Shown: piece by piece, positions 1-64,000 of the stretch
Layout: the number at the start of each line of letters is the position of its first letter
Position numbering within the stretch: the first letter of the stretch is position 1
Assembly: GCA_028285305.1 (NCBI GenBank)
Contig: JANQPV010000026.1
Location: 1-64,000 of the forward strand
Origin: Alphaproteobacteria bacterium
GTDB taxonomy: Bacteria > Pseudomonadota > Alphaproteobacteria > SMXP01
Direction of reading: 5' to 3'
Length of the DNA: 64,000 nucleotides
The notes under the pieces: model-generated
The model's input: the letters and a program-made list of their open reading frames with translations, nothing else
Told to the model about the DNA's origin: nothing
Database searches by the model: none
Translations under genes and position numbers: made by a program

Positions 1-136
1 GAGTCGATTGATCGAGGATCAATCGACCAAGCGAACGGAATCGTTCGGCGCAAATGCGCCTCACCACCGTCAGGAAACGCGCAAAACAAAGAATCTGGAG
101 CCGTTTTGTGCTTCCGTCAAAACCAAAACGGCTCTA
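1..136. repeat. 136-bp multi-hairpin dispersed repeat, copy 1
   Basis: This segment is the reverse complement of 40926-41061, with 131 of 136 positions identical by direct comparison. It is built of consecutive inverted repeats: an 11-bp perfect stem at 3-13/17-27 with a 3-nt loop, a 6-bp stem at 32-37/42-47, a 6-bp stem at 47-52/55-60, and an 11-bp perfect stem at 98-108/124-134 with a 15-nt loop. It has no coding capacity of its own. It lies just past the 3' end of the minus-strand GcvT-like gene, whose TAG stop (134-136) is inside the element. It resembles the REP/BIME or RIME class of intergenic mosaic elements in structure. The left edge may continue outside the window. Confidence 0.9.
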
Positions 137-1342
137 GGGCAAAACCGACAAAGCGACAATTTTTGCACGATGATGGTCGACTTTAGGCTCAAGTTCCACG
201 TTCGTCGCGTGTTCTACCTGAAACTCGGTTCCGCGCCTGCTGAACGCCGCAGAAATCGTTGCCAGGCCCAACACGCGTTTGAGCCGCGGCGACCATGTGG
301 ACGAAGTGACGGTTCCGGCGATGCGCCCTTCCACCAGGAGGCCAGCGCCTGTTACAGGAGCCGTGCCCGTAATCTCCAGACCAACCACTTTGGTTCTCGG
401 CCCGCTTTTTGCCAACTCCGTCAACGCAAGCTTCCCGTTGAAGTACGGCTTCGTCAAGTCGACAGCTTCATCCAGACCCAACTCGAACGGACTTCTAGGC
501 CGGTTTCCATAGAGGGCATGGCGCGCACTGACGAAATCTACACCGGGCATCAGCTGGCCCGCTTCGATCCGGCAGGATTCGAAGGTCTTCTGTCCAAGCG
601 GCAACACGCGAAACGCTCGCCCAGCGCGGATGACGCGTTCCCAGACCACAACTGCATCTTCGGGATCGACCCAGATTTCGAACCCCCGTTCGCTGAGTGC
701 ATTCGTTCCGCATATTTCAATCTCCAGCCCCCTTGCCTCGGCCGGTCCCCAAGTTCCCGGAGAGAATTGAACATTCTCATCATCGATAAGACTTGCGAGA
801 ACTTGAGATGACTTAGGTCCGCTCAATCCGAGAACGGCGTATTGAGGGCTGACATCGCGGACCGCCACATCTTTCAAATGAAGCGCGTTGGCATCGATCC
901 AAGACAACAGTTCCATATGCGTGACAAGCACAATGCTGTCATCGCTCCTCACCATGATCCGAACAATATCAATCACGTGGCCGTGGTTGTTGCAAACCGG
1001 AGACATGATCCATGCCCCCGCCTGGACTTGGCCCAGATCTCGCGTCAGCATTTGATTTACAAATTCGCGCGCATCACTGCCGGTCACCTCATACTTGATC
1101 ATAGGACTGAGGTCATATACGGCGGCCGTATTTCGCAGAGCATCGTATTCCTGCTCAAAACTCGAATAGGTCTCTGCAACCGTGTAGCCGTTCCAAGACG
1201 CCCACTGATTTGTGTGACTCAAATCGGAAGACACCACGTGAAATGGCGTGGGGAGTATCCGCGAGTCAAAAAACCGCGTCCTTTTGACATCCGTCGACAG
1301 ATTGCGGTCAGATTTGATGTCGTCTTCAGATTCAATAGTCAT
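134..1342 (-). CDS. GcvT-like folate-binding aminomethyltransferase family protein
   Basis: The 402-residue product has the two-part architecture of the glycine cleavage T-protein/dimethylglycine dehydrogenase C-terminal family: a folate-binding aminomethyltransferase domain (about residues 45-290, with AAVYDLSPMIKYEVTG early and the GxxSxRGFE-like stretch NALSERGFEIW later) and a C-terminal barrel (about 300-395). Family members transfer a one-carbon unit from an amine to tetrahydrofolate, or demethylate substrates such as DMSP. Its start overlaps the stop of the upstream FAD oxidoreductase by 4 bp, so the two are probably translationally coupled. I infer that it captures a one-carbon unit released by the oxidoreductases; no glycine-cleavage P or H gene is nearby, so it is probably not the housekeeping gcvT. 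The TAG stop lies in the edge of the hairpin repeat. Confidence 0.85.
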   Translation of the reverse strand: MTIESEDDIKSDRNLSTDVKRTRFFDSRILPTPFHVVSSDLSHTNQWASWNGYTVAETYSSFEQEYDALRNTAAVYDLSPMIKYEVTGSDAREFVNQMLTRDLGQVQAGAWIMSPVCNNHGHVIDIVRIMVRSDDSIVLVTHMELLSWIDANALHLKDVAVRDVSPQYAVLGLSGPKSSQVLASLIDDENVQFSPGTWGPAEARGLEIEICGTNALSERGFEIWVDPEDAVVVWERVIRAGRAFRVLPLGQKTFESCRIEAGQLMPGVDFVSARHALYGNRPRSPFELGLDEAVDLTKPYFNGKLALTELAKSGPRTKVVGLEITGTAPVTGAGLLVEGRIAGTVTSSTWSPRLKRVLGLATISAAFSRRGTEFQVEHATNVELEPKVDHHRAKIVALSVLP

Positions 1343-2988
1343 GATCGTCTCTTAACCGCATCTGAAATCACACGGGCGGCATTATGGCCCGCCAACCCTG
1401 TCAACCCGCCACCGGGATGCGTTCCCGCCCCGCACAAATAAAGCCCTTCAATCGGAGTTTTGTTTTGTGCCAACTCCGGCATGGATCGCATCGGCCCGAA
1501 CTGATCGAGAGAAAACTCTGTATGGTGCCAATTTCCTCCCCAGATACCAAACTCATCCTCGATATCAGCCGGCGTCATGATCCGTGCATCGAGAACCTTG
1601 TTGAGAAGATCCGGAGCATAGAACTTCAGCGCGTTGAGAATATGATGCTCGAACTGATCTCTTTTGGTGACCCATCCACCGGCAATATCGTAAGGCACAT
1701 ACTGGATAATGGCCGACATGTGATGGGTTTCGCCCGCCTCTTCGGAGAACAGGGACGGAAATACAATCTCTGCAATGGGCGCTAAGGCGTACTCCCCATA
1801 TTTGATCGCGGCCGAAGCGCGCTCAATGTAGTCAATATCTGGAGATATGACGATCCGGCCCCGGAACTCGTCTGGATTGAGACCTGTAATGTTCGGGAGT
1901 TCAGAAAGCTGTAAGTCGATCTTCGCAATCGCACCGTTCGATCGAATGGCTCGCAGCTTTTGGATGAACTCCAGATCAAAATGGCGAACCCCCGCTAAGC
2001 TGAGTATAGTCTGCTTGGGATCTAAGCTGGACACGATGATCTTCGCATCCAAGTTCATGCCCCCTTCCAAATCGACACCATGAACGCGCCCATCACTGAT
2101 CCGAATGTCCGTGACACGTGCATCGGTCATAATCTCAACATTGCGTGCTTGTGCTGACTTGGCGAGCGCATTGATAGCTGCAGTCATACCACCCACCGGA
2201 TATCCGACATTGGACTGCATGGCTAAATCCCGTTGAATCAGCCGTTGTAGATAGGAAAGCATCGTTCCCGCCTGGCGCGGACCGACATTCATTCCAAGGA
2301 CCGCATCAAAGGCAAGAGTGCCCCGCAAAAGATCCGTTTCGAACAAATCCTCCACGATATCCGCCACCGGCGCCATCAACCCTGACTGTGCGCGCTTCAG
2401 TATATCTGGCGATACTCTAGCCGCCTGCTCCAACCAACCGTGCAAAGACTCCAAGCTCGTATGCGACCCGAGTTCCAATGGTGGCGGCGCCATGGAAACA
2501 AAGCGTTTGAGGGCTGCTGCAACTTTGGTCCAATGGTCCGTGAAGTCACTATACTTATCTGCGTCTGATCTGGACAGCCGCTCGATCGATTCTCTAGACT
2601 CCTCAAGTGTTGGAGAGAGCGTCAACTTTCGCCCTTCCTCATCAATGGAAACGGTTCGGGTCCCATGACCCGAGAATCGAAGACCGAACTTGTTGAGCTT
2701 GAGATCACGAACGATGAAACCGGGGATTCCAGAGATCAAATGAGCAAAGTCTGAACTTTCGAGGGATCCGTGATCTTGGGTAGTATTGACCGCCATGCCG
2801 CCCAGCACCCCCCGGGCTTCCACGACGACGACCTCCAACCCCATTTTGGCCAAATAGTTTGCACACACCAGACCATTGTGACCGCCACCTACAACGATCG
2901 CATCATACTGCCATTTTCGAACGACGGCGGGCGACCCAATATCGTCGCGCTGCTCAAAAAAGTCGTCCTCTTGCGACTGATCACTCAT
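1339..2988 (-). CDS. Phytoene-desaturase/PYROXD2-like FAD-dependent oxidoreductase
   Basis: An N-terminal Rossmann FAD-binding motif (VVGGGHNGLVCANYLAKMG) follows a short hydrophilic leader. A substrate-domain motif (YPVGGMTAAINALAKSAQ) sits mid-protein, and a C-terminal FAD motif (GLYLCGAGTHPGGGLTGLAG) closes the fold. This is the phytoene desaturase/PYROXD2 class of flavin amine or hydrocarbon oxidoreductases; the substrate is unknown. I chose the ATG at 2988 (549 aa), which overlaps the upstream stop by 8 bp. An alternative start at 3027 would add 13 residues and overlap the neighbour by 47 bp. It is the second gene of a tight three-gene operon and a paralogue of the gene upstream. Confidence 0.88.
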   Translation of the reverse strand: MSDQSQEDDFFEQRDDIGSPAVVRKWQYDAIVVGGGHNGLVCANYLAKMGLEVVVVEARGVLGGMAVNTTQDHGSLESSDFAHLISGIPGFIVRDLKLNKFGLRFSGHGTRTVSIDEEGRKLTLSPTLEESRESIERLSRSDADKYSDFTDHWTKVAAALKRFVSMAPPPLELGSHTSLESLHGWLEQAARVSPDILKRAQSGLMAPVADIVEDLFETDLLRGTLAFDAVLGMNVGPRQAGTMLSYLQRLIQRDLAMQSNVGYPVGGMTAAINALAKSAQARNVEIMTDARVTDIRISDGRVHGVDLEGGMNLDAKIIVSSLDPKQTILSLAGVRHFDLEFIQKLRAIRSNGAIAKIDLQLSELPNITGLNPDEFRGRIVISPDIDYIERASAAIKYGEYALAPIAEIVFPSLFSEEAGETHHMSAIIQYVPYDIAGGWVTKRDQFEHHILNALKFYAPDLLNKVLDARIMTPADIEDEFGIWGGNWHHTEFSLDQFGPMRSMPELAQNKTPIEGLYLCGAGTHPGGGLTGLAGHNAARVISDAVKRRS

Positions 2989-4561
2989 CTTCGAATCCGC
3001 GGGCGATCCGGCGCGCGATACGCGCACCCGGCAAACCCGTCATTCCTCTATCTTCTGTCGTAACCGGAGAGCACAAATGGAACCCATCAATACCGGGAAG
3101 CGTGCCATTCGAACCGAGCAAAGCCGAACCGCTCAGAATTTGACTAAGACTCAGCTGACCGTGAAAGACATCACCATTGGTGAGAGAGAACTTATCCTCA
3201 AAGTCCCGAGGAACCGAAAGGCTCCAATCTTCAATCCGCTTCGTAAAGTCCGGGCTATGCGCTGCGATTTGATCAATAACGATCGTGGCTAGGCGCTCTC
3301 TCGCTGCCGTATCCCACGGCCCGCTTAGCAACTTGGTGGGTATATATTGAACGTATACTGACATCAAATGTTTACCCGTCGGGGCCAATGAAGGATCCAT
3401 AACAGATGGAATAGTGATCTCCAAAAAAGGCCGGGACGGTACAATTTGATCCCGCCACGCATCGTACGCCGCTTCTATCTCAAACAAGTTTGAGACAAAA
3501 TTCATTAACCCACCCAAAACCGTCGAGTCTTGCGGCAGGTTAGGAAACTTAGGCAAACCGTCCAAAGCGATATTGAGCTTGGCGAGCGTACCCTCCAGCT
3601 TGTAGTTGCGCGCTTGTTCGAGAACGCCGCGTTCGGTATCTTTCCAATCGAACAGCATCATCACGGACCGCTTAAGGTCCAAACTCGAAACGACGACTTT
3701 TGCCTTGACGGAAGTGCTGTCGATCAGCGTTAGGCCCCGCACCTTATTCTTTTCGACTTGCACTTCAATGACTTCGCTGCGCAGGTGAATATCGACGCCG
3801 GCATCTTTTGCCGCGCTCTCAAGCGCGTGACTCAAGCGATTCATTCCGCCGCGCACAAACCCCTGAGCTCCGTGCAGACTTTGATCGAATCCACAGCGAA
3901 GAAGCAGAAACGCCGTAGCCGGACAAAATGGCCCCTTGTCAACCCCCATGAAAACAGGTGAGGCAATATGGGCTTGGACAATATCTTCTTGAAAGTAGGA
4001 CTGTAAATAGTCTGCACACGAAGAGGTCCACAGTCTTACAGACTCCGACAACGCATCTTTGCCAAACTGCTCCACTTGGCCGAGCCACTTTCCCACGTCT
4101 TCCCGGAGATACCGCTTTCCAAAGCGTTGATCTGAGCCGATTCGAGGTTGCGACAGCGCCGCGATCCGCTTTTGGCGTGTCAGGTCGCGCAAAAACACCC
4201 GGTACATCTCTGCATCTTGCAACGAGAAGTACTTTATCGCGGAAAAGGATTGCCGCTCATCCCGGTTGGTCGTCAGAAACTGACCCTCGGCATTAAGTGT
4301 CGTTCGCCCAGGAAGCGGGATGATATCCAAACCATACTGGGAGAGATCAAGCTCACGCATGACCGATGGACTGAAGCCGGTCAGCACATGCGGCCCCTCG
4401 AAATAGGTAAAACCGGACGGTCCTTCACGCGTGACCGCGGCTCCCCCAACTTCTTTGTTTCGCTCGAAAACGCCTACGGAAAAACCGGCCTTTGCCAAAT
4501 AACAGGCCGCAATGAGGCCGTTGTGCCCCGCTCCGATGATCGCGATGTCATAATCTTTCAT
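2981..4561 (-). CDS. Phytoene-desaturase/PYROXD2-like FAD-dependent oxidoreductase (first of pair)
   Basis: The 526-residue flavoprotein begins at once with the dinucleotide-binding motif IAIIGAGHNGLIAACYLAKA. It has the central GGMNRLSHALESAAKDAG stretch typical of the phytoene desaturase fold and the C-terminal FAD-contact region (DGFHLCSPVTTEDRGMTGLPG). The usual CGAGTHPGG-type motif is here altered to CSPVTTEDRG, so it is divergent at the isoalloxazine-proximal end compared with the next gene. It is first in the operon; the two downstream genes overlap successively by 8 and 4 bp. The two paralogues may form a heteromeric enzyme (inference). No signal peptide or membrane segment is visible, so a cytoplasmic location is expected. 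Confidence 0.87.
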   Translation of the reverse strand: MKDYDIAIIGAGHNGLIAACYLAKAGFSVGVFERNKEVGGAAVTREGPSGFTYFEGPHVLTGFSPSVMRELDLSQYGLDIIPLPGRTTLNAEGQFLTTNRDERQSFSAIKYFSLQDAEMYRVFLRDLTRQKRIAALSQPRIGSDQRFGKRYLREDVGKWLGQVEQFGKDALSESVRLWTSSCADYLQSYFQEDIVQAHIASPVFMGVDKGPFCPATAFLLLRCGFDQSLHGAQGFVRGGMNRLSHALESAAKDAGVDIHLRSEVIEVQVEKNKVRGLTLIDSTSVKAKVVVSSLDLKRSVMMLFDWKDTERGVLEQARNYKLEGTLAKLNIALDGLPKFPNLPQDSTVLGGLMNFVSNLFEIEAAYDAWRDQIVPSRPFLEITIPSVMDPSLAPTGKHLMSVYVQYIPTKLLSGPWDTAARERLATIVIDQIAAHSPDFTKRIEDWSLSVPRDFEDKFSLTNGDVFHGQLSLSQILSGSALLGSNGTLPGIDGFHLCSPVTTEDRGMTGLPGARIARRIARGFEDE

Positions 4562-4655
4562 ACGTTCTTGGCACCGCTTCAGAATCCTGCTTGGATCAAT
4601 TGGTCAGCACACACCAGCGAAGTCTTCGCAATCACGCATCTCCAACGAGAATTGC

Positions 4656-7616
4656 CTAATCGGCACTGCTAACGATCTGATCTTCAAATATCTCTAAAAC
4701 ATCTCTCTGCGTTGAAACGAGTTGCTTTTCTAACGCCTCAAAACTCGTTAACCCGATCCGCTCCGCCAACAACGACCTTAGGCTCTCCCCGGCTGTCCGC
4801 GGTTCAAAAGCCCCGTCGCAACACAATTTCGTATATTGATTAAGAGCGGTGAACAGATCTGCCGCACTCATCAGCTTATTTACCATCCCTGCGTTAACCA
4901 CCTTGAAGCGCTTAATCTGTTCCAAACTGGCGCGTGTGTTCGTATTCAGGATCCCGCTTTGGGCCTTGCCATGGACCAGCTGCAAGAATTGTACAATGAA
5001 CTCCAAATCGACCAGCCCCCCTCGTACATGCTTTAACTCCCAAGGATTAGCCGAACCTTTCTGAGATTCCATTTTCGCGCGCATATCCGTCAGACTGCTC
5101 GCAAGGTCTTGTCTGTTTCGATCCCTTAAAAGCGCTCCTTCGATGATCTTCTCCGCACGTATGGCCAAACTCGCCGATCCACAAATTACACGCGCACGCG
5201 TCAGCGCCATAAGCTCCCAGTTCCACGCCTCGGAAGAATAGTATCGGCGAAAGGACGCATAGTGCACCGCGATAGGACCTGCTTTTCCAGACGGCCTCAA
5301 TTGCATATCAACTTCGTACATCGACCCCTCTGCGGTGGGCGCCGACAGGCCAGCGATCAGCCGCTGCGTAAAGCGGGTATAGTATTGCGCAACATGAAGC
5401 GGTTTAGCGCCGTCAGAGGCAGCGAAATCACCGTCGTGATCATAAATCACCATGATATCGAGGTCGGAGCTCGCACTCAGCTCACACCCGCCGAGTTTTC
5501 CCATTCCAAGGACGATATACTCACCACCTGGAATATCACCATGCTGATTTTGAACCTCCGATGCAGCAAGAAACGCCATTTCGGTGATTGCGGATCCGCC
5601 AAGTTCCGAATAGGCCCGCCCGGCCTCGTCTGCACCAATACGTCCTCGCAGCAACTGAAGACCGATGCGAAACATCTCGTCCTTGCACCAGCGCCGAGCC
5701 AAATCCAGTTTCACCTCATAAATGTCGGAGGTTTGCAAACGTCTTTCTAGCTCTTGAGAGAGCTCTTCTGCCTTTGGCCGAGTACCCAAAAAATCGGGCT
5801 CCAATAAGGCATCGAACACGCCTGAATTCTTTGAAAGATAAGGTGCGAGCCGGGGCGCCAATCCAAGCGCTTCCACCAGCACATAAAGAAGTTCCGGATA
5901 GGAAAAGAAGAGAGAGAACAGTTGTACGCCGCTCGGCAAACCAGTCAAAAAGTCCGAGTACCTCAAAAAAGTCGCATCCGGCTCCGGCGTATTCGCGATC
6001 GCCTCCAAAATGGCCGGAATGAGCTTCGTCAAAAGTTCACGTGCACGTTCGCTCCGTGTTGCGGGAATGCGTCCAAAATGCCAACTTCGAATAATCTTTG
6101 AAACGTCTTCTGCCCGTTCGAAACCCAGTGTTTCGAGAGTACGGAGCGTCTCGGGATCATCTTCAACACCGGTGAACACCAGATTGCCGGTCGGGGTGGT
6201 GAGAGGGTCCTCTTTTTCAAAAAGAGCCGAATAGTGTTTGTTGACCCGCGTTAAGTGAAAGGCGACCGCCTCTTCGAATTCGTTCCGCGTACTGTATCCC
6301 GAGAAATAGGCAATACCCGTGATCGCCGGTTCGTCTTCGGGTATGACATGGGTCTGTTGATCTTCGACCATCTGCAGCCGGTGCTCAACGAGCCGAAAGA
6401 ACTCGTAAGACTCAATAAGCTCTTCAGCCGCAGCTTTCGAAATCATTTGATTCTCAGCCAGCGACCGCAACGCACCGCACGTTGTTGGACCGCGAAGCTG
6501 AGGATTACGCCCTCCCAGAATCAACTGCTGCGTCTGGGTAAAGAACTCGATCTCCCGGATTCCCCCCACGCCCAGCTTGATGTTGTGACCAGCCACAGCC
6601 AATTTGCTGTGACCACGGAACGTGTGAATCTGCCGCTTTATCGAATGGATGTCTTCGATGGCGGCAAAATCGAGATATTTCCGCCACACAAAGGGCTTGA
6701 GGGAGCCGAGGAGATTGCTGCCAACCTCCTTGTCTCCGGCCGCGGGCCGCGCTTTGATCATCGCCGCCCTCTCCCAGTTTTGTCCCATGCTTTCGTAATA
6801 ATTCTCAGCGGCCGTCGTAGAAAGCGCAACCGCCGTCGCACCTGCATCGGGGCGCAATCGCAGATCCGTGCGGAAGACATAGCCGTCTCCGGTGCTCTCT
6901 TGGATGAGCTTCACCACACCCCGCGTAAGTCGAATACAAAACGAATGTGGCTCATCCGATTTAATCAGAGAGCCAACTTTGTCTCTGTCAAAAAAAGCGA
7001 CAAAGTCGATGTCCGACGAGTAGTTGAGCTCGAACGCGCCATATTTGCCCATAGCAATGAGCGCCAAACCGCACTGCTGTTCTGGTGTTGCGCTTTCTTC
7101 CAGAACGATCTTCTCTTTTATCTGCGCCTCACGCAGCAAATGGCGCAGCGCTAAATCCAATGCGCAATCCGCCAGACGAGAGAGACGTTCAGTCACATCG
7201 CTCAGTGCCCACACACCCAAAGTATCAGCAGTGGCGATCGTCAAGGCAGCTTTGGCCTTGGTAACACGAAGAGCCGACATGACCTCAGTCTCGGACGTCG
7301 CGTTATCAACTGCACGCGAAGCCCAGTGAAGCAAATCATCAAATCGCTGCTCAGGATTATCTCGCAGTGTACGAAGGAAAGACAGAGGATCTCTTAGAAT
7401 AAGCCGCGAAAGAAAGGGCGAGTTTCCGGCAATCGACGCCAAGCAGCGCTGCGCGTCTTCATCTTCCGTTAAAAAACGGATGGCATTCCCGTGCTCGTCG
7501 CCTTCGCCGTTGATCTGCGTGGTCAAGTCTTCAACGACGCGCTCAACACGCTGCTCATCGAAGGGCTTGGGAATCCGAGTGATACGTTCCAACAAAGGAG
7601 ATCCGCTACCGTCCAT
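4656..7616 (-). CDS. glnE: Bifunctional glutamine synthetase adenylyltransferase/adenylyl-removing enzyme
   Basis: GlnE adds AMP to glutamine synthetase and removes it in response to PII and glutamine. The 986-residue length is normal for the family. The two nucleotidyltransferase cores are clear: the N-terminal adenylyl-removing motif MGKYGAFELNYSSDIDF (about residue 195) and the C-terminal adenylyltransferase motif GMGKLGGCELSASSDLDIMV (about residue 715), each with the paired metal-binding aspartates. The frame extends upstream to a TTG at 7625, but the ATG at 7616 is preceded by GAAAGG and is preferred. In many alphaproteobacteria glnE lies next to a sensor kinase/regulator pair and degP, as here with the HU gene in between. 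Confidence 0.97.
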   Translation of the reverse strand: MDGSGSPLLERITRIPKPFDEQRVERVVEDLTTQINGEGDEHGNAIRFLTEDEDAQRCLASIAGNSPFLSRLILRDPLSFLRTLRDNPEQRFDDLLHWASRAVDNATSETEVMSALRVTKAKAALTIATADTLGVWALSDVTERLSRLADCALDLALRHLLREAQIKEKIVLEESATPEQQCGLALIAMGKYGAFELNYSSDIDFVAFFDRDKVGSLIKSDEPHSFCIRLTRGVVKLIQESTGDGYVFRTDLRLRPDAGATAVALSTTAAENYYESMGQNWERAAMIKARPAAGDKEVGSNLLGSLKPFVWRKYLDFAAIEDIHSIKRQIHTFRGHSKLAVAGHNIKLGVGGIREIEFFTQTQQLILGGRNPQLRGPTTCGALRSLAENQMISKAAAEELIESYEFFRLVEHRLQMVEDQQTHVIPEDEPAITGIAYFSGYSTRNEFEEAVAFHLTRVNKHYSALFEKEDPLTTPTGNLVFTGVEDDPETLRTLETLGFERAEDVSKIIRSWHFGRIPATRSERARELLTKLIPAILEAIANTPEPDATFLRYSDFLTGLPSGVQLFSLFFSYPELLYVLVEALGLAPRLAPYLSKNSGVFDALLEPDFLGTRPKAEELSQELERRLQTSDIYEVKLDLARRWCKDEMFRIGLQLLRGRIGADEAGRAYSELGGSAITEMAFLAASEVQNQHGDIPGGEYIVLGMGKLGGCELSASSDLDIMVIYDHDGDFAASDGAKPLHVAQYYTRFTQRLIAGLSAPTAEGSMYEVDMQLRPSGKAGPIAVHYASFRRYYSSEAWNWELMALTRARVICGSASLAIRAEKIIEGALLRDRNRQDLASSLTDMRAKMESQKGSANPWELKHVRGGLVDLEFIVQFLQLVHGKAQSGILNTNTRASLEQIKRFKVVNAGMVNKLMSAADLFTALNQYTKLCCDGAFEPRTAGESLRSLLAERIGLTSFEALEKQLVSTQRDVLEIFEDQIVSSAD

Positions 7617-7784
7617 GACGCGCAACCTTTCTGTTCTTCACAGCGCACTTTAATTCTTTTGCGCTTTGCTGCATCCGTTATCCCTCTTCTTGGGAGAACG
7701 ATAAACAGAACGGCCGGGGAAACAACACTCTCGGCGGATCACGGCGGGACGGGCGGCCCGTGCAGCCCTCACCGTCCGAACAAC

Positions 7785-7813
7785 AAAGCCCACGCGGGTA
7801 TCCCACGTGGGCT
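7785..7813 (-). terminator. Rho-independent terminator of the HU gene
   Basis: An inverted repeat has arms AGCCCACG and CGTGGGCT, one mismatch, then GGG/CCC around a TAT loop. Read on the minus strand it is followed by TTTGTTGTT. It lies about 30 nt beyond the HU stop codon. Confidence 0.75.
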
Positions 7814-7840
7814 TCTTCGAACACCAAAAAGAATTGAGTT

Positions 7841-8125
7841 TCAGCAGCCAGCAGCCTTTTTGAGATTCATCGCCGGCCTAAAACGAAGCGACTTTGAAGC
7901 CTTGATCTTGATTGGCTCTCCGGTCCGGGGGTTGCGGCCAGTCCGTGCACCCCTTTTCGTGATTGTAAAGGTACCAAGCGTGCCGATCGTGTATTTACCG
8001 GTCTTCTTAGCCTTTTTCAGGCCCTCTTCGATTTCACCGAAGACCAACTCGACAGCGCGTTTAGCATCGGCTTTGCTCAATTTCCCATTCTTGGCAACGT
8101 TTTCAATAAATTCTGACTTGCTCAT
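7841..8125 (-). CDS. HU-family DNA-binding protein
   Basis: A 94-residue bacterial histone-like protein of the HU/IHF family, which bends and compacts DNA as a dimer. The family signature is present in the C-terminal half (GARTGRNPRTGEPIKIKASK) with the proline at the beta-arm tip, and the N-terminus SKSEFIENVAK matches HU helix 1. The open frame continues upstream to 8272, but that extension is AT-rich and unlike any HU protein. The ATG at 8125 gives the normal length and has a GGGAT motif upstream. It is monocistronic, with its own terminator and an AT-rich promoter region of about 200 bp that carries no other gene. Confidence 0.95.
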   Translation of the reverse strand: MSKSEFIENVAKNGKLSKADAKRAVELVFGEIEEGLKKAKKTGKYTIGTLGTFTITKRGARTGRNPRTGEPIKIKASKSLRFRPAMNLKKAAGC

Positions 8126-8335
8126 AGTAGATCCCATTTGTTTGTAGGTATGTCGAGCTATAAACATGATTCTCACGAAGGCCAATAAGTAAAAGGGATT
8201 TGTACCAACAAAAGTGACAATTATGTTTATTTTGCTTGATTTTGGACTGTCGCCTCGACGATTTGGGAGCAAATGTCTCTGATTGCGGACATCGCTTCGG
8301 TTTATTCGTTGCGCTGAGGATCCGGCGGGGACTTA

Positions 8336-9733
8336 TTACAAGGCGGTCTCGAACGTAAGCAGGGCGCGCAATCCCTTTCCAGATTCTGGGACTTGAAGAT
8401 CGAAATGAGCTTGATGGAGCCGGGCGATCGCTTCCACAAGGCTGAGGCCAAGGCCGCTCCCATGCTGGGTCCGGCTGGTTTCCAGTCGGACGAATCGGTT
8501 CTTGACCCGCTCCAAATGATCCTTATCGATGCCGGGGCCGTCATCTTCGACCACAAGTTCGACAGTCTGGCCGTCATGACCTGCATTGAGCGAAATCATG
8601 ATGGAGCTGCCCTTCCCTGCATACTTTATGGCATTGTCGAGCAGATTGGATAGCGCCTGAGAGAGTAACTCCCGGTTCGCCCGGATCTGCAAATGCGGCT
8701 CTACCCGGCATAGGAGCGACTGGTTCTTTTCTTCACACAAAGGTTCATAAAGATCGGCAATGTCTTGAACAATTTCGGCAGGGTCCAAGAGGACCATTTT
8801 CTGGCTGCTGGTTCCGGATTCGATCTTTGCAATACTCAGCAATGCGTTGAACGTAGCGATCAGATTGTCCGCCTCCGTGATGGTTTCTTCAAGAACCCTG
8901 CGATACTCCTCCTGACTCCCCTCACGCATCAGAGTCACCTCAATGCGCGTGCGCAAACGGTTAAGCGGACTGCGCAAATCGTGGGCAATGTTATCCGTAA
9001 CCTGACGCATAGCGGCCATCAGCGTCTCAATCTGCTCAAGCATCGCATTGAGATTCTGGCCCAGCTGATCGATCTCGTCCCCGCCGCCTGAGATCGGAAC
9101 CCGGCGCGCGAGGTTTCCTTGCATCACCGCTTGGCTCGTCTCGGTCATGAGTTCAAGGCGCCGCATGATGTTGCGGCTGACAGTCACGCCTCCAACAAGG
9201 CCAAGGGCCACCGTTATGAGTACGGACCATCCGAGCGCCGATAAAATGCGCTCCTCAATGCGGCGACGCTCATAGATGTCACGGGCGACCAAGAGCCTGG
9301 CAATCACTTGACCATAGCGGTCTTGAACACGGAATTCGCGTCCCCGCGCTTCCCGTTCAATGGCCCCATTGACGGTCTCGCGCGTCAAAGTGAAGTCGAT
9401 CCACACACCGTCGCGCGGTGACACGTCCGGCCACTCGGAGATATTCCCCGCAATGGGACGCAAATTTGGGGAGGCCAGCAAATACAAACTCTGGGAACTG
9501 TTCCGGCTGCGCTCGGCTATAACTTCTGCCAATCGGCGAATGCCAAACCGGCTGTATTGTTCTTCCAGACCTTTGATTTCTGCAGCGAGCGTTTGGTCGG
9601 TTTGCCGCGCCATAAACCCCGCTGAATGCCAATAGATGAAGCTCAACAACGCCAACGCCGACCCAGCAAAAAGAACCAGGTACAAAATCACCAAACGAAA
9701 CGTCGTGGAGCTAAGAAGCGCTTGTGTCCGCAC
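8336..9733 (-). CDS. Two-component sensor histidine kinase with HAMP domain
   Basis: The 465-residue membrane kinase has one transmembrane segment near residues 13-33, a periplasmic sensor of about 130 residues, a second membrane segment near 165-190, a HAMP linker, and HisKA with the phosphoacceptor His in DNIAHDLRSPLNRLRTRIE. The ATPase domain shows N-box NLLDNAIKYA, G1 DDGPGID and G2 GSGLGLSL. The start is a GTG at 9733 inside the end of the partner regulator gene (23-bp overlap); no other start precedes the first membrane helix. It probably senses an envelope signal, given the adjacent DegP gene, but this is inference. Confidence 0.93.
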   Translation of the reverse strand: MRTQALLSSTTFRLVILYLVLFAGSALALLSFIYWHSAGFMARQTDQTLAAEIKGLEEQYSRFGIRRLAEVIAERSRNSSQSLYLLASPNLRPIAGNISEWPDVSPRDGVWIDFTLTRETVNGAIEREARGREFRVQDRYGQVIARLLVARDIYERRRIEERILSALGWSVLITVALGLVGGVTVSRNIMRRLELMTETSQAVMQGNLARRVPISGGGDEIDQLGQNLNAMLEQIETLMAAMRQVTDNIAHDLRSPLNRLRTRIEVTLMREGSQEEYRRVLEETITEADNLIATFNALLSIAKIESGTSSQKMVLLDPAEIVQDIADLYEPLCEEKNQSLLCRVEPHLQIRANRELLSQALSNLLDNAIKYAGKGSSIMISLNAGHDGQTVELVVEDDGPGIDKDHLERVKNRFVRLETSRTQHGSGLGLSLVEAIARLHQAHFDLQVPESGKGLRALLTFETAL

Positions 9734-10397
9734 GTATCATGTATCCCGCCCCGCGCACGGTGTGCAAAAGGGGTGACTGAAAATCCCTGTCGATCTTAGC
9801 CCGAAGCCGGGAAATATGCACATCGATTACATTCGTCTGAGGATCGAAATGGTACTCCCAGACGTTTTCAAGGAGCATTGTGCGTGTCACGACTTGGCCC
9901 GCATGCCGCATGAGATACTCCAAAAGCAAAAACTCTCTCGGCTGCAATTCGATCATCTGGTCCGCGCGTTTCACCGTCCGCTGCAAGAGATCCATCTCAA
10001 GATCGTCCACCTGCAGCCGCGTCTGAACTTGTCCGGGAGCTTTCCGCCGCAAGAGTGCTTCCAGCCGCGCAAGGAGCTCTGAAAAGGCAAACGGCTTTGT
10101 AAGGTAGTCATCGCCGCCGGCGCGCAACCCCATAACCCGGTCATCTACTTCACCCAAAGCCGACAGAAAGAGCACCGGCGTTTCATTCCCATTGCCGCGC
10201 AGTTGTTCAACCATGGTCAATCCATCCAGCCGCGGCAACATCCGGTCAACAATAAGAACATCGTAGTCGCTACTCTCGGCCAGATGCAGCCCGTCCATGC
10301 CGTCCTTGGCATGATCAACAACATGTCCGCTTTCACTCAATCCCTTCCGCAGAAAGGAAGCCGCCTCTTGGTCATCTTCGACAATCAGAATTCTCAT
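9711..10397 (-). CDS. OmpR-family response regulator
   Basis: An N-terminal receiver has the acidic pair EDD, the phosphoacceptor Asp in LIVDRMLPRLDGL and the conserved Lys in LTKPFAFSELLARL. A C-terminal winged-helix trans_reg_C domain follows (about residues 130-225, ending THISRLRAKID-like and VRGAGYMI). I chose the ATG at 10397, with AGAAAG upstream; a GTG at 10406 is possible. It is co-transcribed with, and overlaps, the downstream kinase gene. DegP lies just upstream in the same orientation, separated by a strong hairpin, so the regulator may control degP or be read through from it. Confidence 0.93.
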   Translation of the reverse strand: MRILIVEDDQEAASFLRKGLSESGHVVDHAKDGMDGLHLAESSDYDVLIVDRMLPRLDGLTMVEQLRGNGNETPVLFLSALGEVDDRVMGLRAGGDDYLTKPFAFSELLARLEALLRRKAPGQVQTRLQVDDLEMDLLQRTVKRADQMIELQPREFLLLEYLMRHAGQVVTRTMLLENVWEYHFDPQTNVIDVHISRLRAKIDRDFQSPLLHTVRGAGYMIRADTSAS

Positions 10398-10432
10398 GAC
10401 GTGCACTTTCTAATGGGTCGGGAGCCATGAGG

Positions 10433-10482
10433 AAAGCCCGCACCGGCAGCAGGCTTGGGGAGGGGGGAGCGCCGGTGCGGGC
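10433..10482 (-). terminator. Strong hairpin after degP, likely terminator or attenuator
   Basis: A perfect 12-bp GC-rich inverted repeat (arms 10436-10447 and 10471-10482) has a 23-nt purine-rich loop. On the minus strand it ends in TTTCC only, so it may be an inefficient terminator that allows some read-through from degP into the regulator/kinase pair. Confidence 0.55.
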
Positions 10483-10537
10483 ATGAAGCGTCAAGATAAG
10501 GGGATCTTGCGCTTTTGGGGGTTCATCGCGCTGCAGA

Positions 10538-12037
10538 TTACGACGCTTTGTCGTCCAACTTGAGCGCCACGAATTGCTGAGAATTTGATGCATAGAGCTG
10601 AAGGAGTATTGCTTTCTTCTCTTTTGCCCTCGCCTGCCGGAGAATCGCCTGCGCATCGCCCGGCGTTCGAACACGCTCTCCATCCATCGCCAAGATGACT
10701 TGACCGGGCCGAATACCCTTTTTCGCCGCTTGGCTGCCGATTCGAACATTTTCGATCAGGACACCCCCTTGCGCTGGTTCGAGTCCCAATCGATCCGCAA
10801 GGCGGCGCGGCAGGGCCCCTAATTGGAGTCCGATCCCGGCGAAACTGCGCTCTGCGCCAGGTTGAGCGCGTGATGTCTGAACGGGCTTCTTTTGTTGTTG
10901 ACCAACGCGCACTTTGAGTGTCTTTCGCTGCTGGTTCCTAAGGACTTCAATATCTGCCCGCGAACCGCTCTCTAGTTGAGCAACTTCCTTACTCAACATC
11001 CGGGCACTGTCGATTTTTGTTTTGTTCACTGAAGTGATCACATCGCCGACTTTAAAGCCCGATTTATCAGCAGGGGAACCTTTGAACACTTCGGCAACGA
11101 GCGCTCCGTGGGGAGCATTCATGCCTAGGCTCAGCCCGATATCGGGCGTGACCTCTTGGATGCGAACGCCGAGCCACCCGCGGTCAACCTCTCCATCCTC
11201 CCGCAGTTGGACAATGACGTCGCTCGCCGTATCTGCAGCAACCGCAAAACCAATGCCCACGCTCCCGCCGTTGGGGCTAAAGATGGCCGTATTCACACCA
11301 ATCACCTCGCCTTTCAGATTAAAGGCCGGCCCGCCCGAGTTCCCCTGATTGATTGCTGCATCGATTTGAATAAAATCGGCATACGGAGAGGAACCGAGAT
11401 CCCGGCCCAGAGCCGAAACAACACCCGTTGTCACTGTTCCGCCTAAGCCAAACGGATTACCAACCGCAACGACCCAATCCCCCACGCGAACATTATCGCC
11501 TTCGGCAAATCTTACGAAAGGAAGCGGCTTGTCCGAGTCCACTTTCAACAGGGCAAGATCCGTTTTCTGGTCTTGGCCAACAAGCGCCGCAGGCATCGTT
11601 CGGCCATCCGTCAGTGTAATGTTTATATTCTCCGCGCCGTCGATCACATGGTGATTTGTGACCACATAGCCAGACGGATCGATGACAAAACCAGAGCCGA
11701 GCGACTGTTGCAAGGGCACGGCCCGCTCATCACCAGGACCGCCGAAGAAGAACGGAAACTCTGGTCCGAAAGGCGCTTGCCCAAATTCCGACAATTGCAT
11801 CTGTGGCCGGGATTGGACTTGAACCGAAACAACCGCGGGCTTCACCCGATCCACAAGATCCGCAAAGCTCACCGGAGCACCGCCAGGCATCACAAAGGGA
11901 GCGGCAATCGCTTCCCTTTCTACAGTCGTTTGGGCAAGAGGCGCCGACATCCATCCGCTGGCCGCACCGGCCAAGACAAAAGAAAGAGCCAGCGCAGAAC
12001 CCGTTTTTAAAAGAAGGGACTTATGCTTGGCCGCCAT
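10538..12037 (-). CDS. degP: DegP/HtrA (Do) family periplasmic serine protease
   Basis: The 499-residue protease has a cleavable signal peptide (MAAKHKSLLLKTGSALALSF, hydrophobic core to about residue 35). The S1C trypsin-like domain has the triad His in VTNHHVIDG, Asp in TDLALLKV and Ser in GNSGGPAF, and two PDZ domains follow (about 285-375 and 410-490). It degrades or refolds misfolded envelope proteins. The ATG at 12037 has an excellent GGAGG five bases upstream; the frame runs further to 12061 without support. The neighbouring two-component system and ccm genes match the alphaproteobacterial cycHJKL-degP arrangement. Confidence 0.95.
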   Translation of the reverse strand: MAAKHKSLLLKTGSALALSFVLAGAASGWMSAPLAQTTVEREAIAAPFVMPGGAPVSFADLVDRVKPAVVSVQVQSRPQMQLSEFGQAPFGPEFPFFFGGPGDERAVPLQQSLGSGFVIDPSGYVVTNHHVIDGAENINITLTDGRTMPAALVGQDQKTDLALLKVDSDKPLPFVRFAEGDNVRVGDWVVAVGNPFGLGGTVTTGVVSALGRDLGSSPYADFIQIDAAINQGNSGGPAFNLKGEVIGVNTAIFSPNGGSVGIGFAVAADTASDVIVQLREDGEVDRGWLGVRIQEVTPDIGLSLGMNAPHGALVAEVFKGSPADKSGFKVGDVITSVNKTKIDSARMLSKEVAQLESGSRADIEVLRNQQRKTLKVRVGQQQKKPVQTSRAQPGAERSFAGIGLQLGALPRRLADRLGLEPAQGGVLIENVRIGSQAAKKGIRPGQVILAMDGERVRTPGDAQAILRQARAKEKKAILLQLYASNSQQFVALKLDDKAS

Positions 12038-12152
12038 GACTTCCTCCGATCTGAAACTCACTCACCACCAAAACAGGCGCTGGGTTGTCAATCAGATAGG
12101 GGGACCGGACTTACGGTTTCCTGTCCGGCACATTACAAATCTGTAATAAAAT

Positions 12153-13367
12153 TCAGGACTTCAGGCGCGTCTCAATGATCACGGGGCTATGAAGCGTGCG
12201 GTGAACCGGGCATTTGTCAGCAATTTCAAGCATCCGAGCAACTTGATCCTCACTGAGATCACCTTCGATCTCGATCTCGCGAGTGATGTGATCGAGTTTT
12301 CCACTGGCCTCCGCAGAGTCTTCGGCGTGTTTCTTCTCATGGACCAGGGAAACGCGAACGCGCTCAAGCGGCAATTGCTTTAAGTCCGCATACATACGCA
12401 GAGTCATGGACGTGCACGCTCCAAGAGATGCAGTCAGGTATTCATAAGGAGAAGGACCGGTATCTTTGCCGCCCATATTTGTGGGTTCATCGGTCGTCAA
12501 AGTGTGTCGGTCCGTCAGAACTGAGTTGGAATAATTCCCCAGCCCCGTCTCGGTCACAACGACCACGCCGTCTTGAGGCCGAGGCGCCGCTTCGCTGGGC
12601 TCCTCGTCAAGATAGCGATCGATCCACCCACTTAACAAGGTACTGATAAAATGGGCATCCTCCTTTCGGGAGACCATATGGTCCGCATTGTCGAGCGAAA
12701 CAAAACTCTTCGGGTGCCGGGCGGCAACAAAGAGAGAGGTCGCATTGTCGATCCCGACCACTTGATCAAGGGGCGCATGAAAGATGAGAATGGGCCGCTT
12801 CAAGTTTGCAACTTGATCCAGAACCTTTTGGCTGCGCAGGTCATCGACAAATTGCTGCTTGATGGTGAAGGGCTTGCCCCCCAACTGCACTAGGGCTTCG
12901 CCCGCCTCTTCGATAATCTGTAAGCTGTCTTCAAAGTGACCGGTGACATGTGCGGGGTCGGCCGGCGCCCCAATCGTTGCAACCCCGATCACTTCAGGGA
13001 TAGATCCAGCCGCCATCACCACTGCAGATCCACCGAGGCTGTGACCAATCAAGAGCTTAGGGGCCTCGTACTCTTCACGAAGAAAGTCCGCTGCCGCGAT
13101 GAGATCGCCAACATTCGAAGAAAAGTTCGTATTGGCGAAGTCGCCTTCGGAATGGCCAAGGCCTGTAAAGTCAAATCTGAGAACAGCAAAGCCCTCTTCA
13201 GTGAGCGCCTTGGAAATCCGCGCTGCGGCAAAAATGTCTTTGGAACAGGAAAAACAGTGAGCAAAGAGCGCATAAGCCCGGATCGGTCCCGATGGTAACT
13301 CAAGCTTCGCCGCCAGAAGATCGCCCAGGCTGCCCACAAACTGAACTTTGAGAGGTGGTGGTGCCAT
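12153..13367 (-). CDS. Fused alpha/beta hydrolase - OsmC family protein
   Basis: Residues 1 to about 255 form an alpha/beta hydrolase with the nucleophile elbow GHSLGG and a late HMV-type histidine (DNADHMVSRKEDAHF). Residues about 270-404 form an OsmC/Ohr domain with the cysteine pair in LGACTSMT and DKCPVHRTL. OsmC proteins reduce organic hydroperoxides. This fusion is a recognised bifunctional family in proteobacteria; the hydrolase substrate is unknown. The ATG at 13367 has AGGAG eight bases upstream. It sits between degP and the ccm genes on the same strand but is separated from degP by about 115 bp. Confidence 0.92.
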   Translation of the reverse strand: MAPPPLKVQFVGSLGDLLAAKLELPSGPIRAYALFAHCFSCSKDIFAAARISKALTEEGFAVLRFDFTGLGHSEGDFANTNFSSNVGDLIAAADFLREEYEAPKLLIGHSLGGSAVVMAAGSIPEVIGVATIGAPADPAHVTGHFEDSLQIIEEAGEALVQLGGKPFTIKQQFVDDLRSQKVLDQVANLKRPILIFHAPLDQVVGIDNATSLFVAARHPKSFVSLDNADHMVSRKEDAHFISTLLSGWIDRYLDEEPSEAAPRPQDGVVVVTETGLGNYSNSVLTDRHTLTTDEPTNMGGKDTGPSPYEYLTASLGACTSMTLRMYADLKQLPLERVRVSLVHEKKHAEDSAEASGKLDHITREIEIEGDLSEDQVARMLEIADKCPVHRTLHSPVIIETRLKS

Positions 13368-13417
13368 GGATCGATCTCCTAACGGAATGGCCTTGAGAGA
13401 GATGCGTTTGGACGAGG

Positions 13418-13729
13418 CTAGTCCAGACTGCTCTGGATATCGACATTGTTATAACCCCGCCTTTTAATTTCTTCGTAAAGAAACAACGGGGAAGCTGCGG
13501 GCGAGGATTTGTCCGCAACTATCGTCACCACCACACGGTCGTTTCCAGAAAACATCGCATCAACCGCGTCCGCAACGTCTTCTAACGCCAATCTCTTGTT
13601 CTGGAACTCAGCCACGTCTTCGCCAACGACGGTGATGACGGCTTCTGGTGGCGCACGAAAAGAATACTGAAGCGCGCCCACCAGCACGCCGCATAATATC
13701 GTCAGGATGATGATGGTTCGAGTAGGCAT
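13418..13729 (-). CDS. Small membrane-anchored protein of unknown function
   Basis: A 103-residue protein with one N-terminal hydrophobic helix (residues about 5-22, likely anchor or uncleaved signal) followed by an alpha/beta periplasmic segment containing RVVVTIVADKSSPAASPLFL. The order strand, Asp, helix, strand vaguely recalls the ExbD/TolR periplasmic fold, but I see no decisive motif and no ExbB partner. It ends 50 bp before the hydrolase-OsmC gene and begins 20 bp after ccmH, so it is probably the last gene of the ccm transcript. Confidence 0.75.
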   Translation of the reverse strand: MPTRTIIILTILCGVLVGALQYSFRAPPEAVITVVGEDVAEFQNKRLALEDVADAVDAMFSGNDRVVVTIVADKSSPAASPLFLYEEIKRRGYNNVDIQSSLD

Positions 13730-13748
13730 TGATTCTGTCTGTCAAAGC

Positions 13749-14237
13749 TTAGCGAGACGACTTCTTACTATCGTCCAGGATTCCGTCAAGAATCTGGACT
13801 TCTTCTGCCGTGAGTTCAACATCATTTTGTTCACTTTCGGCATTTGTAAATTGCTTTCGCAAGTAGACAAGCAGCCCAGCTCCCACTGCAAGCGCCAGAG
13901 CGGGAAAAATCCAGAGCAAAAAAGTGCTCGGCTTAAATGGCGGTGACAACAGAACGAAGTCTCCGTAGCGAGCCACGACATAATCTATGACTTCCTCGTC
14001 GGTGGCACCGGCCGCCAATCTCTCCCGAACAAGAACACGAAGGTCGCGGGCCAAATCTGCGTTTGACTCATCGATCGTTTCGTTTTGGCAAACCAAGCAT
14101 CTCAGTTTTTGACTGATCTGCCGCGCGCGTTCCTCCAGCACAGGATCATCAAGCATTTCGCTAGGTTCAACCGCAAATGCTGGAATTGTCCAAACGACGA
14201 CAAGAATGAATGCAAGAATGCGATACATCTTTCTCAC
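13749..14237 (-). CDS. ccmH: Cytochrome c maturation protein CcmH (CycL)
   Basis: The 162-residue thioredox-like heme lyase subunit has a signal peptide (about 1-22), the RCxxC motif LRCLVCQ with Cys47 and Cys50, the conserved helical domain (ARDLRVLVRERLAAGATDEE), and a C-terminal membrane helix (about 107-128). It keeps apocytochrome c cysteines reduced and presents them to CcmF. It overlaps ccmF by 4 bp (ATGA), so it is translationally coupled. No CcmG-type thioredoxin gene lies between ccmF and ccmH, in keeping with the cycHJKL-type arrangement. Confidence 0.97.
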   Translation of the reverse strand: MRKMYRILAFILVVVWTIPAFAVEPSEMLDDPVLEERARQISQKLRCLVCQNETIDESNADLARDLRVLVRERLAAGATDEEVIDYVVARYGDFVLLSPPFKPSTFLLWIFPALALAVGAGLLVYLRKQFTNAESEQNDVELTAEEVQILDGILDDSKKSSR

Positions 14238-16225
14238 TCTGCAGCCGCCAAGTCGCGCACCGGACGGCGCCGAGCGGCAGGAACACCAATTCTCAGGCGC
14301 CTGTCGGAAAGGGATACCAAACCTCCGAGTGCCATAATGATCGGTCCGATCCAGATGTAAATGACCATGGGATTGAAATAGAGCTTGACGGCCCAGCCAC
14401 CCGCCGCCTGCTCCGTCTGGGGGTCGCCGAGAACAACATAGAGATCGCCCACAAGCGTCGTGTGAATGCCGGCCTCGGTGGTTGCCTGCCCCTGAACGGG
14501 GTAAAGACGTTTCTCGGGAAAAACGCGGATCGTGGACTGGCCCTGTCGTTCGGCGGAAAAGGTCGATCGTGTGCTGATGTAATTGGGGCCGGTTGTTTGT
14601 TGAATGTTCTCCAGCTTCACCGTATAGCCGGCAAATTCAACCTGCTCACCAGGCTGAAGAACATGAATGCTCTCCATCCGCCACGCCCCCATTGCCGTCA
14701 CGCCGACGACCAACACACCAAGACCGGCATGGGCAATCGCCGAACCGTAGGCGGATCTCGGCAAATGCGTGAGCCGCCGCATGGAGTCCGCCAAAGAGCC
14801 GCTGAAGAATCTGGCTCGCCGACCGATATCGGTTACTGCCCCCAGTACGAGCCACGCCGCCAACGCTAATCCAATCGAGGCAAGAACATGCTGAGTGCCG
14901 ACGACGGACAACACCAATACAAGCAGGCTCACCGCACCGGCGAAGCGCAATTGCTGGACAGCGCTTTCTAGCGCCCCGCGCTTCCAGGGCAACATGGTGC
15001 CAAGAGGAACGACGAGCAAAAGGAGTGCGGCCAGCGGCCCGAATGTAATGTTGAAATAGGGCGGCCCCACACTAATGCTCCCGCCACCCAACACGTCGAG
15101 AAAAAGAGGATAGAGCGTACCGAAAAAGACCGTAAGGGTGATGACGGCGAGCAGAAGGTTATTCACCATCAGGGCGCTTTCGCGGCTGATGGTGGAGAAA
15201 GCAGAGTTGACACGTAAGTGGGGTGCGCGCGCGGCATAAAGCCAAAAAGCCCCGCCGATCAAGACAACGATGATGAGAAGGATAAAGACGCCTCTTTCCG
15301 GATCGTTTGCAAACGCATGAACTGATGTCAGCACGCCGGAGCGAACCAAAAACGTGCCAATCAAGCTCATGCCAAACGCAACAATCGCCAAAAGAACTGT
15401 CCAGCTTTTGAAGGCTTCACGCTTTTCCGTCACAATCGCGGAGTGGAGCAAAGCGGTCGCGGCAAGCCACGGCATGAGAGAGGCGTTCTCCACCGGATCC
15501 CAAAACCACCATCCGCCCCAGCCCAGCTCGTAATAGGCCCAATAGGAACCAAGCGCGATACCAACGGTCAGCGCCGCCCAAGCTACGAGCGTCCATGGCC
15601 GAACCCACCTGGCCCAAACCGCATCCACTTTGCCTTCGATGAGAGCAGCAACCGCGAAGGCAAAAGTTAGGGAGAGCCCCACATAGCCCGCATACAGAAA
15701 CGGCGGATGAAAGGCGAGCCCGGGATCCTGCAGGATTGGATTGAGTCCCCGCCCATCAACGGGTGCCGGATCTAAACGCCAAAACGGGTTAGACGTTGCC
15801 ACTGTGAAGGCCAAAAACAAGAGGCCTACCGCTCCTTGCACGGATAGAACCATGCCCTTGAACGTCGTCGAGAGGTTGGTCCCAAAGATGGCAACCAAAG
15901 CGGCATACAGCGACAAGATCAGAATCCATAACAGCATGGACCCTTCGTGATTTCCCCAAACGCCCGTCCACTTATAGAGATCAGGCTTCAAGGAATGAGA
16001 ATTGGAGGCGACATTCGCGACGGAAAAGTCCGATGTCACATAGGCGTAGGTCAGGGCCGCGAAAGAACCTGCGATAAGCACAAATTGAACGACCGCGACC
16101 GGCCCCGTAAGGTAGGCATACGGACGAGAATGCTGCGTTCCAAGCCAAGGCAAGACAGTTTGAACCAGCGCGAGCACCGTCGCCAAAACGAGCGCATAAT
16201 GTCCCAGTTCAACAATCACAGCCAC
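14234..16225 (-). CDS. ccmF: Heme lyase CcmF (CycK)
   Basis: The 663-residue polytopic membrane protein carries the tryptophan-rich heme-handling motif WGGWWFWDPVEN at about 236-247, and the conserved His-containing loop around residue 91 (GVWGNHEGSMLLW). It has multiple membrane helices and a large periplasmic C-terminal domain (about 480-615). CcmF receives heme from CcmE and ligates it to apocytochrome c together with CcmH and CcmI. The start is a GTG at 16225, three bases after the ccmE stop; an ATG two bases further upstream (16226-16228) is out of frame. Confidence 0.97.
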   Translation of the reverse strand: MAVIVELGHYALVLATVLALVQTVLPWLGTQHSRPYAYLTGPVAVVQFVLIAGSFAALTYAYVTSDFSVANVASNSHSLKPDLYKWTGVWGNHEGSMLLWILILSLYAALVAIFGTNLSTTFKGMVLSVQGAVGLLFLAFTVATSNPFWRLDPAPVDGRGLNPILQDPGLAFHPPFLYAGYVGLSLTFAFAVAALIEGKVDAVWARWVRPWTLVAWAALTVGIALGSYWAYYELGWGGWWFWDPVENASLMPWLAATALLHSAIVTEKREAFKSWTVLLAIVAFGMSLIGTFLVRSGVLTSVHAFANDPERGVFILLIIVVLIGGAFWLYAARAPHLRVNSAFSTISRESALMVNNLLLAVITLTVFFGTLYPLFLDVLGGGSISVGPPYFNITFGPLAALLLLVVPLGTMLPWKRGALESAVQQLRFAGAVSLLVLVLSVVGTQHVLASIGLALAAWLVLGAVTDIGRRARFFSGSLADSMRRLTHLPRSAYGSAIAHAGLGVLVVGVTAMGAWRMESIHVLQPGEQVEFAGYTVKLENIQQTTGPNYISTRSTFSAERQGQSTIRVFPEKRLYPVQGQATTEAGIHTTLVGDLYVVLGDPQTEQAAGGWAVKLYFNPMVIYIWIGPIIMALGGLVSLSDRRLRIGVPAARRRPVRDLAAAE

Positions 16226-16228
16226 ATC

Positions 16229-16672
16229 TCACTTGCTGTCACTCCCTTCGCGCCACTTCCCCGATGCCTTCAGCGCTTCGGCCACTTCGGGCGGCATGTA
16301 GTTTTCATCATGTTTCGCGAGCACTTGGTCCGCAACAAAAAGGCTTGGAGAAGCCAGTTCCCCGACGGCGACGACACCTTGACCCTCGCGAAACAAATCC
16401 GGCAGCAGGCCTTCGTATTCGACTTTGATGGCTTCGTTGAGGTCGGTTACGACAAAAGAAACACGTGCGCCTTGTAAACGCTGAACGCTTTCTTCCTCAA
16501 CAAGACCCCCAATCCGAATACGAAGACCGGACGGAACGTCCTTCTCGGCCAATTCCGTGGGACTGTAAAAGTAAACGATCGTATCCTGCAACGCGTACAG
16601 CACCAATCCGACGGCCAGAACCAGAACTGGTGCCGCAATCAAGAGGTAGGTAATCCGTTGCCGCCGTCTCAT
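16229..16672 (-). CDS. ccmE: Heme chaperone CcmE (CycJ)
   Basis: The 147-residue membrane-anchored OB-fold protein binds heme covalently and passes it to CcmF. An N-terminal membrane helix (about 8-28) precedes the beta-barrel, and the heme-binding segment LAKHDENYMP contains His121 and Tyr125. It is first gene of the ccmE-F-H block. Its 5' end lies beside an oppositely oriented lipoprotein gene, whereas in related genomes ccmI/cycH directly precedes it. Confidence 0.97.
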   Translation of the reverse strand: MRRRQRITYLLIAAPVLVLAVGLVLYALQDTIVYFYSPTELAEKDVPSGLRIRIGGLVEEESVQRLQGARVSFVVTDLNEAIKVEYEGLLPDLFREGQGVVAVGELASPSLFVADQVLAKHDENYMPPEVAEALKASGKWREGSDSK

Positions 16673-16759
16673 CCTTTATTGATCCCATCCGGTTGGGCAC
16701 GATCATTCGCGCCCCCTTGTCGTCCTGATTTGGTCACGATGTCTCTTATACTGTCCAGA

Positions 16760-17413
16760 ATGTGTTGGTCCGAACAACTCCGGAAATGGTTGAGAACCTC
16801 CATTGTAGCGTTCTGTGCATCGCTCGTGTCGGGGTGTTTCGTCACATCTAATCATCCTATCGTCGATGATGGCACATCCTATCTGGATCCGTCCCTGATT
16901 GGAGTTTGGTTCGGCCGCATGTCAGAGGAAGATCCTCCTATGTATGCGCACTTTGTGCCCACCCAAGACCTATCGGCCTCATCTTATGAGGGAGGCATGG
17001 ACCTTCTCATGATTATGTATGACCAAGCGGAGCCGAACGACAGCGAATGGGTCGCGTTTTATAGTGTGGCTGGTGCCGTTGATGATCGACGGTTTTTGAG
17101 CCTGGAGGCGATAATCGGTGAGCCCGCGCCTGACGAAGAGGATAATACGCCGGACTTTCATTTGTTTACATATGATATGCCGGATCCCAACACGCTAACA
17201 ATCACGCGGTTGTCTGATGCGGCTTTGGAAGAAGCAATCGAAACGGGCGCCCTGCGCGGAGAAATTCACGATGGGCCGTACGGCGGCGCAACCATCTCTG
17301 CCACACCGGACGAACTCATCACTTTTCTCCGGGAGACCGGCTTTCCCGGGTCCTTGTTCGAGGAAGACTCGACTCACTTGGTGCGCCTGCCTCAGGTTCC
17401 CCTCCTGCCTTAA
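16760..17413 (+). CDS. Putative lipoprotein of unknown function
   Basis: From the ATG at 16760 the product is 217 residues with an arginine/lysine-bearing n-region, a hydrophobic core and the lipobox LVSGC (lipidated Cys at about residue 26). The mature part is acidic and mixed alpha/beta, with no family I recognise. An ATG at 16739 is an alternative, and neither start has a strong ribosome-binding site. It is divergent from ccmE and followed 91 bp later by a receiver-Hpt gene. The pair interrupts the ccmI-ccmE order expected of a cycHJKL operon. Confidence 0.72.
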   Translation: MCWSEQLRKWLRTSIVAFCASLVSGCFVTSNHPIVDDGTSYLDPSLIGVWFGRMSEEDPPMYAHFVPTQDLSASSYEGGMDLLMIMYDQAEPNDSEWVAFYSVAGAVDDRRFLSLEAIIGEPAPDEEDNTPDFHLFTYDMPDPNTLTITRLSDAALEEAIETGALRGEIHDGPYGGATISATPDELITFLRETGFPGSLFEEDSTHLVRLPQVPLLP

Positions 17414-17504
17414 CACCGGCCTCGCGAAGTTTTACGCCGATTTAAGAGCTTTCGCATAACCTATCCGGACTGGCGACGAACAGCGTAAACTTGGTGCAAT
17501 CGAT

Positions 17505-18299
17505 ATGGCTGAAGAGCCCTTCTCCCAGGCACGGGTCTTGGTGGTTGAAGACAATTTAACATCAGCCAATATTGTCGGGTATTTGCTGCAGTCCATCGGT
17601 CTGTCCCCCACATTTGCCTCAAACGGTGAAGAAGCGGTGCAAATCGCTGGCAGCGAGCCTTTCGACCTGATTCTAATGGATCTTCACATGCCCGGGATCA
17701 ATGGGGTTGAAGCCGCCCAGGAGATCCAAGAAGGCCCGAGCGCAAACGAGAGCACGCCGATCGTGGCCCTGACTGCCCATGCTTGCGAAAAGTATCGAAC
17801 TGCATGTGAAAAGGCTGGCATGAAGGGGTTTCTCATTAAACCTGCGACCGCAAGAGATCTCACAAACGTCCTTACAGATGTGCTTCCCGGTCAAACGACA
17901 AACTGTGCAGAGGGTGCGTTAGACCATGACGCAATCGCTCAAATGACGTCGGTCATGAGTGAGGAAAACTTTCAGAACATTGTCTCGGTTTGCTTGGACG
18001 ACATCGCGAACCGCGTGAACATCATCTGCGGCGCGGATTTGACCCGGGACGTCGACATGGTGGCGAAACACTCCCACGACATTAAGAGCACGTCGGGCCA
18101 GATCGGCGCTTGCGGTGTGTTGTCCCTAGCTACGGAAATCAACTGTAAGTGCAAAGAAGCTCAGGGTACAGCCCACCCAGCCGAATTAGGGCACTTGCAA
18201 GACCTTCTTCGTCAACTCGCGGATGAGTTTACAGCGGCCGAAAAGAACCTCAAATCAGCTTATTTCTCGGGCGCGGATGGCGTTTCCCCAGCTCCCTGA
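17505..18299 (+). CDS. Receiver domain - Hpt phosphotransfer fusion protein
   Basis: Residues about 8-125 are a CheY-like receiver: acidic pair VVEDN, phosphoacceptor Asp in LILMDLHMPGING and Lys in FLIKPATARDL. Residues about 150-250 form an Hpt helical bundle with the phosphorylatable His in AKHSHDIKSTSGQIGA. There is no kinase core or output domain, so it should act as an intermediate in a multistep phosphorelay whose hybrid kinase lies elsewhere. Its last 40 nt overlap the 3' end of the convergent ccmI gene. Confidence 0.88.
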   Translation: MAEEPFSQARVLVVEDNLTSANIVGYLLQSIGLSPTFASNGEEAVQIAGSEPFDLILMDLHMPGINGVEAAQEIQEGPSANESTPIVALTAHACEKYRTACEKAGMKGFLIKPATARDLTNVLTDVLPGQTTNCAEGALDHDAIAQMTSVMSEENFQNIVSVCLDDIANRVNIICGADLTRDVDMVAKHSHDIKSTSGQIGACGVLSLATEINCKCKEAQGTAHPAELGHLQDLLRQLADEFTAAEKNLKSAYFSGADGVSPAP

Positions 18300-19159
18300 C
18301 TTGCAAGCTTCGTCTCGACCTCCTCCAAAAGCATACGAGCACCTTCCCTCCAAGGCATTCGGCTTCCTTCGCCGTCTTCCTCAGCCTCCACAGATCGTTT
18401 TAGGTGCTCCAGTGCGGCAGGTAGGTCCTCATTCTGGTACCGGGCGACGCCTTTGAAATAGTTGGCCAAGCCGTGACCAAGATTTAGATCTAGAGCCTTG
18501 TCGAAATACGCTTCGGCTTCAGGATCTACAGATCCGCTTCTTGCCAACACTCGCGCGCCTCCGACACTGGCATAAAGTTCTGCAGTTTCTCCTCCCACCT
18601 TTATGGCACGCAAATACGCAAACTCGGCACTCCCAAACTCGCGGATGCCGAGAAAGTCTCGCGCAAGTGCCACCCAGTCCGCTTGATTTCCGCCATTCTG
18701 TTCCAATTGAGAAACTCTTTGGTCTAAACTCGCCACCATTGCCGCGCGCTCTTGAATAGCATCGTTCACGCGTGACGCATGCGGACGATCACGGAGGTCA
18801 GGCGCTCCCGTTGCGGCATAGATCGTCAAGCTAAGAACGGCGGCACCCAACATCACAACCAGCATCGGCGTGCCGCTCTCTTTCGCCCCGAGCATCGCGC
18901 GTTCTTGAGACGCCAATTCGAGGGACTTAGACGCCTGAATCAGTTTCCGCGAAACCTCGGTTCGTACGCGTGCAGCAGCCTCAGTCGTCAAGAGACCTCG
19001 ACTTTCGTCCTCATCTACCTCTTTGAGCTGATCTTTGTACGTCTCAATATCAACTTGCAGCGAAGACATTTGCGACCGGCGCCCCGGTGCCTTCAAAGCA
19101 AGCCAAACGAGGGGCCCCAACGCAATTCCGGTAATGAAAAGAATAAGCAACCAAATCAT
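18260..19159 (-). CDS. ccmI: Cytochrome c biogenesis protein CcmI (CycH)
   Basis: The 299-residue protein begins with a membrane helix (about 1-22), followed by the CcmI N-terminal motif (YKDQLKEVDEDESRGLLT), a second membrane helix (about 98-118), and a TPR-containing periplasmic region (about 165-285, for example YFDKALDLNLGHGLANYFKG). CcmI chaperones apocytochrome c to the CcmF/H lyase. It overlaps the upstream DUF938 methyltransferase by 4 bp. It is separated from ccmE by the oppositely oriented lipoprotein/receiver-Hpt pair and its 3' end overlaps the latter by 40 nt. Confidence 0.92.
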   Translation of the reverse strand: MIWLLILFITGIALGPLVWLALKAPGRRSQMSSLQVDIETYKDQLKEVDEDESRGLLTTEAAARVRTEVSRKLIQASKSLELASQERAMLGAKESGTPMLVVMLGAAVLSLTIYAATGAPDLRDRPHASRVNDAIQERAAMVASLDQRVSQLEQNGGNQADWVALARDFLGIREFGSAEFAYLRAIKVGGETAELYASVGGARVLARSGSVDPEAEAYFDKALDLNLGHGLANYFKGVARYQNEDLPAALEHLKRSVEAEEDGEGSRMPWREGARMLLEEVETKLASQGAGETPSAPEK

Positions 19160-19818
19160 GTCGAGTCCGCGCTTGCCTGCTCGCCCTGCATCTCCAGCCC
19201 GCTTTCTTTTCGCAGACAGACGGACAAATTGTTCGCTGGCATGGGAGTAACACTTTCCAACATAAAGCCTTGTGCCGCAGCCAAGCCTTCAACATCTTCC
19301 AAGTCCCGCACACCCCAACTGTGGTTCCGCGACTTTAGAGACACATCGAAGGCCTGGTTTGATTGGGCCATGACCCCTTCGCGGGCAAAAGGACCATAAA
19401 AAAACAACAGCCCGCCCCGGCCCAAAAGCGCGCCCGCCCCTTCAATCAATCTCTCGCAGGCCGACCACGGAGAAATATGGATCATGTTTATGTTTACAAG
19501 GGCGTCAAATGCGTGTGGCGGCCCCAAATCAGGCGATAACCACCACCCCGCCTGGTTAACGTCCAGCCGAATGGGACCCCTGAGATTACCGCCCCCCGAT
19601 ATCTGGCGCCAAGCTTCGATGCTTTCCAGCGCGCGCGCATCTATGTCACTAGGTTGCCAAGTGAGGCCTGGAAGGTGCTGCGTGAAGAAGAGGCCGTGTT
19701 CGCCGCTCCCACTTGCAATCTCTAAAACACACGCCGTTTCCGGCAAACATCCCGAGAGAACTTTCAGCATTGGTTCCCGGTTTCGGGCGGTAGAAGGTGA
19801 AAAAAGTCTCTGGTCCAT
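19156..19818 (-). CDS. DUF938 family SAM-dependent methyltransferase
   Basis: The 220-residue product has the family start (FSPSTARNREPMLKVL), the AdoMet motif I CVLEIASGSGEHGLFF, and the WQPSDID acidic motif II, all typical of DUF938. The natural substrate is unknown. The gene overlaps ccmI by 4 bp and so shares its transcript. No membrane segment is evident. Confidence 0.9.
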   Translation of the reverse strand: MDQRLFSPSTARNREPMLKVLSGCLPETACVLEIASGSGEHGLFFTQHLPGLTWQPSDIDARALESIEAWRQISGGGNLRGPIRLDVNQAGWWLSPDLGPPHAFDALVNINMIHISPWSACERLIEGAGALLGRGGLLFFYGPFAREGVMAQSNQAFDVSLKSRNHSWGVRDLEDVEGLAAAQGFMLESVTPMPANNLSVCLRKESGLEMQGEQASADST

Positions 19819-19942
19819 GCCGACGTGAACTGCACCCTATTGGTCAACAGGATGATCATGGAACATCGAATGTTGGTTCCTCCTGCGGCCGCAACCAACG
19901 CGCACGGGCAGAACATGTCAAGAAGAAAGAAATATTGGAGGC

Positions 19943-21352
19943 TCAGACCAGTGCTGCTTGAGCCCTTCTTTTAAGAAGATTGGCTTCTGTTTCGCCCAGA
20001 ATATGACGTGTCAGCTGAACGGCGACATCCAGGTACGCCTCAGCTTTCTCGCGCTCTTCGCCATCCGTGGCTCTGATCTCATTGACGATATTCTCACTAT
20101 ACCGGACGATGGTGTTCTCCATGGTATCCACCACATCCCGGTACACATCCCCGAACGCAGCCTTGGTGGCCACATATCTCAAACCGTCAAGAAAGACAGC
20201 ATGGTCAACGGCTCGCTTCACCGCATTTTCCTGCGGCCATTGCGACAGGTCTGGCCGCGCCGTACCTCTTCCCGCAAAACCGCCAATCTTGCGTATAGGT
20301 ATTGCTTCCATGATCTTTTCGGGAGACCGCTCCAAGAGCGACTCCATAACGCCGGCCACTTGGTTTTGTTGGACGCGCAAGGATCGATCCCAAGACGCAA
20401 CCTCGACATCTGCCACGGACTCACTCAGTCCCGACGACAGACGCTGAAACTCGGTAATTCCGTCAACGAACTGGTGTAAGTCAGACCGCTGAATGTCATA
20501 AGACTTCACGTGGTGGGAGAGCTCCGACGCATCACTGAGCAGAGTATCGACAATTTCTTGCATTTCTGTGGTTTGATCATCGCTCGTCCCAGAACTCAAA
20601 CCGAGCTCCCGCGCCAAAGAAATCACCTTCCAGGGCTCTTGCATGCGCGACATGAGCAGAGAAAACAGCAATCCGGTCGCCTCAGGCGCATGCCGCTTTA
20701 ACGCGCGATATTGCCGCTCCGTTTCAAAAACATCGTCTTCGTCCAATTTGACGATTGGGATGGGAAAGTGACGCCGGATTTCTTCCAAATGGGGCGCGGC
20801 TCGCAATGCAACAGCCACATCGCGGACATCCGCAAGCGTCCGCTCAGTGCCAAGGCGGTGGGAAACTTCCTTGTAGGATTTGTCATTCAAATCGATGCTG
20901 CGGATCATCTCCTGCAGCACGTCGCCAGCCACCTGGTGCAACTCGGCGGCCGAGCGGTACATTTGCTCATCATCGCCGGCCAATATGCCCTGGGAGATCC
21001 GCTTTTCCAGCTCAGTCCGCTTAGCAGGAATCAAATCTTCCCCCAGCCAGTCCCAGATAGGGGTAAGCGACTTCCGCACAATCCGGCCCGGCAGCTTTTG
21101 AGGGTTTCTCCCTGTATAAATGAGGTCCTCAAACGGGTCGCAAAACAACCGCTGCGGACTCGGGATTCGGGCGACTTGTTGCGAAGTGTGGGCGAGACGC
21201 GGGCGCAGGAGCGCAAGAAGGTCATTATGCGGCAGACCTTTCCCAGCATTCTTCAACCGGTCAATCTCAAGCGCCGTAATCAGGCTGATCACGGTTGATT
21301 CGGGGATCTGACTCAGAAAATTCCCAAGCCGCTTCAGGTTTTCTGGCTTCAT
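19943..21352 (-). CDS. Conserved protein of unknown function
   Basis: The 469-residue, mostly alpha-helical soluble protein does not match a family I can name. It is rich in charged helices and has no signal or membrane segment. The ATG at 21352 is used; the frame continues to a TTG at 21397. It stands alone, 124 bp from the DUF938 gene and divergent from the cold-shock gene. Its overall helical character and length recall other alphaproteobacterial proteins with weak domain annotation, but I assign no function. Confidence 0.75.
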   Translation of the reverse strand: MKPENLKRLGNFLSQIPESTVISLITALEIDRLKNAGKGLPHNDLLALLRPRLAHTSQQVARIPSPQRLFCDPFEDLIYTGRNPQKLPGRIVRKSLTPIWDWLGEDLIPAKRTELEKRISQGILAGDDEQMYRSAAELHQVAGDVLQEMIRSIDLNDKSYKEVSHRLGTERTLADVRDVAVALRAAPHLEEIRRHFPIPIVKLDEDDVFETERQYRALKRHAPEATGLLFSLLMSRMQEPWKVISLARELGLSSGTSDDQTTEMQEIVDTLLSDASELSHHVKSYDIQRSDLHQFVDGITEFQRLSSGLSESVADVEVASWDRSLRVQQNQVAGVMESLLERSPEKIMEAIPIRKIGGFAGRGTARPDLSQWPQENAVKRAVDHAVFLDGLRYVATKAAFGDVYRDVVDTMENTIVRYSENIVNEIRATDGEEREKAEAYLDVAVQLTRHILGETEANLLKRRAQAALV

Positions 21353-21730
21353 CAAAAGAATTCCGGTTTCACTCGTGGAGTCGATTTCCGCAAACAACTG
21401 CCTATCAATTGGTCAATGTCACCCGTTCCCACCCGACGACAGGTCCGTCGCTCACCGGCATATTAGTTACAACTCAATTAATTTTAGGTTGATTCAATCG
21501 ATCGTACTAAATTGATTTTATTGACGTTTTTGGTTCCAAGGGTTCACATCGCGGCACCACATGCTGGAGACGTCGGCCTCAAACCGAAGCATCAACTATT
21601 CTTCTTTTTGGGACGAAAATATGGTAGAAGTCACTCGTGCTTCGCGCATTGGCCACCGATACGAGATGGGTCAACGAGAATATCTGAGGTTGAAGAGCGG
21701 GCACAGGACTATCGCAATGAGAGACTGAGA
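21353..21730. other. Divergent intergenic region upstream of the cold-shock gene
   Basis: About 380 bp between divergent genes. The middle (about 21467-21530) is strongly AT-rich with repeated TTGATT/AATTGA-type motifs, and suits a promoter region. A plus-strand open frame runs through from 21512, but its product before residue 74 is unlike any known protein. The cold-shock mRNA probably has a long 5' leader, as many do. I find no gene here. Confidence 0.5.
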
Positions 21731-21940
21731 ATGGCTGTTGGCAGTGTTAAATGGTTTGATCCTGAAAAGGGATTTGGCTTCATCCAACCTGAAGATGGGT
21801 CGAAAGATATTTTCGTCGACTTGAGAACCTTGAAGAAAGTGGGGCTGAAAACCCTTCGTGAAGGTCAAAGGGTACAATATTCGATTTCACAAGTTCCAGG
21901 AGGCAAGTCTTCGGCAGACAACATCACTATCATGGGCTGA
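21731..21940 (+). CDS. CspA-like cold-shock-domain protein
   Basis: A 69-residue single cold-shock-domain protein: GSVKWFDPEKGFGFIQPEDG contains an intact RNP1 (KGFGFI) and the aromatic patch. RNP2 is changed: the usual VFVH-type motif reads IFVDLRTL, replacing the nucleic-acid-contacting His with Asp. The second half (GLKTLREGQRVQYSI) is standard. It is likely an RNA chaperone, possibly with altered binding. The start at 21731 gives the family length; the longer upstream frame is unlikely. Confidence 0.9.
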   Translation: MAVGSVKWFDPEKGFGFIQPEDGSKDIFVDLRTLKKVGLKTLREGQRVQYSISQVPGGKSSADNITIMG

Positions 21941-22011
21941 TGTTGGAATGATCGTCTTACCGATCAGAGTAAAGACGAAACCCAATACCTAACAAATGTT
22001 GGAAATGTATA

Positions 22012-22034
22012 GCGCCAAGTGCACCGCTTGGCGC
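22012..22034. terminator. Hairpin between convergent csp and kinase genes
   Basis: A perfect 8-bp stem (GCGCCAAG/CTTGGCGC) with a 7-nt loop lies 70 bp past the csp stop and 36 bp past the kinase stop. Neither strand has a clear U-tract, so the terminator role is tentative. Confidence 0.4.
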
Positions 22035-22070
22035 CCCTTCGGATTCGCTCGTCGATACACGGACAAGCGA

Positions 22071-23453
22071 CTATTCGTCAGCTGCAGGCAAAGTCACCCT
22101 CACGGACAATCCGCCGTACCGCGAACTCGTCAAGGAAACATCTCCACGATACAGGGAGGCAATGTCTTTAACGATGGACAGGCCGAGACCGCTACCAGGC
22201 GTGGATTCGTCAAGTCTCGTCCCCCGGTTCATCACTTGGACCATCTCGTTTTCCGATAAGCCCGGACCATCATCTTCCACTTCAATAACGAACAAGCGCC
22301 GTCCCTGACCGTCCCCCAGTGGTACATCGTTCATCATCGCACTTATCCGGACTTGCCTTGACGACCACTTAAAGGCGTTGTCCAAGACATTTCCGATGAT
22401 TTCTTCGAGGTCTTGGCGCTCCCCTCTAAAGTGTATTGCGGGATCAATCTCGCAGTGAACCTGAACGTTTTTTGAGTGATAGATCTTTGTCAGCGTACGA
22501 AGCAAACCCTCTACCACTTCCTTGACATCCGTACGTACGCCAATTACCTGTGCATTGGCCGCGGTCCGCGCACGTGATAGGTAGTGATTGACTTGATCTC
22601 GCATCAGTTCGGTTTGCTTGAGCACTGTCTTCGAAAGAGCTGAGTCCTGAGCCTGCCCCTCGCTGGAGAGTACCGACAGCGGCGTCTTAAGCGCATGTGC
22701 AAGATTTCCGACTTGAGTCCTTGCCCGTTCAATCACTTCGGCATTGTGGGTAACAAGGTCGTTCATCTCCGTCACCAAAGGTGAGAGTTCGCTCGGAAAA
22801 TCACCCTCCAGACGTTTCGCCTTGCCTTGACGAATTCGATAGAGGGCCTCTTGCACTTCTCGCAGAGGGCTCAATCCCAACCGGATCTGGATCAGGACTC
22901 CGATGAGAAGTCCGCCACCAAGCGCCAAAAATGCCCACGTTAGATTCCTGTTAAACTGGGCAATCTCCCGGTCGACCGCCGTGCGGTCCGCTGCAACCAC
23001 AAGGGTGTGAGCATTCACCTGCCCCGGCAATTGTATCGTCCGCGCAATCAATCGGACCTTGCTTTGATCCGGCCCATCCGCGTACATACGAACATAGTCA
23101 GTTGGCTGTGCCCCGTCCGGAACAAGTAGACGCTCCCCCCATAAAGAACGAGACGTGAGTTCCTCAGCCGTGCCGGTGGCCGAGATATTTTCCGAAAGCT
23201 GCCAGTACCATCCGGAATAGGCGGTTTGAAAACGCCGCTCATTGTATTCGGGCCGTATACGAAGGGCTTCGCTTTCGCTTACATCAATGGCTGCAACCAC
23301 ACTCTCCCACAAAACGATGAGCTGGTCGTCGAACGTGCGCAAGACCGTCTCGCGAAAAGTCGAAGTCAGGAGAAATCCGCCGAGAACAAGTGCAATCGCG
23401 CTCCATAGGCCCGCCCCCGCGACCAACCGGAACGCAAGTGAATTTGGGATCAC
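22071..23453 (-). CDS. Two-component sensor histidine kinase (PhoQ-like layout)
   Basis: From the GTG at 23453 (GTGA overlap with the regulator stop) the product is 460 residues: first membrane helix about 12-34, periplasmic sensor of about 120 residues, second helix about 155-177, a HAMP-like linker, and HisKA with the phosphoacceptor His in NLAHALKTPLSVLSSEG. The ATPase has NVLDNAFKWS, EDDGPGLSE and GSGLGLSIVKDI. The frame reaches a TTG at 23507, but that would overlap the regulator by 58 bp. It is the last gene of a PepSY/regulator/kinase operon. Confidence 0.92.
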   Translation of the reverse strand: MIPNSLAFRLVAGAGLWSAIALVLGGFLLTSTFRETVLRTFDDQLIVLWESVVAAIDVSESEALRIRPEYNERRFQTAYSGWYWQLSENISATGTAEELTSRSLWGERLLVPDGAQPTDYVRMYADGPDQSKVRLIARTIQLPGQVNAHTLVVAADRTAVDREIAQFNRNLTWAFLALGGGLLIGVLIQIRLGLSPLREVQEALYRIRQGKAKRLEGDFPSELSPLVTEMNDLVTHNAEVIERARTQVGNLAHALKTPLSVLSSEGQAQDSALSKTVLKQTELMRDQVNHYLSRARTAANAQVIGVRTDVKEVVEGLLRTLTKIYHSKNVQVHCEIDPAIHFRGERQDLEEIIGNVLDNAFKWSSRQVRISAMMNDVPLGDGQGRRLFVIEVEDDGPGLSENEMVQVMNRGTRLDESTPGSGLGLSIVKDIASLYRGDVSLTSSRYGGLSVRVTLPAADE

Positions 23454-24148
23454 GTTGCGGATTTTGCGGCCGGTTTCGTCTGCTCTGGTTCCGGTGCTGT
23501 CAAGCAATAGCCCAGCCCTCGCACTGTCTGGATGAGATTAACGCCCATCTTTTTGCGCAGTCGGCCGACGAACACTTCGATCGTATTCGAATCCCGATCA
23601 AAGTCTTGATCGTACAAGTGCTCAACCAACTCACTACGGGAAATAACACGCCCCTGGTGATGGATCAAATACGAGAGAAGACGGTACTCAAGAGATGTCA
23701 GCTTGATCGGCTCGCCGTCGATGCTGACCCGGGCGCTTCGCGTGTCGACATGGAGCGGGCCACAGACCAACTCCGCCGACGCTTGACCAGCCGCTCGCCG
23801 CAAGAGAGCACGCAGGCGGGCGAGGAGCTCTTCCGTATAGAAAGGCTTTGGCACATAGTCGTCTGCACCCGCGTCAAATCCGGCAACCTTATCGCTCCAG
23901 CGGTCTCTTGCGGTCAGAATGAGGACGGGCATCGTTCTTCCCGCCTCCCGCCACTTCTCGAGAACTGTCACACCATCCATTTTGGGCAAACCCAAGTCCA
24001 GAACGATCGCATCGTAGGGTTCAGTATCGCCCAAGAAGTGGCCTTCTTCGCCGTCATAGGCGGCATCCACAACGTATCCTGCGTCTTCGATCGCCGTCTT
24101 GAGTTGACGGGACAAGTCGGGATCATCTTCGACTAGCAATATTCGCAT
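23450..24148 (-). CDS. OmpR/PhoP-family response regulator
   Basis: A 232-residue regulator: receiver with VEDDP, phosphoacceptor Asp in AIVLDLGLPKMDGV and Lys in YVPKPFYTEELLARLRALL, then a winged-helix DNA-binding domain (about 130-222) ending with the VRGLGYCL motif. It partners the overlapping downstream kinase and follows the PepSY gene by 6 bp. A likely target is the divergent secreted-protein gene at 24685 (inference from layout). Confidence 0.93.
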   Translation of the reverse strand: MRILLVEDDPDLSRQLKTAIEDAGYVVDAAYDGEEGHFLGDTEPYDAIVLDLGLPKMDGVTVLEKWREAGRTMPVLILTARDRWSDKVAGFDAGADDYVPKPFYTEELLARLRALLRRAAGQASAELVCGPLHVDTRSARVSIDGEPIKLTSLEYRLLSYLIHHQGRVISRSELVEHLYDQDFDRDSNTIEVFVGRLRKKMGVNLIQTVRGLGYCLTAPEPEQTKPAAKSAT

Positions 24149-24154
24149 AAGGTT

Positions 24155-24550
24155 CTATCCACCTGATATGATTTGTCCGCTTCGCGCATCAACCACAATA
24201 TCAAGCCGTCTTCCGTCTGGAGTGAGCCAAATGACAATGTAGCGCGGACTGGGCCCTCGGATTACATTCACATCCAAGTGCTTACCGGGGTATCGCGCAC
24301 GAATCTTCGCAAGTACCCGAGAAAGCGGCACCAAGTCATTGTTCGCGGTTCGATTTGACGGATGCACCAGATGGTCGGCTTGCGCCAGTTCAATGCCCGC
24401 AAACGAGATCTCGAAGACAGGAGGAAACGCGCCGATCGAGGGAGAGCGAAACTGACCGCTCTTAGCAACCGAGACATCGGGCGCGCTGAGAAACACGAGA
24501 CCGCCAATCACCAATGCCGAGATTGTCCGCCAACTCACCTTGAATCTCAT
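24155..24550 (-). CDS. PepSY-domain secreted protein
   Basis: A 131-residue protein with an N-terminal signal (hydrophobic core about 10-28) and a C-terminal PepSY domain: PLSRVLAKIRARYPGKHLDV followed by YIVIWLTPDGRRLDIVVDA and the closing RSGQI. PepSY proteins encoded beside PhoPQ-like systems are periplasmic inhibitors or sensors. It is first gene of the operon with the regulator and kinase. Confidence 0.85.
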   Translation of the reverse strand: MRFKVSWRTISALVIGGLVFLSAPDVSVAKSGQFRSPSIGAFPPVFEISFAGIELAQADHLVHPSNRTANNDLVPLSRVLAKIRARYPGKHLDVNVIRGPSPRYIVIWLTPDGRRLDIVVDARSGQIISGG

Positions 24551-24684
24551 AATCTCTCGTCCATACAGAACTCATACAGATGCCGGGCTGAACAGTTGAT
24601 GAATGTTCAAAACACCGCGCGTTCAGACGGAATTCCTATGCTTGGCTTCATCAAAAACAAAAAAATAGTCCAAGAGGTTACGAA

Positions 24685-25302
24685 ATGAAGCTCAACAAAT
24701 CCATTTATCTCGCCGCGCTCGTTGCAGGGAGTCTTGCCGTTCCCACCATGGCCCAGGCGGCGCCGTTCAAAGTGTACATGAATTGGCACAATTCCGATTG
24801 GCACAATGGCGCGCCCAGCTATCGACACGATAAATCTTATGGCCACCAAAAGCTCGCCCCCCATCACATAAAGCGCAAGCTTTGGAGGAAAGGCTTTCGG
24901 TCCGTATCTTATGTTAAGCCGGCCAAACATGGTGACTATCTGTTCCGGGCGCTTGACCGTCGCGGACGCGACGTCAGATTGCGAGTTCACAACACGACAG
25001 GCGAAATCGTTGTCCGTCGCTACATCAATCATCACCACGGTCCATCCGGCTATAACCGATGTATTCCTTGGCAAAACGTCAAGTACAACTTTCACGGTCG
25101 CGGCTTTAACAGAATCAGACTGATCAGCTCCGACGACACTCAATATCGCGCCCGCGCCTTGAACCGGCACGGCGAACGCGTACAGCTACGCATTGATGCC
25201 CGCACCGGCGCACTGCAGCACATCAGGTTTGTCGACCGGGATGAAGCCTATCGCTATGCTGGTCATGAACCGCACCGTCAGCACGGTAGACACCGCAGGT
25301 AA
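24685..25302 (+). CDS. Secreted His/Arg-rich protein with two PepSY-like repeats
   Basis: The 205-residue protein has a clear signal peptide ending near AQAAP (about residue 27). The mature protein has two copies of a PepSY-like unit: about 55-110 (KRKLWRKGFRSVSYV ... GRDVRLRVHNTTGEIVVRR) and about 126-180 (NVKYNFHGRGFNRIRLI ... GERVQLRIDARTGALQHIR). It is very basic and has His clusters near its start, middle and C-terminus, which suggests metal or polyanion binding. It is divergent from a PepSY/regulator/kinase operon. AAGAGG precedes the ATG. Confidence 0.82.
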   Translation: MKLNKSIYLAALVAGSLAVPTMAQAAPFKVYMNWHNSDWHNGAPSYRHDKSYGHQKLAPHHIKRKLWRKGFRSVSYVKPAKHGDYLFRALDRRGRDVRLRVHNTTGEIVVRRYINHHHGPSGYNRCIPWQNVKYNFHGRGFNRIRLISSDDTQYRARALNRHGERVQLRIDARTGALQHIRFVDRDEAYRYAGHEPHRQHGRHRR

Positions 25303-25322
25303 ACGATCTCGCAAGATGGGCA

Positions 25323-25360
25323 AAGATAAGGGGATGGGCTCGACCCATCCCTTTTATCTT
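25323..25360. terminator. Bidirectional rho-independent terminator
   Basis: The stem GGGATGGG/CCCATCCC (25331-25338 and 25344-25351) has a 5-nt loop, is flanked by A/T-rich arms that extend pairing, and is followed by TTTTATCTT on the plus strand and CTTATCTTT on the minus strand. It lies between convergent genes. Confidence 0.85.
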
Positions 25361-25420
25361 AACCGAGCGGGAAAGCCCCCTTCATTCGAACCGGAGGTCC
25401 GCTTGAACAGTGTCGGGCGG

Positions 25421-26389
25421 TTAGACACCTAATCCCTTACGAACGTTTTGGGTCTTACCCGCCGCCCAAAGTTTGATGAATTCTTCCAGCGCCTCATTGG
25501 GTTCGTCCGGCAGAACAACCCTGAGCTCCACATACTGATCACCGGACGTGCCGGACTTCTTGTCTTGAATGCCTTTGCCTTTCAAACGCAAACGCTTTCC
25601 AGAGCTCGTATTCTTTGGAACCGTGACCGTTACTGGTGTCGTGACCGTCGGCACTTTGATCTTGTCACCGAGAATTGCCTCTTCGAGAGTGATGGGCACT
25701 TCGACCAAAATGTCGAGGCCTTCTCGCCGAAAGAAAGGGTGTGCCCGAACTGAGATCTCGACTAAGGCATCACCCGCCGGAGCACCGCGCAAACCCTGCA
25801 TCCCTTTCCCCTTGAGACGCAGTGTCTGGCCGTCTTCGATCCCGGCCGGAATATTCACATCAATCGTATCCCCATCTGACAGGCTAATCCGCTTTTTTGC
25901 TCCGTTCACCGCGTCCAAGAACTCTACCGCCAAAGTATATTTGACGTCCGTGCCCTTAGGGCCAGGTCCACCAAAGGGATTTCGGCTCTTGTTGGTATCG
26001 CCAAATGGGGTCTGACCTCCCATGCCTTGCCCGAATATGCCGGACAGGATGTCTCCAAGATCTTCGAAGCCCGCGCCCGCACTTGTATATGTTCGGTAGC
26101 CGGACCCTCCTGCATCCGCACGACGCCCGGCATCTTGATACGCATGCTGAAAACCGCGCATCTGTTCTTGTCCGGTTTCATCAATTTCGCCGCGATCATA
26201 TCTCGCGCGCTGATCGGCATCGCCGAGGATATCGAACGCCGCATTGGCCTGCTTGAACTTGTCTTCAGCCGCGGGGTCATCCTTGTTGTGATCAGGATGG
26301 TACTTCTTCGCAAGTTTACGGAACGCCTTTCGGATCTCATCCTGACTGGCGCTCCGCGACACCCCGAGGACCTGATATAAGTCGCTCAC
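25421..26389 (-). CDS. CbpA-type DnaJ family co-chaperone
   Basis: The 322-residue J-domain protein ([19 protein letters not shown] with the HPD motif in [10 protein letters not shown]) has a G/F-rich linker (about 95-140) and two substrate-binding beta domains (about 145-310). It lacks the cysteine-rich zinc finger of DnaJ, so it is the CbpA/type II class that delivers substrates to DnaK. The start is a GTG at 26389. It stands alone and ends at a shared terminator. Confidence 0.93.
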
Positions 26390-26516
26390 GTTTCTCTAAA
26401 CCCTTATTCTGTAACCTTTTTATCAATATATGGGTGTTGCGCCGCAAAAAATCCAGATATGTAGTAGGGATATTCAGTTGTTTCACTGCCCCATCGAGTG
26501 AGGGACCCTATGCAAA

Positions 26517-27518
26517 TTATACCCCACCAGTGAGATCTGACCACAAATTCTCAGCTCCGCGTTGGGCCGCGTTCCGACCAAGTGGAAGAGCCCAGTGATG
26601 GGTTGCGCCAAACTCGTTTCGCCAAGCCCACGCCCGCCGCGTCAAAAAATGGAGATGGTGTTCGTAGGTAAATCCGATTGCGCCATGGACCTGATGAGCG
26701 ATCGACGTGGTTTCGCTGACGCTGTCGCTGGCTTCGATCTTGGCAATTGCAATATCGATAACCGGATCGTCACCATCAGCAGCGGCAGCCGCCGTTTGCG
26801 CGGCGCGTCCGACCGCAGCCACCCTGCCGGCGAGAACGGCCAATTGCTGTTGGATGGCCTGGAATTTGCCGATGGGCTTGCCGAATTGGGTCCGATCCTG
26901 AGCGTAGGTCACCGCCTCATGGAGCATTCCATCGAGCGCCCCAGCAATTTGCACGGACCGCACAAGCGCCCCAGCCTCGAGGGCCGTTGGCCCTCGATTC
27001 GCTTTTCTCACAGGTCGCCCCGGTGCAACTGAAATGTCCACATCATCGCGGTATTCGAGCGCGATGTTCGTTTTGTTGCTGACATTTGCTTCACCTATAG
27101 GCATGAGGCGAATTTGCGTCTCATCGCCCGTTCCGGTCTGGACAATAACATAGTCCGCCATCCGAGCCCATGGCACTCCGGTAAGAACTTTGGTGGCATA
27201 ATCATCCGCATACGCCAGGGTGATAATGCCCTCCGGGATTTCTTCGCCCGCATCGCGCAGCAGCCGGCGCGCCGCCATAGTTTCCGCCAACGGAATCGGC
27301 ACAGACCAACGGCCGAGCGCAAACAAGACTTCATACGCGCTGGTCCAAGTCGAATCGTCATCGGCGACCAAGACGTCCAGCAGACCCAACTCTTGGACCT
27401 GTGCCCAAAGTTCCTCTGGGAACTGCCCGTCCTCGAAGTTGCGGATCAATTCGGGCGTGACGGCTTCAGAAAAAAGTTTTGTAACGGTCTCTTGGAGGAG
27501 CCGGCTAATCTCGTCCAT
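26517..27518 (-). CDS. Acyl-CoA dehydrogenase, short partner subunit
   Basis: A 333-residue ACAD-fold protein: poorly conserved N-terminal helical and beta domains, and a recognisable C-terminal domain (GALDGMLHEAVTYAQDRTQFGKPIGKFQAIQ and HQVHGAIGFTYEHHLHFLTR). Its start shares one base with the stop of the next ACAD gene, so the two are coupled and may form a heteromeric dehydrogenase like the alpha2-beta2 enzymes of sterol side-chain catabolism. The acyl substrate is unknown. Confidence 0.9.
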   Translation of the reverse strand: MDEISRLLQETVTKLFSEAVTPELIRNFEDGQFPEELWAQVQELGLLDVLVADDDSTWTSAYEVLFALGRWSVPIPLAETMAARRLLRDAGEEIPEGIITLAYADDYATKVLTGVPWARMADYVIVQTGTGDETQIRLMPIGEANVSNKTNIALEYRDDVDISVAPGRPVRKANRGPTALEAGALVRSVQIAGALDGMLHEAVTYAQDRTQFGKPIGKFQAIQQQLAVLAGRVAAVGRAAQTAAAAADGDDPVIDIAIAKIEASDSVSETTSIAHQVHGAIGFTYEHHLHFLTRRAWAWRNEFGATHHWALPLGRNAAQRGAENLWSDLTGGV

Positions 27519-28663
27519 TAGCGTAATCCCAATCCCCTTGCGATGATGCCGCGCAATATCTCTCGTGTGCCTCCCCTCAGACTAAACGACGGGGAGATTT
27601 GAACCAGCAGATTGAGAACCTGCGCATAGTCTGTGCCCGTCGCAGAAACGCCGTCTATGAGGTCGTTGGCGATGTGAGGGAGCGATTGCTCGAAAAGCGC
27701 ACCCTGATCCTTCACAATCGAGGCTTCGAGCGCCGGGTCTTTGCCATCTTCCAACATGCCCGCAACCGATATGGACATCTGACGCAGTGTCGCCAACCGT
27801 GCAATGAGCTTTCCTAAGATGATCGCCTGGCGTTCATCCGGGTCCGGCCCAATTTCGCGAACCAATTCGGTCAGGAGCGGCATACAGGACATGTATCGTT
27901 CCGGACCACTTCGCTCGTACGCCAATTCCGCCGTGACCTGCGCCCAGCCTCCGCCTTCTTCCCCAACAAGCCAGTCATCGCCGACGAAAGCGTCTTCAAA
28001 GACCACTTCGTTAAAGTGTTCAGCCCCGGAGAGGTCCTTGATAGGCCGGACCGTTATTCCCGGAGTCTTTAGATCCACAAGAAACTGCGAAAGACCCCCA
28101 TGCCGGCTTTCGGGATTGCTCTCGGTCCTAAAGAGCGCAATCATATAGTCCGCATGCTGCGCTCCCGTTGACCAGAGTTTTGTGCCGTTGATCAACCACC
28201 CGCCATCGGTTTTTTGGGCCCGCGTTTTTGTGGCAGCCAGATCAGAGCCGGAATCGGGTTCGCTCATGCCGATACAAAAGAAGATCTCGCCCCGCGCGAC
28301 CCGAGGCAAGATTTCTTCTCGCTGCTTTTCCGTGCCGAAGCGGAGCAAGAGAGGTCCGCTTTGCCTGTCACCGATCCAATGAGCCCCAACCGGCGCGCCT
28401 GCCGCCAGCATTTCTTCGAGAACGACATAACGCTCAAAGGCGGAGCGCTCGTGGCCACCATACTGTTTGGGCCACGTCATACCCAACCATCCACGATCGC
28501 CCATCTTCTTGCTGAACGCTTTATCGTATCCCATCCACGTCTCGGCCCTTTTGACCGCGGGATAATCGGAGAGTTCCTGATCAAGAAAGGAGCGAATTTC
28601 TTCGCGCAAGGCCTGCGTGGACCCGGGAAGAGAATTTGGTGCAAAACTGAAATATGTCGTCAT
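27518..28663 (-). CDS. Acyl-CoA dehydrogenase
   Basis: The 381-residue ACAD begins with the family helices (REEIRSFLDQELSDYPAVKR), then the FAD contact region (CIGMSEPDSGSDLAATKTRA, TGAQHADYMIALFRT) and the C-terminal helices. The catalytic Glu of medium-chain enzymes, normally in YEGTxEI near the C-terminus, is replaced here (SLRGGTREILRG). A Glu in ELAYERSG lies where isovaleryl-CoA-type enzymes carry theirs (inference). It overlaps the downstream ACAD by one base. Confidence 0.92.
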   Translation of the reverse strand: MTTYFSFAPNSLPGSTQALREEIRSFLDQELSDYPAVKRAETWMGYDKAFSKKMGDRGWLGMTWPKQYGGHERSAFERYVVLEEMLAAGAPVGAHWIGDRQSGPLLLRFGTEKQREEILPRVARGEIFFCIGMSEPDSGSDLAATKTRAQKTDGGWLINGTKLWSTGAQHADYMIALFRTESNPESRHGGLSQFLVDLKTPGITVRPIKDLSGAEHFNEVVFEDAFVGDDWLVGEEGGGWAQVTAELAYERSGPERYMSCMPLLTELVREIGPDPDERQAIILGKLIARLATLRQMSISVAGMLEDGKDPALEASIVKDQGALFEQSLPHIANDLIDGVSATGTDYAQVLNLLVQISPSFSLRGGTREILRGIIARGLGLR

Positions 28664-28738
28664 CTAAAGCCCACGATATCGCCGCCCGATACTGCGGCGA
28701 AGCCTCTTAATAACTCCTAAGTAAGACACAGATAAGTG

Positions 28739-29647
28739 TCACTCAGATTCCACCCCGATCGCGCCCGTTGCCTCTTCCCAAGCACGGGTGATGACAAAGT
28801 CTCGATTGAGGCCGATCGGCACGACCAATCTGATCTCTTCATAAGACGCATCTTCGGTCAGGTCGGCCTTTTCGATGGTCTCTTCGACAGTCCAGCCCGC
28901 CGCAGCGGCGTCCCGACCCACCTGGGCAAGCTGATTGATGAAGGCTTGAAATTGCTCCACTCCAGCCCGGTCGCTGAGTTCTCCGTGTCCCGGGATGGCG
29001 TGCGTAAACTCGGTCTCAAGCGCCGTCGTCAGCGTCGCGCCCCAGGTCTGCACGCTGCCACCCGCCTCCAGATCAATGTTCGGATAGTGCCGATTGAAAA
29101 ACAAATCGCCGAAGTGAACGGTATCGTCTTCAACGAAATGGACGATCAAGTCACCATCGGTATGTCCGATCCCCGGTGAGGAAAGCTTGATCGTCTTACC
29201 GCCTAGGGCAATCTGCAATTCGTTTTCGAACGTCTCGTTGGGTAAGAGAGCCTCGGCATCGCCCTGCCAGTAGTCCGCATCAATCGTCGTAAGATGTTTC
29301 AAAGTGTTCTCGGTCGCGACAATCCGGATGCCCGCTTCAAACGCTGGATTTCCGTGGGTATGATCAAGATGATAGTGGGTGTTGATGATCATTGCGATCG
29401 GCTGACCGGTTAGCTCTTGCGCTTTCTGTTCGATCAGCTCCCCCTGCATCGTCAAGGCCATGGTATCGACGACAACGGTCCCTTGGGAAGTCCGCAAAAC
29501 AGCGACATTTCCGCCCTTTCCTCTGATCAAGTGCAAATCCTCTGTAATTTGCTGAGCTTCCAGCTCTCGAAATTCAAGAACAACATAGCCGATGCCAGCT
29601 CCCACCAGACCCAAGAGGACAAGAATTCCGATCAACCATCTACTCAT
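28739..29647 (-). CDS. Membrane-anchored metallo-beta-lactamase-fold hydrolase
   Basis: A 302-residue protein with an N-terminal membrane helix (about 3-24) and an MBL domain with the metal motif NTHYHLDHTHG (HxHxDH-type), then a second His in GIGHTDGD, an Asp in VHFGDLF and a late His in AIPGHGELS. This is the subclass B-like, QuiP/SoxH-type layout; the substrate is unknown. The ATG at 29647 has GGGGGAGG just upstream; the longer frame to 29731 is not supported. It is divergent from the dioxygenase gene. Confidence 0.9.
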   Translation of the reverse strand: MSRWLIGILVLLGLVGAGIGYVVLEFRELEAQQITEDLHLIRGKGGNVAVLRTSQGTVVVDTMALTMQGELIEQKAQELTGQPIAMIINTHYHLDHTHGNPAFEAGIRIVATENTLKHLTTIDADYWQGDAEALLPNETFENELQIALGGKTIKLSSPGIGHTDGDLIVHFVEDDTVHFGDLFFNRHYPNIDLEAGGSVQTWGATLTTALETEFTHAIPGHGELSDRAGVEQFQAFINQLAQVGRDAAAAGWTVEETIEKADLTEDASYEEIRLVVPIGLNRDFVITRAWEEATGAIGVESE

Positions 29648-29828
29648 ATGCACCTCCCCCGCGTCGGACTGCGCCAAACGCGAATGCTTTATTTCGTTGA
29701 TCCTCCTGAGTATCCCGTCCCGTCCGCACACTCAAGCCCGCCCAACCATTTGCCTGTGTGGATGCATTGTGGGATGAAGATACAAGTGTCACGACGCCCG
29801 TCCGCAACCCAGCCCAGAGGCGCATACC

Positions 29829-30827
29829 ATGGCTCAAAAATTTCGTTCGTTTGGAGAACAAACCCTTCACTATTTCGACCGGCCCCACGAGGCGATTGTC
29901 GCTGCTGAAATCGACGCGCCCGCGGCTTGGCGCGGTGCGGACTTAAGAGACCGCGTAGAGGACTGGCGGATTGAACTCACGAATTCAGATATAGGCGAAA
30001 TCGCCAACGCGATTTCCCACATCCACGCATCTTCCCTGGCTATGATGGACATTGACCGGACGAGCTTTCCTCTTCCAACGCTCAGCTCAAAGATCAAGGA
30101 CTGGCGCCGGGAACTCGCGTCCGGACGGGGATTTGTTTTGGTTCGCGGATTACCCGTCGATGAGTGGGGTGCGGATGACAGCGCCATCGCCTTTTGGGGC
30201 CTGGGGCATCATCTGGGTGTTCCTGGCGCTCAAAATCCGGACAATGACTTATTGGGCCGCGTCGTTGATTATGGTGAGGAAAGGACGAACCCGAACGTCA
30301 GACGCTATCGCACGAGTGGAAACATCGACTTCCACTGTGACGCGGCCGATGTGGTAGGGCTCCTCTGTTTGCACGAAGCAAAGACCGGTGGCCAAAGCCG
30401 CATCGCCAGTTCCGTTACAATCTTCAATGAAATTCTAAGAACGGATACGAACCTCGCCAACCGGCTGTTTCAGCCGTTCAAACTGGATCGGCGGGGGGAA
30501 CAAAACGAAGGCGATGCCAACACGATCGACATTGCCCCATGCTGCTACAGCGGCGGCGACCTGAGAACGTTTTACCACAGTGAATATTTTCGCTCCGCGA
30601 GCCGCCACCCGGAAATTGGCCCCCTCGATCCGATTACTCAAAGAACGCTCGACCTCTACGACCAAATTGCTGCAGACCCGGATGTTCACTTAGACATGTG
30701 GCTCGAGCGAGGCGATATGCAGTTCGTCTCCAATCACGCCAATGTCCATGCGCGAACTGAATACGAGGATTACGAAGAGAGAGAAAGAAAGCGCCTTTTG
30801 CTGCGTTTATGGCTGTCGCTCGAGTGA
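29829..30827 (+). CDS. TauD/TfdA-family Fe(II)/2-oxoglutarate dioxygenase
   Basis: The 332-residue enzyme has the HxD motif FHCDAADV (His169, Asp171), the distal His307 in SNHANVHARTEYED, and Arg residues in ERERKRLLLRLW that bind 2-oxoglutarate. An N-terminal segment resembles the family of taurine catabolism dioxygenase-like proteins acting on unknown carboxylates. It is monocistronic, between a divergent MBL gene and a convergent YcgN-like gene (3 bp between stops). Confidence 0.88.
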   Translation: MAQKFRSFGEQTLHYFDRPHEAIVAAEIDAPAAWRGADLRDRVEDWRIELTNSDIGEIANAISHIHASSLAMMDIDRTSFPLPTLSSKIKDWRRELASGRGFVLVRGLPVDEWGADDSAIAFWGLGHHLGVPGAQNPDNDLLGRVVDYGEERTNPNVRRYRTSGNIDFHCDAADVVGLLCLHEAKTGGQSRIASSVTIFNEILRTDTNLANRLFQPFKLDRRGEQNEGDANTIDIAPCCYSGGDLRTFYHSEYFRSASRHPEIGPLDPITQRTLDLYDQIAADPDVHLDMWLERGDMQFVSNHANVHARTEYEDYEERERKRLLLRLWLSLE

Positions 30828-30830
30828 CCG

Positions 30831-31301
30831 CTAGTCAAAGTCACTTAAGTGATGGGGCAGATCTTCTTCAGGAATGTTGTCCTCGCTGAGGACCTTGCCG
30901 CGCACCGAGTTTCCGCTACGATGTACGGACTGGGGATCCCCTGAAACCAAAGGATGCCATGCCGGCAAGTCCCGTCCCTCTGAAAGCAGACGATACGCAC
31001 ACGTCTTCGGCATCCAGCTAAGATCGGCAACGTTTTGCGGATCGAGGACCACACATGTGGGCACACGCACTTGCCTATTCACATAGTCCGTACACTTGCA
31101 TGAATCTTGATTCAATAGATGGCAGACCACTCTGGTGTAAAAGACCTCATCGGTATCCTCGTCTTGAAGCTTAATGAGACAACACTTCGCGCAGCCGTCG
31201 CACAACGACTCCCACTCCGGCCGGGACATTTCCGACAGCGTCTTGGTCTTCCAAAAAGGAGCCGCATCCCGTTGGCTCGGTATTGTCGTTTCCTTTACCA
31301 T
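30831..31301 (-). CDS. YcgN/UPF0260-family cysteine-cluster protein
   Basis: A 156-residue protein starting at the ATG at 31301. It carries the family cysteine signature: LCDGCAKCCLIKL, then VCHLLNQDSCKCTDYVNR, and a later CVVLD and TCAYRLL. These suggest a metal or iron-sulfur cluster site. The frame runs on to a TTG at 31343, which I reject because it would add a non-conserved N-terminus. It is convergent with the dioxygenase gene. Confidence 0.9.
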   Translation of the reverse strand: MVKETTIPSQRDAAPFWKTKTLSEMSRPEWESLCDGCAKCCLIKLQDEDTDEVFYTRVVCHLLNQDSCKCTDYVNRQVRVPTCVVLDPQNVADLSWMPKTCAYRLLSEGRDLPAWHPLVSGDPQSVHRSGNSVRGKVLSEDNIPEEDLPHHLSDFD

Positions 31302-31429
31302 TTCATCACAACAAGTCGGTTCAATCGCCCACAAATCGCCCAAAAAATCACGATAACAATAAGTCGGAAAACTAAGATAGACTGACTCGATCGGTAAAGA
31401 ACAAACGTCCAGGAAAAACCCCTAAGCCA

Positions 31430-33388
31430 ATGAAATTATTAGACAATTTTAAGTCCTGGTTGTCGGGGCTCTTTCGGCCTGGCAAACGCGTGCGCAATAT
31501 TGCGTTGGGAGCGGCGGGCATCCTGACCATCGTCGCCCTGACGGCCTATGCCATTTACATCCCCAAAATACCCACGCTTCACGAGCTCCGCACTCTTAAT
31601 CGATCCTCCGCAATTACATTCCTGAGCTGGAAAGGCGATGTCATTGGAAGCCGGGGGGGACGGCATACAAAAGCGTTGCCGCTAGACGAGATGCCCGAAC
31701 ATCTCAAGAACGCCTTTCTCGTAACCGAGGACAAACGCTTTTACAATCACGGCGGCGTTGATTTACGGGGCATCGCCCGCGCTCTGTTCGTGAACGTAAC
31801 CAGCGGCGGCGTCGTTCAGGGCGGCAGCACCATCACGCAACAACTCGCCAAAAACATCTTCTTCACCCATGATAGAACACTGACCCGCAAGGTCAAAGAG
31901 GTGTTCACAGCCTGGCGTCTGGAGAACCGACTGACCAAAGACGAGATTCTCGAACTCTACCTCAACCGCATCTATTTGGGCGGGGGGGCCTATGGGGTCG
32001 AGGCGGCCTCCCAGACCTTCTTTGACAAGTCCGCCCGCGAAATCACCATTGCCGAAGCGGCCATGCTGGCGGGCCTTGCGAAAGCGCCCAGCCGGTATGC
32101 GCCCACGACGAGCATGGACCGCGCTCAAGAGCGCTCGATGGTCGTGATCCGGCTTTTGCGCGAAAACGATATGATCACGCAAGAGGACTTTGACGAATTG
32201 GCCAGGGATCCAGCGATGTTGGCGGATTCTCTTGTCAGCAGCGAGATCAACTACTTCCTCGATTTTGCTTCCTGGCAAGTGGCGGAGATCGTAGGCGATG
32301 TCGGTGTGGACCTTGTTGTGCAAACCACCCTCGACCCCACCCTGCAAACAAAAGCCGAATCTGCCCTCAAAACGCACATGGACCAGCTTCCGGAAGAAAG
32401 CAATGCCGGACAGGCGGCCATGGTGTCTCTTGCCACCGATGGCGCCGTTCGGGCGATGATCGGTGGACGGAATTATGCGCAGAGCCAATTCAATCGGGCT
32501 GTCCAGGCCTACCGTCAGCCCGGCTCCTCGTTCAAACCGTTCGTTTATCTGACCGCCATGAAGAAAGGCATGCGGCCGGACACAGTGTATGAGGACCGGC
32601 CGGTCAAGATCGGAGACTGGAGTCCGGAAAACTATACGGGCAGTTATCGCGGTGCAGTGACCATCACTTCGGCTATGGAGAATTCTCTCAACACAGTAGC
32701 CGTTCGCGTGCTCTCTGACGTGGGTGTCACAGACGTGATTGAGACAGCTCAGCAACTTGGCTTCACGGGGGAATTCTCAAAGGATCTCACCCTGGCGCTT
32801 GGATCGTGCGAGGTTACATTGCTGGAACTCACTGCCGCTTACGTTCCGTTCGCCACCAGCGGTTTGAAAATGTCGCCTTATGTCATCCAACGCGTTGAAA
32901 CCAACGACGGGCTCATTCTCCACGACCGGACCGCCCCCGACGCGGAACGTGTGTTCGACCAGTCCGTGGCCTCGGACATGAACTTTATGATGTACCAGGT
33001 TATGCAATCGGGCACAGGACGCAGGGCCAATCTGGGCGCACGACCCTCGGCCGGCAAAACCGGTACCAGCCAAGAGTGGCGGGATGCTTGGTTCTTGGGC
33101 TACACGGGCGATCTGGTCACCGGGGTCTGGGTCGGCAACGACGACAACACGCCGATGAACCGCATAACCGGGGGTGGCCTACCGGCTCTCATTTGGAAAG
33201 ACTATATGAGCTCTGCTCACGAAGGCTGGGCCATTGCTCAGCTGCCCGGTGCCTACGGCATGACCCAACAAGTCTCCTACAATCAAATGCAGGGCTATTT
33301 CCTTCAGTTACAGCGCAAATTCTCAGAGGTGCAACGCACCAGTGCACGCGGCAAACGGCGCAACCGCGTCTGGTCCATCTTCAATTGA
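31430..33388 (+). CDS. Class A penicillin-binding protein (PBP1-type)
   Basis: The 652-residue bifunctional peptidoglycan synthase has a cytoplasmic tail, a membrane helix (about 23-45), and a glycosyltransferase domain with the catalytic Glu100 in LVTEDKRFYNHGGVD and GGSTITQQLAKNIFF. The transpeptidase domain has SxxK at Ser366 (GSSFKP), SLN and KTGTS. It lacks large insertions and matches the PBP1A family of alphaproteobacteria in length. The next gene, an ABC-F ATPase, begins 33 bp later. Confidence 0.95.
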   Translation: MKLLDNFKSWLSGLFRPGKRVRNIALGAAGILTIVALTAYAIYIPKIPTLHELRTLNRSSAITFLSWKGDVIGSRGGRHTKALPLDEMPEHLKNAFLVTEDKRFYNHGGVDLRGIARALFVNVTSGGVVQGGSTITQQLAKNIFFTHDRTLTRKVKEVFTAWRLENRLTKDEILELYLNRIYLGGGAYGVEAASQTFFDKSAREITIAEAAMLAGLAKAPSRYAPTTSMDRAQERSMVVIRLLRENDMITQEDFDELARDPAMLADSLVSSEINYFLDFASWQVAEIVGDVGVDLVVQTTLDPTLQTKAESALKTHMDQLPEESNAGQAAMVSLATDGAVRAMIGGRNYAQSQFNRAVQAYRQPGSSFKPFVYLTAMKKGMRPDTVYEDRPVKIGDWSPENYTGSYRGAVTITSAMENSLNTVAVRVLSDVGVTDVIETAQQLGFTGEFSKDLTLALGSCEVTLLELTAAYVPFATSGLKMSPYVIQRVETNDGLILHDRTAPDAERVFDQSVASDMNFMMYQVMQSGTGRRANLGARPSAGKTGTSQEWRDAWFLGYTGDLVTGVWVGNDDNTPMNRITGGGLPALIWKDYMSSAHEGWAIAQLPGAYGMTQQVSYNQMQGYFLQLQRKFSEVQRTSARGKRRNRVWSIFN

Positions 33389-33420
33389 CAGCTCTGCGCT
33401 TGGATTAACCCGACCGGTCC

Positions 33421-35232
33421 ATGCCTCCCATCCTGACACTGAGAGATGTATACCTAACCTTTGGCGGCGATCCCCTCATTGCCGGCGCCGCGTTTTCGAT
33501 CTCGAGGAGCGAGCGGGCTTGCCTTGTTGGACGCAATGGCGCCGGCAAATCAACCCTGTTGAAAATGGCCGCGGGCATCACCGAATTCGACTCGGGCGAG
33601 CGGTTTGTTCAACCCGGCACTCATTTGTCGTACCTGCCGCAAGATCCCGACCTCTCCGTATACAACACAGTGCACGAATTTGTATCTGAGGGCCTACGCG
33701 GTACCCAAGGTGGGGATCACTACCGTGTGGATGCCGCCTTGGACGAACTCAAACTCGACCCCGCATCCGATCCGCGACTGTTTTCAGGCGGCGAAGCACG
33801 ACGAGCCGCCATTGCGCGCGCGATTGTCAGCGATCCGGATATCTTGTTGCTGGACGAGCCCACCAACCATTTGGACCTGACCACGATTGAGTGGCTGGAG
33901 AGAAGGCTGAGTGCATTTGCAGGCGCCATTATTGTGATCAGCCATGACCGTACATTTTTGCGGCGTATGACCAACACGTGCCTCTGGCTCGACCGCGGAC
34001 TCGTGCGCACTCTGAACAAGGGCTATGCGCACTTTGACGACTGGCAAGAGCGCATCTTGGCCGCGGAGCAAGAGGAAAAGCGGCGTCTTGAGAAACGCAT
34101 AGAGCGCGAGACCCACTGGCTCCACCGGGGCGTTACGGCGCGCCGGACTCGCAATATGGGCCGGTTGCGGAACCTGCAAAGCCTGCGCGAACAGCGCCAA
34201 TCGATGTTGGGTCCAACGGGACAGGTCGCTCTTAAGATGGAAACCGGCGATCTTTCCGGCAAAATGGTAATCGAAGCCGAAGGCATCGAGAAATCGTATG
34301 ACGGCCGTACGATTATTCCGGCCTTTTCCACGCGTATTCTCAGGGGAGATCGGATCGGAATTATCGGCCCCAACGGTTCAGGCAAGACGACACTGCTGAA
34401 TATGCTTACAGGCCGAACCAAACCGGACGCCGGAAAAATCCGCCTAGGAACCAACCTCACTCCCGTGTTTGTCGAACAAGATCGGGCTTCCCTGGGTCCT
34501 GAGAAAACATTATGGCAAACGCTGGCTCCCAAAGGCGGTGATCAAATTTCCGTACACGGCAAACCACGACATGTGGTTGCATATCTAAAGGACTTTCTTT
34601 TCGACGAGCGTCAGGCTCGCCAGCCGGTCGGCAGTTTGTCTGGCGGAGAGCGCAATCGCCTGCTCCTCGCCGTCGGACTAGCCAAGCCCTCAAATCTTTT
34701 GGTACTCGATGAACCGACCAACGATTTGGATATGGACACGCTCGATCTGCTTCAAGATATGCTGTCCGACTACGAAGGAACACTTTTGCTCGTCAGCCAC
34801 GATCGTGACTTTCTCGACCGCATCGTCCATTCCACGATCGCATTCGAAAAAGAGGGACAGTTGACAGAGTATGCGGGCGGTTTCGAAGACTATTTGGCCC
34901 AGCGCAAAAGCGCGCCCGGCCCAACGGAAGCCGCTTCCCCCCGTCCCAAGAAGAAGAAAGACCAAGCCAGCCCCCCACGCCGCCCCGAAAAACCCGCAAA
35001 ACTAAGCTACAAGCACAAACGCGAGCTGGAACAACTTGGCGAGCGTATAACTGTTCTCACGCAGAAGATTGCTGCTCTGGAACAGTGCCTGGCCGATCCC
35101 GACGCCTATGTTAAAAATGCAACGGAATTTAACGACAACGCAAAAGCCCTCGATCGGGCGAAATCCGATCTGGAAGAGTGCGAAGAGCGCTGGTTAGAAT
35201 TGGAACTGATGAAGGAGGAGACCCTGGGATAG
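33421..35232 (+). CDS. uup: ABC-F family ATPase (Uup-like)
   Basis: The 603-residue soluble protein has two ATP-binding cassettes: Walker A GRNGAGKST and GPNGSGKTT, signatures FSGGEARRAA and LSGGERNRL, Walker B LLLDEPTNHLD and LVLDEPTNDLD, an interdomain linker, and a basic coiled-coil C-terminus (about 515-600) that binds DNA or nucleic acid in Uup. No membrane segment is present. ABC-F proteins act on the ribosome or in DNA metabolism. Confidence 0.93.
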   Translation: MPPILTLRDVYLTFGGDPLIAGAAFSISRSERACLVGRNGAGKSTLLKMAAGITEFDSGERFVQPGTHLSYLPQDPDLSVYNTVHEFVSEGLRGTQGGDHYRVDAALDELKLDPASDPRLFSGGEARRAAIARAIVSDPDILLLDEPTNHLDLTTIEWLERRLSAFAGAIIVISHDRTFLRRMTNTCLWLDRGLVRTLNKGYAHFDDWQERILAAEQEEKRRLEKRIERETHWLHRGVTARRTRNMGRLRNLQSLREQRQSMLGPTGQVALKMETGDLSGKMVIEAEGIEKSYDGRTIIPAFSTRILRGDRIGIIGPNGSGKTTLLNMLTGRTKPDAGKIRLGTNLTPVFVEQDRASLGPEKTLWQTLAPKGGDQISVHGKPRHVVAYLKDFLFDERQARQPVGSLSGGERNRLLLAVGLAKPSNLLVLDEPTNDLDMDTLDLLQDMLSDYEGTLLLVSHDRDFLDRIVHSTIAFEKEGQLTEYAGGFEDYLAQRKSAPGPTEAASPRPKKKKDQASPPRRPEKPAKLSYKHKRELEQLGERITVLTQKIAALEQCLADPDAYVKNATEFNDNAKALDRAKSDLEECEERWLELELMKEETLG

Positions 35233-35272
35233 TCGACCGAATTGCGCCAGGTCTCCCGACGAAAGGACAAAC

Positions 35273-36298
35273 ATGCGGAACTTGCCCCATACTTTGTTGC
35301 TGCTCATAGGTGTAATGTTTGCACCAATCACATCTGCGCTTGCCCAAAGCGAGGACGAAGCCGAGTTTCAACTCGGCCTGCCCATTCAATGCGCTGTTGG
35401 GCTCGACTGTTTTGTTCAAAACTACGTCGATACGGACTCATCCCGCCTTGCCAAGGACTTCACATGCGGCGCCCTTACGTTCAATGGCAGTACAGAAACT
35501 GATTTTCGCTTGGGCGACATAAAGCAAATGGAAGAAAAGATTCTCGTTCAGGCAGCAGCGCCAGGCGTGGTCAAAGCGGCCCGCACCGGTGAACAAGACG
35601 GTGCATTCTTCAGCGGCAACCAAGAGCCCGGCAAAGAAAGACCATGCGGGAACGGCGTAATCATCGACCATGGCAACGGATGGGAGACCCAGTATTGTCA
35701 CTTGAAAAAGGACAGTGTGTGGGTGTCCCGGACCCAAACGGTTGATCTGGGGCAGAGGCTAGGACATGTGGGCATGTCGGGGCAAACAGAGTTTCCGCAT
35801 CTGTCCTTCCGGGTGCGGTATAAGGGCAAAGCTGTCGATCCAATGACGAGGGGAACCCCTTTGGACGGCTGCGGACTTCAAACAGACAGCATGTGGGCGG
35901 CAAACGCCTTACCCTACATGGAATACAAGGGCACGGTCTTGTTAAACGAGGGTTTCGCGGACACCGTGCCGACAATGAGGGGTGTTGAAGAGGGGATCTA
36001 TCACGAGACCGCTCTGACCACGAATTCCGACGGTGTGATCTATTTTCTGCGCATTATGGGTCTGCAAGTGGGTGATGTGCAAAACGTTACCCTCGTTGGC
36101 CCGAACGGTGCTGAAATCGCGCAGGAGCGAATCACCCACACGGGCCGGAACAAAGCCGTCTTCCTGCGTTATGTGGGACAAAAGAAACCGGACACCGGTT
36201 GGCAGGTGGGCCAATACATTGGCAAATTCCAGCTGCTGCGCAACGGCGAGGTCATCCTCAACTCTCAAAAGGTGTATTATCTGGGTCGAGCCAGCTGA
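35273..36298 (+). CDS. Degenerate M23 (LytM) family protein, probably inactive
   Basis: The 341-residue secreted protein (signal to about residue 24) has an M23 fold. Two of the three zinc ligands are changed: the His expected in the HxGTDF-type motif is Ser73 (FNGSTETDF), and the second His of HLHF is Ser178 (FPHLSFRV). Asp77 and His143/176 remain. The C-terminal domain (about 225-341) is of a type seen in other M23 proteins. Such divergence suggests a regulatory role, as with EnvC/NlpD. It follows the ABC-F gene by 40 bp. Confidence 0.85.
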   Translation: MRNLPHTLLLLIGVMFAPITSALAQSEDEAEFQLGLPIQCAVGLDCFVQNYVDTDSSRLAKDFTCGALTFNGSTETDFRLGDIKQMEEKILVQAAAPGVVKAARTGEQDGAFFSGNQEPGKERPCGNGVIIDHGNGWETQYCHLKKDSVWVSRTQTVDLGQRLGHVGMSGQTEFPHLSFRVRYKGKAVDPMTRGTPLDGCGLQTDSMWAANALPYMEYKGTVLLNEGFADTVPTMRGVEEGIYHETALTTNSDGVIYFLRIMGLQVGDVQNVTLVGPNGAEIAQERITHTGRNKAVFLRYVGQKKPDTGWQVGQYIGKFQLLRNGEVILNSQKVYYLGRAS

Positions 36299-36314
36299 AG
36301 TTGGACTACGGTGC

Positions 36315-37289
36315 TCACGGCACGATGATCACCTTACCAACTGTTTTTCGATCGAGCATTTCGCGCAGTGCCTTGCCCGCATCATTCAGCGAGCGAACAG
36401 TGGGTTCGGCAATCTTTAGCTCTTTCGACTCGATCCACTTGCCCAACTGCTCAACGAAGGGAACCGCGTTCTTGGGATCAGCTCTCACATAGCCTCCCCA
36501 ATCGACCCCTACGAGGGAGCTTCGCTTCAGCAATGCCAGATTGAGTTTGAGCGACGGGATGGAACCGGCCGCAAACCCAACCACCAAGTGCCGCCCTCCC
36601 GGGGCAAGGGATCGAAATGCGGGCTCAGACAGCTCTCCGCCGACGGGATCGTAAACCAGATTGAGACCAGCCTCACCTACTTTATCCTTAAGGTCGGCCC
36701 GCCAGTCCTCCTGTGTATAATCGACAACCTCATCGGCTCCGTTCGCCAGGCAATAGTCTCTTTTGTCAGAGGAAGACGCAGCCGCAATGACCCGGGCACC
36801 CATCGTCTTGGCGACGGACATGGCCGCACTGCCAACACCCCCCGCCGCTCCCAGAATAAGAACGGCCTCGCCCGACTTAAGGTTGCCGCACGTCTGAAAT
36901 CCATAGAGCGCGGTACAATGATTGAGTAAGAAACCGGCAGCCTCCGCGTGCGTCATGTGTTTGGGCAGAGGTGTACACGCCCCTTCAGGCGCTGTTGCGA
37001 GCTCCGCGAAACCACCTGAAAACGCCGAAACGATTACATTGTCCCCGACGGCATGGGTTTGTGCGCCCTCCCCCAATGCAACGATCTCTCCGCTATACTC
37101 TGTGCCGGGAATATAAGGGAGAGGAGGTTTCACTTGATACAAACCTTGTACAAGCAGTCCATCCACAAAGCCCGCTCCCGCGGCCCGGACTCTGATCAAA
37201 ACCTCTCGCGGTCCCGGCTCCGGGTCAGGCACGTCACTGACGGCCAGATTTTCCGGCGGCCCGAACTCTGAGCATTGAATGGCTTTCAT
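36315..37289 (-). CDS. NADPH:quinone oxidoreductase family (zinc-independent MDR)
   Basis: A 324-residue medium-chain reductase: GroES-like N-terminal domain with YIPGTEYSGEIVALGEG, and Rossmann motif VLILGAAGGVGSAAMSVAKTMG. The structural-zinc cysteine cluster is absent. The family reduces quinones or enones using NADPH. It is convergent with the M23 gene (16 bp between stops) and sits 86 bp downstream of the Acg-like gene on the same strand. Confidence 0.93.
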   Translation of the reverse strand: MKAIQCSEFGPPENLAVSDVPDPEPGPREVLIRVRAAGAGFVDGLLVQGLYQVKPPLPYIPGTEYSGEIVALGEGAQTHAVGDNVIVSAFSGGFAELATAPEGACTPLPKHMTHAEAAGFLLNHCTALYGFQTCGNLKSGEAVLILGAAGGVGSAAMSVAKTMGARVIAAASSSDKRDYCLANGADEVVDYTQEDWRADLKDKVGEAGLNLVYDPVGGELSEPAFRSLAPGGRHLVVGFAAGSIPSLKLNLALLKRSSLVGVDWGGYVRADPKNAVPFVEQLGKWIESKELKIAEPTVRSLNDAGKALREMLDRKTVGKVIIVP

Positions 37290-37375
37290 TTTTTCTTCCG
37301 ATTGGCGAAGGTCTGGCAGTCAACCTATCCTGGAATTCGGCCCCGTTCAAATGGCGCCCCGACCGGACGATAGAC

Positions 37376-38605
37376 TTACGTTTCTAGCCGCGTCTCGCGA
37401 AAAACATCATCAAGCGCCCGGCGTGGACTCGGCAATGCCGCAAAGACGGGATACCCCATGCGGAACGCGAATGTTGGTCGCCATTGATCCGTTGCAAGCA
37501 ACTGGGCAAGCTTTCCCGTCATATGGGGCTCGTTGCCCACTCGCCCTTCGCGATCGACAACTTCGATGGCCTGATTGATAGGCTGCATAGCGATCCCGAG
37601 CGTCGTCGCTAAAAGATGCATATGTTGCCAGGCCCGTCCAGCCTCAATCGTTTGCTGACAGTCATATAGATCCCGTACTGACAAAGTGCCGACAATTGGG
37701 GACGCGGGCACCCGGTCTCGCGTGTTCGCCAGCCAAACCGCGTGAGATTGTTCCGCAGATACCGGAGGCAACATTTTCGCGATCGCCAAAAGCGCCGGGT
37801 TCATGCCCGCCGCTTCCAAGGTCGGCCCATCTCGGAATTGTTGGACCTTTTCCGGCGTGAACCGGAACCATGCGTCACTGTCATGGGCCATTTCCTTATC
37901 GGCAATAATCTGCTCCGTCGCTTCAAGTGTCAGCCGATCAAAAACCTCCCTCTGCTCCTCGCCTCTCTTCCAAATGTCCAATCGCACTTCGCCAAAATTG
38001 TCCATGGCGAGGAGGAGACGTTCCAAAGCCGCCGGATCGATGTCTCTTGCCCTGTAACTACCTCGGTTTGTGTGGCGCTTCGGAATGACCGAGTAGAGAT
38101 CACGCGCGTAGAGATCCGTCAGACGCGGCGGATTGGGAACCAAGTCGAGACTCGCCACCCGGCGTAGTTCCCCTGGCCCCTTCAGAGGCTCCAGGATACC
38201 CCGGTCAACGGACAGGGCCACACCGAAGCCGTGGGACGGAGCCGCCACCAACATGTTCTCAATCGCGCATCCTAGCCCCAGATGCATTTCCCGCAAGTAA
38301 GGATCGAAACTCCCTAAATTGCGCTGTTCATCCGCATAGACTTCAATAGAGTCTTCTCCGACGAGGAACATCCAAGGCTGGGTGTTGTGCGGATTGGCCG
38401 CAAGAATGGCCGATTGGACCAAAGCCAACGGTGTTCCTTGTTGCGCGCTACGCCACTCTTTCCATGGCTCATAGGCAGGACCCTGCGAGTTCGTAAAGGC
38501 TCCCCTGTCAACGCCGCGATAGACAACACCACCGGCCACAACGATCGAGACAATCGCCGCGCCTTGCAAGAACTTGCGCCGTGATGGGGTCTTCGTTCCA
38601 GACAT
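37376..38605 (-). CDS. Tat-exported Acg-like nitroreductase family protein
   Basis: From the ATG at 38605 (GGAGG eight bases upstream) the 409-residue product has a twin-arginine signal (SRRKFLQGAAIVSIVVAG) and the Acg nitroreductase-fold domain: ILAANPHNTQPWMFLV, IPKRHTNRGSY and FRMGYP. Acg-type proteins bind flavin. The Tat signal implies export after folding. The TetR gene lies just upstream on the same strand. Confidence 0.85.
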   Translation of the reverse strand: MSGTKTPSRRKFLQGAAIVSIVVAGGVVYRGVDRGAFTNSQGPAYEPWKEWRSAQQGTPLALVQSAILAANPHNTQPWMFLVGEDSIEVYADEQRNLGSFDPYLREMHLGLGCAIENMLVAAPSHGFGVALSVDRGILEPLKGPGELRRVASLDLVPNPPRLTDLYARDLYSVIPKRHTNRGSYRARDIDPAALERLLLAMDNFGEVRLDIWKRGEEQREVFDRLTLEATEQIIADKEMAHDSDAWFRFTPEKVQQFRDGPTLEAAGMNPALLAIAKMLPPVSAEQSHAVWLANTRDRVPASPIVGTLSVRDLYDCQQTIEAGRAWQHMHLLATTLGIAMQPINQAIEVVDREGRVGNEPHMTGKLAQLLATDQWRPTFAFRMGYPVFAALPSPRRALDDVFRETRLET

Positions 38606-38630
38606 GTGTGTAGTCCTCCAGCTAGGCGCT

Positions 38631-39290
38631 CTAATCTCCCAGCGCCAACGCAATCAAGGTTTCGACGGCACTGGCAAGCCGGTCACGCCCTTCTTCGGTG
38701 TTAATGGTGACACCATCAAAGACCTCGATCTTCCGTGAGCGAAGAACGAGATAGTTTGAAGCCGCCCCCAAAAGCACGGCAAGGGCGTCGATATCGACGT
38801 TCGTATCATTCAGACGGCCAGCAAATTGCTGAAGCAAGCGCTCACGTAGCTCAGCCGACCGTGTGGTTCGAATACGCTCAAGTTCAACCGTCAACTCATT
38901 TCGGTCGATTGTCTCCCACGCCATAATCTCAAGAGTCACAGGACGTCGAAGCAAGGCCTCCATATGCCGTTTCATCGCGGTTCCCATCCACACTGAGATT
39001 GTATTCGGTCTTCCATACGGCAGTCCGTCACCGACAATCTCGTCAACGGTCCACCAGAAGTCTCCTTGCTCCGCATACGCCCGAAGGAGACCTTCCATGC
39101 CACCAAAGTACCGATAGACGAGTACCTTATCGACACCGGCCTCCCGGGCAATCGCGTTCACGCCCAACTTGCCGAATCCTTCGCGAGCGATGAAGGCACC
39201 CACAGCATCCAAGAGCCGCGCAGACGTGGTTTTGCGATCTCTCTCTCTTGGACTTGTATCAACTTTCCCAGGGTTCTCGGGCATTTTCAT
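38631..39290 (-). CDS. TetR-family transcriptional regulator
   Basis: A 219-residue regulator: N-terminal helix-turn-helix (REGFGKLGVNAIAREAGVDK, about 35-60), followed by VLVYRYFGGMEGLL, and a C-terminal ligand/dimer domain of about 140 residues. It begins about 15 bp from two GTCAC-N6-GTGAC palindromes, so autoregulation is likely. Its stop is 25 bp before the start of the Acg-like gene, so the two are probably co-transcribed and the nitroreductase and quinone reductase may be its regulon. Confidence 0.92.
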   Translation of the reverse strand: MKMPENPGKVDTSPRERDRKTTSARLLDAVGAFIAREGFGKLGVNAIAREAGVDKVLVYRYFGGMEGLLRAYAEQGDFWWTVDEIVGDGLPYGRPNTISVWMGTAMKRHMEALLRRPVTLEIMAWETIDRNELTVELERIRTTRSAELRERLLQQFAGRLNDTNVDIDALAVLLGAASNYLVLRSRKIEVFDGVTINTEEGRDRLASAVETLIALALGD

Positions 39291-39304
39291 AGCTCAACGC
39301 TGAT

Positions 39305-39346
39305 GTCACCAATGAGTGACCCACCTTGTCACCATTCGGTGACAAG
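39305..39346. promoter_or_regulatory. Twin TetR-type operators
   Basis: Two palindromes of the form GTCAC-N6-GTGAC occupy 39305-39320 and 39328-39343. The second extends to a perfect 9-bp arm pair (CTTGTCACC ... GGTGACAAG, 39325-39346). Centres are 23 bp apart, about two helical turns, and the sites sit immediately upstream of the tetR start. Binding by the adjacent TetR is an inference from position. Confidence 0.75.
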
Positions 39347-39908
39347 GACAAGAAAAATCGGCATTTTCGCTTCGATACAAGAGATCCAACGCATCAAGGT
39401 CCCCGTAACAAGTGCAAGTACGGACTTAATGTGAGCTTTGTGGCATCTATTCGAGAGAATAACACCGCAGCCCATGAGCGACTTCTGGAACATAAATGAA
39501 GGATGGGTCCCGGAAATACTGTAAGGGCGGGCGTAGGAGAAGCTGTTCGCAGGTCCCCTGACCGACTATCTAGTTCTGTCCGCTGCGGCGGAGCAGTCAT
39601 AGAACCCCCACCATTCCCAGCTCGAACTAGACCAGTAAGCTGTATACTGATAAAATGTGTCACGCTCTGGACAATGTACGGTTGTCTAGTTCACGCACCG
39701 GTTTCTTCCTTGCACGTGATAAATTAAGTCACAACTGTGAGAATAGTTGTCCGAACATCTCCGAAAACACTCAAAATGCTTAGAATTGCTGGCTTTTCTT
39801 GAAAGAAACCGTCAACCATGGAGATTGGGCCTCCCTTGATTTATTTTCTGAGTGATCCACATTGAGCCTGAGGCGTACAGAGAGTATTCAACACTCAAGG
39901 AGTTTTTC
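39347..39908. other. Gene-free region between tetR and fasciclin genes
   Basis: About 560 bp with no supportable gene; frames through it give low-complexity, unlike-anything products. It holds a small GC hairpin (TCCGC/GCGGA at about 39579-39592) nested in GTTCT/AGAAC arms, and the word CTAGTTC twice with one inverted copy. A ribosome-binding site (AAGGAG) at its right end belongs to the fasciclin gene. Confidence 0.5.
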
Positions 39909-40403
39909 ATGATACGTACTATCACTGCTGGCTTAACCGCCCTTTTCCTCGCCACGTCTGTTTACGCGGGCACCCAAAAGTCTAACGACATCGTTGACAC
40001 CGCGATTGGCGCCGGCCAATTCACGACGTTGACGGCGGCACTGGACGCAGCCGGACTGGTTGAGACGCTCAAAGGCGAAGGCCCGTTCACTGTCTTCGCT
40101 CCCACCGATGAAGCCTTTGCCGCACTTCCTGAAGGGACAGTCGAAGATCTCCTCAAGCCGGAAAACAAAGCACAGCTTGTAGCCGTCCTCACGTACCATG
40201 TCGTACCCGGCAAAGTCATGTCCGGTGATCTGGCTGGAAAGTCTCTCGACGCTGAAACCGTGCAAGGCGCAACTGTTGCGGTTGACGGCACCAACGACGG
40301 CGTAACCGTCAACGAAGCCAATGTTGTTTCTGCTGACGTAAAGGCGTCAAACGGCGTGATTCACGTTATTGACCAAGTGATTTTGCCGCCTGCTGCGGAA
40401 TAA
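39909..40403 (+). CDS. Fasciclin (FAS1) domain secreted protein
   Basis: A 164-residue protein with a signal peptide (about 1-20) and a single FAS1 domain: [20 protein letters not shown], then [17 protein letters not shown], and the closing [16 protein letters not shown]1 proteins are secreted adhesion or surface proteins. The ATG at 39909 is preceded by AAGGAG; the longer frame from 39852 is not used. Confidence 0.93.
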
Positions 40404-40426
40404 GTCTCTTTGCAGATCAAGTGAGT

Positions 40427-40463
40427 AGGGTCCGGTCGTGACTTGGCGGCCGGACCCTTTCCT
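40427..40463 (+). terminator. Rho-independent terminator of the fasciclin gene
   Basis: A perfect 9-bp stem AGGGTCCGG/CCGGACCCT (40427-40435 and 40450-40458) has a 14-nt loop and is followed by TTCCTT; it is 24 bp past the stop codon. Confidence 0.75.
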
Positions 40464-40555
40464 TATTGCGGAAGTCGCGAACTTGGCCAAACTGATCGAA
40501 GCAGAGATTGAACCTAGGCCGCCAAAAGCCCGTATAAGTCCGAAAGAGACGTGCC

Positions 40556-40870
40556 ATGATCCCCCGCGCTATTATCATCCTTGGAACTTTTGCATTTGTC
40601 GCCCTGATCTTGTGGGGCTTTGGACTAAACATCGGTTTTGACAGGCCGGAAACGCACTTGTTCTCGGCGCCTTGGGTCATTGTCACGATCGCCGATCTTT
40701 ATTTGGGTCTCATCCTGTTCTCAATCGTCGTGTTTATGTTGGAGAGCAACAAGCTCGTCGCCTTTGCATGGATCGCACCCGGATTTGTTTTGGGAAACTT
40801 AGTCCCGGCGGTTTATCTGCTCGTCCGCGGACTTCGCCTCCTCAGTGAACGGCCTCCTGAAAAAGCGTGA
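40556..40870 (+). CDS. Small integral membrane protein of unknown family
   Basis: A 104-residue protein with three hydrophobic helices (about 3-22, 38-60 and 66-92). It contains the segment APWVIVTIADLYLGLILF, which recalls DUF2834/DUF1475-like proteins, but I am not certain which. It has no signal peptide and ends with a charged tail. It is preceded by a plausible AAAGAG ribosome-binding site. The 136-bp repeat lies 55 bp past its stop. Confidence 0.75.
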   Translation: MIPRAIIILGTFAFVALILWGFGLNIGFDRPETHLFSAPWVIVTIADLYLGLILFSIVVFMLESNKLVAFAWIAPGFVLGNLVPAVYLLVRGLRLLSERPPEKA

Positions 40871-40925
40871 GGACCGGAATCGTCATCCCGGCCCTCAGCA
40901 TTCGTTAAACTCACTTGCTTTGGAC

Positions 40926-41061
40926 TAGAGCCGTTTTGGTTTTGACGGAAACACAAAACGGCTCCAGATTCTTTGTTTTGCGCGTTTCCTGACGGTGGTA
41001 AGGCGCATTCGCGCCGAGCGATTCCGTTCGCTTGGTCGATTGATCCTCGATCAATCGCCTC
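40926..41061. repeat. 136-bp multi-hairpin dispersed repeat, copy 2 (inverted)
   Basis: The reverse complement of 1-136 with five substitutions. The long hairpin is at 40928-40938/40954-40964, and the terminal palindrome at 41037-41045/41049-41057 keeps 9 of its 11 bp. It lies between the convergent small membrane gene and the VOC-protein gene. Two differences fall in stems (one changes an A-T pair to a G-T wobble, one a loop-closing pair) and one in the loop of the long hairpin, one in a spacer and one at the outer edge of the palindrome. Confidence 0.9.
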
Positions 41062-41084
41062 TCAAGCTCACACCTGGAAACGCC

Positions 41085-41450
41085 CTAGCCCAGTTTGCAA
41101 ATGCACAAGCGGTTCCCGTCTAAGTCGCGGAAATACCCACCATAAAATCCCGGTATGCCGTCTGCGGGCGCCTCTTCGCCTTGGCCACCCATCTCAATAA
41201 CTTTTTGATAGACCTTATCCACGGTCTCTTTGTCCGCCGCGCCGATGGAGGGCATCACACCATTTCCCACGGTCGCCGGCTCACCATTCGCGGGCGTACC
41301 GACACCCAGCATGGCGCCTTTGCCGTCACCATAAAACTGCAAGCGATCGTTGTTGAAGACGCGGCCAACGCCCATAACCTCGAAGATGGCGTCATAGAAT
41401 TCGAGCGCCTTCTCTTTGTTGTTAGAGCCAATAACAGTGTAAGCAATCAT
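41085..41450 (-). CDS. VOC-superfamily (glyoxalase/bleomycin-resistance fold) protein
   Basis: A 121-residue protein with the paired beta-alpha-beta-beta-beta motifs of the vicinal oxygen chelate fold: IAYTVIGSNNKEKALEFYDA at the start and GFYGGYFRDLDGNRLCICKLG at the end. It is probably a small metal-dependent or binding protein; the substrate is not evident. AAGGAG precedes the ATG. Its stop is 24 bp from the second hairpin repeat. Confidence 0.88.
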   Translation of the reverse strand: MIAYTVIGSNNKEKALEFYDAIFEVMGVGRVFNNDRLQFYGDGKGAMLGVGTPANGEPATVGNGVMPSIGAADKETVDKVYQKVIEMGGQGEEAPADGIPGFYGGYFRDLDGNRLCICKLG

Positions 41451-41569
41451 CAGGGGTCTCCTTTAAAAACTCTCCTAGTATGCTCTTACGATCCCGAGCC
41501 CATTCCCCTCAAGTCAAAACCAATTGAACATGGGAGTCATTCCGATTCGGCGCATCTCAGTGCGCACCC

Positions 41570-42613
41570 CTAAATCTCGCGGCAGAATTTCGCAATGCTG
41601 GCCGCCGTTTCCCGGCTGATCTCGGGGCACGCGATCGCGAAGATTTCGACGGCGTGCGGTGTTCCCATGACCTGCCGGCACTGGGTGGGTACGCCGGCGC
41701 GCAGAAGCAGACGGTAAAATTCAAGTCCTTCGTCCCGCAAAGGATCGCACTCATTCAGACTGATGAAGGTCGGCACAAGGCCTTTGACATCATCAACCGT
41801 GGCTAAGCCGGGCCAAGCCAGTGGATTCTTTTGCTCTACGTGTTCAATGCCATAGGCAAGCGGAATACTGTTTCCATGCACATTGATCACCAGCCCATTG
41901 TTTTCGGCCGAGGACGGAAGATGATCTTGCGGCCACTTTCCTGCAATAAACGGACACAGTGCATAAAGACCCCGGATAAGACCCAAATCGCCGTCTTGCT
42001 TGAGTTTTAGACCTGTGGCGAGCGTCAGGTTCCCGCCCCCGCTCTCTCCAGCAACAATTACATGGTTGGGATCGATGCCAAAATCTCCCGCATTCGCAGT
42101 CACCCACTTGAGCCCTGAAACACAATCGTTGAGGCCGCCCGGGAACGGAACAATCTCTGGAGACGAGGACGGCGTGATGCAATTGCGGAAGTCGACCATG
42201 GCAACAGCCACACCTTGTTGAGCGATAATTTTGCCCCAGGCCCTGTACAAACCGTAAAAACAGGACATATGCGCCATGCCGCCCCCATGGATATAATAGA
42301 CGCACGGAACAGGTCCTTCGCTCTCTGGGCGAATAAAATTCAGCTTGATCGTATTGCCATCCGGAGAAGACACGAATTCATGCTCGCTTATGTCGAGCCC
42401 TGTGGACGGCGCCACTTCTTCATTGTCGATCATGTCCAGAAACTGTTTGGTTTGCTCAAGTACGGCGAGGGCTTCCGGGGTGTTCGCTTTGGCAACGACG
42501 TCTTCTCGCGATGTGCCGTTTTGTTCGACCGGTGCCGGCATAGCGCCCAACATGGTACGAATACGCGGATCAAGGCGCTCATCTGAGGCGATTTTGTTTA
42601 CGGGCGCGTCCAT
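41570..42613 (-). CDS. Alpha/beta hydrolase, hormone-sensitive lipase family
   Basis: A 347-residue esterase: oxyanion motif YYIHGGGMAH, nucleophile elbow AGESGGGN, and a late GTPHAVEIF His. This is the HSL/GDSAG (family IV) class acting on short acyl esters. The ATG at 42613 is chosen with a GGAGGAG six bases upstream; the TTG at 42628 falls inside that ribosome-binding site. Confidence 0.92.
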   Translation of the reverse strand: MDAPVNKIASDERLDPRIRTMLGAMPAPVEQNGTSREDVVAKANTPEALAVLEQTKQFLDMIDNEEVAPSTGLDISEHEFVSSPDGNTIKLNFIRPESEGPVPCVYYIHGGGMAHMSCFYGLYRAWGKIIAQQGVAVAMVDFRNCITPSSSPEIVPFPGGLNDCVSGLKWVTANAGDFGIDPNHVIVAGESGGGNLTLATGLKLKQDGDLGLIRGLYALCPFIAGKWPQDHLPSSAENNGLVINVHGNSIPLAYGIEHVEQKNPLAWPGLATVDDVKGLVPTFISLNECDPLRDEGLEFYRLLLRAGVPTQCRQVMGTPHAVEIFAIACPEISRETAASIAKFCREI

Positions 42614-42729
42614 AGCAGTCTCCTCCAACCGTTAGAATTCATGTGCTTGCATGTTCATTACGGTGCTAACTGGAGGGATGCAAGGCGCGACCAAACGAAG
42701 TGCGGATCTTCGTCGGGTGGGAGGTCCCC

Positions 42730-42774
42730 AAAAGAAAACCCCCGGCGCATCATGATAAGGGGTGCGTCCGGGGG
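42730..42774 (-). terminator. Rho-independent terminator of the small-peptide genes
   Basis: On the minus strand, the arms CCCCCGGACGCA and TGCGCCGGGGG (one bulged base) close a 13-nt loop and are followed by TTTTCTTTT. It lies about 38 bp beyond the third small peptide gene and 117 bp before the HSL esterase start, so the esterase probably has its own promoter. Confidence 0.88.
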
Positions 42775-42811
42775 CGGGAGAGAATTCTCTAATTCTCTTG
42801 GGGGGTAAAGC

Positions 42812-42901
42812 TTACAAGATCGCGAAGGGTGCGGCCACGGCACTCAAGCCATAAAGGCTGACGGCGATCGGAATAAGCTCCATAAAGGATCTCATTTTCA
42901 T
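42812..42901 (-). CDS. Small hydrophobic peptide, third member (29 aa)
   Basis: A 29-residue frame (ATG at 42901, TAA at 42812) lies 31 bp after the second 32-aa peptide gene. The N-terminus is charged (KMR) and the rest hydrophobic: IPIAVSLYGLSAVAAPFAIL. The stretch LSAVAAPF lines up with LGAVVNQF and LGAVINQF of the two peptides upstream (shared LxAVxxxF), so I regard it as a divergent paralogue. The ribosome-binding site is weaker than those of the other two; an ATG at 42895 is an alternative. A strong terminator follows. Function unknown. Confidence 0.55.
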   Translation of the reverse strand: MKMRSFMELIPIAVSLYGLSAVAAPFAIL

Positions 42902-42932
42902 TCTCGTATCTGGTTACTCAGTGTTCGTTCTA

Positions 42933-43031
42933 TTAGACGACAACGCCGAGGGTGAATTGGTTTATGACCGCGCCAAGGGCGGCGATGGTGATGGCTGTGG
43001 TAATCAAAGCTGCTGTAAATCCGATTTTCAT
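42933..43031 (-). CDS. Small hydrophobic peptide (32 aa), copy 2
   Basis: A 32-residue frame with GGAGAGAG six bases before the ATG. The N-terminus is MKIGFTAALITTAIT and the C-terminus NQFTLGVVV, giving one hydrophobic segment spanning nearly the whole chain, with Lys as the only basic residue and no acidic residue. It differs from copy 1 in 15 of 99 bases, but nine of the twelve changed codons are silent and the three amino-acid changes are conservative or mild (K/R2, I/V23, L/T28). This pattern supports translation. It may sit in or on the inner membrane. Function unknown. Confidence 0.82.
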   Translation of the reverse strand: MKIGFTAALITTAITIAALGAVINQFTLGVVV

Positions 43032-43076
43032 GTCTCTCTCCAATAGGTTGGTTGGGGGTAAGAACTAAAAGCTCAA

Positions 43077-43175
43077 TTAGACGACCACACCGGTGGTGAA
43101 TTGGTTCACGACAGCACCCAAAGCGGCGATCGTGATGGCGGTGGTGATCAAAGCTGCTGTAAATCCGATTCTCAT
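43077..43175 (-). CDS. Small hydrophobic peptide (32 aa), copy 1
   Basis: A 32-residue frame with a strong ribosome-binding site (AAGGAG, six-base spacer) before the ATG at 43175. It begins MRIGFTAALITTAIT and ends NQFTTGVVV. Similarity to copy 2 extends across the coding region and about ten bases of ribosome-binding site, and stops abruptly outside these bounds, so the shared unit is the gene. It is the promoter-proximal gene of a three-gene minus-strand cluster, and an AT-rich region with direct repeats lies upstream. It resembles no family I know; it is not a light-harvesting or CydX-type peptide (no His, no such motif). Confidence 0.85.
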   Translation of the reverse strand: MRIGFTAALITTAITIAALGAVVNQFTTGVVV

Positions 43176-43280
43176 GTCTCTCTCCTTTGAATTTCTGAGG
43201 CCGTCTCGGCCAGTGAACTCAATGTAGGCTTCTTTGATGAAATTACAATGAATAAAACGATAAATATTTACTGTTTATCA

Positions 43281-43317
43281 TTCATGGTACGATTTTGCGC
43301 TTTTCAAGGTATGATTT
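43281..43317. promoter_or_regulatory. Tandem 15-bp direct repeat upstream of small-peptide genes
   Basis: TTCATGGTACGATTT (43281-43295) and TTCAAGGTATGATTT (43303-43317) match at 13 of 15 bases and are offset by 22 bp, two helical turns. They lie 105-140 bp upstream of the first peptide start, next to an AT-rich stretch with TAAATATTTA. Position and phasing suggest a binding site for an activator or repressor dimer; the protein is unknown. Confidence 0.6.
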
Positions 43318-43454
43318 AGCACTATGCACAAAACGCATGGCTCGCGGAGCCGTAAGAAAAACTGTAATATCTGGCGAATTTCCCTTAGTTTTGCTGACCC
43401 ATGATCTCTGCCGTGATCAATTCTAATTACGTCGGGTCGAGGCTAGCGGATGCC

Positions 43455-43497
43455 CTATTTCGCACTTGCGGAATGACTATTTCGCATATGCGGTATG
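43455..43497. promoter_or_regulatory. Tandem palindrome-like repeat upstream of 43560 gene
   Basis: Two copies of CTATTTCGCA-N2-TGCGG-N-ATG lie at 43455-43475 and 43477-43497 with a 22-bp offset; each holds an imperfect inverted repeat TTTCGCA/TGCGGAA or TGCGGTA. They sit 60-105 bp before the start of the plus-strand gene at 43560. The period equals that of the neighbouring 15-bp repeat pair, though the sequences differ. Confidence 0.55.
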
Positions 43498-43559
43498 CAA
43501 CGGAGCAGAGCCGGAGGGATAGGTTGGGACGATTGCGAGAGAGAGGAAGGAGACTTTCT

Positions 43560-43979
43560 ATGAGTGAACCCATTTATGAGAGGTTCCTCGGTAAGTGGAT
43601 ATTGGATGTGGCCTCCTGCATCTATGAACAAGGTGACCCGCCAAAATCGGGCACCTACGAAATCACTAAGCACGGCGAAAAGATCAGCTTTCGTATGCAG
43701 TGGGTCGATGCGGAGAACGAAGCCTACGATATGACGTTCAGCGGTGTGCCCGACGGCGAGCCGACACCGTTCGCTGGTGGTGATTTGGCGGACGCCCTTT
43801 CGATCACAGCCGTATCGAAGGACCGCCTAAATACCTCAGCTTATATGAAAGGGGTGGAATTGATGATCGCAACGCGCACACTGTCTGAAGACGGGGCGTC
43901 AATGCGAATAACTCAGACGGTCCGTCTTCCCGACGGTACCGAGCCGACGAACACATCCACGTATCATCGAATGCAGTGA
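43560..43979 (+). CDS. Small conserved protein, function unknown
   Basis: From the ATG at 43560 (GGAAGGAG ahead) the product is 139 residues and reads as a beta-rich small protein: FLGKWILDVASCIYEQGDPP, then KISFRMQWVDAENEAYDMTF, and ISMRITQTVRL-like strands. It suggests a lipocalin or calycin-like barrel, but I cannot place it in a family. The longer frame from 43401 is unlikely. It is convergent with the DUF2336 gene (9 bp between stops). Confidence 0.7.
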   Translation: MSEPIYERFLGKWILDVASCIYEQGDPPKSGTYEITKHGEKISFRMQWVDAENEAYDMTFSGVPDGEPTPFAGGDLADALSITAVSKDRLNTSAYMKGVELMIATRTLSEDGASMRITQTVRLPDGTEPTNTSTYHRMQ

Positions 43980-43988
43980 GCTTGTTGG

Positions 43989-45110
43989 CTAACCGGCCGC
44001 CACTTGCGGTGCGTCCGAACCCTCCCCCGCCGTTTCCGCTTGCTGGCGGACTCGCCAGAATCGCATCGTGCGCTGAGCGGTCTCAAAAGGGATCTCATTG
44101 TAAAGCTCGATCGCCTTGTACGGATCAGCGCCGCCTGCCCCCCGATCCATGATCAGCGCAAATGCTGAGAAAGTTGAGCGGTCAAAAGAGACCGCACGGC
44201 AGGCGATAGCAAGAGACTCGCACGTCTTGTCGAACAAAACACGACGCGATGTGCGAATATCAAGCTCAGCCAGCTTCGCAAAACCGACGATAAGCTCATT
44301 CACTTGTTTGTTTCGGGCAAAATCAACAAGCTTGATTTCATTGAGATTGCCTTCCCGGTGGAGCGTATCGATCAAGATTTCAATCTTGGACTTTCTCTCG
44401 ATACGCCCGGAGGCCTTCGCCTGCAGCAAGCTGCGGGACTTTTGTAGTGCCGCTTCGAGAGACGCAGGATCCACACTGTCATTTGCTTCCAAGATTTGTT
44501 TCTTCAAGTTCGAGGAAACGAAGAAGTACATCTCGTTCAGCAAATCCATCGGCACGTCACGCCGAGAAACCACGGGCGCTTGTAACGCTTCATTCGCTTC
44601 GGAGCGATCGACCAACTTTTCCATGCCTGTCCGCGAAAATTGGGCGCCTTCGTTCCGCGCCAGGGTCTCAAGAACTGTGTCGTCGGCTTTGGCCACAATC
44701 GCATCGGTAACGGCCTCGGAAACGTTTTCCCGCCGAGACATGGCGTTCAAGTGCCCCTGGCCTCTGTCGCCTGCGATCGAGATTAAGTCTTCGTCCTGCA
44801 GAACCCGGCTATTGACCAGCATGGGCTCAGCCACTTGAATCTCGTCATTTGCCAACTGAACGGCCAAGCTGCGCGGCGTTTGGTCGATCACAGAAAGCTC
44901 TGCAGAAAGCTGAGCCCGCACTTCGATTTCCATGGACGAAGCAAGCTGCTCCATGATTTCACCGAAGTAGGTCAGCTCCGTTTCACTGAATTCGTCGGGC
45001 TGGCCGACAAACACGTCAGTGACTTCTCTCAGCAAATCCCGCCGTTTTCCGCTGTCCGGTTCTTTGGCAAGATCGATGAGTCGTTCCAAATTGGTCGTGT
45101 CGCCGGTCAT
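43989..45110 (-). CDS. DUF2336-domain protein
   Basis: A 373-residue helical protein with the DUF2336 pattern (NLERLIDLAKEPDSGKRRDL ... VLQDEDLISIAGDRGQGHLNAMSRRENVSEAVTDAIV), a family common in alphaproteobacteria but without known function. It is predicted to be cytoplasmic. Starts at 45110, 45116 and 45143 are possible; I chose the ATG at 45110 because AGAGGA precedes it by six bases. Confidence 0.82.
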   Translation of the reverse strand: MTGDTTNLERLIDLAKEPDSGKRRDLLREVTDVFVGQPDEFSETELTYFGEIMEQLASSMEIEVRAQLSAELSVIDQTPRSLAVQLANDEIQVAEPMLVNSRVLQDEDLISIAGDRGQGHLNAMSRRENVSEAVTDAIVAKADDTVLETLARNEGAQFSRTGMEKLVDRSEANEALQAPVVSRRDVPMDLLNEMYFFVSSNLKKQILEANDSVDPASLEAALQKSRSLLQAKASGRIERKSKIEILIDTLHREGNLNEIKLVDFARNKQVNELIVGFAKLAELDIRTSRRVLFDKTCESLAIACRAVSFDRSTFSAFALIMDRGAGGADPYKAIELYNEIPFETAQRTMRFWRVRQQAETAGEGSDAPQVAAG

Positions 45111-45216
45111 GAGCATCCTCTTCTTTGACGGAAGTATCCGCAACTTCGGTAAAAAAAGATTTGCCTCGCCTCCAGATTCCGGCGCGTTTTGGGCAGAATT
45201 CCTGGAATATTTTCAG

Positions 45217-46551
45217 TTAACCAGCAAGCTTGGTGGTGATCGCGTCAAGACAGTCGGCAAATGTATCGGCGATGATGTCGATTTCGTCACGAGACACGGT
45301 AAAGGGCGGACCGATTGCAATAATGTCTCGAACCGGCCCGGTTCCGCCGCCGTAATAGAAGACCCCGCGCCTCAACCCCTCTCCAACGAGCCGTCCGGAG
45401 ATATTTAGCTCTTCAGGAAACGGCTCAAGAGTTTCGCGATCCGTCACAATCTCAACAGCACGCAAGAGACCCTTTCCCCGAACTTCCGCAACATGAGGGT
45501 TCTCCTTGAGCCGGGCCTCAAGGGCCTGTTGCAAAGCCGCGCCCGCCTCATCAGCCTTAGCGATCAGATTTTCCCGGATGACAACATCGAGTACCACATC
45601 CGCCGCGGCGCAAGCCGAAGGATGCCCGCCATAGGTATAGAACATCATTTGCTTTTTGCGATCCGCGATCGGCGCAACCACTTGATCGGTCGCATACATG
45701 CCCGACAAGGGCGCATATCCCGCAGCCAGGCCCTTACCGGATACCATTATGTCGGGTTTCAAATCCCAGTGCTGACAGGCAAATTTGGTTCCCGTACGGC
45801 CGAAACCCGTCATAACCTCATCCGCAATAAGCAAAATCCCGTACTTGTCGCAGATATCGCGAACGGCCGGCCAATAATTGTCGGGAGGGACAATGGCACC
45901 GCCGCTGGACCCGATCACCGGCTCTCCGATGACCGCCGCGACAGTTTCCGGCCCTTCGTTTTCTATGGCTCGCTCGATCGCTGCTGCCGCCGCCATTCCG
46001 CAATCTTCGTTCGTATCCGCCCCATCAAACCGTAGCGGATAGGGAGCAGGCACAAGAGGCATTGTTGCCACAAGGGGTTCATAATCCACCCGCCGATTGT
46101 CATGGCCGCTCACGGCAAGCGTTCCGATTGTTGTTCCGTGATAAGAAGGAAAGCGGCTGATTATCTTGTAACGGCTGGTCTCACCCTTACACACAAAATG
46201 CAAACGTGCGAGACGCAAGGCGGAATCAATCGCTTCTGACCCGCCACTGCAAAAATACATGCGCGTTAAGTGACTGGGAAGCCAATCGGATTTCAATCTG
46301 TCGACAAGGGCCCGGCGCTCCGGACACTCAAAAGGCGGCACCAGATAGGAAGTATTGGCCAGCGAACGGGCAACGGCCTCTGCCACGTCCTTGCGGCCAT
46401 GGCCGATATTTGCCGCAATCGCACCACCGGCGGCATCCAAAATCTTCGTCCCGTCCGCGCCGTAGAGATAAACGCCCTCCGCCCGCTCGATACTCACCGT
46501 GGGTGTAGGAACAAAGGGCCAATCCGGATCAAGTCTGCGGGTATCGTCCAT
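45217..46551 (-). CDS. Class III PLP-dependent aminotransferase
   Basis: A 444-residue aminotransferase: FCSGGSEAIDSALRLAR (cofactor phosphate), LLIADEVMTGFGRTGTKFAC with the pyridine-binding Asp, and the Schiff-base Lys in MVSGKGLAAGYAPL. The family moves amino groups from omega-amino acids or polyamines to keto acids; the substrate cannot be told. It stands alone, with about 175 bp upstream. Confidence 0.93.
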   Translation of the reverse strand: MDDTRRLDPDWPFVPTPTVSIERAEGVYLYGADGTKILDAAGGAIAANIGHGRKDVAEAVARSLANTSYLVPPFECPERRALVDRLKSDWLPSHLTRMYFCSGGSEAIDSALRLARLHFVCKGETSRYKIISRFPSYHGTTIGTLAVSGHDNRRVDYEPLVATMPLVPAPYPLRFDGADTNEDCGMAAAAAIERAIENEGPETVAAVIGEPVIGSSGGAIVPPDNYWPAVRDICDKYGILLIADEVMTGFGRTGTKFACQHWDLKPDIMVSGKGLAAGYAPLSGMYATDQVVAPIADRKKQMMFYTYGGHPSACAAADVVLDVVIRENLIAKADEAGAALQQALEARLKENPHVAEVRGKGLLRAVEIVTDRETLEPFPEELNISGRLVGEGLRRGVFYYGGGTGPVRDIIAIGPPFTVSRDEIDIIADTFADCLDAITTKLAG

Positions 46552-46725
46552 ACGTGCGCTCGATTGCAGGGAAGCAGAAGAAAGCTTTCTGCAACCCTAA
46601 CCTAGTCATGAAACATTAGAAATATGGAAATTCGCGGACCACAAATTGACCGTTGATTGGCAACCACGCTCCCTTTCTCAGATCCAAATAGCCATGCTCG
46701 AAAAGAACGCACGCGGAGGCGTGTT

Positions 46726-47148
46726 TTAGAGGCGATAGCCACGCCCCGGATAGTCAAACTCCCACAGCTCTCTATTTTTCACATCAGAAAGATAGAAATT
46801 ATTGTGATACGAACGAATTTCCGAAATCAAATCGCCCTCGAAGACATACCATTCCGTTCCGCGCAAAATTTCGGAACTACCCGTCGCAGCGGGCGTCCAC
46901 GCCATACTCCATTCGATCACGGCTTCGGGCTCCTGTACAATTGCGTGATCCACCTCCCAAGTAGCCTTTGTTTTCGGTGCAACTTTGCACCAGTAATTGG
47001 CGAGTTCATGAGCCCCTCGGACAGGCGCGTGATCGACAAAATAGTGAACGACATCATCCGTGAACGTCGACTTCATAAGATCGTAATCTTGCGTATTGCA
47101 ACCTCGGTAATAGGATTCGATGGTGTTTAGGTACGGATGCTGAGACAT
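46726..47148 (-). CDS. SnoaL-like NTF2-fold protein
   Basis: A 140-residue protein with the NTF2-like pattern: an N-terminal helix (NTIESYYRGCNTQDYDLMKSTF), DDVVHYFVDH, and sheet residues ATWEVDHAIVQEPEAVIEWS with EWYVFEGDLISEIRSYH. Such proteins are small dehydratases, isomerases or binding domains. No partner gene identifies the substrate. Confidence 0.85.
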   Translation of the reverse strand: MSQHPYLNTIESYYRGCNTQDYDLMKSTFTDDVVHYFVDHAPVRGAHELANYWCKVAPKTKATWEVDHAIVQEPEAVIEWSMAWTPAATGSSEILRGTEWYVFEGDLISEIRSYHNNFYLSDVKNRELWEFDYPGRGYRL

Positions 47149-47270
47149 AGGAGGTTTCCGAGCCCTGTGAAATCATACCAGACATGATCCCACCAATTCG
47201 AGGATTGCTCAACCAACCCAGCTCTTATAAATCTGCAAGTCTGGTAGAAGGCTGAGGGAGTTTGAATGTG

Positions 47271-48323
47271 ATGAGGTCCATTTTCATTGGCGTATTGCTT
47301 GTTGCCATCGCAACAATCGGCGCAATTGTTGTCCTTCAAGCCCCGACACAATGGTCAACCGCAGAAGTCGTGCGCACGCCGGAAGACCGCTTTGCGAACC
47401 TCCCCGACTATCCCTTCACGCCAAACTATGCCGAAGTCTCGGGCTACCGCATTCATTATATTGATGAGGGGCCTTCTGACGGAAAGCCCATTTTGCTCCT
47501 TCATGGACAACCCTCTTGGAGTTATCTTTACCGCCACATGATCCCGCCGCTCGCCGAAGCCGGGTACAGAGTCATTGCACCCGACCTTGTAGGGTTCGGC
47601 AAATCTGACAAACCGCTGAAACAGAGCGACCACAATTACCAAATGCACATTGATTTGATGACTGAGTTTGTCGATCAGCTCGATCTCCAGGAGATTACAT
47701 TTTTCGGTCAGGATTGGGGTGGGTTGATTGGTCTGCGCGTCATCGCTAACGATCCGGACCGCTTTGCCCGGATTATGTTGTCGAACACCGGATTGCCAGC
47801 AGCTGACGGCGTTCGCGCTTGGCTCGCTTACCCTCTCTTCCGCTTGGCTGTGTGGCAGGAAGGAACGCCGGACCTGTTCGGTGAACCGGATAGTTTCAGT
47901 TTTACTCGTTGGGTCGCATGGGCGCGAACCGTGCCGGACTTTGACTTCGAAACACTTTTCCAGGCCTCGACCACCCGAGACCTCTCAGCAGAGGAACTGG
48001 CCGGATACGCAGCACCGTTTCCCGATGAGACCTACATGGCGGCGCCGCGCACTTTTCCCTATATGGTTCCGTCTCAGCTCCGTCAGAACGCGGACGCAAT
48101 GCACATCGTTTTCGAAAACTGGGAAAAGCCGCTGTTGACGGCATTCGGGGATCAAGACCCCGTGACCGCCGGTGGAGAAAAAGTCTGGCAGGAAACGGTT
48201 CCGGGCGCTGATGGTCAGCCTCACACAACCGTTCAAGGCGCGGCGCATTTCATTCAGGAAGACCAACCCGATCAACTGGTCGAGCTTCTGATCGCCTTCA
48301 TTGGGGAAAGCCCTTCGCCCTAA
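47271..48323 (+). CDS. Membrane-anchored haloalkane-dehalogenase-like alpha/beta hydrolase
   Basis: A 350-residue protein with an N-terminal hydrophobic helix (about 3-22), so it is probably exported or anchored. The hydrolase domain matches haloalkane dehalogenase: HGQPSWSYLYRHM with the halide-binding Trp83, and the nucleophile Asp148 in FFGQDWGGLIGL followed by the halide-contacting Trp149. The late GDQDP and GAAHFIQEDQP supply acid and His. The start is ATG 47271, but GTG 47268 and TTG 47262 lie just upstream with a GGGAG ribosome-binding site. Confidence 0.88.
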   Translation: MRSIFIGVLLVAIATIGAIVVLQAPTQWSTAEVVRTPEDRFANLPDYPFTPNYAEVSGYRIHYIDEGPSDGKPILLLHGQPSWSYLYRHMIPPLAEAGYRVIAPDLVGFGKSDKPLKQSDHNYQMHIDLMTEFVDQLDLQEITFFGQDWGGLIGLRVIANDPDRFARIMLSNTGLPAADGVRAWLAYPLFRLAVWQEGTPDLFGEPDSFSFTRWVAWARTVPDFDFETLFQASTTRDLSAEELAGYAAPFPDETYMAAPRTFPYMVPSQLRQNADAMHIVFENWEKPLLTAFGDQDPVTAGGEKVWQETVPGADGQPHTTVQGAAHFIQEDQPDQLVELLIAFIGESPSP

Positions 48324-48339
48324 CAAGAAGTCTGTATTT

Positions 48340-48705
48340 TTAGTTCACCATTGGGCAGCCAAAGCGTGCAGCGACAAATGCCGTTTGCATATCCTTGCCG
48401 CCTCCCATAACCCCAGAACGCACTTCTTCCGAAGTGGCTGCGGACGCCACAATGTCGGCGGCAGAAACCAAACGTTCGCCGTCAAGCCGTTCATCGATCT
48501 TTTGGGCGTAGCACTCGCTGCCTTCATCATTCATACCCAGCCGTGTAAATTCAGACTGTATACGTACGGCTTGCGCCATGTCTTCTGGGCTCGATTCCTT
48601 AGGACCGCCGTCGTCGGACGAAGTTAAACCGAGTATCTGGGAACAGGCGCTCAACGAACTTATGAGCATTGCTGCAAGAAACAAATGACCAACAGATTTT
48701 ATCAT
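48340..48705 (-). CDS. Small putative lipoprotein
   Basis: A 121-residue protein with a signal peptide and lipobox LSAC (Cys at about residue 21). The mature part contains ECYAQKIDERL and a single further Cys near the end (FGCPMVN). No family recognised. A GGAG precedes the ATG at 48705; the longer frame to 48726 is not preferred. It is convergent with the dehalogenase-like gene (16 bp between stops). Confidence 0.72.
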   Translation of the reverse strand: MIKSVGHLFLAAMLISSLSACSQILGLTSSDDGGPKESSPEDMAQAVRIQSEFTRLGMNDEGSECYAQKIDERLDGERLVSAADIVASAATSEEVRSGVMGGGKDMQTAFVAARFGCPMVN

Positions 48706-49001
48706 AATGGATCTCCGACTTAGCAATTGTGTTCGGCGCAGTCGTTTCCCCTCATCATCCCCATACTAACAAGAAACCGGACATGGTTAACAGCACGTAA
48801 ATCGTCCTTTTGGACCGTACCGCAACATCCAAATTGAATTCATAGTCGGACATCATGCCAAAATAGAGGCGAATACCTGACCATTCAGGGCTTTTTCGCA
48901 CTTGCACCCAATGCATTTTCTGAATTGACGAAATCCCAACGAAGCGCAACCGTTGGTGGATACATGAGCGGACTTAACGAGGCACCATCCCGGTGTTGTG
49001 G
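48706..49001. other. Gap without a supported gene
   Basis: About 296 bp. A 64-codon minus-strand frame ends in a hydrophobic stretch, but has no ribosome-binding site or recognisable homology, so I do not call it. No hairpin or repeat stands out. Confidence 0.4.
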
Positions 49002-49946
49002 TTATAAACGGGCAATCCCGTCCGAACCCGCACCGCAAACGATAACACCAACGCTATCGTCCGAACCCGCTTTAATGAGGCCAGACTTAACGGCCGCAAC
49101 ACAAGCGGCTCCCGAGAGCTCAACACTCAAACCAAATTCCAGCCATAACCACCGCGCTGCCTCTCTCATTTCGTCATCCGAAACGAGCAAGATGCCGTCG
49201 ACGCACTCACGGATGAGTTCGATGTTGCGATCACTACTTTGACGCGGAGCAAGGGTAATCGCCTCCGTTCGGATACTCGGCAAACAAATCGCCTCATTTG
49301 CTTCGAGACTCTTGGAAAGCGTCGGTGCGCCTTCTGGCTCCACACCGTAGATTCGGGCATTTGGCTTTTTTGCCTTAATCGCGCTCGCTATTCCCGAAAT
49401 CAATCCGCCCCCGCCAATCGAGACAACGAAGATCTCGCAGTGGGACGATTGTTTCATCATTTCCAAGCCAATCGTGCCTTGACCTGCCATCACGTTGTCA
49501 TCTGCAAACGGATGGATATAGGGAAGTTCGCGATCACTGGAATATGCGATCGCGTCTGCATGGGCATCGTCCCAGGTCTCGCCTACAATTTTGACACGGC
49601 CACCCCATCTTTCGACCATAGCGACTTTTTCGGGAAGCGCCCGCGACGGCATGTAGACGGTAGACGAAGTCCCCAACGCGTGGGCCGTATAAGCAACGGC
49701 AACGGCGTGGTTACCTCCTGAGGCCGCAACCAGCCCCCGCTCACGTTGTTCCGGGGAAAGCCCAAGCGCCGCATTGATCGCACCGCGCACCTTGAACGCG
49801 CCTGTGACCTGCAAATTTTCAAGTTTCAGGAGGAGCTCCCCCTCACGCACTTGTTCTTTTGTGTGCCGCGCCCGGATAAACGGCGTACGGCGGACATATG
49901 GCCCAATGCGCGACGCCGCATCTTCGATCATGTTGATGGGTATCAT
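49002..49946 (-). CDS. Threonine/serine dehydratase-like PLP enzyme
   Basis: A 314-residue fold-type II PLP enzyme: the lysine motif TGAFKVRGA (usual SFKxRGA with Ser changed to Ala), the phosphate loop ASGGNHAVAVAYTA, and the glycine-rich VSIGGGGLISG. It lacks the C-terminal regulatory domain of biosynthetic IlvA, so it is a short catabolic or racemase-type form. The first of two possible Met starts is used. It precedes the small lipoprotein gene by 6 bp. Confidence 0.92.
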   Translation of the reverse strand: MIPINMIEDAASRIGPYVRRTPFIRARHTKEQVREGELLLKLENLQVTGAFKVRGAINAALGLSPEQRERGLVAASGGNHAVAVAYTAHALGTSSTVYMPSRALPEKVAMVERWGGRVKIVGETWDDAHADAIAYSSDRELPYIHPFADDNVMAGQGTIGLEMMKQSSHCEIFVVSIGGGGLISGIASAIKAKKPNARIYGVEPEGAPTLSKSLEANEAICLPSIRTEAITLAPRQSSDRNIELIRECVDGILLVSDDEMREAARWLWLEFGLSVELSGAACVAAVKSGLIKAGSDDSVGVIVCGAGSDGIARL

Positions 49947-49952
49947 ATCAAC

Positions 49953-50297
49953 CTACTCACATGCATTCAGTGCACGGAGCATAGCATTGCCGACGACGCC
50001 CGAGAGATCGTGAAAATCCTCTTCCGAGAGTTCATATTTCGCCATCATATCCGATTTCTCTAGCGGTTCGTCCCCCTTCTTCACGCTCCATTTCGCGAAG
50101 TCCGCCACGAAATCGATAAACTCATCATCAATCGTGCCCACTTCTCTTTCCAAGAGTTGATAGGTGCACGAACACCGGTCGTCGGAGTTGCCACCGTCAA
50201 TGCAATTTCCGACAAATTTGGTTTGCATGGGATCGCTGCAGGCAACCAGTCCCAAAAAAGCGGGGATTGCAAGCAATGTCCCCCTTAGATTTTTCAT
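49953..50297 (-). CDS. Small putative lipoprotein with cysteine cluster
   Basis: A 114-residue protein with a signal peptide and lipobox LVAC (Cys at about residue 20). The mature part has NCIDGGNSDDRCSCTYQLLE with three Cys and one more near the C-terminus, so disulphides are possible. I do not recognise the family. It lies 6 bp before the dehydratase gene on the same strand and 40 bp after gshA. Confidence 0.75.
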   Translation of the reverse strand: MKNLRGTLLAIPAFLGLVACSDPMQTKFVGNCIDGGNSDDRCSCTYQLLEREVGTIDDEFIDFVADFAKWSVKKGDEPLEKSDMMAKYELSEEDFHDLSGVVGNAMLRALNACE

Positions 50298-50336
50298 TCT
50301 TTGTGTTTCCCCCTGGGCGACGCGTTTTTGATCGGC

Positions 50337-51698
50337 TTAGTAGGAAAATGCCGCAAAAATGTGGTCGATGTCTCGCTTCCATGGGCCGTGATATTGAGCA
50401 AGTAGCTCTTCAGCAGGAGATTGTCCCCGAGACACGATGTCCTGCAAAATATCCAAGAAATGCGTTTCGCTATCACCGGCCGCGTCCAAACGATCGCGCC
50501 TCTTTAATCCGTCCTCGGCGATATCTAGCACGTCTTTGGCAATGTTTTGGACAGTTGAAGTTCGGAATTTCGTCTGCAATCCACTTTTGGGCACTTGGGC
50601 CCTAAGGATCTCGCGTTCCTCGGAATCCCAGTCTTTAACCAAGTCCCAACACGCATCCAAGGACGTCTTCGAATAAAGCAATCCGACCCACAAAGCCGGC
50701 AGCGCACACAGGCGGCGCCATGGTCCACCGTCCGCACCTCGCATCTCCAAAAACTGTTTCAGCCGAACTTCGGGGAAGATGGTCGTCAAGTGATCCTCCC
50801 AATCACTCATTGTCGGGCGTTCCCCCGGAAGCTGATCCAAACGTCCCGCCAAAAATGTGCGAAACGAACTTCCCGAAACGTCAACATATTCCCCATTTCG
50901 GCGCACGAAGTACATGGGCACGTCAAGCGCATAGTCCGCGTACTTTTCGAACCCGAACTCTCCCTCAAAGACAAAAGGAAGCATACCCGTGCGGTCGGCG
51001 TCGGTGTCGGTCCAAACGTGGCTGCGATAAGACAAAAACCCGTTGGGTTTTCCCTCCGTAAACGGAGAGTTAGCAAAAAGTGCTGTCGCGATGGGCTGTA
51101 GCGCAAGCGCAACTCGAAATTTCTTAGCCATATCGGCCTCGGACTCAAAGTCGAGATTGACTTGCACCGTGCACGATCGGAACATCATTTCGTGGCCAAG
51201 CGTACCCACCTTCTTCATATATTCACGCATAATGCCGTACCGGGACTTCGGCATGACAGGCGTTTCATTGAGCGTCCATTTCGGCGAAAACCCTAGACCG
51301 ATAAATCCGACGCCCAAGGCTTCAGCCACCGTTTTGACCTGCGCGAGATGCGTGTGCACTTCGTTACAGGTCTCATGGACGGTCTCAAGGGGCGCACCGG
51401 AAAGCTCAAACTGACCGCCCGGCTCCAGCGTGATCGAGGCCCCATTTTGCTTGAGCGCGATGAGATGACCAGCTTCATAGATCGGCGTCCAGCCAAACTG
51501 CTGCATACCTTCCAGCATGGCCAAGATACCGCCCTCTCCTTCGTAAGAAAGCGGTGTTAAGTTGTTCAGATGATACCCAAATTTCTCGTGCTCTGTGCCA
51601 ATACGCCATTCCGATTGGGGCTTGCAGCCCGTCTCCAAATGAGCGGCGAGCTGACGCACATCTTCAATCGGACCCTCTTTCACAGCGTGATCGGACAT
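50337..51698 (-). CDS. gshA: Glutamate--cysteine ligase, class II (plant type)
   Basis: The 453-residue enzyme makes gamma-glutamylcysteine for glutathione. It has [15 protein letters not shown] (substrate/metal Glu), [13 protein letters not shown], and the C-terminal [19 protein letters not shown] signature typical of plant and alphaproteobacterial GCLs. It is transcribed away from the convergent-oriented rsmE block on the same strand, and AAAGGAA precedes the ATG. Confidence 0.95.
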
Positions 51699-51827
51699 TT
51701 CCTTTGTCTCTTCCGAATCTCACCAAACTCAGTCAGCTTCAATAGCCCTACCCATCATGGGTATAAAGGAAAAACCTGTTGAGGCAGGTATGCTCCAAAT
51801 GATGTGATGGCAGACCCAAAGATCGCT

Positions 51828-52598
51828 TCACCAATCCCCCAGAATGCTCTGCCAAAGCGTCAGGGCGGCGATAGCCGCGGTATCCGCCCGCATGATCCGC
51901 GGACCCAACGACACGGGCGTCACAAACGGCTTTGATCGCAAAAGCGTCCTTTCCTGCTCTGAAAACCCACCTTCCGGACCGATGACAATCGCCCATTTCT
52001 GGGCATTCTCATCGGATTCGAACGCTTCGAGCGCTTGGCGGGCTGGACGGGCCCGCCCTTGGGACCCTCCCCACTCTTCTTCGGGATCGTCACCGGCTTC
52101 ATCGCAAAAGATGAGCCGTCGAGATACATCCCAATCCTCAAGACATCGTTCTAACTTTCTCGCGGCAAGAATAGCCGGCACACACATGCGTCCCGTTTGC
52201 TCGGCCGCTTCGATCGCATTGGCACGCAAACGCACTTCATTTATTCGGGTAACCATCGTGCGTTCTGTAATGACCGGTCCGAGTGCTGCCACACCCAGTT
52301 CGGTCGCCTTTTGAGCGAGATAATCGATTCGCAGTCGCTTTATCGGCGCAAACAACAAGTGGATGTTTGGCACTCCTGTCTGTTCTTTACGTATTTCGGT
52401 CAGATCGATGGTGATCGCCTTCTTTGTTTGCGACTCAAGGACGCCTTCCCATTCACCGTCTCGGCCGTTAAAAAACGCAACTTTGTCGCCGATTTTGCAG
52501 CGCATCACGTTCGTGAGATAATGGTACTGATCTCCGGTCAGGCGAAGTGAGCCGCCCGGGGACAAAGGTTCCTCGGTAAAGAGCCGAATATCCGCCAT
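51828..52598 (-). CDS. rsmE: 16S rRNA m3U1498 methyltransferase RsmE
   Basis: A 256-residue SPOUT-class methyltransferase: N-terminal PUA-like domain (DIRLFTEEPLSPGGSLRLTG) and C-terminal trefoil knot with IGPEGGFSEQERTLL and LGPRIMRADTAAIAAL. It methylates U1498 of 16S rRNA. The ATG at 52598 gives the family length; the long upstream frame is rejected. It is divergent from ubiA with about 50 bp between start codons. Confidence 0.96.
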   Translation of the reverse strand: MADIRLFTEEPLSPGGSLRLTGDQYHYLTNVMRCKIGDKVAFFNGRDGEWEGVLESQTKKAITIDLTEIRKEQTGVPNIHLLFAPIKRLRIDYLAQKATELGVAALGPVITERTMVTRINEVRLRANAIEAAEQTGRMCVPAILAARKLERCLEDWDVSRRLIFCDEAGDDPEEEWGGSQGRARPARQALEAFESDENAQKWAIVIGPEGGFSEQERTLLRSKPFVTPVSLGPRIMRADTAAIAALTLWQSILGDW

Positions 52599-52649
52599 CT
52601 GGCCAACCCTCTGCGATAGGTAGCAGTGAACAAGGACGCAAGATTGACC

Positions 52650-53606
52650 ATGGCCGAGACCGTCAATCAAGAAGAACAGCCGTCTCAGGGCCAAGTTGCC
52701 GATGCCATATCGGACAGCTGGGTGGACACGTGGGCGCCCGCGAAGGTTCGGCCCTATTTGCGTCTGGCCCGCCTCGACCGCCCGATCGGAACATGGCTGC
52801 TTCTTTGGCCGTGCCTTTGGAGCCTCGCTTTGGCGCAGACAGATGCATCAACGGGACTTGCCGGGTTCGTCTGGCTTGGGCTTCTGTTCGCCGTCGGAGC
52901 AACTGTCATGCGGGGCGCGGGGTGTACGTACAACGACATTGTCGACAGAAAATATGATGCACAGGTGGCGCGCACGGCCAATCGGCCTGTGGCAAGCGGC
53001 GCCATCAGCGTCAAGCGCGCATGGATATTTCTGATTGCACAGTCTCTCATCGGACTGATCATCTTACTCCAATTCAACGCGTTTACGATCGGATTGGGAA
53101 TTGCCTCCCTCGCCTTGGTTGCCATCTATCCGTACATGAAGCGTTTTACGTACTGGCCCCAGGCTTGGCTCGGTCTAACCTTCAACTGGGGCGCCCTCAT
53201 GGGGTGGAGTACCGTCACCGGCTCTCTGTCTTGGCCACCGCTGTTGCTCTACATGGCCGCCTTTGCTTGGACCATGGGCTATGACACGATTTATGCGCAC
53301 CAAGATAAAGAAGACGACGCCCTGATCGGGGTCAAATCCACGGCACTCAAATTGGGCGAGACCACAAAAACTTGGCTCTATTTGTTTTACGGAACAACGG
53401 CGGGATTGCTCATTTTAGTTGGAACATCGGCACATCTATCTTGGCTCTTTTATCTCGGTCTCGCCGCAGCCGCCGCCCATCTGGCGCGGCAAATATCGCG
53501 CGTGAACATTCACAGCCCAGACTCATGCCTGAACGTGTTTCGTTCCAACCGGGAGTTTGGCGCACTTCTGTTCATATCAGTACTTCTCGGCCTCATAGGG
53601 GGATAA
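52650..53606 (+). CDS. ubiA: 4-hydroxybenzoate octaprenyltransferase
   Basis: A 318-residue polytopic prenyltransferase of ubiquinone biosynthesis: the first Asp-rich motif NDIVDRKYDAQV (about residue 100) and the second in YDTIYAHQDKEDD (about residue 220), with about eight membrane helices. GTG at 52626 is an alternative start. A HAD gene starts 2 bp after its stop, so the two are coupled. In related genomes ubiA adjoins rsmE and pmbA. Confidence 0.95.
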   Translation: MAETVNQEEQPSQGQVADAISDSWVDTWAPAKVRPYLRLARLDRPIGTWLLLWPCLWSLALAQTDASTGLAGFVWLGLLFAVGATVMRGAGCTYNDIVDRKYDAQVARTANRPVASGAISVKRAWIFLIAQSLIGLIILLQFNAFTIGLGIASLALVAIYPYMKRFTYWPQAWLGLTFNWGALMGWSTVTGSLSWPPLLLYMAAFAWTMGYDTIYAHQDKEDDALIGVKSTALKLGETTKTWLYLFYGTTAGLLILVGTSAHLSWLFYLGLAAAAAHLARQISRVNIHSPDSCLNVFRSNREFGALLFISVLLGLIGG

Positions 53607-53608
53607 GC

Positions 53609-54379
53609 GTGTCAAAATCCGTTAGCCAATCATCTCAACCAAACAGTCCGTCCGCCATCCTTTTCGACCTTGATGACACACTGATCAACACCTATCGGCA
53701 CCAGGACCCCGGCGAGCTTTGGCGAGAAGTGATCGAAGATCAAAGCCACATTTTTCCGGATGAGACGACAGATGACATCCACAGGTCAATTCAGGACACG
53801 GCCCAAACCATTTGGAACGAATTGCAGGACCGTACCGGCCCCTGGCTGTCCATGACCGAGATCCGGCAAGAAATCGTAAAGTCGGCGTTCACCTCGATGG
53901 GCCTCAATCACCACCACAAAGCACAAGGCCTGGCGGACGAATTCACCCGGCGGCGCGAAGAGAGCTTTTCTATGGCGGAGGGTTCCATTGAGATCCTCAC
54001 ACATCTGCGCGAAGCCGGAGTGCGCTTGGCACTCGTGACAAACGGCGCATCCGTGTCCCAGCGATGGAAAATCAACCGCTTCAATTTGGCCGATTACTTC
54101 GACCACATACAGATCCAAGAAGAGGCCGGTGTGGGCAAACCCCATCCGGATGCCTACCGTAAAGCAACAGCGGCATTGGGAGTAAACCCCTCGTCAACCT
54201 GGATGGTAGGCGACAATTATGAGTGGGAAGTGGTGGCGCCCAAGAGCCATGGCATATTCTCGATATGGTATAATCCCACGGGTCTCGACATTCCCACTGA
54301 CGCTCCCCACGAACCGGACCATCACGTGCAATCTCACGCGGAAACGCTCGATCTCTTCAAGGCGGTCTCAACACTTTGA
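53609..54379 (+). CDS. HAD-superfamily hydrolase (phosphatase)
   Basis: From a GTG at 53609, with GGGGG before it, the product is 256 residues: motif I ILFDLDDTLINT, motif II VTNGA, Lys in GVGKPHPDAY and motif IV WMVGDNYEWEVV. It belongs to the YjjG/N-acylneuraminate-9-phosphatase-like group. The frame is open back to 53372 inside ubiA, but that extension is in a different frame of a real gene and is rejected. It follows the ubiA stop by 2 bp. Confidence 0.9.
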   Translation: MSKSVSQSSQPNSPSAILFDLDDTLINTYRHQDPGELWREVIEDQSHIFPDETTDDIHRSIQDTAQTIWNELQDRTGPWLSMTEIRQEIVKSAFTSMGLNHHHKAQGLADEFTRRREESFSMAEGSIEILTHLREAGVRLALVTNGASVSQRWKINRFNLADYFDHIQIQEEAGVGKPHPDAYRKATAALGVNPSSTWMVGDNYEWEVVAPKSHGIFSIWYNPTGLDIPTDAPHEPDHHVQSHAETLDLFKAVSTL

Positions 54380-54461
54380 TCCGCGCTCAACTGGATTGAT
54401 TTCGATTTGAGCACCAACCAACGCGGGCTTTAATTTCCATGGCACACGCATCGCTTAACAC

Positions 54462-55115
54462 ATGAGTTTGACGGATCCAGCATCGTTTGTGCGTGAGAAC
54501 ACACGTCCGAACGGTGTGCCACTCGTACCCGAGATCGAGCTCTTTCTCGCCGACGAGCTTGTACCGATTTGGCAGCTCACGGAGGAAGAGCTTAGCGAGT
54601 CGGGCCTGCCGCCGCCCTTCTGGGCCTTTGCCTGGGCCGGAGGACAGGCGCTTGCCCGCTACCTTCTCGATCATCCAGAGCTGGTTCTCGGAAAACGCGT
54701 GCTCGACTTTGCCTCCGGATGTGGGATATCAGCGATTGCCGCGGCGAGAGCGGGCGCGAAGTCCGTGCTCGCCGCCGACATTGATCCCTTTGCCGCCGCC
54801 GCGTGCGCACTCAATGCAAGCCATAACAAAGTCCCGATCACGACAACAACAGACGATCTTGTAGGCCAGTCCACGAACCACTGGGACGTAATCATCACCG
54901 GCGACATTTGTTACGAACAGCCCCTCGCCGACCAGGTCACTGGGTGGCTGTCACAAGCCGCAGCTCTAGGAAAATTGGTGCTGATTGGAGACCCCGGCCG
55001 CACCTATCTCCCAAAGGCCGGGCTGGAAAAACTGGTGTCCTACGCTGTCAAAACCACACGCGAGCTGGAAGATACGGACGTGCGTAATACGACGGTGTGG
55101 CAGGTATTAGGCTAA
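54462..55115 (+). CDS. ETFB lysine-methyltransferase-like protein
   Basis: A 217-residue class I methyltransferase with the family pattern LPPPFWAFAWAGGQALARYL, motif I VLDFASGCGISAIAAARAG and the D/E acid in AADIDPFA. The family methylates electron-transfer flavoprotein beta subunit (EtfB) lysines; the substrate here is inferred from family. It lies 82 bp after the HAD gene and may share its transcript. Confidence 0.88.
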   Translation: MSLTDPASFVRENTRPNGVPLVPEIELFLADELVPIWQLTEEELSESGLPPPFWAFAWAGGQALARYLLDHPELVLGKRVLDFASGCGISAIAAARAGAKSVLAADIDPFAAAACALNASHNKVPITTTTDDLVGQSTNHWDVIITGDICYEQPLADQVTGWLSQAAALGKLVLIGDPGRTYLPKAGLEKLVSYAVKTTRELEDTDVRNTTVWQVLG

Positions 55116-55120
55116 CTCTC

Positions 55121-55137
55121 ATTACCTTCCAGGTAAT
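55121..55137. promoter_or_regulatory. Perfect palindrome upstream of XRE gene
   Basis: ATTACCT-TCC-AGGTAAT is a perfect 7-bp inverted repeat with a 3-bp spacer, 60 bp upstream of the regulator start and 6 bp after the methyltransferase stop. It is the type of site an XRE autoregulator uses; the link is an inference. Confidence 0.6.
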
Positions 55138-55197
55138 GTATTTCCATACCCAGATCGCATAAGATGCTCCCAACATTCCTCCAGGAGGACATCTGCA

Positions 55198-56010
55198 ATG
55201 AATCAGCAAGTCTCTCTCGACAAAGAATTCGGCAATCTTCTCCGCCATTGGCGCCAGCAAAAGCGAGTCAGCCAACTGGACCTCGGCCTCCAAGCTGACG
55301 TCTCGGCCCGACACATCAGTTTCATTGAGACTGGGCGGTCAAAGCCCAGCCGGGATATGGTCCTCTGCTTAGCCGAGGTCCTCGACGTTCCTCTCCGGGA
55401 ACGCAACACATTGCTCACGGCGGCCGGGTTTGCACCGGTCTTCAGGGAAACCGGATTGCAGGAGCAAGAAATGGAGACCGTGCGCAGTGCTCTCGACTCG
55501 TTCCTTGCAAAGATGGAACCGTTTCCCGCCCTCGTGACGGATCGGTCTTGGAATATTCTGATGGCGAATGGAGCGGCATTACGGGTCTTCAGCCAATTCT
55601 TGGCCGACCCCGGAAACCAAGCGATGAACGTCATGGACACGGTCTTCAATCCCGCCGGCATGCGGCCATTCGTGCGGAATTGGGAAGGACTTGCCAGTTA
55701 CTTTCTACGCCGTCTGGAATTCGAGGTGGCGGACGGGCTTAATCCTGAACTAGATCTCGTCATGCAGCGCATCCGTTCGTACCCGGACGTGAGCACCTTG
55801 TCCAAGCTCCCCCAACCATCCGTGAACAATGCGCCGGTCATAAACCTGGAACTCGAGAAGGACGGCCTTGAAATGGCCCTATTCACGACCATCGCCACCT
55901 TCGGCACGGCGCAAGACATCACGTTGCAAGAACTCCGCCTCGAGACGTTTTTTCCGGGTAATGCGGAAACCGGAGCGCTCCTGGAACAATGGGCGAAGGA
56001 GACGCATTGA
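55198..56010 (+). CDS. XRE-family regulator with MmyB-like ligand domain
   Basis: A 270-residue regulator: N-terminal helix-turn-helix (LLRHWRQQKRVSQLDLGLQA with RHISFIETGRSKPSR, about 10-65) and an MmyB/PAS-like ligand domain (about 100-265) starting PFPALVTDRSWNILMAN. MmyB regulators bind fatty acids or other hydrophobic ligands. GGAGGA precedes the ATG. No obvious target gene is linked. Confidence 0.92.
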   Translation: MNQQVSLDKEFGNLLRHWRQQKRVSQLDLGLQADVSARHISFIETGRSKPSRDMVLCLAEVLDVPLRERNTLLTAAGFAPVFRETGLQEQEMETVRSALDSFLAKMEPFPALVTDRSWNILMANGAALRVFSQFLADPGNQAMNVMDTVFNPAGMRPFVRNWEGLASYFLRRLEFEVADGLNPELDLVMQRIRSYPDVSTLSKLPQPSVNNAPVINLELEKDGLEMALFTTIATFGTAQDITLQELRLETFFPGNAETGALLEQWAKETH

Positions 56011-56191
56011 CGTCGATTGTGACTTCCCCGGGCAATCTCTATGCACACTCAGATCTGGTGCCCCCCCCCGCTGAAAGTGGGGGAATACTCCGAGTTCAAC
56101 TCAGTGCCAACCGAGGGTCATTTCCCCGGCGAGCGATCGAAGAACGCGCTGACCGGGGATCCTGTTCGTGGTGCAAAACATCGAGTCTGTT

Positions 56192-56884
56192 CTAATGATG
56201 ATTGTGTTTGCTTTCCACTGAACCGCGCGTCAAATGCCACTTGATCAGAGGCAAGTGCTGGCGGCCAATGAAGATATCGTCAGCCACCAGATAAGTGGGC
56301 GTGTCTATGACGTTGATATCGTCGAGCGCTTTTTGATTGGTTTCAAGGTCCCCAGGACCCGCGTTCAATACGTAAAGCGTAAATCCCTCAGCGTCTTCAT
56401 TGAGTTCTTGGATCAAGGACGCCATATCGTCGATGCTTTCAATGTCGAGTTCTTGGCGCCAAAATCGTTCAAACGAGGCCGAGACGTAGCGATCCGCAAA
56501 AGGCGGCGGCTGTTTTCGTGCCCACAGAAGCCCCATCGCAAAGAGATCGGAGTCAACCGTCCGTGTGGGACGGATAAGGGTCAATCCTTGTTGCTTGGCA
56601 TACCTGTCCTGATCCGCAATGATGTACCGGGCCCGCACCATCGCATGCCGCTTGGCGACGTCCTCGGGCAGAGGTTCATCGCGTGGTTGCTCCGTATAGA
56701 CTGCGTACGCTGAGTCCTTCATAACGTAAGGGCGCCAATCCACATGAAGCCCTAATTCGTCGGCCAGCGCTTGCGTCGGCTTGATAGCGAGAAACGAATT
56801 GGCACTCTTCACATCAACAAAGACAGCCAAAGGCGATGCGAGTTCAAGTTCGCCCACTTCATAAAGTTTGCGGCCCTCACTCAT
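56192..56884 (-). CDS. DsbA-fold / HCCA-isomerase-like protein, second of pair
   Basis: A 230-residue thioredoxin-fold protein with the 2-hydroxychromene-2-carboxylate isomerase type start (AVFVDVKSANSFLAIKPTQAL) and no CxxC. The late TYLVADDIFIGRQHLPLIKW matches the closing strand and helix of the family. It overlaps its paralogue upstream by 4 bp and is likely to form a complex or act in sequence. The substrate is unknown; the fold is shared with kappa-class GSTs. Confidence 0.85.
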   Translation of the reverse strand: MSEGRKLYEVGELELASPLAVFVDVKSANSFLAIKPTQALADELGLHVDWRPYVMKDSAYAVYTEQPRDEPLPEDVAKRHAMVRARYIIADQDRYAKQQGLTLIRPTRTVDSDLFAMGLLWARKQPPPFADRYVSASFERFWRQELDIESIDDMASLIQELNEDAEGFTLYVLNAGPGDLETNQKALDDINVIDTPTYLVADDIFIGRQHLPLIKWHLTRGSVESKHNHH

Positions 56885-57597
56885 GGCAATGACGCCTCGT
56901 AGGCAATATCGGGCGCGGGCCCATCCTGCCCTGACAAATACCAGTCGAGATAAGGCAAGTGTTCGCGGCCAAAATAGATCTCTCCTCCGATCACAAACGA
57001 AGGCACGCCGTAAAAGCCAGCCGGATGAAGCGCCGCTTGCAGCGCGTCGTGGATGCGGTGACCCTCGCCCTCGAAATATTCGGCGAAACCCTCTGGCTCT
57101 CCGCCAGCCTCCACGATCAGCTTCTCGATTTCCATTGGAGCGTCGATGGTGAGTTCGCGCTTAAAGAAGCGCTCGAACGCGAGATCAAGATACTTGCGAA
57201 ACGCCGCGCGATCCTGGTCACGCATCCACAACAAGCCGATACTCGCCGGCGATGAATCCCAGATCTGCCGAGGCCCCAATAATGTTAAGCCGCGCAGGGA
57301 CGCATAGCGCTTGGCATCATGGTACGCATACTTTACCCAAGCCCATTGACGCGGCGAACGATCACCCTCCAAGACCTTGCCACCCTCGCCCGCTTTCGCG
57401 TTGCCGAGATAGCTTGGAATATCAAGGGTCAGAGGCCGCCAATCGAAGAGGACACCATACTTGTCTTCCAAAGCATAGGTTAGGTCCTTCGCCAAAAACG
57501 CATACGGACTTTTTATATCCGTATAGACAATAACCGGCGCATCTGAACACAAGGGATCGGAGGGGTCGATTTTGTGCACGTATCTACTCCGACACAT
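56881..57597 (-). CDS. DsbA-fold / HCCA-isomerase-like protein, first of pair
   Basis: A 238-residue paralogue of the gene downstream: APVIVYTDIKSPYAFLAKDL at the start and GVPSFVIGGEIYFGREHLPY at the end, again with no CxxC. HCCA isomerases act on aromatic-ring-cleavage products and need glutathione. The pair is co-transcribed (ATGA overlap). Start at 57597 has a weak ribosome-binding site, so an internal start cannot be excluded. Confidence 0.87.
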   Translation of the reverse strand: MCRSRYVHKIDPSDPLCSDAPVIVYTDIKSPYAFLAKDLTYALEDKYGVLFDWRPLTLDIPSYLGNAKAGEGGKVLEGDRSPRQWAWVKYAYHDAKRYASLRGLTLLGPRQIWDSSPASIGLLWMRDQDRAAFRKYLDLAFERFFKRELTIDAPMEIEKLIVEAGGEPEGFAEYFEGEGHRIHDALQAALHPAGFYGVPSFVIGGEIYFGREHLPYLDWYLSGQDGPAPDIAYEASLP

Positions 57598-57639
57598 ATT
57601 TTGCAGTTTAATCGAGACTAATCGTCGAGCAGCGCCCTA

Positions 57640-58188
57640 TCAAGGGTCGTTAGAGCGAAAACGATCTTGGAGCTTTCGCACGCGGGCGCGCACGGACGCA
57701 GCTTCATCGTTTTGCGCTGCTTGAAGCGCAGACCGGGCCTTATCCCAATAATGGCTATGAGCCTCACCCACTGCACAGAGCGCATCCAATGACCAAGCCC
57801 GCAAAAACGGTCGGCGATGGCTCAAGAGAGGCGTCAACCAAACGACCAGCTTGCGAGCCTGGGCTTCATCGAGCCGAAGACAACCAATGCTTTGACAAAT
57901 GTGGAGCTGGGCGACCCACGACTGAAGAGTTGAAATCAGATCCGTCAAACGTTTCGTCTGAGACTTGGAGAGCTCTCCGCCGTTCTCAAGCCAAGACTTA
58001 AGGAGCCACGTCGATCCATCGCTCATCGCCGGTTCGACATCCGCAAGCAAATCAATGAGATCGTTAATGTAGTTTGCATCCGACGAGAACCTGGCTTCGA
58101 GAGTCTTCAGAATCGCAACGGTTTTTCCATCGTATTCAGAAAGACCAGCCCGGACCTCTCCTTTCAAAAGGTTCTCCTCGCTATCCAA
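57640..58188 (-). CDS. HEAT/ARM-like helical protein, unknown function
   Basis: A 182-residue all-helical protein with WLLKSWLENGGELSKSQTKR and RAWSLDALCAVGEAHSHYWD, which read like HEAT or ARM repeat helices. No motif defines a function. The start is a TTG at 58188, ten bp from the stop of the upstream gene on the same strand. Confidence 0.7.
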   Translation of the reverse strand: MDSEENLLKGEVRAGLSEYDGKTVAILKTLEARFSSDANYINDLIDLLADVEPAMSDGSTWLLKSWLENGGELSKSQTKRLTDLISTLQSWVAQLHICQSIGCLRLDEAQARKLVVWLTPLLSHRRPFLRAWSLDALCAVGEAHSHYWDKARSALQAAQNDEAASVRARVRKLQDRFRSNDP

Positions 58189-58197
58189 CAGCGACGA

Positions 58198-58698
58198 TTA
58201 AGGCCCGATCGGCCGCCCTTGCGCCGGTCGATCAAAATCACCCTTCCGGAAATTGGAGGAGTCGATATCCATCGGCGGCAAAGCTGCGCTTGTCGTTCCC
58301 TCGTGGACACACACCCGGCGAAGGATACGCCACTCCTCGCCGCGCTTTTGGTAGTCATCCAGATAGCGCCCATTCCAAATCTCAAGAGCCCCATTATCCG
58401 CCCGATACAAATACGTGACGTTGTAGACCTCCCCTTTGGCGTGGGTGCCGTCTTCGTCGAGCTCGATCAGGTGATTGAAAATGCAGTGCATCGTCGAGCG
58501 CCATCCCAAATGGCTTTCCATGCACAGATCCACAAACTCATAGGCGTTGCCGACAAACACACCGTGATCATCGGTGGCCTCCGGCCAATAGGCGCGCTTC
58601 ATCTCGTCCGGGTCCAACCGATCCACCCCCCGGCAATAGCGTTTCGCCACATCGCGAATGGCTTCCAAGTCGGCGAGCTGGGTCTGAGTATAAGGCAT
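58198..58698 (-). CDS. SnoaL/NTF2-like protein
   Basis: A 166-residue NTF2-fold protein with DLEAIRDVAKRYCRGVDRLD, THAKGEVYNVTYLYRADNGA and YLDDYQKRGEEWRILRRV, the pattern of the SnoaL-like/scytalone dehydratase-like group. The ATG at 58698 has GGGAGG six bases upstream. It lies between the HEAT-like and MFS genes on the same strand; the group may be one transcript. Confidence 0.85.
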   Translation of the reverse strand: MPYTQTQLADLEAIRDVAKRYCRGVDRLDPDEMKRAYWPEATDDHGVFVGNAYEFVDLCMESHLGWRSTMHCIFNHLIELDEDGTHAKGEVYNVTYLYRADNGALEIWNGRYLDDYQKRGEEWRILRRVCVHEGTTSAALPPMDIDSSNFRKGDFDRPAQGRPIGP

Positions 58699-58736
58699 AG
58701 GCATCCTCCCTCTTCAGCCGTATCTTGAACGCGTTT

Positions 58737-59993
58737 TCAGAGACGGTCAAATTTGCGCAGCTCCGGAAACCATCTCGCCCACAGGCCGGTAACAAAGAGA
58801 GAGGCCACCCCGCCGAACACCGCCGCCCCCACAGGGCCGAAGAGCCGCGCCGTCACCCCGCTTTCGAATTCCCCGAGCTCGTTTGAGGCCCCAATAAAAA
58901 GAAACGAAACCGACGCGACGCGGCCTCGCATCGGGTCCGGCGTGACAATCTGCATCAGCGTCTGACGGACATACACCGAGAGCATATCGGCGCCGCCCAA
59001 AACCGCGAGAGCCATCATCGAGAGCAAAAACGACTTCGACACCGCAAACACAAGTGTCGCCACACCGAAGACCGCGACGCCGGCAAACATGGTAAGCCCG
59101 GCGCGCTGGCGCGGCGGCCGAATGGCAATAACAAAGGCAACCATCGCCGCCCCAATTGTGGGTGCTGCGCGTAAGAACCCATACCCCTCAGCTCCGACAA
59201 AGAGCACGTCTCTAGCAAAGACCGGCAAAAGTGCCGTCACACCGCCCAACAAAACAGCAGCCAGATCAAGAGAAATCGCCCCAAAGATAATCTTGTTGCC
59301 CCAAACAAAGCGCAGCCCTTCCTTCATAAGCTCGATCCGAGAGCCGTTCTGGGATTCAGGTTTTGTATTGGTACGGATCAACGCATAGAGAATGAAAGCA
59401 ACCGCGTAGAACGCCATACAGAACCCATACGCGTGAGCAGGTGAAATCGCGATGAGGAACCCGGAAACTCCAAGACCAACAATGGTTCCCGACTGAAACG
59501 CCAGCGAGTTCCAGGCAATCGCCCGCGGCAATAGATTCCGGGGAACCAGCATCGGCGCCAGAGCCGTCCCTGCGGGCGCACGAAAGGCCCGGGCAATCCC
59601 AAAGAGAAACGCAACCCCGATGAGCGTCCAAACGGTGGCCGTACCGGTCAGCGCCGTAACCGCGAGGATCAGTGCTGTCGCTATTTCGCCCACATAGCAA
59701 AAGAGAAGTACGTTGCGCCGCGTATGACGATCTGCCACTTCGCCGGCGGGCAGGGTCAAAGCCATCAGAGGCAAGAAGGTCGCAAGACCGAGTATCCCGA
59801 CCCACAGGGCCGACTCTGCCACGGTGCCGGTGACCCTCGCGATTTCGTAGATCTGCCATCCCATCGTTGCACTTTGGGCGGCGGTTCCGAGCACACCGCA
59901 AAACCGCGCTACCCACATCAGGAGGTAGTCCCGTTCTCTCAACAAGGCGCGGGCGGAATCGTCTGGAGAGTCTGTTTCGCCAATATCAGTCAT
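58737..59993 (-). CDS. MFS transporter (EntS-like)
   Basis: A 418-residue transporter with about twelve membrane helices and the MFS motif GEVADRHTRRNVLLF between helices 2 and 3. It resembles the MFS_3/enterobactin-exporter group that pumps out small molecules. The substrate cannot be told; there is no siderophore gene nearby. It ends 39 bp before the SnoaL-like gene start. Confidence 0.9.
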   Translation of the reverse strand: MTDIGETDSPDDSARALLRERDYLLMWVARFCGVLGTAAQSATMGWQIYEIARVTGTVAESALWVGILGLATFLPLMALTLPAGEVADRHTRRNVLLFCYVGEIATALILAVTALTGTATVWTLIGVAFLFGIARAFRAPAGTALAPMLVPRNLLPRAIAWNSLAFQSGTIVGLGVSGFLIAISPAHAYGFCMAFYAVAFILYALIRTNTKPESQNGSRIELMKEGLRFVWGNKIIFGAISLDLAAVLLGGVTALLPVFARDVLFVGAEGYGFLRAAPTIGAAMVAFVIAIRPPRQRAGLTMFAGVAVFGVATLVFAVSKSFLLSMMALAVLGGADMLSVYVRQTLMQIVTPDPMRGRVASVSFLFIGASNELGEFESGVTARLFGPVGAAVFGGVASLFVTGLWARWFPELRKFDRL

Positions 59994-60149
59994 GATGGAG
60001 GGGGAGATTCGAAAGGATTTAGGAGTTCGTCAAGCCAGACTGTCTTTGCGATCCGGCATTAGTCGGCGCGGCAATCCGGACATCCCAACTAGGAACAACT
60101 TGCCCGCGGGTTGCTTCGGCGAGCAATCACACGTCGCAATGCCCCTTAT

Positions 60150-61001
60150 CTACCCTTTCATGAAGTCTTCGAACGCTTGCTCGAAGTCGGGATGCCACCT
60201 GGAAAGCGCCGGCCGGTTCTTGATGATATCATCCGTATTCCACTGAATCCGCTTCTCGTCGATTTCTCGCGTCACATCATTGTCTGGACACAGAATATAA
60301 AAATCGCCTCTCTGAAGGCTTTCGAGCATAAAGTCGACAAGCTGCTCCGGCGTCCAGGCCGCGTCCGGCTTCTCAGGCAAGAACCGCGAGATCATTCCCG
60401 TGTAGGTGAAACCGGGGACCAGCAGATGCGCGGTCACGGGACAATTTTCGATTTGACGAAACGCATGGGCCAAGGACTCCGTGTAGGTGAGCACACCGGC
60501 CTTCGACATATTATAGGCATAGTTGCCCGGCGGCTTTGTAATGCCTTGCTTGGACCCTGTATTGATGACAAGCGAAGGTTCGGGCGCGGCGAGCATGTCG
60601 GGCAAAAATGCCTGACACCCATGAATGACCCCCCACAAATTGATCTCAATGAGCTTTTTCCAGTTTTCCAGGTCTTCCCACGGCGATTTTGTGGGAAGCC
60701 CAGTGCCGGCGTTGTTCATGAGAATAGACACTTCTCCCAGGTGTTTGTCGGCCTGCTCTTTAAGTTGTTGAACTTCTTCCATCGAGGACACATCGCACTG
60801 CGAGCAAATGTACGAAGCACCTTTCGCGTCAATCTCAGAGAGTTGTTTCACCGCGAGCGCAAGAGCCTCTCCATCGCGGTCCGCCACGAGAACGCTCAAT
60901 CCGTTACTTAGAAACCGTTTTGCCGTCGCCAGGCCGATGCCGTTCGCACCCCCGGTAATAACGGCCGTGTTCCCTGGGGTGTTCCATACATGATTTGTCA
61001 T
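60150..61001 (-). CDS. Short-chain dehydrogenase/reductase
   Basis: A 283-residue SDR: cofactor motif VITGGANGIGLATAKRF, NNAGTG, the catalytic Ser in LVINTGSKQGITK, and YxxxK in NYAYNMSKAGVLTYTE. The ATG at 61001 is used with a GGAG upstream. The product of the longer frame (to 61070) has no family match. Cofactor is NAD(P)(H). It is monocistronic, oriented like the Hsp20 gene and separated from it by a terminator. Confidence 0.92.
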   Translation of the reverse strand: MTNHVWNTPGNTAVITGGANGIGLATAKRFLSNGLSVLVADRDGEALALAVKQLSEIDAKGASYICSQCDVSSMEEVQQLKEQADKHLGEVSILMNNAGTGLPTKSPWEDLENWKKLIEINLWGVIHGCQAFLPDMLAAPEPSLVINTGSKQGITKPPGNYAYNMSKAGVLTYTESLAHAFRQIENCPVTAHLLVPGFTYTGMISRFLPEKPDAAWTPEQLVDFMLESLQRGDFYILCPDNDVTREIDEKRIQWNTDDIIKNRPALSRWHPDFEQAFEDFMKG

Positions 61002-61073
61002 AGTTTCTCCGCCCTCTGCGTGCTCGCCGCGCTGGTGTTCGAGTCTCGTGCTGTTGTGCCCCGAATTCACCTA

Positions 61074-61104
61074 ATAAAAAAGGCCCGCTTCCACGAAGCG
61101 GGCC
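61074..61104 (-). terminator. Rho-independent terminator of the Hsp20 gene
   Basis: On the minus strand, GGCCCGCTT-CGTGG-AAGCGGGCC (perfect 9-bp stem) is followed by TTTTTT. It is 37 bp beyond the Hsp20 stop. Confidence 0.9.
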
Positions 61105-61140
61105 ACCAAAATTTGCAAGAGGTTATCAAGAGAGTGATTT

Positions 61141-61650
61141 CTAGCCTTTGCCAATACTGATTTTGCGCGTCTTTTCTTGAGCTTCCGGCAATTTGGGGAC
61201 AGTCAGCTTCAAGACGCCTTTGGAAAAGTCCGCCTTAATGCTCTCAACATCCACATCGGGCGGCAGTGAAAAGCGCCTTTGAAAGCGTCCGTAGCTGCGC
61301 TCGATCCGCACGGGATTGTCTTCTTCTCCCTCGGTGTGCTCGGTCTTCTTTTCGCCGGTTAGCGTCAATACGCCGTCGGTTACGGTGACGTCGATATCGT
61401 CTTCGTCCATCCCCGGCAATTCAGCGGAGATTATATAGTCCGATTTCTTTTCGACGACGTCCACTTGGGGGGAGAGAGACTGCAGACCATTATCGGCCAA
61501 ACCAAACCGAGTGGGAAGTCTGGATCCGGTGAAGAAGTCTTCAAACAGACGATCCATTTCTCTGTGAAGGGAGTCAAACGGGTCTTGGTGGTCGCGGCGG
61601 GCGACATTTGAGGAATGACGGTTCCAGGGAACCATATCGCGAATGCTCAT
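61141..61650 (-). CDS. Small heat-shock protein Hsp20
   Basis: A 169-residue ATP-independent holdase: N-terminal region (MSIRDMVPWNRHSSN), an alpha-crystallin domain (about 65-155: VDVVEKKSDYIISAELPGMD, RRFSLPPDVDVESIKADFSK, GVLKLTVPKLPE), and a C-terminal tail. The ATG at 61650 has AAAGGAG nearby. The longer frame to 61743 is rejected as it overlaps the promoter. It is followed by a strong terminator and preceded by a sigma-32-like promoter. Confidence 0.94.
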   Translation of the reverse strand: MSIRDMVPWNRHSSNVARRDHQDPFDSLHREMDRLFEDFFTGSRLPTRFGLADNGLQSLSPQVDVVEKKSDYIISAELPGMDEDDIDVTVTDGVLTLTGEKKTEHTEGEEDNPVRIERSYGRFQRRFSLPPDVDVESIKADFSKGVLKLTVPKLPEAQEKTRKISIGKG

Positions 61651-61715
61651 AAGTAGCTCCTTTAGTGTTAGCAAGCGTTGAGAGCGGCCCAAACCAGCGG
61701 CACCGCTCACTAGAT

Positions 61716-61744
61716 ATATCGGGGCGGAATCATCCCCGTTCAAG
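61716..61744 (-). promoter_or_regulatory. Sigma-32 (RpoH)-like heat-shock promoter for hsp20
   Basis: On the minus strand CTTGAA (61739-61744), 14 nt and then CCCCGATAT (61716-61724) match the heat-shock consensus CTTGAA ... CCCCATnT well. It lies about 65 bp upstream of the Hsp20 start codon. The match is by eye. Confidence 0.7.
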
Positions 61745-61862
61745 TGGGGAAAGAGTGCCCGAATGAGTGGACAAGATCGTTGACGGAGATCAAATTCGAG
61801 AGAAAAGCTGGCCTGTTCTCACCTAGAAGACTTTCAAGACTTCCTCTCTCCACCCTGACATT

Positions 61863-61914
61863 CCCCCGCCAAGGACCTCAGGTCCGCGGAGCGGGGGCCC
61901 AGTGCGTCTACTGG
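61863..61914. other. Stacked inverted repeats between hsp20 and CoA-transferase genes
   Basis: CCCCCGC/GCGGGGG (61863-61869 and 61891-61897) encloses a second stem GGACC/GGTCC (61873-61877, 61881-61885), and CCAGT/ACTGG (61899-61903, 61910-61914) adjoins it. The rest of 61651-62011 holds the hsp20 leader and promoter. I see no gene here; it may be a structured RNA or a terminator for the 3' end of the downstream-lying CoA-transferase gene. Confidence 0.5.
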
Positions 61915-62011
61915 AACTCCACTGTCAGAGGGAAGAAAGAATGCAACAATGGATCCCCTGTCTCGCGCTGAAGCGCTGCCGGGGAAGGTGCAAGTGTGGC
62001 GGAACGGCGCA

Positions 62012-63151
62012 TCACCCAAGCTCCGCCAGGATCTCCTCATTGTGCTGACCGAGCTGCGGGGCGGGACGGCGGATTTCTGCCGGCGTCTCGGCAAATCGGG
62101 CGGCGGGCCGAGCCTGACGCACCTGTCCCAGTCCGTCATGCTCGAACTCTTGGAGGATACCGTTCGTCAAAATCTGTTCGTGGTCCAGCATTTCGTGACG
62201 CTTCAGCACCGGAGCCGACGGAACATCCTCTTCATCCAACCTTTTCAACCAGTATGAACTGGGGCGCGTACCAAGGATTTCTGCAGTTAGCGAAAGCCGC
62301 TCCGGTGCATTGCGCACCCGAGCCCCTGCCGTCGCAAACCGTTCGTCCGTCAACCACCCGGGCTTTTCCAGCACATTACAAAGGCCCTGCCATTCGCTGT
62401 CCGATACGGCTCCGCAGGTAATGTAGCCGTCAGCGGTTTTGTAGATGAGATCTTGGGAAAGCTGCGCGCCGGCCGAGCCTTTATCCTCCTTGCCCACCAT
62501 AACAAGGCCCGCCATGCCTTCCGGCCACAGATAGGCAATCATTGTATCAAGCATCGAAAGTTTGACATGTTGGCCCTTGCCTGTGCGCTCTCTGGCAAAG
62601 AGGGCCGCCGTGATCGTTTGAGCCGCCGTGAGGGCTGTTGTCTTATCGGGAATGACGGTCCGTACCATCCGCGGGCGCCCCGTATCGCGATCCTTTTGCA
62701 CATCAGCGAGACCGCATAATGCTTGAATGACAGGGTCGTAAACTCTTTTGTTTGCGTAAGGACCTGTTTCGCCAAAGCCGCTAATCGAGAGATAGACAAT
62801 GTCCGGCCTTATCTCACGCACGTCCTCATAACCAAATCCCATCCGCTCGATGGCGCCCGGCCGAAAGTTTTGGACAAAAACATCGGCGGTTTTGATGAGT
62901 TTGCGCAAAATCTCTTTGTGCTTTTCCGTCTTGAGATCGAGGCAGAGGGACCGTTTGCTGCGATTACAGGACAAAAAAGCTGGATTGAGCATATCCCCGC
63001 CTCCGCGACCCATATGCCGGACCAGATCGCCCGTGGGTGGTTCGACTTTGATGACGTCGGCCCCCTGATCACCCAGCATCATCGTCGCGACGGGGCCCGA
63101 CAACATGCTGGTCAAATCGATTACACGAACACCTTCCAGAGGTCCGGCCAT
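62012..63151 (-). CDS. CaiB/BaiF family (family III) CoA-transferase
   Basis: A 379-residue enzyme: GVRVIDLTSMLSGPVATMML, with LGDQGADVIKVEPPTGD holding the conserved region, and DVFVQNFRPGAIERMGFGYE. The catalytic Asp of family III enzymes is expected in the LQAxSGLadvqkD-type region, here IQALCGLADVQKDRDTGRPR. It moves CoA between carboxylates; substrate unknown. ATG 63151 is used with AGGAG six bases before; the ATG at 63157 abuts the AGGAG. Confidence 0.92.
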   Translation of the reverse strand: MAGPLEGVRVIDLTSMLSGPVATMMLGDQGADVIKVEPPTGDLVRHMGRGGGDMLNPAFLSCNRSKRSLCLDLKTEKHKEILRKLIKTADVFVQNFRPGAIERMGFGYEDVREIRPDIVYLSISGFGETGPYANKRVYDPVIQALCGLADVQKDRDTGRPRMVRTVIPDKTTALTAAQTITAALFARERTGKGQHVKLSMLDTMIAYLWPEGMAGLVMVGKEDKGSAGAQLSQDLIYKTADGYITCGAVSDSEWQGLCNVLEKPGWLTDERFATAGARVRNAPERLSLTAEILGTRPSSYWLKRLDEEDVPSAPVLKRHEMLDHEQILTNGILQEFEHDGLGQVRQARPAARFAETPAEIRRPAPQLGQHNEEILAELG

Positions 63152-63243
63152 TTGCATCTCCTATGTATCTCAGCTCTTTGGCTTTTGGATTAGGAAGAGA
63201 ATCCGGCTAAGAATCAAGGGCAAGTGATGAGTTGGACCCAGAC

Positions 63244-63612
63244 ATGATCGTTCGCTTTGTCATCAGCGTGCCGTTTATCCTGTTGCTCGTGCAATACTAT
63301 GCGTTCGCGAACACGATCATATTCGACCCAAAGATAGACCCGTTTTGGCGGAATCACGGCACACAAGAGACCGTATTTGGCGTCACCTTGTGCGCGGTCG
63401 TCCTCAATTTCATCTGGTCCAACAAGTTCTATGAGCGTCTCACGTTTATCGGTCTTATGGGGACTTTACTCGTATCTGCTTTTTGGATCGGTCAGTGGGC
63501 CGTTGACTTTCAAGGCTTTGAAACCACAGAAAACATTTACATTTTGAACATTACCGGAACGGTCCTCTTTGTCATCGGCTACATAATGGCGCTCAGCATA
63601 TCCAACAATTGA
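63244..63612 (+). CDS. Small integral membrane protein, function unknown
   Basis: A 122-residue hydrophobic protein with four membrane helices (about 2-20, 42-60, 68-86 and 98-118) and short polar loops (FDPKIDPFWRNHGTQETVF; SNKFYERLT). It has no recognised family. The start is uncertain: ATG at 63244, or TTG at 63232 which would add four residues. It is divergent from the CoA-transferase gene by about 90 bp and points toward pmbA, about 110 bp downstream. Confidence 0.7.
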   Translation: MIVRFVISVPFILLLVQYYAFANTIIFDPKIDPFWRNHGTQETVFGVTLCAVVLNFIWSNKFYERLTFIGLMGTLLVSAFWIGQWAVDFQGFETTENIYILNITGTVLFVIGYIMALSISNN

Positions 63613-63720
63613 GCGCCGACCACCAACGAACGAAAGGCATTGCCAAGACCCGGCGCCCCCTTTAGACCTGGCGCCTCGTCCGCTCCCTTGCGGGACGACC
63701 TGACCGGGACACAATTACGT

Positions 63721-64000
63721 ATGGACCTCGAAACCAAAGCTTTGGATCTCACACAGCGGCTTATTGAAAAAGCCAAGAAAGCCGGCGCGGATGCCGCAGA
63801 CGCGGTCGTCTTCGAGAGCATTTCCATGGATGCTTCCTACCGGATGCAAAAGCTTGAGGAGGTTGAACGCTCAGAGTCTCAAGACTTGGGCCTGAGGGTT
63901 TTTGTTGGCAAGCAACAGGCGGTGGTGTCATCGACCAACTTTGCGGAATCTGAAATTGACCCGTTGGTCGAACGAGCTGTGGCCATGGCTAAGCTCGCAC
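63721..64000 (+). CDS. pmbA: PmbA/TldE metalloprotease subunit (N-terminal part)
   Basis: The first 93 codons of a TldD/PmbA-family protein are present and the gene runs off the right edge. The translation contains LTQRLIEKAKKAGADAADAV and RMQKLEEVERSESQDLGLRV, the typical N-terminal helix and strand pair. Full-length PmbA is about 440-450 residues. It works with TldD to trim peptide antibiotics and regulate CcdA. A TTG at 63688 is a possible earlier start; neither has a strong ribosome-binding site. In related genomes pmbA adjoins ubiA; here about 10 kb separates them. Confidence 0.9.
   Translation, partial: MDLETKALDLTQRLIEKAKKAGADAADAVVFESISMDASYRMQKLEEVERSESQDLGLRVFVGKQQAVVSSTNFAESEIDPLVERAVAMAKLA

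Follow-up and report, generated by a model that had tools for sequence, protein, structure and literature searches.

Small regulatory membrane proteins such as AcrZ, MgtS, KdpF and CydX are about 30-50 aa in length, consist of one helix and are often missed by gene callers (PMC7267776, PMC4325964). Short hydrophobic membrane peptides are also represented by the type I toxins (Fst/Ldr, Ibs, TisB, ZorO, TimP) (PMC8309996), some of which occur as duplicated near-identical copies, e.g., zorO/zorP (PMC3919570). The local targets of TetR regulators are typically pumps or enzymes.

The micropeptides described here are similar to AcrZ, MgtS, KdpF and CydX in size, in possessing a single helix and in escaping gene callers. 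Nevertheless, no sequence relation to these proteins was found, and whereas the known proteins usually act on one known partner, a TetR-type operator is here followed by one to four micropeptides that stand alone. An RNA antitoxin is the defining component of type I toxin systems, and no sign of one was found; the micropeptides are instead accompanied by a transcriptional regulator and a fixed locus between tsaD and gpsA. The regulator, encoded on contig C36 of the same genome, resembles TetR/AcrR regulators with a TetR_C_27 domain (PF17935), with the exception that its presumed target operon encodes micropeptides only. The chromosomal place is that of the alphaproteobacterial tsaD-gpsA-yciI-EVE gene cluster, in the relevant sections of whose description no micropeptide cassette between tsaD and gpsA appears (PMC7641849). 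Searches of Pfam, NCBIfam, PHROGs and PADLOC returned no micropeptide family at useful scores, in agreement with the preliminary description of the locus, whose author knew of no such family. A profile search of the PDB yielded no useful relative, the matches to bacteriorhodopsin helices being due to chance. The locus is undescribed in the open-access literature searched; preprints and most subscription journals lay outside the search. Small membrane proteins as a kind are already known; what seems to be new is a family of tandem micropeptides that is linked to TetR and marked by an operator.

The window, i.e., the whole stretch of 64,000 nucleotides that was analysed, carries on its minus strand what is very likely a three-gene operon, A-A'-B (43272-42730), of single-transmembrane micropeptides that form part of a wider family; translation is inferred and was not observed. 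In minus-strand order, the operator/promoter region (43272-43221) is followed by A, A', B and a G+C-rich hairpin with a T-run (Table 1), and C-rich stretches lie between the genes. The preliminary description dealt with A and A'; it did not mention micropeptide B, the terminator, the upstream operator/promoter or the homologous operon that the genome carries at another site. The window operator fits the operator pattern of the 46 TetR-carrying genomes with one mismatch. The promoter was placed by alignment with 27 other operator-promoter sites and was not listed by a generic promoter scan. The terminator hairpin was read from the sequence and forms part of the predicted folded transcript; a terminator pattern scan did not report it, its loop exceeding the limit of the pattern. 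Rfam and tRNA searches of the window gave no match. Beyond the terminator lies an alpha/beta hydrolase gene (Abhydrolase_3), which was rejected as a member of the system because the terminator intervenes and no strong match (E <= 1e-20) was observed in the other genomes of the family. The other flank of the operon is occupied by an opposite-strand frame without Pfam match.

Table 1. Features of the micropeptide operon in the window, and operator sites remote from a TetR gene.
Feature	Position	Strand	Description
TetR-type operator (inverted repeat)	43246..43272	-	AGTAAATAT-N8-TTATTCATT plus G; putative, no binding data
Sigma70-like promoter, overlapping the operator	43221..43248	-	-35 TTGTAA, 16 bp, -10 TACATT
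Shine-Dalgarno of A	43178..43187	-	AAGGAGAGAG
Micropeptide A	43077..43175	-	32 aa, MRIGFTAALITTAITIAALGAVVNQFTTGVVV; homologue adjoins the TetR gene on contig C36
Shine-Dalgarno of A'	43034..43043	-	TTGGAGAGAG
Micropeptide A'	42933..43031	-	32 aa, MKIGFTAALITTAITIAALGAVINQFTLGVVV; tandem paralogue of A
Micropeptide B	42812..42901	-	29 aa (27 if second ATG), MKMRSFMELIPIAVSLYGLSAVAAPFAIL; weak ribosome-binding site
Likely intrinsic terminator	42730..42774	-	CCCCCGG..CGCA loop TGCG..CCGGGGG, TTTTCTTTT
Operator sites away from TetR			window; G315:C96 (three micropeptides); G268:C3 (four micropeptides); G153:C2 (none)

A and A' differ at 15 of 99 bases, distributed 3/2/10 over the three codon positions, and 12 codons are changed, nine of them silently and three by replacement (R/K, V/I and T/L). 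When the substitutions were placed at random positions, with the transition and transversion counts kept as observed, a mean of 8.8 replacements was obtained, and three or fewer were seen in only 0.01% of trials. The resulting pN/pS (NG86) is 0.22, with a Fisher p of 0.0015. The leader GGAGAGAGACATG precedes both genes in the same letters, and the likeness is bounded by the ribosome-binding site and the stop codon, the intergenic sequence differing between the copies. Each peptide contains one basic residue and no acidic residue, and A is predicted from its single sequence (AF2) to form a single helix over residues 2-31 with a mean pLDDT of 91. The base and codon counts of the preliminary description held exactly, as did its matching ribosome-binding sites with likeness ending at the edges of the gene and of that site, and its chain of one basic and no acidic residue. 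The selection on the peptide that it had proposed is upheld by a number of replacements far below random expectation. Its reading of one hydrophobic segment with likely membrane action is supported by the predicted helix and by the K/R bias discussed below, membrane action itself being inferred.

A homologue of A is present on contig C36 of the same genome, between tsaD and gpsA and on the strand opposite to both. The order there is TetR gene, promoter, 42-aa homologue of A with the ribosome-binding site TTGGAGAGA as in the window, 32-aa homologue of B containing PIAVSLWGLSA, and a hairpin with a T-run that is the equivalent of the window terminator. The promoter-region motif AACAGTAAATNTTTNNNNNNTTATTNATTGT occurs in this genome only in the window and on C36, even with three mismatches allowed, and the reversed control gave zero. 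The C36 regulator scores above the cut-off for PF00440 and PF17935; it is the TetR orthologue of this genome and is unlinked to the window. The two loci are paralogous operons with the same order and terminator, which supports the operon reading. B remains the least supported member, resting on one distant pair and having a weak ribosome-binding site. B and its C36 homologue share PIAVSLxGLSA; 6 silent and 5 replacement codons are found in the aligned 17-codon core, and pN/pS over the whole alignment is 0.72.

In the other four genomes of the family, the TetR gene is divergent from gpsA and is followed by the same promoter and a homologue of A, which is Shine-Dalgarno-led, 36-44 aa long and ends in a motif like DxATxxLVI. 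Of 385 alphaproteobacterial genomes, 46 contain one TetR orthologue each according to a profile search (E <= 1e-25), and its surroundings were read in 45 of these, G171 being left out. Shine-Dalgarno-led hydrophobic ORFs, mostly 29-51 aa and one to three in number, follow TetR on the same strand at 29 of the 45 loci, with gpsA just upstream on the other strand in about 25 of the 29; in G186, G342 and G058 there is one candidate only, and no close relative is available for comparison. No micropeptide adjoins TetR at the remaining 16 loci, one of which belongs to a genome (G268) with an unlinked operon. The number of micropeptides ranges from one to six per genome, and the TetR-micropeptide loci keep a fixed chromosomal place with the regulator in about 12 families. 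An odd pair of tiny frames has hereby become a conserved and apparently regulated family of genes, which 30 of the 46 regulator-carrying genomes sampled possess and which spans about 12 alphaproteobacterial families.

ORFs qualifying as micropeptide genes (ATG, Shine-Dalgarno, 28-52 aa, 15-residue hydropathy >= 1.75) are present at 26 of 30 operator loci and, among 809 equally large control windows, in 7; the Fisher p of 6e-39 is only a guide because the loci are related by descent. Seven same-genus pairs gave pN/pS values of 0.06-0.59, G232/G315 standing at 0.59, with a pooled value of 0.33 (Fisher p = 3e-18). In agreement with this, values of 0.50 and 0.25 were obtained for the unlinked G315 paralogues and the G268 tandem pair, respectively, and concentration of the differences at silent sites was seen in ten comparisons. 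The micropeptides are under protein-level selection, the case for B being weaker. As supporting observations in relatives, the preliminary description had named conservation of the ribosome-binding site and a dN/dS well below 1; the pooled same-genus value satisfies the latter, and the Shine-Dalgarno-led ORFs, far above background, satisfy the former. It had also proposed a search of the same neighbourhood in related genomes; this would miss the relatives, most of which lie between tsaD and gpsA, because the window copy is unlinked from its presumed regulator.

The relatives were reached through gpsA synteny in the family, then TetR in the class, and then the operator. When the peptides alone were searched against viral contigs, GTDB genomes and plasmids, no relatives were found, and profile searches of the class with A or B alone gave chance matches outside the family, save for a weak match in G007, which is real and lies downstream of TetR. 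Such searches fail because sequences of 30 aa change too rapidly and face strict E-value limits. The back-translated B motif gave six matches in GTDB, all of which were rejected as chance when judged by frame.

The operator consensus from 28 aligned sites is AATGAATAA-N8-TTATTCATT, followed by GTTTTT and then, at an almost fixed distance, by CTATAT. It constitutes a 26-bp inverted repeat with a fixed 8-bp spacer, whose right arm overlaps the -35 box. When the 46 TetR-carrying genomes were scanned with one mismatch allowed, 23 were matched, and the reversed control matched none. Nearly all matches stand between TetR and the peptides, and four are found elsewhere (Table 1). Three unlinked copies, the window operon among them, emerge from these matches away from TetR; at the fourth site, in the TetR-carrying genome G153, no peptide was found. 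In G268, whose TetR has no adjoining peptides, the last two of the four unlinked peptides are near-identical (10 of 102 bases differ), so the near-identical tandem pair of the window has an independent parallel. Operator, TetR and peptides co-occur. Most of the matches to the operator pattern in TetR-free genomes come from small genomes that the reversed control hits as well; examination of 23 such loci yielded two loosely qualifying ORFs, neither of which is family-like. The operator alone found two further unlinked micropeptide operons, and a search based on the switch can thus reveal more. We also note that in G031 (L148 1932-2250) the operator follows TetR, with no hydrophobic micropeptide recognised and a different gene next.

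Of the K/R residues flanking the helices, 104 of 115 are on the N-terminal side, from which an N-in/C-out orientation is expected; the micropeptides are predicted to be single N-in helices. In loose alignments, many members carry the helix motif [YW]xxAxxxx[QED] and end in a short hydrophobic tail, and A and A' carry N24-Q25 near the corresponding place. As this motif is loose, homology across families rests more on position, operator and architecture than on peptide sequence.

The reading that we prefer combines the operon and its family, control by TetR and a role as membrane modulators, and is assigned a probability of roughly 0.5. Its parts are not equally secure. Control of the operon by TetR is likely, with repression inferred in the absence of TetR binding data; a modulating effect of the peptides on the bilayer or on a membrane protein is a tentative proposal, which we would not yet favour over its negation, the target and the action being inferred. 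TetR, whose gene in most cases lies between tsaD and gpsA and runs opposite to them, would repress by covering the -35 box, a seat suggested by the overlap with the right arm of the operator. The promoter with its 26-bp operator would drive one to four tandem micropeptide genes, and the C36 TetR would act in trans on the unlinked window operon. A hydrophobic or lipid-like ligand may release TetR, upon which the peptides would enter the inner membrane. Under stress on the membrane or from hydrophobic compounds, they would act there as small modulators, either of the bilayer or of an integral membrane protein. In G199, G187 and G128, an MMPL/RND exporter gene comes immediately after a distant member of the TetR group, and two of these exporters also match sterol-sensing-domain models; this adjacency hints at a hydrophobic ligand. 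In G289 and G197, an operator-like repeat is followed by an NmrA-like gene. A bolder reading, possible but less likely than not, is a widespread alphaproteobacterial membrane-stress regulon consisting of micropeptides only, in which TetR as a sensor of a lipid-like ligand would release single-helix peptides encoded in tandem, these would directly adjust a core membrane enzyme or the inner membrane itself, and the sets would duplicate, move to unlinked sites and keep the operator. The regulator offers a handle for induction and with it a direct way to learn the function of the peptides.

Several alternatives were considered. The peptides could be toxins that depolarise or permeabilise the inner membrane, restrained by TetR instead of an antisense RNA. 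Their size, single helix and tandem near-identical copies recall Ldr/Ibs/Zor-type toxins, and the tight control, with a promoter-region motif confined to these operons, would be in keeping with this view. It is nevertheless unlikely, toxicity being inferred: no antisense promoter is predicted on either strand within 42600-43450 (weak evidence, since the same scan missed the likely operon promoter), the window transcript is not unusually structured (z -1.6), PADLOC gives no match, and the loci stay in place beside their regulator across the families, unlike scattered addiction modules. Also unlikely is a role as CydX- or KdpF-like structural subunits of a constitutive membrane complex, with TetR setting the amount only. 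Single helices of 30-50 aa and the recurring aromatic and amide/acid helix positions, which could serve as contacts, speak for such subunits; against them, the genes adjoin no membrane complex and no constant membrane partner is encoded near the loci, the peptide number varies between genomes, and the sequence evolves fast. It is very unlikely that the peptides are precursors of exported hydrophobic pheromones sensed by TetR in a quorum-sensing loop. The N-in orientation, which would leave a short hydrophobic C-terminal tail outside, and the adjoining regulator and peptide genes would suit this, but TetR resides in the cytoplasm, no protease or importer gene is a constant neighbour, and to our knowledge no TetR regulator senses hydrophobic peptide pheromones. 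A conserved RNA (leader, sRNA or 3' UTR) with incidental reading frames, which the conserved promoter and terminator and the C-rich stretches might suggest, is all but excluded, being largely refuted by the pN/pS values with their silent-site excess in ten comparisons, by inter-gene sequence not common to the copies and by the lack of an Rfam match.

Further features were observed in passing. A short frame, RWLTWMETLF.LRNRAYSG, follows the A-homologue micropeptide (L056, L057, L058) in G004 and G003 and, in diverged form, in G002; it is conserved and not hydrophobic throughout. A second TetR-type gene, identified by reading the sequence, is located at 38631-39290 of the window, on the strand of the operon and ~3.5 kb further downstream; at E <= 1e-25 it is not grouped with the orthologues of the C36 regulator. 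At 1339-4561 of the window, two adjoining genes of 562 and 526 aa, which share an overlap of 47 bases, were recognised from sequence reading only as resembling FAD-dependent oxidoreductases. A dispersed intergenic repeat of ~73 bp occurs at 65-138 and 40925-40997 of the window and at 1535-1608 of L013, the copies being 96-97% identical; it is also present near the C36 operon and, in a diverged form, in L058.
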